From: Oscillospiraceae bacterium
GTDB taxonomy: Bacteria > Bacillota > Clostridia > Oscillospirales > Acutalibacteraceae
NCBI GenBank assembly: GCA_028683785.1
Contig: JAQUHC010000003.1
Span: 1 to 42,832 of the forward strand
Reading direction: 5' to 3'
Length of the DNA: 42,832 nt
In this document: positions 1 to 42,832 of the stretch, one piece after another
Numbering within the stretch: position 1 is the first letter of the stretch
Layout of the letters: each line of letters opens with the position of its first letter
Notes under the pieces: model-generated
The model's database searches: none
Told to the model about the DNA's origin: nothing
Seen by the model: the letters and a program-made list of their open reading frames with translations, nothing else
Position numbers and translations under genes: made by a program

Positions 1-70
1 TACCGGTTTTTGCAAATTTTTCTACTACTTTTCTATCTTCTTCCGTCAAGTATATTGGTGACATCGACAT
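1..70 (-). CDS. N-terminus of a transposase-like protein, possibly IS630 family (partial, runs off window)
   Basis: Reverse complement reads MSMSPIYLTEEDRKVVEKFAKTG with a GTGAGGT Shine-Dalgarno-like sequence upstream. The LTEEDRK start resembles IS630-type transposases. Only 23 codons are visible. Confidence 0.35.
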   Translation of the reverse strand, partial: MSMSPIYLTEEDRKVVEKFAKTG

Positions 71-150
71 TTTGATATACCTCACTTTTTTCTTTCAGTA
101 TATCACATATTATGTCGTTTTGTCAATGTTTAGATGTTACAGAGTACTAC

Positions 151-275
151 AGAACGGACAGATATGGAATCTGCCCCTACAGGACGGGCAGAATGGAATC
201 TGTCCCTACAGAACGGACAGATATGGAATCTGTCCCTACAGGACGGGCAGAATGGAATCTGCCCCTACAGGACGG
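151..275. repeat. Tandem array of alternating 30/29-bp hairpin units (A-B-A-B plus partial)
   Basis: agaacggacagatatggaatctgYccctac (151-180, 210-239) alternates with aggacgggcagaatggaatctgYccctac (181-209, 240-268), followed by a partial unit. Confidence 0.9.
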
Positions 276-378
276 TGGGGAGAATCGGGCGGTAGTATAT
301 GATTTTAAGTTTGCTTTTTTGATTTTAAAATGAGTGGAAGCTAAAACCGGGTTTAAAAACATATCCTATGTAATCAAA

Positions 379-413
379 AACAAGCTCCTCGCAGAAGGGG
401 CTTGTTTTTCTTG
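379..413. terminator. Rho-independent terminator-like hairpin
   Basis: aacaagc...gcttgtt followed by a T run. Confidence 0.5.
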
Positions 414-433
414 TGTTGCTGTAAATCCGTTTT

Positions 434-655
434 TCATTTCTTTTTTCTGTTTATAGCAATAGAAATAACAATCGAAACAATGATTAATACAACAGCGAAA
501 ATTGTCCAAAAAATAAATGCATCCAGTTCTGATTTATCCTTTGTAATAATCCAGCCCAACAACGAATCCCAAGAGAAAAGCCCGACAACAAGTACTATTG
601 TGACTAAAGCAATTATAGCCGCAAGGATATAACCGACTATTTTGTGCTTTCTCAT
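434..655 (-). CDS. Small two-TM membrane protein, hypothetical
   Basis: 73-aa ORF with two hydrophobic segments and a basic C-terminus (NRKKK). Confidence 0.6.
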   Translation of the reverse strand: MRKHKIVGYILAAIIALVTIVLVVGLFSWDSLLGWIITKDKSELDAFIFWTIFAVVLIIVSIVISIAINRKKK

Positions 656-698
656 AAAATCAACCCGCCCTTTTAAATAAAAACGCTATTACTCCAAT

Positions 699-1418
699 TT
701 ATTTCTCCGATATCAGCCACATCTTTATAACCGCGAACATTTCTCCTAAATAATCGGCGGGAGCCGAATACAATGCCGTTTTTACAGCAGTATGACCTGC
801 CGAGAAACCTGCGTCTCGCGCAGTTTCTGTCGCCCTGTATATCTGATAATCGTTGGTGACGAGGACGGATGTAAACCCATATGGGAAATGCTCATACAGA
901 ATTTTTTTCGAGGAAGAAAGGCTTTCATAAGTTGAGGTAGATTTTTCTTCTTTTATGATATTAGCTATCGGAATTTTTTTATCAAGCAGATAATTCTCCA
1001 TCACCTGCGCCTCGGTTATATCCTTATGCCCGCTTTTCCCGCCACTCACTACGATAATCGCGTCCGGGTTCTTTTCGTAATATTTGGCCGCTTTATCCAA
1101 TCGTTTTGATAGCTTGCTGCCGATTTTTTCCTCGCTCATTCCGGTTCCCAAAACAATAACGGCATCTTCATTATAAGCAACGCTGTCGATATTACCGTAA
1201 ATTGCAAGAGCAATCATAAATATAAACGGTATTACAGAAAAAATAGCGATGATAATATGCGTTCTCCTTTTAATTAATACGAAATAAAATGCGTATATTA
1301 TCAAGAGGATTGCAATAATGGCTTGAATCAACATGCCGATATGAAAGCCGGATACGAACAAAAGGAAAAATACATCCAAAAGCAAAAGATTTCCTATTGT
1401 TATTAAAAAATGTTTCAT
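699..1418 (-). CDS. YdcF/SanA-like DUF218 membrane protein
   Basis: N-terminal TM helices, then AVIVLGTGM..., IIVVSGGKSG, TYESLSSSKKIL and VLVTNDYQIYRATETARDAG, typical of DUF218. Confidence 0.85.
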   Translation of the reverse strand: MKHFLITIGNLLLLDVFFLLFVSGFHIGMLIQAIIAILLIIYAFYFVLIKRRTHIIIAIFSVIPFIFMIALAIYGNIDSVAYNEDAVIVLGTGMSEEKIGSKLSKRLDKAAKYYEKNPDAIIVVSGGKSGHKDITEAQVMENYLLDKKIPIANIIKEEKSTSTYESLSSSKKILYEHFPYGFTSVLVTNDYQIYRATETARDAGFSAGHTAVKTALYSAPADYLGEMFAVIKMWLISEK

Positions 1419-1596
1419 ACTATTCCCCCAGAATTTAAAATGTGGTCTGCCTGCAAACTGTTTCCTTGAGGTTTTTAATAGTATAACATATACATAATGA
1501 GTTTTAAACCATTGTTTTACATATTATTCTTCATATTGCTACTTTACGCTAAAAAATTCAATGTCATTATCATGTAAATTGATATAATTCCGTTTT

Positions 1597-2295
1597 TCAT
1601 CCCCTTTTCTTCAGCTTTTGGTTATTACAAAAATTCAAAATATCACGACAAACTTTTTCCCTGCATTCGCAGGTTTTGCTGAACACCTGATGACAGCCCC
1701 CTTCATAATATTTCACCGTAATATCACGCTCTATTTTTCTTTCAATAAATGCCGCGCTTTTCGGTTTTACGGTTTCATCATTCTTACATTGAATAACCAG
1801 TGTCGGACATTCAATATTTTGAAATATTTTTTTGCTTTTTGCGAGCAGCCTTAAAAATTGAATACAGGAGCGTATCGGCGTCTTGAAAGCGGCTTTTTTA
1901 TAATAACTGATATTGTCACATCGTCTGTTCTTAATATCATCAATAATGGATTTGGCAATAACTTTTATATTCCAATAATACACCGGCGTATTGATAAGGA
2001 CCAACCCGTCAACCTTATATTTAGTTTCCAGATATGAGCAAATCAACCCGCCCATAGAAAATCCCATTAATACCACCGAATCGTATTCGTTTTTAGCTTT
2101 TTCCAAAGCCTGTTCCCCGGACCGGATCCAATCCATGTATTTGGATTTTCTTAATTCTTTTTTTGTACCGCCGTGACCCGCGAGCAAAACACACCGGGGC
2201 GAAATGTCGTTTTTAATTAAATATTCTTTCAGGTATCCAATCTCCTCAAGCCCGCCGCCAAATCCATGTATTATGATATAGGCTCTGTTATTCAT
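1597..2295 (-). CDS. Alpha/beta hydrolase (carboxylesterase-like)
   Basis: HGFGG oxyanion region, nucleophile elbow GFSMGG, late D and H (CKNDETVKPKSA..., GGCHQVF). Confidence 0.85.
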   Translation of the reverse strand: MNNRAYIIIHGFGGGLEEIGYLKEYLIKNDISPRCVLLAGHGGTKKELRKSKYMDWIRSGEQALEKAKNEYDSVVLMGFSMGGLICSYLETKYKVDGLVLINTPVYYWNIKVIAKSIIDDIKNRRCDNISYYKKAAFKTPIRSCIQFLRLLAKSKKIFQNIECPTLVIQCKNDETVKPKSAAFIERKIERDITVKYYEGGCHQVFSKTCECREKVCRDILNFCNNQKLKKRG

Positions 2296-2480
2296 TTTAT
2301 CTTACTCCGATTTTTAGATTTTTTTGTATTGCCTCTTGTTGCAATCGCTAATTTATGTCCCTTTTTTAAAAGAGCACTTACCATATGAATACCGAAAAAC
2401 CTTGTCCCGCCGCTTGCTGATGTTATAATACTCGTTCGATTATTCCTTTCATGTATCGCCACCATTAATTTCCGCTGCAA
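2292..2480 (-). pseudogene. Truncated NAD-dependent epimerase/dehydratase N-terminus
   Basis: GGTRFFGIHMVSALLKKGHKLAIATRGNTK matches the Rossmann start of GGTRFFG-type epimerases but stops at 62 aa. Overlaps the hydrolase start by 4 nt. Confidence 0.6.
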
Positions 2481-2663
2481 TTTATAATATCATTATAGCA
2501 CAATATGTTAACATCTAAATACTAAAATATAAACTCATCCATGTTGCAGAACCCGTCAGATTGTTATATGCTATATATTAATCTCATATTAATGCCACAT
2601 CAAGGATTATACCAACAAACCATAAATAATGGAGCTAATTCAATATGATTTTGGGGTAACGCG

Positions 2664-3242
2664 ATGAATGATAACAATACAAATTTTGAAATAATCCGCA
2701 GCGGCAGAAAGACAATTGCCCTTGAAATTACAAGAGATTTGAGGGTACTTGTAAGAGCGCCTTATCGCATGCCGGATAGGGACATTAAACGGTTTATTGA
2801 AGAAAAATCACTGTGGCTGGAAAAGCACATGAAGCTTATGAAGAAAAAAGTCGAGATGGCCCAGCAACAAAAGGAGAGCGCTCCCAAATTCACTTCGGAA
2901 GAAATCCATCAGCTTGCCGACAAGGCACTTGTAATAATTCCCGAAAGAGTGGCCTATTATGCCCCGATAGTCGGTGTTCGATTCGGCAGGATAACCATAC
3001 GCAATCAGGTCTCACGCTGGGGCAGTTGTTCAAACAAGGGTAATCTCAATTTTAATTGCCTGTTGATGCTCATGCCGCCCGATGTAATCGATTATGTGGT
3101 TGTCCATGAGCTTTGCCATCTCAAAGAGCTGAATCATTCACCAAAATTCTGGAACGAGGTCGGTCGGGTACTCCCCGATTATAAGGTGTCGAAAAAATGG
3201 TTAAAAGACAACGGCACCGCGCTGATACAGAGGTTGAGGTAA
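2664..3242 (+). CDS. YgjP/SprT-like zinc metallopeptidase (DUF45)
   Basis: RWGSCSNKGNLNFNCLLMLMPPDVIDYVVVHELCHLKELNHSPKFW with an HELCH motif. Confidence 0.9.
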   Translation: MNDNNTNFEIIRSGRKTIALEITRDLRVLVRAPYRMPDRDIKRFIEEKSLWLEKHMKLMKKKVEMAQQQKESAPKFTSEEIHQLADKALVIIPERVAYYAPIVGVRFGRITIRNQVSRWGSCSNKGNLNFNCLLMLMPPDVIDYVVVHELCHLKELNHSPKFWNEVGRVLPDYKVSKKWLKDNGTALIQRLR

Positions 3243-3451
3243 AAACGGGGGTTGAATAATTTTATTTTCACTGTTTTTATGCGGTGAACAACACAGAAAT
3301 ATAAAGGGGTGACGCATAATGGAAAATGTGTGCCACTACTGCATCACATAAAGTTTCACCAAAAAACGTATAATTTTAGGGCTGTCGCACGGTTTTTCAT
3401 TGTGAGTCAAGCCCGATTAACCAATATAAAGCAATCAACTAATACCAGCAG

Positions 3452-3494
3452 CGGCAGGGGTGCGCAGCACGGCAGGAGCAAGCCCCTGCCCTAC
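3452..3494. repeat. GC-rich intergenic hairpin repeat
   Basis: ggcagggg...cccctgcc followed by ctac. Confidence 0.5.
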
Positions 3495-3525
3495 TTTTGC
3501 GGATTATTCTATCATAAAACGGACA

Positions 3526-3560
3526 AAGCAGGAACGGTCAAGACCGCTTCCTGCTTTGCG
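3526..3560. terminator. Palindromic terminator overlapping the 3' end of the flippase CDS
   Basis: aaagcaggaacggtcaagaccgcttcctgcttt; the stop codon (3538) lies within the hairpin. Confidence 0.6.
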
Positions 3561-5115
3561 TTTTTGTACGACCTGCCCATTTGAAATCCGCGGGGCTGAT
3601 GCTGCCGAACATATATAATAAAACGGCATACATCAGCAGCATTACGGCTGATAAAGCCAATATAACAACGGGTATCGGCAGCGAACGGCCGTTTATAATG
3701 TGCTGCAATCCTGCCGTAACCACCCCCGATGTTACAATTGCCAGCAGGGGCTTTAACACCCACTGCCCCCAGCGCATACCCACCCCTGTCACCACAAGAA
3801 GACGGCGGATATTCAGGGATGAGGTCAGAATGTTGCTGACTATCATTATAAACAGAAAGCCCTTTATTCCTCGTGTCGGGACTAAAAATATAATTGCTGA
3901 AATCCGTAAAACAGAGTCTAACATACTGTATTTCAATGAGCTTACCTGTTGGTCAAGCCCCTTTAGAAGACCGTCAACCACGCTTTCAAGATACATAAAC
4001 GGCATAATCGGCGCCAACACGCCTATCAGAAAACCCACCTCCTCGCTGCGGTAGATGATCATGCCGAGGCGGGATGAAAACATTATAAAAACCCCGCTTA
4101 TCGGAATTGATAAAAGCAGGGTGATGCGCAGGGAATGGGTTACCGCGCGCTCCACCTTTTCGGTCTGCCCCAAGGCGGATGCTTCGGTTATTTCGGGTAT
4201 CAGCAGGGTGGAAAACGCCGATAAAAAGGATGAGGGAAAAAATAATATCGGCAACGCCATGCCCTTAAGCATACCGAACTCCGAAAGGGCGCGTTCCCGT
4301 GATTTTGAAAACTTTGCAAGGCAATTCGGCACCAGAAGATTTTCTATTGTTCGCAGGGCGGTGTTAAGATAGCGCGCAGCGGAGATGGGCAGAGCGATCG
4401 CCAGAAGCCGCCTTAAAATGCGCGGCTTACCCTTTGCCTGCCCCCCGGATACGGTTGCGGGAAGACGGCGGCGGTCGATAAAATAACTCATGGCAAGAAT
4501 AAGACAGGATGCTGTTTCGGCAACGGTATCCCCTATCATTACGGCGGCACAGGCCGCGCTGATACCCTTTGAAGCAAAGCGGTCGATTATCAGAAAAATG
4601 ATGACAATTCTTACAAGCTGTTCGATAAGCTGTGCATTTGTCGAATATGAAACCCGCCGCCTTGCTATGAAATATCCGCGCAGGCAGGAGGATATGCCCA
4701 TAAACGGCAGCCCCAGCGAAAGTATCTTCAAGGCGGGTACTGCCCGGATGTCCCCCAGCCCGTATCGGGCGATTGTATCGGCGCCCGATATCACAATAAG
4801 AGCGGATAATATACCCGCCGAAAGGCTTAACATGACGGCTCTTCTCAGGATTTGGCGGGTGCTGCGTCGGGTTCCATGACCCGCCTGTTCGGCCACAAGA
4901 CGGGTTACGCCTGTCGAAATGCCCGATATGGCAAAGGTGGAGGCAAGCACATAAATCGAAAACACCAGCTGATATAAGCCCATGCCCTCTGCGCCGATTT
5001 TGTTCGATAGATATACCCGAAAGAACATTCCGACCGTGCGAAGCAACAGAGAAGTTCCGGTCAATATGAATGCATTTTTTACAAATGTAAATCGTCTCAA
5101 GGCAGCACATCCCAT
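3538..5115 (-). CDS. SpoVB-like polysaccharide/lipid flippase (MATE/MVF superfamily)
   Basis: Multi-TM protein: FVKNAFILTGTSLLLRTVGMFFRVYLSNKIGAEGMGLYQLVFSIY. Start placed at internal Met 40 (MGCAALRRF) so it does not overlap the upstream gene. Confidence 0.85.
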   Translation of the reverse strand: MGCAALRRFTFVKNAFILTGTSLLLRTVGMFFRVYLSNKIGAEGMGLYQLVFSIYVLASTFAISGISTGVTRLVAEQAGHGTRRSTRQILRRAVMLSLSAGILSALIVISGADTIARYGLGDIRAVPALKILSLGLPFMGISSCLRGYFIARRRVSYSTNAQLIEQLVRIVIIFLIIDRFASKGISAACAAVMIGDTVAETASCLILAMSYFIDRRRLPATVSGGQAKGKPRILRRLLAIALPISAARYLNTALRTIENLLVPNCLAKFSKSRERALSEFGMLKGMALPILFFPSSFLSAFSTLLIPEITEASALGQTEKVERAVTHSLRITLLLSIPISGVFIMFSSRLGMIIYRSEEVGFLIGVLAPIMPFMYLESVVDGLLKGLDQQVSSLKYSMLDSVLRISAIIFLVPTRGIKGFLFIMIVSNILTSSLNIRRLLVVTGVGMRWGQWVLKPLLAIVTSGVVTAGLQHIINGRSLPIPVVILALSAVMLLMYAVLLYMFGSISPADFKWAGRTKTQSRKRS

Positions 5116-5155
5116 ATGTATTTTTGCCGTCTCGGTAAAAGTCGGGGTGTTTGGT

Positions 5156-5941
5156 TTATTTCTGTGACGGTGTTTCGTCAAATAATATGAGAAGCTCCGA
5201 TTTTTGACCTGCGGGCAGCGGAATGAGATCAATCTGTTGAATTGCAGTTAACCCTCCGTAAAGCGGTATGCCCGAATACCTTGCACCGCAATAACCGTTT
5301 GCATTGACCTCGATTGTACAGGGAGCGGGGGGCTCACAAGTCGGCATGGTAATTATCGGGGTGCTGCCGTTGTCGTCGGTTCGGATACTCTTGTGCACCT
5401 TTTGACCGGACGCCCCGACACGGGTGACCAAAACCCGCGCCCCGACCACCGGAGCCGCCGGCCTTCCGGACATGACATTAACCTGCAGCATGGCGGGGGA
5501 AGACGGGGATGCGGGCATAGATGCCAACACCTCTTTTTTAAGCTGATTAATCGGGCGGAACATCGAGGGCGAAGGTGAGCATTCGTCCTCAACCGGTGCA
5601 TTATATATATTTGTTGCGGGCATTACATCGGGCTCGGGCTTGAGCGCCGCTGCCTCCTGGTTTATACAGGGGCGCAGCATGGAGGGTGACGGGGAGCACT
5701 CATCCTCAAAATCATATGCAGCGGGGGGGAACTGTGGTGCAGGCTGAACTTTTTGTACCGGTAAATCTTCGATATCCGGGCAAGTGTACGAAAAAGACGG
5801 CTGCTCAGGTATCGAGGTTTCTGTTACAGGAGATGTTATATCATCGGGTAAGGATTTTTTCTGATATGATTCAAGCATCTCCCTGCGATATTTTTCGATT
5901 ATACCTTTAAGCTCCGACGGGGTATTTTGTTTCGGTTTCAT
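5156..5941 (-). CDS. Protein with a carboxypeptidase-regulatory-like C-terminal domain and a duplicated DECSPSPSM motif
   Basis: Duplicated motifs EDECSPSPSMLRP / EDECSPSPSMFRP; C-terminus LQVNVMSGRPAAPVVGARVLV...TDDNGSTPIITMP resembles regulatory-like beta-sandwich domains. Confidence 0.65.
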   Translation of the reverse strand: MKPKQNTPSELKGIIEKYRREMLESYQKKSLPDDITSPVTETSIPEQPSFSYTCPDIEDLPVQKVQPAPQFPPAAYDFEDECSPSPSMLRPCINQEAAALKPEPDVMPATNIYNAPVEDECSPSPSMFRPINQLKKEVLASMPASPSSPAMLQVNVMSGRPAAPVVGARVLVTRVGASGQKVHKSIRTDDNGSTPIITMPTCEPPAPCTIEVNANGYCGARYSGIPLYGGLTAIQQIDLIPLPAGQKSELLILFDETPSQK

Positions 5942-6379
5942 TTATAATCACCAAGCCTTTCTGTTCACTAGGTTTTCGTATCATTTATATGATTAAAAAG
6001 GACAAATCATGCCTTTTATAACATGGGGCTCGGGCGACTTTACTGTTGAACGCATCGCTCAGCCGCTTGAGGGCTGTTTTGGGAGAAGCAGAATTGGTAT
6101 GCCGCAATTCAATTCCAGTCAACCTTTTTGTTTGGTGTAAGTGCACAACACAAAGAAAATTCTATAGGTATATCAAACTATTGACAATGTGTCATTTAAA
6201 CAACAAATCCGAACGCATCGCCAATCGTAAAAATTGGTAGATGGTCCGGATTTGATTATTTTATTGGAGCATGATCAGCCGGTCGTCATAGACATAAACG
6301 GAATTTAGAAAAAGGTCTATCATATTCTGACGGTATTTGGGGCATCAATGTCTCCGTCCTTTATCATTTTAAACATTAT

Positions 6380-6426
6380 GGAGCAAGGTCGGCCAACAAC
6401 ATTCGTTTACCTGCCTTGCTCTTTTT
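6380..6426 (+). terminator. Possible terminator hairpin
   Basis: gagcaagg...ccttgctc followed by ttttt. Confidence 0.35.
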
Positions 6427-6458
6427 AGGTGCGCCCAACCTTTAACCTTATTTCAAAT

Positions 6459-7358
6459 TTAAATCTGGATTTCATCAGTAATGGCATAATACAAGTTGTT
6501 TTCTTCATAAATTTTCACGATTTGTTCGCCAATTTTCTTCTCATCTTTTATTATTGAAATAATTATATTTGCGTTTGTTGCTATCTCTGTTCCACCTAAA
6601 GGAGACCAAAAAAGAGTCTTATTGGGATCTACCTTATGATCTTTACCATAGTTAGTAATATCACCGGTTTCTCTATTCCAGTCTAAAAGTTCTCCATTAT
6701 TAGTAGTTATACGTATTTCATAATTATCAACATTTTTACTGTCCTGCTGAGTGAATCCAAATTTGAATGGATACCCGGGAACGGAGGACGTTAAGGGACT
6801 AAAATTAGCCATTAACACCCTTATATTTGGATTAAGTTTCGTCGGAATTGTTTCATCAAGATAGTTTGGCGTGAGGGATTGGTTTGCTGTTTTAGGTGAA
6901 TAAGCCAATACAGAAAAACCCACGAGCACAGCATCGTCATAGACAGATGAGGTTAACTCAGAAGATGAGGTCAACCCAGAAGATGAGGTCAACCCAGAAG
7001 ATGAGGTCAACCCAGAAGATGAGGCTAACTCAGAAGATGACAACAACCCTTTATTATTTAACATATTTTTATTGCTTGTATCAAAGTATGGATAGATGAG
7101 AACAATTACTGCAATGAAAGCAAAACATGCTGTAATGATAGCAAACTTATAGGATATACCGTGTCGAATAGATTTTTTATGCTCCTCATTTTGAAAAGTT
7201 CTTTCTTTTTGAAAATATCTTAAAAATACTTCTTGAAATACATCATCCGCATCTGAAACTGAGCGAACTTGAGTAAGTGCTATTCTATATATCATTGCAG
7301 AATATTTATCTATTACTTCATTTTTATAATCATCAGTGCAAGATGAATGTATCTTCAT
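6459..7358 (-). CDS. Chimeric protein: truncated sigma-70 region 2 followed by TM helix, Ser-rich hexapeptide repeats and an extracytoplasmic domain
   Basis: IDKYSAMIYRIALTQVRSVSDADDVFQEVFLRYFQK is sigma region 2. It is followed directly by FAIITACFAFIAVIVLIYPYF and (SSS[EG]L[AT])x5. Confidence 0.7.
   Translation of the reverse strand: MKIHSSCTDDYKNEVIDKYSAMIYRIALTQVRSVSDADDVFQEVFLRYFQKERTFQNEEHKKSIRHGISYKFAIITACFAFIAVIVLIYPYFDTSNKNMLNNKGLLSSSELASSSGLTSSSGLTSSSGLTSSSELTSSVYDDAVLVGFSVLAYSPKTANQSLTPNYLDETIPTKLNPNIRVLMANFSPLTSSVPGYPFKFGFTQQDSKNVDNYEIRITTNNGELLDWNRETGDITNYGKDHKVDPNKTLFWSPLGGTEIATNANIIISIIKDEKKIGEQIVKIYEENNLYYAITDEIQI
6943..7040. repeat. 18-bp in-frame tandem repeat
   Basis: cagaagatgaggtcaacc-type units, coding on the minus strand for SSSGLT/SSSELT. 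Confidence 0.85.
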
Positions 7359-7714
7359 ATTGCAACCCCCTTATACTTATAAATCCCACAAGAGCCTAAA
7401 AAAGCTACAAATATAATATTTAAAGTTGAAATTCTTCTTATTTAGAACGGTCACTAACATACAATACCTATCAAATCTTAAAGGAGGAAAAAGTGTCGAA
7501 TTTTCTGTAAAATGGATTTTCCGCGAAAGAATAGTCAGTCGGTAATGTGTGTATTTTTGAAGGTAGTTTTAATACATTTTATATTTATGTTTTATTGCAA
7601 ATAGCTACATAAGCGGTCTGACCAAGGATACCCGTCTTGTTCATCCAGAAATAGACTTAAACTATTTTGGCTATCGGCTTCGCCTATAGGACACGTGACA
7701 ACCGAATACTCATA

Positions 7715-7806
7715 ATACTAATTTAATTTATAAACATAGATAATATCCAAGTCCGTTGTATATCTTCTTATTATGATATTTCTATATATTTATTTTAAAT
7801 TAGTAT
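7715..7806. mobile_element. 92-bp MITE-like element, copy 1
   Basis: Terminal inverted repeats ATACTAATTTAA/TTAAATTAGTAT; 2 mismatches by eye to the reverse complement of 33574-33665. Confidence 0.75.
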
Positions 7807-7984
7807 AAGATAGAAATGAATCCCCACGCTACACTGATATGGATATTATATGCGAATAAGTATTGTTTTCCAATACAAAAGAATAAAGCCCAGCGTTTGC
7901 TAGACTTATTAAGAAGCCGAAAACAAACAGCATGAATAAAATAATTGACAAACGGAGAAAATAAAGTATAATTATGAAAACAGT

Positions 7985-8250
7985 AAAAAACTTTGACGGG
8001 AAGAGTAGCCCTGAGTTGGCGTTACAGAGAGCCGGAGGTTGGTGCAATCCGGTACGGCAATCGGGAGGAAGAACATCCCCGAGTTTCTGTCTGAACGCGC
8101 ATGATATATGCGTTATTAGGCGCAGGCGTATGACGGCACGTTACAGCCGTAAACCATAGGTGATTGAGTGGGCTGCAGGTTCAGCCTATTTGGGTGGTAC
8201 CGCGGAAGTTAGCCTTTCGTCCCAGTTTTAGGGATGGAGGGCGTTTTTAT
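7985..8250 (+). promoter_or_regulatory. T-box leader upstream of aspS-gatC/gatAB
   Basis: Stem I signature acagagagccggaggttggtgcaatccggtac, T-box tgggtggtaccgcgg (8191-8205), terminator gccttt...agggc with T run. Apparent specifier ctgAACgcg (AAC 8094-8096). Confidence 0.9.
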
Positions 8251-8282
8251 TATTTATTGTACAAAAGCAGGAGGGAAATCAA

Positions 8283-10364
8283 ATGAAACGAACTGATTAT
8301 TGCGGCGCATTGCGTGAAAAGGATAAAGGGCGTTTGGTTACCGCTATGGGCTGGGCTCAGAATAAGCGGGATATGGGCGGCGTTATTTTTATCGACCTGC
8401 GGGACCGAGAGGGAACGCTGCAGGTGGTTTTCGATGCGCGGAATCTGTCGCAAAAGGATTTTGCAGCGGCCGAATCGCTTAAAACAGAATCCACAATTGC
8501 CGTTAAAGGGGTTGTCCGCACAAGGGATGCCGAAACCTATAACCCGCGGCTTGATACCGGAACAATAGAATTGGCAGCTTCCGAATTGGAGGTGCTGTCC
8601 GAAGCCGAAACCCTGCCGTTTCAGCTGGAGGATGCCGCCAATGTTCGGGAGGACCTGCGGCTTAAATATCGGTTTATCGACCTTCGCCGCCCAAAAATGC
8701 TTAACAATCTGCGGTTTAGAGCCACGGTTGTAAAATCGGTGTGCAATTATCTGGACGATAGCGGCTTTATACAGATAGAAACCCCTATGTTGACAAAAAG
8801 CACCCCAGAGGGGGCGCGGGATTATCTTGTACCCAGTCGAATTCATCAGGGCAAATTTTATGCTCTGCCCCAATCGCCCCAGATATTTAAGCAGCTGCTG
8901 ATGGTTGGCGGGATAGATAAATATTATCAGGTGGCTCGCTGTTTCAGGGACGAGGATTTGCGTGCCGACCGTCAGCCCGAATTTACTCAGGTGGATTTGG
9001 AGTTGTCGTTTGTAGACCAAGAGGATATATTAATCCTGCTTGAAGACCTGTTCAAACACATTTTTTCGGATGTCATGGGATTAAAAAGCGATGAAGCTTT
9101 TCCCCGACTTACATGGCGCGAATGTATGGACACCTACGGAAGTGACAAGCCCGACCTGCGCTTCGGGCTCCCTATCATTGATTTGACCGAGCTTATGCGC
9201 GGGTGCGAATTTTCGGTTTTCCGCAATGCGGTGGAAAACGGAGGGTATGTCCGAGCCATCAATGTAAAGGGCGGCGGGGAATTCAGCCGCGGTACAATTG
9301 AGGAGCTTACGGCAAAGGCGCAGGGATTTGGGGCGAAAGGTATGGCGTGGATAGCCATGCGGGAAGACGGCACCCCATATTCAATCCTCAATAAATACTT
9401 TTCTCCGGAATCGTTCACCGAACTGCTTAAAGCAGTGGGTGCACAGCCCGGTGATTTTATACTTTTCTGTGCCGATAAATATTCAACCGTCTGCCGAACT
9501 CTGGGGGGATTGAGGTTGGAGCTTGCCGATATGCTGGAGCTTAGGCGGGAGGGGGATTTCAAATTCCTTATTGTCACCGATTTCCCCGAGTTTGAGTATT
9601 CCGAGGCGGAGGGCAGATATTTAGCCACCCATCACCCGTTTACCATGCCCTATCCAGAGGATGTTGAATATTTGATTTCTGACCCCGGCAGGGTGCGGGC
9701 GCAAGCCTATGATGTGGTTCTCAACGGGGTTGAGCTGGGCAGCGGCAGTATCAGAATTCATCGTCGTGACGTGCAGCAGAAGATGTTTGAGGCGCTGGGG
9801 TTCAGCAAAGAGCAGATAAATGAGCGTTTCGGATTTATGGTCAATGCCTTCAGATACGGTACGCCGCCCCACGGCGGATTTGCCTTTGGGCTTGACCGTC
9901 TGGTCATGCTGATGCTTGGCGAGGAATCTTTGCGTGAGGTCATCGCCTTCCCAAAGATAAAGGATGCAAGCTGTCCTATGACCGACGCGCCCAACGTTGT
10001 GGATGGGGAGCAGCTGGATATATTGGGGCTCACACAGTTGTCCCGGGAGGGTACAATTGACGGCGCGAAGGGGAAAAAAGCCGCTGAAAAAATAAATCTG
10101 GACAAAATCGCCGAGCTTTCCAAGCTGAATCCGGACGGCGAGGAGAAAGAGGAGCTCGCCCAAAGACTGGATGCGACAATTGCACTTATAAATCAGCTTG
10201 AGCAGGTTGATACCTCCGGTGTTCCGGTTACCACCCATGTTATGCCGTTAATAAATGTATTTCGCGAGGATATACCCCAATTGTTATACAGCCGGGAACA
10301 GCTTCTTTCAGGGGCGCCTCAAAAGCAGGACGGTTATATATTCGTACCTCAGGTTGTTGAATAA
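8283..10364 (+). CDS. aspS: Bifunctional aspartyl-tRNA synthetase / Asp-tRNA(Asn)/Glu-tRNA(Gln) amidotransferase subunit C fusion
   Basis: Class II AspRS (YFIDLRRP-like, FRDEDLRADRQPEFTQVDLE, GFAFGLDRLVMLMLG), then a C-terminal GatC domain (KINLDKIAELSKLN...LEQVDTSGVPVTTHVMPLINVFRED...APQKQDGYIFVPQVVE). Confidence 0.95.
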   Translation: MKRTDYCGALREKDKGRLVTAMGWAQNKRDMGGVIFIDLRDREGTLQVVFDARNLSQKDFAAAESLKTESTIAVKGVVRTRDAETYNPRLDTGTIELAASELEVLSEAETLPFQLEDAANVREDLRLKYRFIDLRRPKMLNNLRFRATVVKSVCNYLDDSGFIQIETPMLTKSTPEGARDYLVPSRIHQGKFYALPQSPQIFKQLLMVGGIDKYYQVARCFRDEDLRADRQPEFTQVDLELSFVDQEDILILLEDLFKHIFSDVMGLKSDEAFPRLTWRECMDTYGSDKPDLRFGLPIIDLTELMRGCEFSVFRNAVENGGYVRAINVKGGGEFSRGTIEELTAKAQGFGAKGMAWIAMREDGTPYSILNKYFSPESFTELLKAVGAQPGDFILFCADKYSTVCRTLGGLRLELADMLELRREGDFKFLIVTDFPEFEYSEAEGRYLATHHPFTMPYPEDVEYLISDPGRVRAQAYDVVLNGVELGSGSIRIHRRDVQQKMFEALGFSKEQINERFGFMVNAFRYGTPPHGGFAFGLDRLVMLMLGEESLREVIAFPKIKDASCPMTDAPNVVDGEQLDILGLTQLSREGTIDGAKGKKAAEKINLDKIAELSKLNPDGEEKEELAQRLDATIALINQLEQVDTSGVPVTTHVMPLINVFREDIPQLLYSREQLLSGAPQKQDGYIFVPQVVE

Positions 10365-10388
10365 AAACGGTCGGCGCAACTTATAGTT

Positions 10389-10519
10389 TACTCTGATTTC
10401 AATTATAAAAGCCGATAAACAGAGCGATGCATTCCTACTTCTTAATTTTAATTAACTAAGTATAAAAAGAATGTATTATGAGCGATAATTTTATCACCGC
10501 TATTATTTGAGATCAGTAT
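10389..10519. mobile_element. MITE-like palindromic element (degenerate copy) between aspS-gatC and gatA
   Basis: tttcaattataaaagccgataaacagagcgatgcatt...gaatgtattatgagcgataattttatc...atttgagatcagtat closely follows 17966-18095. Confidence 0.7.
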
Positions 10520-10538
10520 TAGAAAGGCAGGGTGTTGT

Positions 10539-11981
10539 ATGAAAGACAAAATCACAAAAATGACCGTCTCGGAATTGAGCGGCCATCTTGCAGCAAAGGA
10601 TATTTCGGCCGTCGAGGCGGCGACAGCATATATAGATAATATCAATTTGGTTGACGGCGATGTGGGGGCGTATATACGGGTGACCGCCGAGCGGGCGTTG
10701 GAGCAGGCCGCCGAGGTTGACCGTCTTCGCGCCGCGGGGGAGAAATTGTCACCTTTAGCGGGCATTCCCGCCGGCATAAAAGATAACATTTGTACAAATG
10801 GTATAAATACCACCTGCGGCTCAAAAATGCTTGAGAACTTCATTCCGCCCTATAACGCAACCGTAATAGATAGGCTGGAGCAACGGCATGTTGTTATGCT
10901 GGGCAAGCTCAATATGGATGAATTTGCAATGGGCTCGACCAATGAATACTCGTATTTCAAGCCGGTACACAACCCGCGTGACCTTTCACGGGTTCCGGGA
11001 GGCAGCTCGGGAGGCGCGGCGGCGGCGGTTGCAGCCGATGAGGCGGCGTTTACCCTGGGCTCGGATACAGGCGGCTCGGTGCGACAGCCGGCGGCATTGT
11101 GCGGGGTTGTGGGTATCAAGCCTACCTATGGTGCTGTTTCCAGAAACGGATTGGTTGCATTCGCGTCCTCCCTCGACCAGATAGGGCCGCTTACCAAAGA
11201 TGTACGGGATTCTGCAATGGTTATGGAGGCGATTGCAGGCCACGACGCGGGGGATGCCACCTCGCTTGATTATGATTGGCCGTCATTTACCCAAGGTATT
11301 GAGCAGGGCGTGCAGGGGCTTCGGATAGGATTGCCAAAAGAGAATTTCGGGGATGGTATCGCGGCCGAAGTAAAGGAGGCTATCCTTAAAGCCGCGACGG
11401 TTTATGAAAAACTCGGCGCAAAGGTCGAGGAGATATCATTGCCGAATATTAATTATGCACTGCCCGCCTATTATGCAATCTCATCCGCCGAGGCTTCGTC
11501 AAATCTTGCGCGGTTCGATGGTATAAAATACGGCTTCCGTGCCGATGTCGACGGTGATATTGATGATATTTACAAGGCCACAAGAAACGAGGGCTTCGGG
11601 ATGGAAGTCAAGAGCCGCATAATTCTGGGCAACCATGTTTTAAGCGCCGAAAACTATGACGCGTACTATAAAAAAGCCATGCAGGTCCGCACCTTGATTA
11701 TCGAGGACTTCAATCGGGCGTTTGAGCATTATGATTTTATCCTGTCGCCTGCCACCCCCACAACGGCATTTAAATTGGGTGAAAAGCACCGAGATCCCTT
11801 GGTAATGTTCAGATGCAATGTGTATACCGTGCCTTCGAATATTGCCGGAATACCCGCGCTGTCCCTGCCCTGTGCCGCCGATTCTCAGGGGTTGCCGATA
11901 GGAATGCAGCTTATTGGCAAATCGTTCAGCGAGCCTCTGCTTTACCGCGCTGCTTACGCTTTTGAGCAAAGGGGGAATTAA
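10539..11981 (+). CDS. gatA: Asp-tRNA(Asn)/Glu-tRNA(Gln) amidotransferase subunit A
   Basis: Amidase signature with GIPAGIKDNICTNG, PGGSSGGAAAAVAADEAAFTLGSDTGGSVRQPAALCGVVGIKPTYG. Confidence 0.97.
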   Translation: MKDKITKMTVSELSGHLAAKDISAVEAATAYIDNINLVDGDVGAYIRVTAERALEQAAEVDRLRAAGEKLSPLAGIPAGIKDNICTNGINTTCGSKMLENFIPPYNATVIDRLEQRHVVMLGKLNMDEFAMGSTNEYSYFKPVHNPRDLSRVPGGSSGGAAAAVAADEAAFTLGSDTGGSVRQPAALCGVVGIKPTYGAVSRNGLVAFASSLDQIGPLTKDVRDSAMVMEAIAGHDAGDATSLDYDWPSFTQGIEQGVQGLRIGLPKENFGDGIAAEVKEAILKAATVYEKLGAKVEEISLPNINYALPAYYAISSAEASSNLARFDGIKYGFRADVDGDIDDIYKATRNEGFGMEVKSRIILGNHVLSAENYDAYYKKAMQVRTLIIEDFNRAFEHYDFILSPATPTTAFKLGEKHRDPLVMFRCNVYTVPSNIAGIPALSLPCAADSQGLPIGMQLIGKSFSEPLLYRAAYAFEQRGN

Positions 11982-11983
11982 TA

Positions 11984-13423
11984 ATGGTATCACAAAGCAC
12001 TATTCAAAAATATGAAATGGTTATCGGTCTGGAGGTTCATGTAGAGCTGAAAACCAAAACAAAAATATTCTGCAGCTGTCCAACCGATTTCGGTGCTCAG
12101 CCCAATACCCAGTGCTGTCCTATATGCACCGGGATGCCCGGAACACTGCCGGTATTAAATCGTCAGGTGGTGAATTTCGCGGTCAAAGCGGGGCTTGCCA
12201 CCAACTGCAAAATTGCCTCGGATACAAAACAACACCGTAAAAATTATTTTTATCCCGACCTGCCGAAGGCGTATCAGATATCACAGTATGACCTGCCTTT
12301 ATGCGAGCATGGTTATCTGGATATTGAAACCGGCAACGGGACAAAACGTATCGGCATTACCAGAATCCATATCGAGGAGGATGCCGGAAAGCTGGTTCAT
12401 CTTGAGGGAGAGGGAACGCTTATCGACTGTAACCGCGGCGGGGTAGCGCTTATCGAAATAGTATCCGAGCCGGATATCCGCTCGGCAGAGGAGGCTAAGG
12501 CATACCTGCAAAAACTGCGTGCCGTTATTCTCTATACCGGGGTGTCGGACTGCAAAATGAACGAAGGTTCTTTCCGCTGCGATGTCAACCTTTCGGTTAG
12601 GAAAAAGGGCGAAAAGAAGCTGGGGACACGCGCCGAAATGAAAAACATCAACAGCTTTCAGTTTGCGGTCAAGGCCATCGAATATGAGTTTGCCCGTCAG
12701 GTGGAGGCTTTGGAATCGGGGGAGAAACTGGTTCAGGAAACCCGCCGCTTTGACCAGAACACCGGCAAAACCTATTCGATGAGGAGCAAGGAAAATGCCG
12801 ACGATTATCGGTATTTTCCCGACCCCGACCTGCCTATAATAGAAATAACCGATGACGAGCGGAATGCGTTAGGGGCGGAAATACCCACCCTGCCCGATGC
12901 GCGAAAGGCAAAATATATAGAGGAATACGGCTTGACAGCCTATGCCGCCGAGCAGCTTACCATCCAGCGGGAAATTGCCGATTATTTTGAAAAAGCAGCC
13001 GAACTGACCTCCCATCCCACCCTTGCGGCAAACATGATATTAAGCGATGTATCCCGCCTGTTGCAGCCGGACGAAACAGAAATTCCGATTAAGCCGGAGC
13101 ACTTTGCCGCCGTTGCACAGATGTCAGGGGATGGCAGAATAAACAGCGGAACCTGTCGTTCATTGGTTCAAATGCTGTGGGAAAAGGATATCGACCCGGA
13201 AATCATTGTGCGTGAAAAAGGACTGGAGCAGATTAATGATGAGGCGGTGCTGTCCGGTTTTGTGAAAGAGGTTATTGCCCAACAGCCAAAATCGGTCGCC
13301 GATTATAAGGCGGGCAAAGCCGCCGCCTTCCAATCGCTGATAGGTCAGGTCATGAAAAAGACCTCAGGCCGCGGCAATCCGGTAAAAATCAAGGAATTGA
13401 TGACCGAATTGCTTGAGGATTAA
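11984..13423 (+). CDS. gatB: Asp-tRNA(Asn)/Glu-tRNA(Gln) amidotransferase subunit B
   Basis: MVIGLEVHVELKTKTKIFCSC, KNYFYPDLPKAYQISQYDLPLC, DYRYFPDPDLP, C-terminal YqeY-like tail. Confidence 0.97.
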   Translation: MVSQSTIQKYEMVIGLEVHVELKTKTKIFCSCPTDFGAQPNTQCCPICTGMPGTLPVLNRQVVNFAVKAGLATNCKIASDTKQHRKNYFYPDLPKAYQISQYDLPLCEHGYLDIETGNGTKRIGITRIHIEEDAGKLVHLEGEGTLIDCNRGGVALIEIVSEPDIRSAEEAKAYLQKLRAVILYTGVSDCKMNEGSFRCDVNLSVRKKGEKKLGTRAEMKNINSFQFAVKAIEYEFARQVEALESGEKLVQETRRFDQNTGKTYSMRSKENADDYRYFPDPDLPIIEITDDERNALGAEIPTLPDARKAKYIEEYGLTAYAAEQLTIQREIADYFEKAAELTSHPTLAANMILSDVSRLLQPDETEIPIKPEHFAAVAQMSGDGRINSGTCRSLVQMLWEKDIDPEIIVREKGLEQINDEAVLSGFVKEVIAQQPKSVADYKAGKAAAFQSLIGQVMKKTSGRGNPVKIKELMTELLED

Positions 13424-13471
13424 GAATTTGCATTCGTATAACGGCATTGTTGTCATTTCAAACCATTCATA

Positions 13472-13551
13472 ATACTAATCTCAAATAAAAGCGACGATAA
13501 AATTATCGTTCAGAACGCGTTCTTCTAATACTAATTTATATAAATTAGTAT
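13472..13551. mobile_element. Half copy of the ATACTAATCTCAA palindromic element
   Basis: atactaatctcaaataaaagcgacgataaaattatcgtt...ttcttctaatactaatttatataaattagtat matches the reverse complement of the right arm and centre of 17966-18095, then diverges. Confidence 0.65.
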
Positions 13552-13622
13552 CAGATGGCTATAATGCGGTGTGCTTATTGTCACATAAATTAACCGATTT
13601 ATCGAGAAATAACAAACCAATA

Positions 13623-15020
13623 TTATCTGCATTTCAATGTGATTATCTTTTGGGATTGATATTTATGAAATTCTCGGGTGGATAATGCAAAAACAATCAG
13701 ATTGAATACCATACCCACCCCCCCTCCGTCGATATTCCATGGTTTTAAAAACACATAATTCCAAACGGTCGAGGATGCCATGCCTGCGACCAGCGCACGG
13801 CGGAATGCCCGGCCGTTAGATTTAATTCCGAGCATGGCGGCAGCCAGAGGCACCAGTATTAACGGCGACCAGAAGGAATAAGCAAAAATAAGTATATTAA
13901 ATATATTCGGCAGAATAAACGCCACCGCAATGGCCGCAAGCCCTGTTGCGAGATTTACCGCCCGAAGCCACCACAACTCAGCCTTCTCCGACATATCGGG
14001 GTAAAGCACCTTTACGGTATCGCATACCAGACCCACCGATGCTCCGTTTAAAAAACCGTCTGCGGCGGAAAGTATTATAGACACCATCGATACCATCACC
14101 ACCCCTCTTATGCCCATGGGCAGTATCGACTTCACCAGAGCAGGCATGGCGGCGGAAGCCTCTCCGGTTATATTAAGTGAATAAGCCGTCATGCCGATCA
14201 TGCCGGTTATCATAAAAAAGGGTATCGAAAACATACCGCTTAATATGGTTGCTCTTGCTGTACCCGACGGATTTTTGCCTATCAGCAGGCGTTGGGTATA
14301 GGGAGGGGCAAGCGCCTCCCCGAACATCATGGTTATAAAGAGGGAAATAAATCCGGCAATCGTTGTACCGTTAAACGGATTTGAATATTCCCTCGGCAGA
14401 GTTTCAAGCAGGGCGCCCACTCCGCCCAAGCGTGAAAGCGCCATAACAAGAAGAAGCGGCATCCCGATTGCCAGCATAACAAACTGAATCATATCCGCCA
14501 TAATTACCGACTTTAGCCCGCCGCTTGTCGAATATAACATCACAATACCGCAGCCTATGATGATGCCCAGCTTGGGGGGTATTCCTAAAAGCACATTGAA
14601 CACCAAGCCGATTGCCCCCATCTGCGCGCCCACCATCCCCGCGCAGCAGGAGAACGAAAAAATTCCGGTCAGCACCCTTGCTGTCCTGCCGTATGCCTTG
14701 CCTATGATCCCACCCACGGTGGTTACCCCTGCAAACTGTTTGACTCCGGGCACAAGGAAGCGCCCGATAAGAATGGTTGAAATACTGAAACCAAACAGGG
14801 CAACAGTCATACCGATACCGCCGGAATATGCTTCGGCAGCGTTACCCGATGAATAGCCTCCGCCTATATACGATGCCGAAAGTGAAGCAAATATGGTGAA
14901 AGTGCCGTATCCGCAATCCGATGCCGTAAAGCCGCTTACATCCTTAACCCGGCCTTTCAACCCTATACCGATCAATACGGCGAGATATAATATCACCATA
15001 CCTGTATCAAGCAACATCAT
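13623..15020 (-). CDS. Sodium:solute symporter family protein
   Basis: Multi-TM SSS fold: GFTASDCGYGTFTIFASLSASYIGGGYSSGNAAEAY, FSCCAGMVGAQMGAIG, SIILSAADGFLNGASVGLVCDTVKVLYP. Confidence 0.9.
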   Translation of the reverse strand: MMLLDTGMVILYLAVLIGIGLKGRVKDVSGFTASDCGYGTFTIFASLSASYIGGGYSSGNAAEAYSGGIGMTVALFGFSISTILIGRFLVPGVKQFAGVTTVGGIIGKAYGRTARVLTGIFSFSCCAGMVGAQMGAIGLVFNVLLGIPPKLGIIIGCGIVMLYSTSGGLKSVIMADMIQFVMLAIGMPLLLVMALSRLGGVGALLETLPREYSNPFNGTTIAGFISLFITMMFGEALAPPYTQRLLIGKNPSGTARATILSGMFSIPFFMITGMIGMTAYSLNITGEASAAMPALVKSILPMGIRGVVMVSMVSIILSAADGFLNGASVGLVCDTVKVLYPDMSEKAELWWLRAVNLATGLAAIAVAFILPNIFNILIFAYSFWSPLILVPLAAAMLGIKSNGRAFRRALVAGMASSTVWNYVFLKPWNIDGGGVGMVFNLIVFALSTREFHKYQSQKIITLKCR

Positions 15021-15116
15021 TTTTCCATCCTTTCTTCTCGAATGCCTGTTCTATTCATATGGATGGAAAAACACAAATATGAGGCTGAAGCATAAATCAG
15101 CCTCAAAAACAACAAA

Positions 15117-15157
15117 AAAGCCGGGGAAACAGCATCATTTCTCCGGCCTTTTTTTGG
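15117..15157. terminator. Bidirectional terminator
   Basis: ggccggagaaa...tttccccggc hairpin with T runs on both strands. Confidence 0.6.
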
Positions 15158-15187
15158 TATAAATATGTAATTAAAAAATAATACAAT

Positions 15188-15378
15188 GTAGGGGCGGATA
15201 TCATGTCATACTAAATCCAACAATAACTATTCCATAATTATCGCTCATGGCGCGTTCTTCCTATACTAATTTAATTTAAATTAGTATTAGGAACGCATCG
15301 CTCTATTCTAGAATGTTTTAAAATGGATTTAGTATCAAGTGTAAACTATGTCACACTTGGAATACTATCCGCCCCTAC
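15188..15378. mobile_element. Nested palindromic element
   Basis: Outer ends gtaggggcggata (15188-15200) / tatccgcccctac (15366-15378); inner ends atactaaatcca / tggatttagtat (15208-15335); central palindrome atactaatttaatttaaattagtat. Confidence 0.75.
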
Positions 15379-15405
15379 TACCCTGGTCTTTTTTGTTGTT
15401 TACGA

Positions 15406-17238
15406 TTATTTCAGATTTTTTAAAATTTTGATAAATCCCAATCTGCTGCTATCATCCGGATTGTTGCCGTGTTCATATGCCGTTTCATACGCATGGGCAA
15501 TGCTGGCGGTGCCCTTATACTTTGAATCATTGATAACCAAGCAGGCTTCGGCAACAGCCGATACGAAATAGAAATCATCCGACAGCATTTGGCTTATCTG
15601 CGCGGTATGCTCATACAACTTTGATACATCCGAACCCGGATTTTTATACCTTATCTTTACCTTGAAAAGATTCTGAGCGCCGGGATTTTTAAGAACAATT
15701 TCATATAACGCCGTAACCGTCTGCCCCGCTCCCAGATCCCCTGCATCCACCTTGTCATTTTCAAAATCTTCATTTGAAAGCACACGGTTTTCATAACCGA
15801 TTAAGCGGTAACTTTCAACGCTTTCGGGGTTAAACTCAACCTGCAGCTTAACATCTTTTGCTATTGTGAAAAGAACGCTTGTGAACTGGTCGCAAAGCAC
15901 CTTTTCGCCCTCTTCAAGGCAGTCAATGACATAATAACCGCCGTTGCCGTTATCTGCGATAGTTTCGAGCCTTCCGTCGCCGCTGTAATAGTTGACACCG
16001 AAGCCCAAAACCGTGATATATATACCGCTTTCTCTTTTTTCGGTAACCAATTTCTTCATTTCATCAAGGCTGCTCGGGCCTACATTGAAATCCCCGTCGG
16101 TGGCAAGGATAATACGGTTATTCCCGCCCTTAATAAAATAATCTTGGGCAACACTGTACGCAACATTGAGGCCGTCCGCGCCTGCCGTACTTCCGCTTGC
16201 CTTTAACGAATTGAGGGTATTTATTATTTTAACCTTTTCGCTTCCCTTGGCACCGGCAAGGGCGGTCTTTACCCCGGATGCATAGGTGACAATGGATACG
16301 GTATCGTTATTATCCAGATTTTCAATCGCATTTATAAGTGACTTTTTCAACAAAGGCAGTTTGTTTTCGCTGCTCATTGAACCGGATATATCAATCAGAA
16401 ATACTATATTTGAGCCCCTCTTCTCAGCCGCTGTTAAATCTCTGCCCGCAACAGTGATGGAAGCCAATTTCGCGTTCTTGTTCCATGAGCAGTTTCCGAC
16501 CGATGTGGTAACCGCGACCGGAACATCACCCGACGGCTTTACATAATCATAATCAAAATAATTAATTGCTTCCTCGATCCTTATGGTATATCCGCTTTGT
16601 TGGAACTCCTTTAAGGTCATCTGAGAAATATAACTGCGGAAATTTACATAAGATGCTGTATCCACATCAATGGAGAAGGTGGATATTGCATTATCTTTTG
16701 TTTTTATGAATGGGTTCTCGCTAAATCCTTCTTCTTGCGGGGGCATGGGTCTGTCGGGAGTCTTGCCCGGAGTGGCAAGCCCCTTGTTTTGGGTCGGTTT
16801 AGCCATATTAATATTGGTGTTTCCGGCTTTTTCGGACTTCCCGATTGAATTATTCTGGGTACCTTGTGTTGCTTCTGCGAACTGTGTCGCTTCATCTTCA
16901 TTAATATCAACAAGGTTATTACCGAAATCACCTTCACTGTCGACATAATCAGGTCTGCTCTTGGTGCCGGAGTTCATAACATGCTCGGATGAATTATTTG
17001 TCAAACCGGGAATACCGAAAAAATAAATGCCCAATATAACCGATGCAACAACGAAAAAGCCGGCCGCGATTGCGGAAAAGCGTTTAATTTTAGAGAATTT
17101 TATATATGGTGTTTTCTTTTGCTCAATCGGGATTTCATCATATTTCTCTGCTGCAGAAATGGTTTTCTCTTTGAGTTCCGGGGTGACTTCAAGCGATTTT
17201 TTCTCATCAATATATTTTTTAAAATTATTAAAGTCCAT
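15406..17238 (-). CDS. YfbK-like VWA/DUF3520 protein with N-terminal cytoplasmic segment and TM
   Basis: NIVFLIDISGSMSSENKLPLLK (MIDAS-type DxSxS), C-terminal DUF3520-like region, TM near aa 55-77. Immediately downstream of a sigma factor gene. Confidence 0.85.
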   Translation of the reverse strand: MDFNNFKKYIDEKKSLEVTPELKEKTISAAEKYDEIPIEQKKTPYIKFSKIKRFSAIAAGFFVVASVILGIYFFGIPGLTNNSSEHVMNSGTKSRPDYVDSEGDFGNNLVDINEDEATQFAEATQGTQNNSIGKSEKAGNTNINMAKPTQNKGLATPGKTPDRPMPPQEEGFSENPFIKTKDNAISTFSIDVDTASYVNFRSYISQMTLKEFQQSGYTIRIEEAINYFDYDYVKPSGDVPVAVTTSVGNCSWNKNAKLASITVAGRDLTAAEKRGSNIVFLIDISGSMSSENKLPLLKKSLINAIENLDNNDTVSIVTYASGVKTALAGAKGSEKVKIINTLNSLKASGSTAGADGLNVAYSVAQDYFIKGGNNRIILATDGDFNVGPSSLDEMKKLVTEKRESGIYITVLGFGVNYYSGDGRLETIADNGNGGYYVIDCLEEGEKVLCDQFTSVLFTIAKDVKLQVEFNPESVESYRLIGYENRVLSNEDFENDKVDAGDLGAGQTVTALYEIVLKNPGAQNLFKVKIRYKNPGSDVSKLYEHTAQISQMLSDDFYFVSAVAEACLVINDSKYKGTASIAHAYETAYEHGNNPDDSSRLGFIKILKNLK

Positions 17239-17251
17239 AAAAACCTTCCTT

Positions 17252-17755
17252 TCATGCGGTTATTGTTTTTTTAAGTAAAGCCGTTGTTCGAGAAAGACGG
17301 GTGCGAACGGCGCCGTTGGAAATCTGCAATATTTCGGCAATTTTATCAAGTGAAAGCTCGTTATAATATCGCAGCATTATTATCTCGCGGTGTTTCGGTT
17401 GGAGCGACATGACGGCGCTGTAAAGCATTTCGTTCTCAATATTTTCCTCTGCAACCTGTTCCGCCGATTTTATGATATGTTCATTTTCATCAATACCGAT
17501 ATGTACTTTTTTTCTGTACGCACTCTTTATCATATCCTTACATTGATTTATGGTAATGCGGATCAGCCAAGTTTTAATCGATGAGCGGAACTCAAAGGTG
17601 TTGATTTTTTGGTATGCCTTGATAAACACCTCCTGAAAAACATCCTCAGCAAGCTGTTTATCCTTTAAATACAGATAAGCTGTGTTAAGTACGCCGCTCC
17701 CATATTCATCAATTAATGTGGATAACTCATTTTGTTCATAAAAATTATCACCCAT
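17252..17755 (-). CDS. ECF RNA polymerase sigma factor
   Basis: Region 2 (LAEDVFQEVFIKAYQKI) and region 4 (LQPKHREIIMLRYYNELSLDKIAEILQISNGAVRTRLSR). Confidence 0.93.
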   Translation of the reverse strand: MGDNFYEQNELSTLIDEYGSGVLNTAYLYLKDKQLAEDVFQEVFIKAYQKINTFEFRSSIKTWLIRITINQCKDMIKSAYRKKVHIGIDENEHIIKSAEQVAEENIENEMLYSAVMSLQPKHREIIMLRYYNELSLDKIAEILQISNGAVRTRLSRTTALLKKTITA

Positions 17756-17914
17756 ATGGAAACTCCTTTTTTTGAGATCTCACTTATTAGACGAGTTAAC
17801 CGCCGAATTGTTACATAAAATTTGGAAATGCAAAAAACAAACCAATAATTCGCAATTAATTAAACCCTCGAATTAAAAGTGTTTATTGTGTAAAAATATA
17901 ATACCACAAAAAAT

Positions 17915-17956
17915 AAAAACCGTCTTCATTACGAAATCATAATAAAGACGGTTTGC
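17915..17956 (-). terminator. Terminator for the ferredoxin transcript
   Basis: aaccgtctt...aagacggtt hairpin; the minus strand is followed by tttttattttttt. Confidence 0.6.
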
Positions 17957-17965
17957 AGAGTATTA

Positions 17966-18095
17966 ATACTAATCTCAATCATGAAAGCCGATAAAATAGA
18001 GCGATGCGTTTCTAATACTAATTTAAATTAAATTAGTATTAGAAGAATGCGTTATGAGTGATAATTTTATCGTTGTTTTTATTTGAGATTAGTAT
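17966..18095. mobile_element. 130-bp MITE-like palindromic element (best full-length copy)
   Basis: Ends ATACTAATCTCAAT / ATTTGAGATTAGTAT with central palindrome atactaatttaaattaaattagtat. Confidence 0.8.
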
Positions 18096-18097
18096 CG

Positions 18098-18286
18098 CTA
18101 TTCCACTTCAATAACCGAAACCGGACAACTATCTGCAGCTTCGATGGCTTGTTCCTCCACCTCTTGGGGCACATTATCAACCCATACTTCTGCCAAGTCG
18201 TCATCCGCCATCCTGAATACATCCGGACAAATTGTGGCACAAAGTCCGCATCCGATACAGCCGTCTCTATCAATTTTTGCTTTCAT
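18098..18286 (-). CDS. 4Fe-4S ferredoxin
   Basis: 62 aa: DGCIGCGLCATICPDVF ... DSCPVSVIEVE. Confidence 0.95.
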   Translation of the reverse strand: MKAKIDRDGCIGCGLCATICPDVFRMADDDLAEVWVDNVPQEVEEQAIEAADSCPVSVIEVE

Positions 18287-18569
18287 ATTAAATCATTTCC
18301 TTCCTGTAATATCCAAAACGCTATCCAAAAATTATTATATCACTAAATTGCAAATTTTAAACTTATACTTTAAATTATACGAATTATTAATCGTGAAAAG
18401 TATTTCCGTCAGAAAGTTTTTTAATGGTTAAATACTGACTCAACACGGTGGAACATTAAAACAGACCTCAATTAGTTTGATGACGGTCAAAAACTACATC
18501 AAAGGGAGGTTTTTAATATATTAAAAATAAATATATTTAAAGGTGTTAAACCGGAAAGGCAGGGCTGTT

Positions 18570-19805
18570 ATGCGTAAAACAATCCGCCGCATGAGCGCTG
18601 CTTTGCTGACGGTTTGCAGCCTGCTTTTGTCGGTCATATTGATGCTGGGTAATACCATGCCGGAGCAATTCAGCGTTGTTTCCGGATATGATTTTAAGCT
18701 GAACGGAGCGGTTCGGGTAAGCACCGATAAGGCAGAAATGCAATCACCGAAACCGGTTGCAAAGCTATCTCCCGGAAGCAGTTACCCCGCATCTTTAAAT
18801 CTCTTCGGTGTGTTCCCGATTAAAGAGGTCACCGTCAAGGTTGTGGATACGACAATGGTGGTTCCTTGCGGCAACCCCTTTGGCATCAAGATGTTCACCG
18901 ACGGTGTATTGGTTGTCGGAATGTCCGATGTTGATACGGCAGACGGCCCTAAAAATCCCGCTAAATCGGCCGGTATGAAGGTCGGTGATGTACTGGTTAT
19001 GATTGACGGAAAATCGGTAAATACAACAGATCAGGTGGCAAATATAATTGAAAAAGCCGGCAGTAAAACCATGAGCTTTCGTATCAGACGAGATAATATT
19101 ATCTTTGAGATGCGTTTTCGTTGTGTAAAGTCGGTAAACGAAAACTGTTGGAAAGCAGGTCTTTGGGTAAGAGACAGCTCGGCAGGAATAGGAACATTAA
19201 CATTCTATGTCCCGGGAAGCAATGTATTCGCAGGTTTGGGACACGCAATCTGTGATGTTGATACAGGCGAAATACTCCCCTTGGCGACCGGCGAGGTGGT
19301 TCCCGCTCGGATTTATAGTGTAGTAAAAGGCTTGAGCGGCGAGCCCGGTGAGCTCAGAGGTGGATTCGAAGGCGGAACCTTGGGTAAATTAACAATAAAC
19401 AGCGAAACCGGTATATACGGCACCTTAAAACGGACACCGATATCGGGTGAACCCGTACCGGTTGCCATGAAGCAGCAGGTAAAAACAGGGGCGGCAAAAA
19501 TCATGGCAACAATAAACGGCGTAACTCCTCAGCTATATGATATACGCATAGACCAGGTTCGATATAATGATTCATCCCCAACAAGAAATATGGTAATTAT
19601 AATAACGGACGAACTGCTTCTCGATAAAACCGGAGGTATTATTCAAGGAATGAGCGGCTCACCGATTATACAGGACGGCAGGCTGGTCGGCGCGGTTACC
19701 CATGTCTTTGTAAACGATCCGACAAGAGGATTTGCAATATTCGCTGAAAACATGCTTAAAACAGCCAATACGGTTCAGTTACAGCAGAAATCTCCGGCAG
19801 CATAG
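18570..19805 (+). CDS. spoIVB: SpoIVB peptidase (stage IV sporulation protein B)
   Basis: N-terminal TM, PDZ (KVGDVLVMIDGKSV), SA-type catalytic region GHAICDVDTG ... IIQGMSGSPIIQDGRLVGAVTHVFVNDPTRGFAIFAENML. Lies directly upstream of spo0A. Confidence 0.95.
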   Translation: MRKTIRRMSAALLTVCSLLLSVILMLGNTMPEQFSVVSGYDFKLNGAVRVSTDKAEMQSPKPVAKLSPGSSYPASLNLFGVFPIKEVTVKVVDTTMVVPCGNPFGIKMFTDGVLVVGMSDVDTADGPKNPAKSAGMKVGDVLVMIDGKSVNTTDQVANIIEKAGSKTMSFRIRRDNIIFEMRFRCVKSVNENCWKAGLWVRDSSAGIGTLTFYVPGSNVFAGLGHAICDVDTGEILPLATGEVVPARIYSVVKGLSGEPGELRGGFEGGTLGKLTINSETGIYGTLKRTPISGEPVPVAMKQQVKTGAAKIMATINGVTPQLYDIRIDQVRYNDSSPTRNMVIIITDELLLDKTGGIIQGMSGSPIIQDGRLVGAVTHVFVNDPTRGFAIFAENMLKTANTVQLQQKSPAA

Positions 19806-19941
19806 GTTTTTATTGCCTTTCCGGAATAAAATCCCCAAATTTAAAAATAATTTATTCCAGAGTCTTGCATTGTATTCCATTATATGGTATAGTGTCGTTG
19901 TGCTGATTTAAAGCACAGAAATATATGAGTTTGGGGGCAAA

Positions 19942-20724
19942 ATGATGGAAAAGGCAGTTAAGGTATTATTGGCAGATGACAGTGAGCATTTCGGAAAGCC
20001 GTGTGCAGCGGTTATGCGGGCGCATTCATTGGATGTTCAGGCGGTGTCCAAGGATGGGCGGCAGGTTCTCTCTCTTATTGAACAAACGCGTCCGGATGTG
20101 GTTATAATGGATTTCTTCCTGCCACATCTGGACGCGATAGGGGTCCTACGCGGTATGCAAAGATTAAATCTTGCAAAGCGGCCCCAAATGATGGTAATGT
20201 CAAGTTATGACAACCCAAATCTCGAGCGTGAGGCTCTGCTTGCGGGGGCTGATTATTATCTCTTAAAACCCTTTGATGCAGATGAAATGTCCGAACGCAT
20301 TTTATCCTTTAACGGCAGAAACAAGATCGATGCATTTCAGAGAAATCCCTCTCATAGCGCGCAAACAGCGGGGAGCCTTGAAATGAGGGTTACTGAAATT
20401 ATACACCAGATTGGTGTTCCGGCACATATCAAAGGCTATCAGTATCTGCGGGATGCAATTATAATGTCAATCAATGACGATGATATTATTAACGCGGTGA
20501 CAAAAAGACTTTACCCCGCCGTGGCAAAAAAACACTCCACAACCTCATCAAGGGTTGAACGCGCCATCCGTCACGCAATTGAGGTTGCATGGGATAGAGG
20601 CGATGTGGATGTGCTGAATTCCTATTTTGGATATACGATACATAACGGACGCGGCAAGCCCACAAACAGCGAATTTATCGCCATGATATCGGACAGGTTC
20701 CGGCTTCAACTGAAAATATCGTAA
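19942..20724 (+). CDS. spo0A: Sporulation transcription factor Spo0A
   Basis: Receiver domain (LLADDSEHF..., VVIMDFFLPHLDAIGVL) and Spo0A C-terminal domain (HQIGVPAHIKGYQYLRDAI... TTSSRVERAIRHAIEVAWDRG). Confidence 0.97.
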   Translation: MMEKAVKVLLADDSEHFGKPCAAVMRAHSLDVQAVSKDGRQVLSLIEQTRPDVVIMDFFLPHLDAIGVLRGMQRLNLAKRPQMMVMSSYDNPNLEREALLAGADYYLLKPFDADEMSERILSFNGRNKIDAFQRNPSHSAQTAGSLEMRVTEIIHQIGVPAHIKGYQYLRDAIIMSINDDDIINAVTKRLYPAVAKKHSTTSSRVERAIRHAIEVAWDRGDVDVLNSYFGYTIHNGRGKPTNSEFIAMISDRFRLQLKIS

Positions 20725-20747
20725 TACACATTATTACATTTTACTTA

Positions 20748-20800
20748 TCAACTTCTTTACTTTATCAACTTTAATTTTCCGATAAAGTAAAGAAGTTTTT
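20748..20800 (+). terminator. spo0A terminator
   Basis: aacttctttactttatc ... gataaagtaaagaagtt followed by ttttatt. Confidence 0.85.
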
Positions 20801-20926
20801 TATTGTAATGTTGTGATACCAAATCCTAAAGAAATTGACAGATGCAAATAATCGGGTATTATATATTTATATTAGAGCAATACGAACGGCAAACCATATA
20901 AAATGAGCCAAAGGATGATTATAAAC

Positions 20927-21400
20927 ATGGAAATTGAGCGTAAATTTTTGATAAACAGTTTTCCGGACGACCTGCCTCTCATTGAAGAAGCTGTGGTTTA
21001 TCAGGGATATATTTCGGTCAACCCGATTGTCAGAATACGTAGCAAAACATCCTCAAAAGGCACTGATTATATACTTTGCTTCAAGGGTAAGGGTACTCTT
21101 GTCCGTCAGGAAACAGAAATTGAGATAGACGAGCATACATTTAAAGAGCTAAAAAAGCTTCTCAATGCCCCCATGATACGCAAGGATTACCGTGTTTTCC
21201 GACTGCCGGACGGTTATAATCTGGAATGCAGTCTGGTGGATAAAGGTGAACCCACCGAGTTTATGTTTGCCGAAATTGAATTTGAAACTCTTGAGCAGGC
21301 CGAGGCATATAATCCGCCTGAATTATTAAACAGAGAGGTTACCCGGGATGGCTCATACGGTATGGCGACTTATTGGGTTCGAAAAATGCAACAATTATGA
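20927..21400 (+). CDS. CYTH domain protein
   Basis: MEIERKFLIN (ExExK motif), VRIRSKTSSKGTDYILCFKGKG, EIEIDEHTFKEL, EIEFETLEQAEAY. Confidence 0.9.
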   Translation: MEIERKFLINSFPDDLPLIEEAVVYQGYISVNPIVRIRSKTSSKGTDYILCFKGKGTLVRQETEIEIDEHTFKELKKLLNAPMIRKDYRVFRLPDGYNLECSLVDKGEPTEFMFAEIEFETLEQAEAYNPPELLNREVTRDGSYGMATYWVRKMQQL

Positions 21401-21490
21401 TTATTTGGCATTCGGTTGGTATAAATCGCGTGAAATTGCAGAAAATATTGCTGGTTTCTCAAGCTTTAACTTAAAAGAAAGGTGAGCTGT

Positions 21491-21640
21491 ATGGCAAAGA
21501 ACAATAACTCAAAGAAACTTAAACAGAACCGGCAAAACCAAAATCAACAAAACGCGCAAAACTGTGCGCAAAACCAGTGCGAAGACAATTGTCAGGACAA
21601 TCGTAATCAAAACATGAAAAAACAGGATCAACAGTTCTAA
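21491..21640 (+). CDS. 49-aa Asn/Gln-rich, Cys-containing small protein
   Basis: Manual translation MAKNNNSKKLKQNRQNQNQQNAQNCAQNQCEDNCQDNRNQNMKKQDQQF*, preceded by aaaggtgag Shine-Dalgarno-like sequence. Below the ORF track length cutoff. Confidence 0.65.
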   Translation: MAKNNNSKKLKQNRQNQNQQNAQNCAQNQCEDNCQDNRNQNMKKQDQQF

Positions 21641-21680
21641 TGCTAATGTGAGATTAGTATAACAAGCAATTCCTGTAAGC

Positions 21681-21720
21681 GGGGCTGACGCACAATAAAA
21701 ACCGTGTGTCAGCCCCTTTA
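21681..21720. terminator. Terminator hairpin
   Basis: ggggctgacgcac ... gtgtgtcagcccc followed by ttt. Confidence 0.75.
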
Positions 21721-21733
21721 TAATATTACCCTA

Positions 21734-22873
21734 TCAATATCTCGAAACAGCCAGTAAATCCTTGGTATATAGTATATCAAATTGAGTAAATCCCAACCTT
21801 ATGACATCCGCCTTTTTTATTCCGAAAACAATATCCTTTGCCTCAGCAAGGGTTGATTTCTCGGCCGCCGGCCAATAATTTTCGGGATAATCAGCCGCCT
21901 TCCATTCCTTATATAACTTCCGGAACACCGATGGCGTGTAGGCGTATGCATCCTCCCAATCAGCATTGTCAATAACAACATAACCACCGAAATCGATTGA
22001 ATAAAAGCCCATTTTAAGAGGTTTAATATTCCTGATCCGCAATGCAATCGTATTGAACACATCTTTTTTTGAGGCATTTTTATCGCCGTATTGGTCCAAC
22101 ATAGACTGAAGGCTTTGCTTACAAATGCGTTTTAGCATATTGGGCGAAAGTCCGATGGATTCATCCACACTTTCCTCCGACAACCGATTGGATATCGCAT
22201 CCTTTATCTGCTGCGGCATTACTTCAAAATCAAAATGAGCCGTATAATTTTTCAATGCCGGGCGGAGATACTCCAGCTCCGACTTCTCGATTAAACCTGC
22301 CAACATCTCTTCGTTTTCCAAAAGCTCATCTTTGTCGCAGCGTGACAGATTAATCAGATTTAATTGCTCATAAAACTGTGTATTGGGAATAATATCAAAT
22401 TTTTCGCAAAACCGTTCTACACTGATTCTTTTTATCCTTAAAATTTCAACAGCGCGGACATATATTTCCCTCCACGGGAGATCGGTTCGCCCGATTAAAG
22501 TATTATTGAACCCGCTCCGCCTGTTTTTCTTCATCCATTTGCACACAATCGTAAAAAGCTCGATAGCCCGATTATTATTCGGGTTATACTGACAATAAAC
22601 CCAACCGATTTCAAACAGCTTTGAAGTGACTCGGTGAGGAAATATGTTTAGCAGTCGTTCATATTCCTCCTGCGTGCACAGATTTGCCAGCTGATAAACA
22701 TAATCCATCTCGGCAGCGGTAAGCTCGACAAAAGACAGGCGTCCGCTTCTTATATCTTCAATTATTCTGTTTGCCTCGCCGTCTTCGTCAGCTGCAAAAA
22801 CATTAGGCGAAGGTATATCCTCGAATATTTGTTCCTTTATTTCATTCAGTGATTTCGGTTCAAAATTAAGCAA
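21734..22873 (-). CDS. Hypothetical mostly helical protein
   Basis: 379-aa ORF, TTG start (22871-22873) with AGGGGGGG upstream on the coding strand; no recognised domain. Confidence 0.75.
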   Translation of the reverse strand: MLNFEPKSLNEIKEQIFEDIPSPNVFAADEDGEANRIIEDIRSGRLSFVELTAAEMDYVYQLANLCTQEEYERLLNIFPHRVTSKLFEIGWVYCQYNPNNNRAIELFTIVCKWMKKNRRSGFNNTLIGRTDLPWREIYVRAVEILRIKRISVERFCEKFDIIPNTQFYEQLNLINLSRCDKDELLENEEMLAGLIEKSELEYLRPALKNYTAHFDFEVMPQQIKDAISNRLSEESVDESIGLSPNMLKRICKQSLQSMLDQYGDKNASKKDVFNTIALRIRNIKPLKMGFYSIDFGGYVVIDNADWEDAYAYTPSVFRKLYKEWKAADYPENYWPAAEKSTLAEAKDIVFGIKKADVIRLGFTQFDILYTKDLLAVSRY

Positions 22874-22919
22874 ACCCCTCGGCCCCCCCTAAACGCCATA
22901 TAAATTGTTATACCGTAAA

Positions 22920-24278
22920 TCAAATATTATCTTTTATTGATTTTACCGCCTTAGGCAACGCATCGGCCGCCTCCTGTATATTGCTTGTAACCTTAACAAG
23001 CCGTTTTACGATTTCCGCCAGTGAGCTATCCATCTGACCGAGAGCTGCCGAAACAGAGCTGTCCATGCCGCTCTCGAACCTGCTTGCATACTTATCGACA
23101 CCCTCCCCTAATGTGCTTATATTGTCGTTTAGCTGCTGGGTAATAATCTGTAGGTTCGAAATATGCCCCTTAAGCACATCGTTAAGCTGAAGCAAATTCT
23201 GAGAAATATTGTTTGAACAGGCTTCTGTGCTGCTGGACATCTTCAGGCACTGATCGGTAATCGACTGTGAAAAAGTGTCTGAAACCTCCGCAAGCCTTTG
23301 GTTAATGTTATCTCCGAAATCAGTGTAACTGCTTGATAACCCTTCTGAAAACCGGTTTGCGACAGAGTTAATTTGTTCAACGATATCTTTGAGGGTTGTA
23401 ACCGTGCCGGACATCAAATCGGTGGTGGCGGTAAGATGCACGCCAAGCTCTGATACAACCGATTGAGCAGAAGTCTGGGCGCTCTGCTGCATGGTGTTTA
23501 TCGCATCGGTAAGCAAATTGGCGGTTCTTTCATTCTGGTCGGAGAGAAGGCCGGCGGCCTCATTGGATAACTGCTGAATATGCGCGGTTGTCTGGGACAT
23601 GGCATTTACTATTTCCTTGCTTTCAAGAACGCTGGACTGCATAATCTCGATTGATTGCGCCGTGCCGTCAAACATATCTCCCAGCTTGTCAACCTTTGTG
23701 CTGAGCAACTCGGATGACGCAGATACCGTGGTGGCAATCTCGTTTGCCTGTTCATATACATTACTGTAACGCAGCGAAAGCTCCTGCACGGTTTCTGTAA
23801 TACCCAAAAGCTCCTTTGAAAACTGGGTTGTCGTTTCTTGAAGTGAGGAAATCACCACCACCTCCTGCTCGATGTATTCGCGAACTTTGGCAGCAAACAA
23901 CTCTGCAAGAACATCGGCAATCTGAACCAAGCCCTCTTCCTGACGCCTCACAACCGACTCGTTTAGCTCGGTTATTTTCTTTGACGCATCGTCGACCGAG
24001 GGAAACAAATTTTCCTTTAACAGCTTTGTATATATGTTGTTTACTTTTGCGAGAAGAACGGTGTCTGTATATTCCGAAAGCTTATCAGAAAGAAGAGCGG
24101 CGGCATTTTTGAAAATGATCTCCTGGGTTTCCACCAGGTCTTTCATCAAGTTTGCGCGCGCTTTTCGATTTATTCTCTCCTGAATCAGCAAAAAGATAAA
24201 CAATATCAATATAACGCCTATTATGATTGCAACCGTTAAAAACGCATCACTTAAAAAAAACGATTTAACAGCATCCAA
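22920..24278 (-). CDS. Membrane-anchored coiled-coil protein
   Basis: Single N-terminal TM (FLTVAIIIGVILILFIFLLI), then about 400 aa of heptad-rich Ser/Gln/Leu sequence. TTG start with aagggggag upstream. Confidence 0.75.
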   Translation of the reverse strand: MDAVKSFFLSDAFLTVAIIIGVILILFIFLLIQERINRKARANLMKDLVETQEIIFKNAAALLSDKLSEYTDTVLLAKVNNIYTKLLKENLFPSVDDASKKITELNESVVRRQEEGLVQIADVLAELFAAKVREYIEQEVVVISSLQETTTQFSKELLGITETVQELSLRYSNVYEQANEIATTVSASSELLSTKVDKLGDMFDGTAQSIEIMQSSVLESKEIVNAMSQTTAHIQQLSNEAAGLLSDQNERTANLLTDAINTMQQSAQTSAQSVVSELGVHLTATTDLMSGTVTTLKDIVEQINSVANRFSEGLSSSYTDFGDNINQRLAEVSDTFSQSITDQCLKMSSSTEACSNNISQNLLQLNDVLKGHISNLQIITQQLNDNISTLGEGVDKYASRFESGMDSSVSAALGQMDSSLAEIVKRLVKVTSNIQEAADALPKAVKSIKDNI

Positions 24279-24602
24279 TGATACTCCCCCTTATTTTGTG
24301 AGTGAACAGGAAGATATTTTGACAATACTCCTATTCTAAAGCCATTATACAACATGTGTCAAAATATTTCAATTAAAATAAAAGATATGATAGGATATTC
24401 ATATATCAATAAATTATGAGTTTATTATACCTGATAATTATAAGCATATTATATTTGTCATCATTTAACTCCTACAGGATGTTTACCCCCCTGCCGGATA
24501 TTTTGTCCATAAAATGTTAAAAACAAGTAAATTTCTAATATTTTGGTTACCTTAGTCTGTTTTTGTATACAAATCTTGTCAAAAGTCCACAATATACTCT
24601 TA

Positions 24603-24631
24603 TTGACAAGGAATTTCGTAAATGTTATAAT
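24603..24631 (+). promoter_or_regulatory. Sigma-A promoter
   Basis: TTGACA (24603-24608), 17-bp spacer, TATAAT (24626-24631). Confidence 0.85.
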
Positions 24632-24644
24632 TAATTCGAATCTT

Positions 24645-24769
24645 ATAGCAAGCCTGCCGAAAGGTAGAGTCGCGAGGCTACATGGCCTAAAAATATTAAT
24701 TGTCAAAGTTTTTTTATTCTGCTATTGTTTTGATAGTCAAAATTTATGTCATCCGGTTGCCGTTCCCTG
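24645..24769 (+). promoter_or_regulatory. c-di-GMP-I (GEMM)-like riboswitch
   Basis: atagcaagcctgccgaaaggtagagtcgcgaggctacatggcctaa ... gtcatccggttgccgttccctg follows the GEMM-I core, with a long variable arm. About 5 nt after the predicted start site. Confidence 0.75.
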
Positions 24770-24905
24770 AATGTGGTCGCAGTGAAGCAGTGAAGTATAG
24801 TATTATATTTCGCATGTATTTGTATCTGGTTTAAGGTGTCTGTTTTGTTTTTTTAAAATCTTTGAGGCTTTAGGTCTCTGGATCAATAAAAAGGAGGAAG
24901 TATAG

Positions 24906-25316
24906 ATGTTGAAACTTATTAAAAGGTTAAAAAGCAAGAAAAGCGGTTTTACTCTGATCGAGCTTATCGTTGTTATCGCGATTCTCGGTATTCTCGCCGC
25001 AGTCCTGGTTCCGTCAATTCTCGGGTATGTTGACGAAGCTAATGAAAAAACCGCAAAGGCTAACGCACATTCGTTTTTCCAAACCGCACAATTGGCTTAT
25101 GTAGAGGTGGTTCAAGAGAAAGATGCATCTACATTGGTAACTTCAGGTTTAGTAGATCAAGCCAGTGATAATGATGTTGTTGAGAAGATCGTAACCCTTG
25201 TACCTGCGAGTGCTGTATTCAAGGTCGAAATCGGAGCTTCCGGGATAACAAAAATTGAGTATGACGGTTACGAATATGATGGTGCCAATTATACAGCGGC
25301 TACTACTGCCGCCTAA
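24906..25316 (+). CDS. Type IV pilin-like protein
   Basis: Prepilin signal KKSGFTLIELIVVIAILGILAAVLVPSILGYVDEANEK; AAGGAGGAAG ribosome-binding site. Confidence 0.92.
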   Translation: MLKLIKRLKSKKSGFTLIELIVVIAILGILAAVLVPSILGYVDEANEKTAKANAHSFFQTAQLAYVEVVQEKDASTLVTSGLVDQASDNDVVEKIVTLVPASAVFKVEIGASGITKIEYDGYEYDGANYTAATTAA

Positions 25317-25346
25317 GCATCAACCAAAACATAATTTCCTATAAAA

Positions 25347-25386
25347 TCGGCAGACACGCATTTTATTGCGCGTCTGCCTTTTTTAT
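25347..25386 (+). terminator. Pilin gene terminator
   Basis: ggcagacacgc ... gcgcgtctgcc followed by tttttt. Confidence 0.85.
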
Positions 25387-25421
25387 ATATGCGAAACCAT
25401 TTTCACGCAATCTTTATTGTT

Positions 25422-25452
25422 GAACGGGAGGATATGGAATCCTCCCCTACAG
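25422..25452. repeat. Single unit of the hairpin repeat family seen at 151-275
   Basis: gaacgggaggatatggaatcctcccctacag; same flanks and loop, different stem. Confidence 0.7.
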
Positions 25453-25766
25453 CCCGAAATATATAATATTATTCCATTATATTGCCGCATACTTTCCGCG
25501 GAGTTGGGAAAAACCTTGCGCATTGCGTTTCCGTGTTGTGCCCCCGCCCTACATTGCCAATATTTATATGTGTGTTTAATCCGTATTATTGAATACATGT
25601 CCGCATAGATATAATTGTATGTGTCGCTCCGAGATGGTTATGTTTTATTATAAAAACATTGTGGTAATTTTATCAAATTAATCATTATATGTTGACCTGT
25701 ACCGAAAAAAGCCGTAATATATTACTGATAGTATTATAATCCCCTAAATCTGTCGAGAGGTGCCGC

Positions 25767-27164
25767 ATGATGCGATATATAAAAACTATATTCACATTAT
25801 TTATCATATCATTTTTATTGACCTCCTGTCTGCCCCGCTCGTATTGGCTTTTATCAAATGATGAGCCGACAACCGCGGCCCAAGACACCACAACAGGCAG
25901 TGTGCCCTCATCATCCGAATCATCATCCGATATACCGGAAGAATCCCTCACCACAACCGAATTCGGCACGGATACCTCGGCGGGCTCATCAACCTCTCTT
26001 TCCCCCTCCTCCTCCACCACCACAAAAAAACCGACCACAAATCCCACCACAAAGAAGCCGACAACAACCACCGCCAAAAAGCCGGATACCGATAAAGAGT
26101 TCCTCGGCGTATGGGTTTCATATATCGAGCTTGCCGGGATGCTTAACGGCAAAACCGTTGCCCAGGCAAAAGCACAGATCGACCAAATAATGACCAACTC
26201 AAAAGCATACGGGCTGAATGCTGTTATATTCCATGTTCGCTCCCACAGCAATGCGTATTATAAATCAAAAATATTTAAAGCGGCAGCTGCTGCAAAACCG
26301 CTTATTGATGCAGGATTTGACCCACTCGAATATGCGGTGCAGGCGGCTCACAGCCGCGGGCTGGAGCTTCATGCTTGGATAAATCCGTATAGGATCGGCG
26401 GAAACTTAAGCTATGCAATCGGTAAAGATTATTTTAAATCCGGAAGCAACTATTATTACAACCCCTCCTCGTCAGCAGCGCAAAAGCTGATTATTGACGG
26501 GGTTGGGGAGATTGTCAACAACTATGATGTTGACGGGGTTCAGTTTGACGATTATTTTTATCCGAATGATCCTGCCGTCATCCCTAAAGACAAAGCGGCA
26601 GCATTCGAAAAAAACGCGTTTGATGAATACAAGTCAAAGGGCGGAAAATTAGGCATAGCCGACTGGAGACGGTTCCAGGTAAGCGTCCTTATATCGGCGG
26701 TATATTCAAAGGTACATACACGGGAAGATTGCGATTTCGGTATCAGTCCGGGGGGAATTCAAAGCAATAATTATAACAACTTATATGCCGATGTCGCTTT
26801 GTGGATGAGACAGGCAAAATATATAGACTATATATGCCCCCAAATCTATTACGGCTTTTTAAATAAATCAAGCGCTTTTGATAAAAATCTGGATGGTTGG
26901 ATTGCAATGCAGCGTAGTCCATCTGTAAAGCTGTATGTCGGTTTAGCCCTGTATAAAATCGGCATTGCAGACGATGAATGGGCTGGGGATGACGGCAGGA
27001 CCGAATGGGCAGACCATGATGATATAATTAAACGGCAACTGGTGTATACCCGCTCTAAATCGGAATGCGGCGGAGTAATGTTTTTCAGCTATTCATTTTT
27101 CAAGCCATCTTCGGGTAATGCGGTAGCAACCCGCGAAATCGAAAATCTTCTGGGAATTTTATAG
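25767..27164 (+). CDS. GHL10-like (PF02638) glycosidase-family lipoprotein
   Basis: Lipobox LLTSC, Ser/Thr/Pro-rich linker, then FLGVWVSYIELAGM ... GLELHAWINPYRIG ... DGVQFDDYFYP ... YIDYICPQIYYGF. Confidence 0.9.
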   Translation: MMRYIKTIFTLFIISFLLTSCLPRSYWLLSNDEPTTAAQDTTTGSVPSSSESSSDIPEESLTTTEFGTDTSAGSSTSLSPSSSTTTKKPTTNPTTKKPTTTTAKKPDTDKEFLGVWVSYIELAGMLNGKTVAQAKAQIDQIMTNSKAYGLNAVIFHVRSHSNAYYKSKIFKAAAAAKPLIDAGFDPLEYAVQAAHSRGLELHAWINPYRIGGNLSYAIGKDYFKSGSNYYYNPSSSAAQKLIIDGVGEIVNNYDVDGVQFDDYFYPNDPAVIPKDKAAAFEKNAFDEYKSKGGKLGIADWRRFQVSVLISAVYSKVHTREDCDFGISPGGIQSNNYNNLYADVALWMRQAKYIDYICPQIYYGFLNKSSAFDKNLDGWIAMQRSPSVKLYVGLALYKIGIADDEWAGDDGRTEWADHDDIIKRQLVYTRSKSECGGVMFFSYSFFKPSSGNAVATREIENLLGIL

Positions 27165-27201
27165 GGTACAAACAGGATGTTTACAGCGAAAGGATAATCC
27201 A

Positions 27202-30200
27202 ATGCAAAATCGAAATCACAAAAAAACGCGTCCAGGCTTGGTTGCAGGGTCGATTATTGCGGTATCGGTGTCTTTTTTGGCGGTGGCAGCCCTGCTGACC
27301 GTTAATAACGGTGTGCTTGCAACCGTGACATCCTTTATTTCCGATTCATTTACCACATCCGCGACCGAATCCCAAACCTCGACAACCCGGTATGAGCCGA
27401 CCGAAAATTCCACCGCGCCCACCCAAACCGAATTACCGTATGAGGATATCTTTTTTACCCGCCCCGACCAGATGAAAGGGGCATGGATTAAGGCCGGAAC
27501 CGATTATTACATAGCAAGCAACGAGGGCGGACAGGCTGTTAAGACACAGATAGATGCCGCGCTTACAAAGCTCTTTGAATGGGGCTTTAATACGGTAATC
27601 ATCCCGATTTCGACAAACGGGAAAACCTTTTACATATCCGAGACCGGTACAGGCTCTGTTTCCATAGAAAACACCGACGGCACCGATTTTGACCCGCCTG
27701 AATACATCGTTCAAAAGGCAAGAGAACGGGGCATGTTTACCTACGGAGTTATTGATTTAAGGGTAAACACCGACGACCTAACCGACCCGTCAACTCCCGA
27801 CGGAGCCGCCGCAATCTTCAAAATGACAAGAGAGGCTGTCGAGCGGTATTCGTTTGACGGCTGGATGCTGGACAACCCCGGCTATGCAAAGGGGAGCGGC
27901 GGCAGCTATGCCGAATATATGCAGATTATGCCGGGCGGCGGGTTCGACCGTTTTCAGCGGGACAGCGTAACGGTGGCGGTAAAGGTTGCGGTTCAAACAA
28001 TTAAAGCTAAAAATAAGAACCTCTATGTCGGGCTGCTTGCCGATGCCGTATGGGCAAACGCTGCTGATGATGAACTCGGTTCGGATACCAAAGGGGTATA
28101 TGCACAATATACAGACGGTTTTGCCGACACCCGCGCATGGGTGAAGGATGGACTGTTTGATTTTGTTATGGTTAAAAACGGCTATTCAACCTCAAACAGC
28201 AGCGTGCCTTTCGGCAAGGTAATCGACTGGTGGACCGAAATATGCGAGGATGCCAAAAAGCCGCTTTATACCGCCCACGATTCGTCCAAGGTTTGCGGAG
28301 CCGAGCAGGGTTGGAAATCCCCCGACCAGCTTGCACAACAGGTGTTAGCCTGCAAAAAATCAACCAAGTGGCAGGGCGGCGTATTCACATTCTTAACCAA
28401 CCTTATAAAGGATACCACAGGCAGCACCCTTGCAATGCTTAACGCGTTCAAAGGTTCGCTGAATGAGGAATATATCAGCCGAAAACTTGTTTTCAACACC
28501 CCCGCGAAAACAACCCTCACCACCTATGAATCAAAAATCAGCATACGCGGCAGTGCCGACCCCAACTTCCCGCTGACCATGAATAACAAGCCTGTTACCC
28601 TGTCAGCCCACGGCTTTTTCTCCCTTGATTTTGATTTATCGGTAGGAAATAATACATTGACCTTTAAGCATAAAGGCGATACCGTTACATATAACATCAC
28701 ATACAGGGTGGTAGTGCTAAAGAGTATACAGCCGGCATCAAACATCTCGTTGGATGGCGGAACGACCATAAGCATAAGCGCCGAAGCTTATAAAGGTTCC
28801 AATGTATATGCAAAGCTTGGCAACACTAAAATTGAAATGAAGCAAATAATTAGGCAGGCGGATGAAGGCGAGAGTAAAAAAGAATCCGATTATGCTGTTT
28901 ATGCAGGCGATTATACGCTGCCTGCGGGCATTATAAATAAATCCCGCAACCTTGGTACTGTTACTGTAAATGGTAGCTATAAGGGAATAAATGAAACCAA
29001 AACCGGAGGCACAATCGCTGTTAAACCGATTCCCATACCTGAAGCAGACGATGATAAGCCGCTTATTACCGGAGACAATAGCCCAATTGATCCCGGCATA
29101 GGAGATAAGTTTTTAAAAAGCGGAGAAATTATTACCGTAACAAAGGATTACGCTGAAACCTTTACTGATATAGTTCCGACAGACGATTCATCACGTCCCG
29201 TTAATGCCTATTTGCCTAAAGGAACTACCGATGTGATTATAAAGCCGGTAGTGTTTTGGGATGAAGATGGTATTAAATATGAGTACTGGCTGCTTGGATG
29301 CGGCAGGCGTGTTTACCAACGGGATGTCACTACATTTATTAAAAACGGGAAAATCACAACCAATAAAATGGCAGATGCTTCGGTTAGCATAAACACAAAA
29401 GCCACAACTATTACATTAAATTCGACATGGCATGTACCGTATAACGTTCGGCTGTACCCACAAAAATACGGCAACAACGGCAACGAAGCTTCGCAAAACT
29501 ATAACATCAGTGAATTTACCGCAACATATGTTGATATTGTTTTTTCCTACACAACAAGCATTAAAGATACGCCCGATATTTCGTCAAGTCCGCTGTTCTC
29601 CTCTGCCGAATGGATTAAAGGCAGCGACGACAACACCTATACGCTTCGGTTGCATTTAAGAAATAAGGGCGCCTTCTATGGCTACTCGGTGGGTTGGGAT
29701 AAAGATAAAATAACATTTGCTTTCAAAAATCCTACCGAAATTGCATCCGGCAGCAAGCCCCTCACCGGAAAACGGATTGTTATCGACCCGGGGCATGGAG
29801 TTGACAATAACGGAACCAAAAGCGGTACTGGCGGGGGTACTACATCCGAACGTGCAGAAGTCTTAAAATATGGGTTGCAACTTCGTGATAAGCTTACAGC
29901 ATTAGGAGCAACTGTTATCATGACAAGGTCGACCGAAAAAGCACCAAAAGGAACACTGGATTTGTCCGTGCGCACCGATTTTGCAAGAAACAACTATACT
30001 GATTTGTTCATAAGCATCCATATGGATAGTTATTCAAATTCGAGTGCTCGTGGATATTCCATTTTTTATTTGAATGAATTTGCTTATCCTTATGCTAAGG
30101 CAATAAACGAAAAGGTGAAACCGGTTTACAAGAGTTTTTCAGGCTTAGACGGGAGAGGATTTAAGTGGGGATATTATGCAGTTACTAATCTGCATGATTG

Positions 30201-30471
30201 TCCATCTATCTTGATAGAGTGCGGTTTTATGTCAAATAGTGCCGATTTAGAGTTACTTATCTCAAGTGATTATAGAAGTAAATTCACACAAGCATTAGCA
30301 GATGGAATCTTGGATTATTTCAAGTCGGTATCAGCGGTTGCGGAAAAAACCGCTATAACCGGGACAACCACAACTACTACCACTACCACTACAACCGCGG
30401 CTGTAACCACCACCTTGATTGCTCCTGCGGGAATGCTCGCCCTTGCAAAAAAACGCAAAAAAACGAGATAG
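27202..30471 (+). CDS. GHL10-like domain protein with C-terminal N-acetylmuramoyl-L-alanine amidase (Amidase_3)
   Basis: N-terminal TM and GHL10-like region (MKGAWIKAGTDYYIA... YSFDGWMLDNPGYA); C-terminus IVIDPGHG ... SERAEVLKYGLQL ... LFISIHMDSY ... ILIECGFMSN. Confidence 0.88.
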   Translation: MQNRNHKKTRPGLVAGSIIAVSVSFLAVAALLTVNNGVLATVTSFISDSFTTSATESQTSTTRYEPTENSTAPTQTELPYEDIFFTRPDQMKGAWIKAGTDYYIASNEGGQAVKTQIDAALTKLFEWGFNTVIIPISTNGKTFYISETGTGSVSIENTDGTDFDPPEYIVQKARERGMFTYGVIDLRVNTDDLTDPSTPDGAAAIFKMTREAVERYSFDGWMLDNPGYAKGSGGSYAEYMQIMPGGGFDRFQRDSVTVAVKVAVQTIKAKNKNLYVGLLADAVWANAADDELGSDTKGVYAQYTDGFADTRAWVKDGLFDFVMVKNGYSTSNSSVPFGKVIDWWTEICEDAKKPLYTAHDSSKVCGAEQGWKSPDQLAQQVLACKKSTKWQGGVFTFLTNLIKDTTGSTLAMLNAFKGSLNEEYISRKLVFNTPAKTTLTTYESKISIRGSADPNFPLTMNNKPVTLSAHGFFSLDFDLSVGNNTLTFKHKGDTVTYNITYRVVVLKSIQPASNISLDGGTTISISAEAYKGSNVYAKLGNTKIEMKQIIRQADEGESKKESDYAVYAGDYTLPAGIINKSRNLGTVTVNGSYKGINETKTGGTIAVKPIPIPEADDDKPLITGDNSPIDPGIGDKFLKSGEIITVTKDYAETFTDIVPTDDSSRPVNAYLPKGTTDVIIKPVVFWDEDGIKYEYWLLGCGRRVYQRDVTTFIKNGKITTNKMADASVSINTKATTITLNSTWHVPYNVRLYPQKYGNNGNEASQNYNISEFTATYVDIVFSYTTSIKDTPDISSSPLFSSAEWIKGSDDNTYTLRLHLRNKGAFYGYSVGWDKDKITFAFKNPTEIASGSKPLTGKRIVIDPGHGVDNNGTKSGTGGGTTSERAEVLKYGLQLRDKLTALGATVIMTRSTEKAPKGTLDLSVRTDFARNNYTDLFISIHMDSYSNSSARGYSIFYLNEFAYPYAKAINEKVKPVYKSFSGLDGRGFKWGYYAVTNLHDCPSILIECGFMSNSADLELLISSDYRSKFTQALADGILDYFKSVSAVAEKTAITGTTTTTTTTTTTAAVTTTLIAPAGMLALAKKRKKTR

Positions 30472-30498
30472 GGAGAACGGCATATCCCGGCGTTTCCC

Positions 30499-30703
30499 AA
30501 AGCCTCCCTCTGACGAGGGAGGGGGACCGCTACGCGGTGGAGGGAGAGAATAGCACAATTTAGGACGAAAAATCAGGATCAGGATTATGATGGGTATGCT
30601 AGCCTTGGGTTTTTTGGTGATTGATGCTTTCAATCAATTTGTGCGTGGTCTCTCCCTCAGTCGCCTGCGGGCGACAGCTCCCTCGTCAGAGGGAGCTGAA
30701 GGG
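30499..30703. mobile_element. MITE-like element with GC-rich terminal inverted repeats
   Basis: aagcctccctctgacgagggagg...gagggagag near one end; ctctccctcag...cctcgtcagagggagct near the other. Confidence 0.7.
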
Positions 30704-30843
30704 TAGTATTTTTATACTGTACAACAATATAAAAATCCCCCGCTTTCGGTGGGCTTTTTTGTCACTGTGTCTATTGCAATATGATACCAAAGTGGTATAC
30801 TATATTTAGTTTGTTAATTATTTAACAGGATGGAGAAACGATT

Positions 30844-31854
30844 ATGAAGATAAAAAAAGGTGTAATGATTATATCGGCTTTGGTATTATTGCTATTTATG
30901 CTTTCCGGTTGCCGAGACGATAAGACCGACTTGTCCGCAACAACCCCGGTAAAAACAAAAGTTAATGCTGCCGTTATCAAAGGGCCTTCCGGAATCGGAA
31001 TGGTAAACCTTATGGAGCTTAATGCAAGCGGAACGGCTGACAACGATTATAATTTTACGGTCGTCAGCTCTCCGGATGAAATTGTTTCAAAAATAAGCAA
31101 CAAAGAGGTTGATCTTGCCACCCCTCCCACCAATCTTGCGGCGACACTGTATAAGAAAACCAGCGGCAAGGTTAAGATGCTTGCCGCCAGCACAAAAGGC
31201 GTACTTTATATTTTAGAAGACGGCGACACAATCAAGAGTGCGGCCGACCTTAAGGGCAAAACCATCTATACCACCGGGCAGGGTGCCAATCCCGAATATA
31301 TTCTCAAATATATATTGACCAAAAACGGGATTGACCCCGAAAAGGATGTAAATATTATCTATAAAACCGATAATGATGAGCTTGCGACCCTGCTTGCGAC
31401 CGGAGCCGCCTCGGTGGCTTTGGTTCCGGAGCCGATTGTAACATCTGTAAAGGCAAAAAAGGCGGAACTGCGTGTTGCGCTTGATATGACTGCGGAATGG
31501 GAAAAAGCATCCGGCGGAAAAAGCCAGCTTCTTATGGGTTGCGTAATCGGGCGCACAGAGTTTATTGAGAACAATCCGGAAGCCGTTGCAAAGTTTTTGG
31601 CTGAATATGAGACTTCCATCAGCAAAGCAAAAACTGAAATAGACTCAACCGCGGCGCTTTGCGAAAAATACGGAATAATCCCCAAGGCAGCCGTGGCAAA
31701 AGCGGCCCTCCCTCGGTGCGGCTTGACCTATATTGACGGAAATGATATGATAAACCATATTAAAGGGTATTTTGACGTGCTTTTTGCCGCCAATCCCGAT
31801 TCGGTGGGAGGAACGCTGCCGAATGATGAATTCTACTACAACCCCCAAAAATAA
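30844..31854 (+). CDS. ABC transporter substrate-binding lipoprotein (SsuA/NMT1-like)
   Basis: Lipobox MLSGCR; LATPPTNLAATLYKK, ADLKGKTIYTTGQGANPEYILKYIL, AALVPEP-like region. Confidence 0.88.
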   Translation: MKIKKGVMIISALVLLLFMLSGCRDDKTDLSATTPVKTKVNAAVIKGPSGIGMVNLMELNASGTADNDYNFTVVSSPDEIVSKISNKEVDLATPPTNLAATLYKKTSGKVKMLAASTKGVLYILEDGDTIKSAADLKGKTIYTTGQGANPEYILKYILTKNGIDPEKDVNIIYKTDNDELATLLATGAASVALVPEPIVTSVKAKKAELRVALDMTAEWEKASGGKSQLLMGCVIGRTEFIENNPEAVAKFLAEYETSISKAKTEIDSTAALCEKYGIIPKAAVAKAALPRCGLTYIDGNDMINHIKGYFDVLFAANPDSVGGTLPNDEFYYNPQK

Positions 31855-32617
31855 AAACAAAATAAATCGCCTCCTTACGGGGCTGGGCGCTGCTGCATTC
31901 TGGCTTGTTATGTGGCAGATTATCAGTATGCTGGTGGCGCAGGAGCTTCTTGTTCCTGCGCCTTCGGTGGTTTTAAAAGCGCTGTCGGGCTTAATTCGCA
32001 CCGCGGAATTCTGGCAATCTGCCGGGCTGTCGCTGCTCCGCATTTTATTGGGCTTTTTGCTTGGGATTATTACGGGAAGCTTGGCGGCAATTTTAACAAC
32101 CCGATTCAAAGTGGCCGATGCTCTGCTTTCGCCCTTGCTCCGCCTTGTTCGTGCAACCCCGGTCGCCTCTTTTATAATTCTTGCTCTTGTCTGGATTAAA
32201 ACAGGAAACCTGCCTTCATTTATTTCATTTTTAATGGTGGTGCCTTTGGTTTGGAGCAATGTTGAAAGCGGCATAAAGCATATCGACAACCGCCTTTTGG
32301 AAATGGCGCGGGTGTATCGGCTGGGATGGTTTAAAACCTTGATTTTCGTGCGGATTCCATCGGTTATGCCGTATTTCATGGCAGCTTGTACCGCCGGAAT
32401 GGGGCTGGCATGGAAATCCGGAATTGCAGCCGAGGTAATCTGCCGCGCGCCTTTATCCATCGGCAACCAACTGCAAAGCGCGAAAACCCATCTTGAAACG
32501 CCCGAAGTATTTGCATGGACCATCACGGTCGTTCTGTTAAGCCTGATGCTTGAAAAGCTTCTGGTTACATCAGCGGCGCGTTTTGGCAAGCGGTTTAATG
32601 CAGGCGGGGGGAACTGA
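31823..32617 (+). CDS. ABC transporter permease (SsuC/TauC type)
   Basis: TM segments and EAA-type region (LEMARVYRLGWFKTLIFVRIPSVMPYFMAACTAGMGLAWKSGIAAEV). Overlaps the end of the SBP gene. Confidence 0.9.
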   Translation: MMNSTTTPKNKNKINRLLTGLGAAAFWLVMWQIISMLVAQELLVPAPSVVLKALSGLIRTAEFWQSAGLSLLRILLGFLLGIITGSLAAILTTRFKVADALLSPLLRLVRATPVASFIILALVWIKTGNLPSFISFLMVVPLVWSNVESGIKHIDNRLLEMARVYRLGWFKTLIFVRIPSVMPYFMAACTAGMGLAWKSGIAAEVICRAPLSIGNQLQSAKTHLETPEVFAWTITVVLLSLMLEKLLVTSAARFGKRFNAGGGN

Positions 32618-32618
32618 A

Positions 32619-33218
32619 ATGGCGATTGTTTTTAATGAAGTGGATTTTTCATACGATGGGATTAATAAGATATTAGACAAGTTCAGCCTTGCATTCCCCG
32701 AAAAAGGGGCTGTTTGTTTGTCCGGTCCGTCGGGCTGCGGCAAGACCACCTTACTGCGGCTTTTAGCCGGGTTGGAAAAACCCCAAGGGGGGATTATTTC
32801 CGGTATGGAGAGCATCCATCCCGCCTTTGTGTTTCAGGAAAACCGTTTACTGCCCTGGATGTCGGCACTTGATAATGTTGCATTGGTATGCGAGGGCGAC
32901 GGGCGGGTTGGCGCGGAAAAATGGCTTAATCGCGTCGGGCTTGTCGGAAATGAGCATAAAATGCCGGGTGAATTAAGCGGCGGCATGAAAAGACGGATTG
33001 CAATTGCCAGAGCACTTGCCGCTCCTGCCGATTTTCTGATTCTTGACGAACCGTTTACAGGCTTGGATAAACCACTTTGGAAAAGCATTGCCGACCATAT
33101 ATCCGATATTTATGCCGATAAGCTTGTCATTATGGTCACCCATATCACCGAACACGCCTACAGCTTAAACGCAAAGGTCATCAAGCTAAATGGTCCCCCT
33201 CTGGGCTATAAATACTAA
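32619..33218 (+). CDS. ABC transporter ATP-binding protein (SsuB/TauB type)
   Basis: Walker A GPSGCGKTT, signature LSGGMKRRIAIARAL, Walker B FLILDEPF, H-loop VTHITEHA. Confidence 0.93.
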   Translation: MAIVFNEVDFSYDGINKILDKFSLAFPEKGAVCLSGPSGCGKTTLLRLLAGLEKPQGGIISGMESIHPAFVFQENRLLPWMSALDNVALVCEGDGRVGAEKWLNRVGLVGNEHKMPGELSGGMKRRIAIARALAAPADFLILDEPFTGLDKPLWKSIADHISDIYADKLVIMVTHITEHAYSLNAKVIKLNGPPLGYKY

Positions 33219-33245
33219 TTTACTATATTTAATTTAAATTAGTAT
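33212..33245. repeat. Solo ATACTAATTT...AAATTAGTAT palindrome overlapping the ABC ATPase stop codon
   Basis: atactaatttactatatttaatttaaattagtat; TAA at 33216-33218 is the stop. Confidence 0.75.
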
Positions 33246-33363
33246 TACGAATAGTATTACGAAAAAAACATGTGTTTTGCTTGACAATAATCCTTTTTTC
33301 TTATAATATAAACAGGTGCCAAAACGGCGTTTATCATTGATACTAAACGCCGCATATCAGCCT

Positions 33364-33439
33364 GGGGGCGTAGCTCAGCTGGGAGAGCGTACGGTTCGCA
33401 TCCGTAAGGTCGAGAGTTCGATCCTCTTCGTCTCCACCA
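33364..33439 (+). tRNA. tRNA-Ala (CGC)
   Basis: 76-nt cloverleaf, anticodon loop TTCGCAT, G3:U70 pair, encoded CCA. Confidence 0.92.
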
Positions 33440-33443
33440 AAAA

Positions 33444-33485
33444 TTGACCGAAGCATTGATACAATGCTTCGGTCAACTCTTTTAT
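33444..33485 (+). terminator. Terminator after tRNA-Ala
   Basis: ttgaccgaagcattg ata caatgcttcggtcaa then ctcttttatttt. Confidence 0.8.
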
Positions 33486-33573
33486 TTTGTGTAACATAAT
33501 AGCCTGCAATACAAGTGATTTGCCCCGTAGGGGTATTCAAAATCCTTTGTACTGCAGGCTTTTTTCGTGCCTT

Positions 33574-33665
33574 ATACTAATTTAAAATAAATATATAGAA
33601 ATATCATAATAAGAAGATATACAACGGACGTGGATATTATCTATGTTTATAAATTAAATCAGTAT
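33574..33665. mobile_element. 92-bp MITE-like element, copy 2 (inverted relative to 7715-7806)
   Basis: Reverse complement matches 7715-7806 with 2 mismatches by eye. Confidence 0.75.
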
Positions 33666-34041
33666 TAAAGGTTTATTCGCACTGTCGACTTAAGGATGAA
33701 TTTGAATACCCCTTGAGGAAAAATAAAAGAGTTCTAATAAAAGAGTTCTACAAAAAATAACAGAGTTCAGAGGAAATTTTCAATCTTATCTTCGTGATTT
33801 TTTATCGTTAATAGTGTTTCCCTTTTTGGAAAGAAATCTTCCATAATCGAATTAGAATTGAAAATATTATTCCAAGAAGCTGCGACGCTTGTATCGTCCT
33901 CATTGACCTCAGCTTTCCAGGGATGATTTCCATTGCCGTCAACCTTGTTCCTTCGCATGACAGTTTCCCTCAATCGTAGCGGTTGAAAGGTTATGCTGTC
34001 GCCCTTTGTCTGTAGGTTGGTAGCAGGGATTCACTTATTTC

Positions 34042-34086
34042 AAAAAGAAACGACAATTTACGGCAGAAGATTGTCGTTTCTTTTCT
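34042..34086. terminator. Strong palindromic hairpin, likely bidirectional terminator
   Basis: aaaagaaacgacaat ... attgtcgtttctttt. Confidence 0.6.
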
Positions 34087-34184
34087 TGAAATCCTTTTTT
34101 AAAATATTAACCTTGATATTTTGCATAAACAATGATACACTGATACATAATGATACTATAATATATCATAAGGTGGGATTGATT

Positions 34185-35354
34185 ATGGATGCTTCATTGT
34201 TTGCCAAGATGCTTTCCGATAAGAGTGTTACAAATCTAAAGATTATGCAATATAAGTTTTCGGCTGAAGATGTTAATGAGTTTGTTGATATATTAAAAAA
34301 AATGATATATCAATATCTTAACATCTATGGCTTTAACGGTAATCGGATTGCATATCTCCATAATGTGGCAATAGTACACATTAATGCTGTTAAGATTTTG
34401 CTGACTCCTCAAAGCGTTTATGGAAAATACGGTATTAATGCAATGGAGAATGAAATCCATTCAACTTTGAATATAGAAAATATCCAATCTTCAAGAGAAA
34501 GTATTAGACGTATCCTTAATGGGTATGCACCCGAAAACGAGGATGAAAACAGGATATTTGGGATTAAGAAAGGGTTGGAGTTTATTGGAGATACCGAAAA
34601 TAAAATTACAGAGGAAAATATTTATAAGTTATATCAGTACGCAATATATAATTCTTTAGCTGAAGATGATAAATTGCTTTCAGGGAATTTATACAGGCAT
34701 GATAGCGTATATATTGTGGGTGATAAGGTGGAACACACCGGTCTGCCTCATGATAAGTTACCGCAGTATATGAATGATTTAGTTTCGTTTATTGAAACCG
34801 ACAGTAATATGGATGATTTACTGAAAGCTGCAGCTATTCATTTTTATATTTCATATCTTCATCCTTACTTTGACGGTAACGGCAGAATGGCAAGACTTAT
34901 TCATTTGTGGTATCTGGTTCAGCAAGGATATCCCTCCACGCTGTTTACACCGTTGTCTATGTATATTGAAAAAAGCAAGTCTGAATATTACAATGCGTTT
35001 ACTCTTACCGAACAAAATGCGAAAATCAGTGGGGTAATAGATATCACGCCTTTTTTAGTGTATTTTATAGATAACGTATACAATAAACTAAACGAAAATA
35101 TTCCTAAAACTGATAGCCTAAAAGTATATGAAAAAAGCCTTGCCGACGGGATTATAACCGAAAAGGAAAAAGAGTTGTGGAATTTTGTTCTTTCCTCATA
35201 TGGTATCAATGAATTCTCAACCAAACAGCTTGAACGTGATTTTGGTAATGCTGCGTATGCAACAATAAGAGGATTTGTTCTTAAATTTGAGAAGCTAGGA
35301 TTGTTTACCCATCAAAAGTATAGAAACAGGGTTAAATATAGGTTGGTAAACTAA
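34185..35354 (+). CDS. Fic family protein
   Basis: Catalytic motif HPYFDGNGRMAR; upstream TLNIEN fits the (S/T)xxxE(G/N) inhibitory motif; AGGTGGG ribosome-binding site before ATG 34185. Confidence 0.9.
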   Translation: MDASLFAKMLSDKSVTNLKIMQYKFSAEDVNEFVDILKKMIYQYLNIYGFNGNRIAYLHNVAIVHINAVKILLTPQSVYGKYGINAMENEIHSTLNIENIQSSRESIRRILNGYAPENEDENRIFGIKKGLEFIGDTENKITEENIYKLYQYAIYNSLAEDDKLLSGNLYRHDSVYIVGDKVEHTGLPHDKLPQYMNDLVSFIETDSNMDDLLKAAAIHFYISYLHPYFDGNGRMARLIHLWYLVQQGYPSTLFTPLSMYIEKSKSEYYNAFTLTEQNAKISGVIDITPFLVYFIDNVYNKLNENIPKTDSLKVYEKSLADGIITEKEKELWNFVLSSYGINEFSTKQLERDFGNAAYATIRGFVLKFEKLGLFTHQKYRNRVKYRLVN

Positions 35355-35373
35355 CAAAAATTCCATACCTGTT

Positions 35374-35403
35374 AAAGCACTTCCAAACGGAGGTGCTTTT
35401 TCT
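35374..35403 (+). terminator. Fic gene terminator
   Basis: aaagcacttcc aaac ggaggtgctttttc. Confidence 0.75.
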
Positions 35404-35640
35404 TATGCCCGCTGGGAGTTAGGAGGGTTAGCTGCCGTTGAACGATGGGCTGTTAGCACCATTTCCGCCCTGTAGGCAAAAGCTCATATCTCTTTATAAA
35501 GGATAGCATTTATCGGATTTTTAATCGCATTTGGCAATCGGGGAAAGGGTCCGATATCAGGAAATCTATGACGCGGTCACCGGGCATTTTTTGCATGGCA
35601 GCTGAACCTCCCTTTACACTGGGGAGACAATCCGTCAAAT

Positions 35641-35672
35641 AAGCCGGGTTTTCGACTCTGAAAACCCGGCTT
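35641..35672. terminator. Hairpin downstream of trkH
   Basis: aagccgggtttt...aaaacccggctt. Confidence 0.55.
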
Positions 35673-35700
35673 ATATTCTCATATTAAACTGAAAACAGTA

Positions 35701-37152
35701 TTATTTAATCAATCTTTTCTTCCATACTGACGGAGTAAATAAAACCAACAAGGGGAAAAACTCCAGTCTTCCCGCAATCATGCAAAACGATAAAACAACC
35801 TTTGAAAATGGAGTGAACGAGGCAAAACTCCCTGCCGGGCCGACAACACCAAGACCGGGGCCGATATTGCTCATTGAAGAGATAACAGCTGTTATATTCG
35901 TAACAATATCTTTTCCTTCAATGGATACCAGCATGACCGAAGCAGCAAAAACCGCAAAATAAATAAAGAAAAACGAGGTGGTTTTTGATACTATATCGTT
36001 ATTCACTTTTTTCCCGTTGACTGATACGGACTTTACACTCTCGGGATGAAATATTTTGACCAGTTCAATTTTAGCCGCTTTAAAAAGGATAACAAGTCTT
36101 ATAATCTTTATACCCCCGCCGGTGGAACCGGCGCTACATCCCGTAACCATTAAAAACACCAATATAAATTGGCTTAAACCGGGCCAAAGGTTGAAATCCG
36201 TGGTTGAGAATCCCGTTGTCGAGATAATAGACGACACCTGAAAAGAAGAATGCCTTAACGCTTCCGGGATTCCGCCGTAAATCCCGGAAATATTGACAGT
36301 AATAATCAGTATCGATGCTGTTACAATCAAAAAATACATTCTTAATTCAATATCTTTAAAGAACCTTTTGAACTTGCCGCCAAGAATGAAAAAGTAGAGT
36401 GAAAAATTAACCCCGAATAAAAACATAAATATTGTTATGATGATCTCGGCGGCAACATTGTTGTAGGCTGCGATGCTTGTGTTCATATTTGAGAACCCGC
36501 CTGTGCCTGCTGTGGAAAAGGCATTGATAACAGAATCAAATATCGGAAGCCCGGCAATCTTGAGAAGAATAATCAGTACTACAGTCAACACAAAATAGAT
36601 TAGATACATGATTCTGGCTGTCTCGCGTATCTTGGGGACAATTTTATCGGGCGACGGCCCGGTACTTTCGGCTCTTAATATATTTACCGATGATGCATTT
36701 ATCGATGGTATGACAGCCATAACAAACATCAAAACGCCCATGCCGCCAATCCAATGGGTAAAGCTGCGCCAAAACAGTATTCCTTTAGGCAATATCTCAA
36801 TATTGGTTAATATAGTAGAGCCTGTGGTGGTGAAACCTGATACCGATTCAAAGACACAGTCAATAAAGCCTTTAAAATATCCGGAAAAGTAAAATGGCAA
36901 CGCACCGAAAATTGAAAATAGAATCCATGACAATCCGGCAACGACAAAAGCATCCCTTGTCCTAAAGTTTTTGTCTTTCGGTTTTAATATTGTTAACAGC
37001 GTTCCTACAACGGCTAATATTAAAATCGACCACAGGAAAGCAGGGTGATCTCCTCCACCGGCTATTAATGAAACGACCAGAGGAAAAAGCATAAACAATG
37101 CTTCTATCCTGAGTACATTTCCGATCAGTTTAAAAATAAGACTGTAATTCAT
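35701..37152 (-). CDS. trkH: TrkH family potassium uptake membrane protein
   Basis: Selectivity-filter-like segments SGFTTTGST, TAGTGGFS, TTGFSTTDF, CSAGSTGGGIK. Start placed at MNYSLIF. Confidence 0.93.
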   Translation of the reverse strand: MNYSLIFKLIGNVLRIEALFMLFPLVVSLIAGGGDHPAFLWSILILAVVGTLLTILKPKDKNFRTRDAFVVAGLSWILFSIFGALPFYFSGYFKGFIDCVFESVSGFTTTGSTILTNIEILPKGILFWRSFTHWIGGMGVLMFVMAVIPSINASSVNILRAESTGPSPDKIVPKIRETARIMYLIYFVLTVVLIILLKIAGLPIFDSVINAFSTAGTGGFSNMNTSIAAYNNVAAEIIITIFMFLFGVNFSLYFFILGGKFKRFFKDIELRMYFLIVTASILIITVNISGIYGGIPEALRHSSFQVSSIISTTGFSTTDFNLWPGLSQFILVFLMVTGCSAGSTGGGIKIIRLVILFKAAKIELVKIFHPESVKSVSVNGKKVNNDIVSKTTSFFFIYFAVFAASVMLVSIEGKDIVTNITAVISSMSNIGPGLGVVGPAGSFASFTPFSKVVLSFCMIAGRLEFFPLLVLFTPSVWKKRLIK

Positions 37153-37159
37153 TTTGCGT

Positions 37160-38602
37160 TTACCCCTCTTGTTCGGTTTTTTCGGTATCCGCAAAGACTT
37201 CTACCCTGTTGGTTAAAATATCGTCAAGATTGCTGATGTCCTTGTTCTTGGTAATTACAATAACACTGTCGCCTATTGATATCTGCGTTTCGCCTGATGG
37301 AATGATAATTTCGGAGCCCCTGCTTATACAGCCTATCAAAACCCCTTTCTTCAGCTTTAAATCCTTTATGGGCGTGTCAAGATATTTTGCTTTTTTATTC
37401 ACATGAAATTCAATTGCTTCTACATTTCCGTCATCACCGAAGAATATCCGGTGCATCATTCTGATATTGCTTCCGGTTATGCCGGTCAATCCGTCCACAT
37501 ATCGGGCAACGCTATTCGCCGTTATGCTTTGGGGTGTAATGATGCTTCCAAGACCTAAGCCCAAGTTCTTAATCATATTCTGATGGATATGGTTTACCTT
37601 TGTGACCACCTTTTTTACACCCATTTTTAAAGCGTAAAGGGAAATAATCGCATTTTCCTCATCACTGTCCGTCAGGCATACAAAGGCGTCCATGCTGTCA
37701 ATTTCTTCCGCAACGAGAAGTTCCTCATTGGTTCCGTCTCCGTTGATGAACATACAGCGGCGTTCAAGCTCAATCGACGATAAGGCTTGACATAATGCTT
37801 CACATTTCCGACGGTCTTTTTCAATAATCTTTATTTTGGTTTTCACTGTATGCCTATTCAAGAGTTCGGCAAGGTAATGTGTAATTCTGCCCCCGCCTAT
37901 AATCATAACTTCCTGCGCTTTTTTAGGAGCTTTCTTTATTTTGGTAAAAAATTTCATGATTTGCGATGGGCGACCCAATATTCTGACAATGTCGGATTCC
38001 TTGAAAACAAAATCTCCATAAGGGATTAAGGCTTTGTTCTCCCTCTCAACAACCGCAAGAAGGATTCCCATATTTCTGTCAAAAAGCTGAGATACGCTCT
38101 TGCCCACGAAGTATTCGGGCTTTTCAGACACGCTGAAAGAAACCAATTCAACCCTGCCGTTAATAAAGGTGTCAATATCGTTGGCTGCGGGATATCTTAA
38201 AATTCTTGAAATCTCTCTTGCCGTTTGCCTCTCGGGATTGATTACCATATCTATCCCAATTTCTTTCCACAGATTGTTAAACTCCAGCATGTACTCAGGA
38301 TTTCTCACTCTTGCTATCGAATGATTTGTCCCGAGGTGCTTGGCCATAATACAGCATAAGACATTCAATTCATCGGCATTGGTTGTGCTTACAATTAAAT
38401 CCGCATCCTTGGCTCCGGCTTCGATCAATGTTTTTTCGCTTGCTCCGTTACCCTCAATGAATATTACATCAATCGGTTCAGCTGCATTATCAAAAACATT
38501 CGGATCATTATCCACTACAGTTACATGAATGCCCTTTTTATCGGACAATACCTTTGCTACCGTATAGCCGATTTTTCCGCACCCGACAATAATAATCTTC
38601 AT
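37160..38602 (-). CDS. trkA: Trk system potassium transporter subunit TrkA (two RCK/TrkA_N-TrkA_C modules)
   Basis: MKIIIVGCGKIGYTVAKVL and second IIGGGRITHYLAELL Rossmann repeats. Confidence 0.93.
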   Translation of the reverse strand: MKIIIVGCGKIGYTVAKVLSDKKGIHVTVVDNDPNVFDNAAEPIDVIFIEGNGASEKTLIEAGAKDADLIVSTTNADELNVLCCIMAKHLGTNHSIARVRNPEYMLEFNNLWKEIGIDMVINPERQTAREISRILRYPAANDIDTFINGRVELVSFSVSEKPEYFVGKSVSQLFDRNMGILLAVVERENKALIPYGDFVFKESDIVRILGRPSQIMKFFTKIKKAPKKAQEVMIIGGGRITHYLAELLNRHTVKTKIKIIEKDRRKCEALCQALSSIELERRCMFINGDGTNEELLVAEEIDSMDAFVCLTDSDEENAIISLYALKMGVKKVVTKVNHIHQNMIKNLGLGLGSIITPQSITANSVARYVDGLTGITGSNIRMMHRIFFGDDGNVEAIEFHVNKKAKYLDTPIKDLKLKKGVLIGCISRGSEIIIPSGETQISIGDSVIVITKNKDISNLDDILTNRVEVFADTEKTEQEG

Positions 38603-39163
38603 GGTGTATTATCCCCTTGTCTGAAATCTAAAAATACTTATTCTCGTTTTCTTTATCCTTTAATAAAACTGTTTGTCGCAATCACATTCGCACCGAATAT
38701 ATCTTTGATAATTATACCACCTATTTGCACATGTGCAACGACCTTTTTATTTAGCGCTATTTTTATAATCCAAGCTGACGGTAATTTCGCCTTGGGCTTT
38801 AGCATCACAGCCGACGGTGGTGTGTTGCAGCCGGCAACCGACTTAAACGGGAATGAAGCCGCAGACAAACAGTTTCGATTTATACGGCAAATGAACACTG
38901 TATACATCGATGAAAATCCGCTAAAATAGTGTTAAATCGACCTCCATCCTTTTCGTTACCTCTATATAAAAAGGCTGTCGATTTTTGTTGACAATCTTTT
39001 TTTATATATAAATTTGCTTTATGACAGTATTAAGCTATAATATAAGTATCAGCACTCCAATGTTATTATAAAGGTATAATTTAATGCTGTTGCGAGAAGT
39101 TAGAATTAATTTCCATGTTCAAGCTCATCCGGCACACCATGTAATATATTTAACAGCAGGGAG

Positions 39164-41011
39164 ATGGCTTTTTTGAAAACGCAGGTTTCTTTTATTGCTG
39201 CTTTTTTTGTTTTCCTACTCTGCATAAGCACCACTCTTGCCGCAGCCCAGGATGTGGAAACATCCAAGAGCACTTATTCCGTTAAAATTGTAATGGATCT
39301 TGATGGCGCGGCTATCGGCGGCGAGATTACTGAGGTTTGCCAGATAAAGGACGGTTCCATAGTCGCGGTAGGTTCGACCGGATTTGTAACCAACACCGAA
39401 TCAACCAATTATGCTGACCTGCGTACCGAGGGCGATCTTAATAGCACCGCGCTTGTTGTAAAATATAACGCTGATGGGACGATTGCGTTTTTAAAAACCT
39501 TTGGAGGAAACAAGGATGATCGTTTTAACAATGTGATCGCCACGTCTGATGGGGGATTTATTGCATTAGGATATTCAAGCAGCTTCACTGGCGGTGATTT
39601 CAGTCGATTCAGCCTCCAAGGTCCGCAACAGGATGGATCCGCTATTATGGTCAAATATGATAATAACGGGAATGCTTTATGGGCAGTGTCAGGGTATCCG
39701 GCTCGTTTACATCATTTTATAGATATTGCGGAAAGAAATAACGGTGAGCTTTGCGCTATGGGTTGTAATATCGGCAATACCGAGCTAACCTATTACAGCC
39801 TGCGGTTGAACTCAAACGGTAAATTTATTGATAACACACCGTATCAAAAAATACTTTCCGGCGAATCCGTTACGATCGATGCATTCAGCTATGCCGAAGA
39901 TGGGTCTTTGTATATCTGCGGATTACAAAGAGATGATGGATATTTTAGTAAATATAGCCCCGATGGAGTGCTGGAATTCACAAAGGTTTTCGTAGGAGAC
40001 GGACAAGAACGTTATATGGGAATGGTGCTCACTTCAGATGGAAATATAATTGTGAACGGCGGTTTTTCTAATTCAACATCGGGCAAGGGATTTGACAGCA
40101 TAGGGGCTAAGAAATCTGAAATTAATAAAAGCTCTGGCTGCATGGTGGTTAAATATTCCCCGGACGGGAAGGAACTTGGTGGAAATATTTTAGTTTTTGA
40201 ACAAAACGAAGGCGGTTTTGACCTTTCCAAGCGATTAATCAGTCTTGATAACGGAGGAGCATTGTTTTACTGTACATCGACGGGTAACTTTAAAGATCCT
40301 CTTTCCGGAAAGATAATCCAGAAAAAAAGTCAGCAAGCATATTTTTACCGTATAGGTAAAAACGGAAAATTCGAATATTTGTATAAAATCAGTTCAGATC
40401 TCTTTTTCGGCGTTTACAACGGAGTACACTCCATAAAAAAACTGAATGACGGCGCTTTTCGGATCATCAGCGCTGAAAACGGCAATTCATCACGGGTACG
40501 TGTTTTTGATGTTCCGGACAAATTCCGTTTGCAAGAAACGATTGATTCAACATTGAATTTAAAAATGAGCGATTATTCCACAGATACATGGAACAATCTG
40601 GTGTCAAAGCTCTATTATGCAAATCAAGTTAATATCAGTACACGTGTGACGCAAGCTGATGTAAATAAAGCAGCGAATAACTTAAAGTCATCTATCATTA
40701 ACCTTAAAAATAAGAAGAACGAGCCGCCATCTCTTATTGCCGGCGAAACAAGCAGTGCGATTCTTGATATTTCTGAAAGCACTGATAATAATGAATTGGA
40801 CTCCTCAACACAAGCGGATGGTATTACATCGGAGAATGCCCTTGATCCTTCAGGTTTTAATAATGACGCAGCAAATTCAAACCAACCCCGGACAAATCCG
40901 ATGTTGTTTTTCTGGATTGCAGTCGGATGTGTTTTTGCCGGCGGCGCAGGTATCGGAGCATATTTTTTAATAAATAAACAGAAAAAATCTAAAACAGAAA
41001 AAGATGAATGA
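39164..41011 (+). CDS. Secreted, membrane-anchored beta-propeller-like repeat protein with FIVAR-like segment
   Basis: Signal peptide; repeated ...VVKYNADGTIAFLKTFGGNKDDRFNNVIATSDGGFIALGYSSS-type repeats; TQADVNKAANNLKSSIINLK; C-terminal TM (FFWIAVGCVFAGGAGIGAYFLI) and KQKKSK tail. Confidence 0.82.
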   Translation: MAFLKTQVSFIAAFFVFLLCISTTLAAAQDVETSKSTYSVKIVMDLDGAAIGGEITEVCQIKDGSIVAVGSTGFVTNTESTNYADLRTEGDLNSTALVVKYNADGTIAFLKTFGGNKDDRFNNVIATSDGGFIALGYSSSFTGGDFSRFSLQGPQQDGSAIMVKYDNNGNALWAVSGYPARLHHFIDIAERNNGELCAMGCNIGNTELTYYSLRLNSNGKFIDNTPYQKILSGESVTIDAFSYAEDGSLYICGLQRDDGYFSKYSPDGVLEFTKVFVGDGQERYMGMVLTSDGNIIVNGGFSNSTSGKGFDSIGAKKSEINKSSGCMVVKYSPDGKELGGNILVFEQNEGGFDLSKRLISLDNGGALFYCTSTGNFKDPLSGKIIQKKSQQAYFYRIGKNGKFEYLYKISSDLFFGVYNGVHSIKKLNDGAFRIISAENGNSSRVRVFDVPDKFRLQETIDSTLNLKMSDYSTDTWNNLVSKLYYANQVNISTRVTQADVNKAANNLKSSIINLKNKKNEPPSLIAGETSSAILDISESTDNNELDSSTQADGITSENALDPSGFNNDAANSNQPRTNPMLFFWIAVGCVFAGGAGIGAYFLINKQKKSKTEKDE

Positions 41012-41057
41012 TTAGGAAGCGTTATATACTTTTATCTTTTTAATAGTACCCTGCCAT

Positions 41058-41102
41058 AAATCCGCCCGATACAGGACTTTACACCCTGCATCGGGCGGAT
41101 TT
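41058..41102. terminator. Terminator hairpin
   Basis: aaatccgcccgat ... atcgggcggattt. Confidence 0.7.
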
Positions 41103-41494
41103 ATATATTACGCTTTGCTTCGGAACAAGTTCTTTCTGAAATAAAGCATTATTCGCGCAAATGGAACACTCTTGCATATGATGCCGTTAAGGTAATAAAA
41201 TTTTGACCGCCACTTTGACCATAGACAGGTATGGAGTACTCGGAAACAGTGGCGATAAGAGCGCCGAAGAGCATGTTTTTCGGAGCAAAAAGGGTTAAAA
41301 AAGGCTAAAATAAGCAGAAAAAGCTTTCCGTCACAGTTTGGGAGCGTGAACCCGACCTCGTTCGATAAAAAATGGAAAGCCCGACGAAGCCTTATTCTAA
41401 GCTATTTTCAGGGCATTTCTAATATCGCAAATTCACGCAAAAACAGCATTTGACCACAATTTTGACCACTTGCAGAAAGAAAAATTTAATATCT

Positions 41495-41571
41495 CGGGAT
41501 GTGGCTCAGTTTGGTAGAGCGCTTGGTTTGGGACCAAGATGCCGCAGGTTCGAATCCTGTCATCCCGACCA
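41495..41571 (+). tRNA. tRNA-Pro (TGG)
   Basis: 77-nt cloverleaf, anticodon loop TTTGGGA, encoded CCA. Confidence 0.94.
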
Positions 41572-41572
41572 A

Positions 41573-41608
41573 AAACCTCAGAATCATAATGATTCTGAGG
41601 TTTTTTTA
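41573..41608 (+). terminator. Terminator after tRNA-Pro
   Basis: aacctcagaatcataatgattctgaggtttttttt. Confidence 0.85.
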
Positions 41609-41734
41609 TGCCTATTTCTTTGTTTACTGCGGGTCAAATTTTGATCAATTATGCGTGATTAAAATATACTATTTTATTACTGTTGACAAATTTTAAAAAT
41701 AGACATATACTTATAAAAATTGAATACAAAAAAG

Positions 41735-41990
41735 CTATGATAAGAAATAGTAAGCATTTTGGATTTTCAGAGAGAAGACGGTTGGTGTAAGTCTTTATTG
41801 AAAAGATGCTGAACCCATCTTTGAGCTGTAAGCCGAAAATGTAGTAAGCTTTACCGGGTTCTCCCGTCATAGAGAAAAGTATTAGATTGTATCTTGTACT
41901 TAAAGAGTGCGGATTTTTCCGAATTTAGGTGGTACCACGGACTTTGAATAGTTCGCCCTAAATAGCCTTTGGGTTATTTAGGGCTTTTTT
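41735..41990 (+). promoter_or_regulatory. T-box leader upstream of proS
   Basis: Stem I ttcagagagaagacggttggtg..., T-box aggtggtaccacgg (41927-41940), terminator gccctaaatagcctttgggttatttagggctttttt. Candidate specifier CCG (41833-41835). Confidence 0.9.
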
Positions 41991-42015
41991 GTATTCGAGA
42001 ACAGGAGGTATCTAT

Positions 42016-42804
42016 ATGAAGCTTAAAAATTTAGTAGGTGAAAGATTTAAAGAAAGACCCTCTGATTGTAAAATCGACAGTCATGCTCTGATGGTTAGAG
42101 GAGGCTATATTAAATATGTGGCTAATGGTATCTATTCCTCATTTGTGCCTATTAAAAGGATTGCAAGAAAAATTGAGCAGATTATTCGGGAAGAGATGGA
42201 TAAAATCGATGGACAGGAAGTAATGTTCCCTGTTGTTTTACCGGCAAGTCTTTGGGAAGAATCAGGACGGTATGAAAGTGTTGGCGATGAGCTTCTAAGA
42301 ATTTCTGATAGAAATAATAACAAACTTGTGCTTGGTATGACGCATGAAGAAGCAGCCGTTCATCTTGTTCGTGAATACGGCCAAAGCTATTTAAAATACC
42401 CTTTTATGATTTACCAGATACAAACAAAATTTCGTGACGAAGCACGCCCAAGAGGAGGGCTTATTCGTGTCCGTGAGTTTACAATGAAAGACGCTTATTC
42501 GTTCCATACATCACAGGATGATTTAGAGAACTATTATGCAAAGTGTCATAAAGCATACGAACGGATATTTGAGCGCGTTGGATTACCGCAGGTTATCTCG
42601 GTTGCTTCAGATTCGGGAATGATGGGCGGAAATGTTTCTCACGAATTTATGCTGCTAACCCCTGTTGGTGAAGACTCAATTGTAACCTGTAGAAATTGCG
42701 ACTATAGATCTAATATGGAAGCCGCAGAAAACATCGTAAATATTATAGAAAACACAGAAGAGGATATAAAGCTCGTTCATACGCCAAATGCTCACACAAT
42801 CTAA
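42016..42804 (+). pseudogene. proS: Prolyl-tRNA synthetase interrupted by an in-frame TAA (continues past window)
   Basis: Class II ProRS N-terminus (LGMTHEEAAVHLVREYGQSYLKYPFMIYQIQTKFRDEARPRGGLIRVREFTMKDAYSFH). Ends ...LVHTPNAHTI* but the same frame continues EICCLFNIT. Confidence 0.8.
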
Positions 42805-42832
42805 GAAATCTGCTGTTTATTTAACATAACAA

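Follow-up and report, generated by a model that had tools for sequence, protein, structure and literature searches.

The leader of the aspS-gatC/gatA/gatB operon in the window, i.e., the whole 42,832-nucleotide stretch of DNA that was analysed, is very probably a transcriptional T-box for tRNA-Asn(GUU) placed on an operon for the transamidation route to asparaginyl-tRNA, with AspRS and GatC here fused into one protein. The T-box, the position and the triplet of its specifier, the operon, the presence of GlnRS in the genome and the non-detection of asnS were computed, and the features of the locus are collected in Table 1. The assignment to tRNA-Asn is carried by the covariance-model score of 121 bits, by the location of the triplet AAC in the +0 frame and by the retention of AAC across orthologous leaders whose Stem I covaries. 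On the 3' side of the T-box the genes follow in the order aspS-gatC fusion, gatA and gatB, and the search of the assembly for gatB gave one match.

Table 1. Features of the T-box leader and of the operon behind it, in positions of the window
Feature	Positions	Strand	Basis
Putative sigma-70-like promoter	7945-7972	+	TTGACA 7945-7950, spacer of 16 nt, TATAAT 7967-7972; read from sequence
T-box leader (RF00230)	7984-8227	+	cmscan, 121 bits, gathering score 93, E 2e-26
Specifier loop, 3' strand, GAA-G-AAC-A	8068-8075	+	Rfam alignment; flanked by covarying Stem I helices; unpaired in the fold
Overlapping GAA (Glu), −1 frame, most likely incidental	8071-8073	+	G also in 23/25 asnS/asnA T-boxes
Specifier codon AAC (Asn), standard frame	8072-8074	+	Loop position; 12/12 rows of alignment A2; tRNA-Asn(GUU) in the genome
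Stem II hairpin, containing AAC 8094-8096	8090-8120	+	Rfam alignment and RNA fold
Antiterminator with T-box bulge, UGGN = UGGU 8195-8198	8190-8223	+	Rfam alignment; sequence
Intrinsic terminator hairpin (GCCTTTCGTCCC / GGGATGGAGGGC) and T run	8212-8248	+	Read from sequence; competes with the antiterminator
aspS-gatC fusion, 693 aa	8283-10364	+	AspRS residues 1-584, GatC 603-693; NCBIfam NF001750 817 bits, TIGR00135 gatC 72.6 bits
gatA	10539-11981	+	TIGR00132 612.5 bits
gatB	11984-13423	+	NF004012 647 bits

The leader covers the RF00230 model over its full length (model positions 1-219), which, together with the family matches of the genes, bears out the claim of an earlier note on this DNA that a T-box precedes the operon. 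In TBDB the preferred frame, +0, consists of nucleotides 2-4 from the end of the specifier loop (PMC7778990); in the loop of the aspS leader AAC takes this frame and GAA takes the −1 frame. The genome encodes a tRNA-Asn(GTT), which matches the Stem I specifier. In the predicted ensemble the loop is mostly unpaired, with probabilities of 0.61-0.99. Moreover, the helices of Stem I covary among 12 related leaders, where 90% of the cells are paired and 8 pairs have both sides changed, with AAC invariant in the loop; none of 500 shuffles was as high, and slid versions of the structure were 29-53% paired, noting that the Stem I structure was written partly from the same 12 sequences and thus the unslid version is favoured. 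At the 3' end, the hairpin followed by a T run is placed to compete with the antiterminator, and the UGGU of the T-box bulge pairs with the discriminator G73 of tRNA-Asn by wobble only, a type of pairing between UGGN and discriminator that TBDB accepts (PMC7778990).

Based on these elements, we infer that the leader would bind tRNA-Asn and would act in the following way. The anticodon of uncharged tRNA-Asn would pair with the AAC specifier and its 3' GCCA end with UGGU, with G-U at the discriminator, so that the bound tRNA would stabilise the antiterminator and the terminator would be blocked. RNA polymerase would then read through into aspS-gatC, gatA and gatB. The fused AspRS would load Asp onto tRNA-Asn, and GatCAB would amidate the Asp-loaded tRNA to give Asn-tRNA(Asn).

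The gene content of the genome is consistent with such an operon. The earlier note had raised asnS and glnS together, of which the former was undetected and the latter is present. For asnS the best match in the assembly reaches 107 bits, which is at paralogue level against a cut-off of 342.6, and because the assembly (185 contigs) is only 88.9% complete the absence of the gene is provisional. Nor was asnS detected in a 98%-complete congener (G005) that has the same fusion and T-box; in three other congeners (G006, G008 and G010) asnS occurs together with the fusion, which, with the incomplete assembly and the wobble between UGGU and G73, we count against the tRNA-Asn reading. The search of the genome for asnB gave only fragments below the cut-off. 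With asnS undetected, one gatB and AspRS fused to GatC, the proposal of the earlier note that the operon serves Asn-tRNA(Asn) formation by transamidation fits. Its further suggestion of a role for Gln is not supported, since GlnRS is encoded (glnS, 705.1 bits, cut-off 425.8) and a Gln role is therefore not needed for the operon.

A second, unfused AspRS lies on another contig (C107), and reads RDLG where the fused AspRS reads RDMG. Met occupies this position in all of the fused AspRSs examined (the one in the window and the relatives), while Leu is found in E. coli AspRS and His in the Asp/Asn-type AspRS of PDB 4wj3. Judged by these residues, the Leu/Met difference fits a division of labour between the two AspRSs, and it suggests that the fused AspRS may be the enzyme charging tRNA-Asn. 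As a separate observation, nearly all genomes in a genus search aimed at C. acetobutylicum gave a single AspRS match.

It could alternatively be considered that the leader is a two-codon T-box that senses both tRNA-Asn through AAC and tRNA-Glu through GAA, by analogy with that of C. acetobutylicum. We regard this as unlikely. The earlier note had proposed the second codon together with the first, and the GAAC overlap does exist in the true specifier loop (8071-8074). Moreover, the overlap is present in 17/18 T-boxes of fused aspS-gatC or close homologues, a set to which relatives were added and whose members are orthologues and thus not independent, and a precedent has been described from experiment (PMC4052509). 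However, given AAC, one base, G, suffices to make GAA, and therefore the chance of GAA in a single case is about 1 in 4.

We therefore consider the base before AAC in other T-boxes. The pattern GAA-N-AAC-A was used to find T-boxes in genomes from the order (147) and from the class (392), and each T-box was classed by the downstream gene; asnA was provisionally labelled by its likeness to a single reference ORF, itself named from sequence, and asnB provisionally by the N-terminal sequence. Because AAC, a single spacer base and particular spacings were set in the pattern, the search is informative solely on the base preceding AAC. In other Clostridia the same AAC T-box also precedes unfused aspS-gatCAB (L148-L153, L163-L165, L186 and L187). 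The G is present before AAC in 13/15 asnS T-boxes and in 10/10 asnA T-boxes, i.e., in 23/25 of these T-boxes in Clostridia, which have no link to Glu, as against just 2 of the 11 T-boxes of unfused aspS-gatCAB, the others having T (8) or A (1). Before asnB it was found in 1/5. If the Glu frame were selected in transamidation operons, the opposite tendency would be expected: with 23/25 for asnS/asnA and 7/16 for the pattern-sampled gat-linked T-boxes the difference runs against the two-codon idea (Fisher p = 0.001, which owing to shared ancestry is no more than indicative). Even among the fusions, 1XD42-1 has A before AAC and reads AAA in the −1 frame. The overlap is thus weak evidence for a second tRNA, and judging from these counts the GAA is most likely incidental.

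Some further observations concern the leaders themselves. Two fusion leaders (L077 and L078) have C rather than A after AAC (GAAGAACC), and a hisS-aspS operon (L183, genome G275) has a T-box-like GAATAACA match. In Anaerotruncus massiliensis the fusion has a second T-box (L068:3912-4159) some 4 kb upstream, and at four aspS-gatC fusions of uncultured Clostridia MAGs from the Lapin bins (L071, L072, L073 and L076) no T-box motif was seen within 500 bases upstream.

The GlnRS status and the discriminator also bear on sensing of tRNA-Glu. A two-codon T-box would be expected where GlnRS is lacking and GatCAB is needed for Gln-tRNA, while the genome here has GlnRS. Of the gat-linked T-box genomes whose GlnRS status is clear, G precedes AAC in 11 of the 20 that have the enzyme and in 5 of the 6 that lack it, so that at these numbers no clear link between GlnRS absence and the G is seen. 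The exception among the latter is the one-contig, 100% complete genome G328, which has T before AAC and reads UAA in the −1 frame. As for the discriminator, UGGU would form a Watson-Crick A-U pair with A73 of tRNA-Glu, as against the G-U wobble with G73 of tRNA-Asn, which favours the two-codon T-box. UGGU was considered as a signature of tRNA-Glu and rejected, because it is usual in asnS/asnA T-boxes (23/25), including those of genomes with tRNA-Asn G73 (G399, G412 and G334). Taken on its own, the claim that the overlapping GAA is functional, with tRNA-Glu sensed beside tRNA-Asn despite GlnRS, is in our judgement improbable; if it is true, dual Asn/Glu sensing would be common among clostridial Asn T-boxes, since the same loop precedes asnS and asnA.

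The remaining two alternatives fare worse. Sensing of tRNA-Asp might be supposed from AspRS being the product of the first gene, and it is very improbable: the specifier loop contains no Asp codon, neither GAC nor GAU, and AAC is kept in all of the related leaders aligned. This agrees with the earlier note, which had taken the cognate tRNA to be Asn and not Asp; the Asn assignment is supported, and was reached from the wrong element. That note had read the specifier from another AAC triplet, at 8094-8096, about 22 nt too far downstream, and we give this placement almost no chance, because Rfam puts the triplet in Stem II, in the conserved GAA(A) opposite AGUA, where relatives have CGAAC, CGAAA or CCGAAA as against the invariant AAC of Stem I. 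In the fold A8094 is paired, and A8095 and C8096 lie in a small internal loop of Stem II. The proS "CCG" that had served as the guide is in Stem II as well, both segments aligning to its consensus cccGAAauuuuaAGUAggg. In the proS T-box (41728-41963) the specifier is CCC, at 41814-41816 in gaa-CCC-atc, and the genome encodes a matching tRNA-Pro(GGG) at another place; just upstream of this T-box, at 41495-41571, sits a gene for tRNA-Pro(UGG).

The leader in the window, which we take as a T-box for tRNA-Asn, can be compared with known systems. The C. acetobutylicum operon is said to consist of AspRS and GatCAB. The two-codon T-box that the earlier note had mentioned is real: a passage of PMC4052509 describes, from Saad 2013, a T-box of the transamidation operon that binds tRNA-Asn and tRNA-Glu, and PMC7778990 cites it as an experimentally studied case of an alternative frame. 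The likeness to the leader here is in the Asn specifier overlapping GAA and in the tRNA-dependent amidation operon, as described in PMC4052509 and in keeping with the title of Saad 2012 given in PMC4206432. The differences are that here AspRS and GatC form one fused protein, that GlnRS is in the genome, and that dual binding, reported for C. acetobutylicum, is here a hypothetical reading. With the clostridial asnS/asnA T-boxes the leader shares the loop GAA-G-AAC-A and UGGU, each found in 23/25 there; it differs in that those T-boxes control AsnRS or aspartate-ammonia ligase and this one a transamidation operon. The fused protein resembles the bifunctional AspRS/GatC of NF009460 (PRK12820) in having AspRS followed by GatC, with a match over residues 5-685; its score of 649 is below the family cut-off of 1379, which under the curated threshold leaves the protein outside the family.

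The present analysis contributes a family of operons that carry an AspRS-GatC fusion and are under probable control by a tRNA-Asn T-box. It also gives a caution: because GAAC is usual in clostridial Asn T-box loops of any function, the overlap alone should not be taken as a sign that two tRNAs are sensed. Should the loop itself confer dual binding, the asnS and asnA leaders with GAAGAACA would be expected to show it too.
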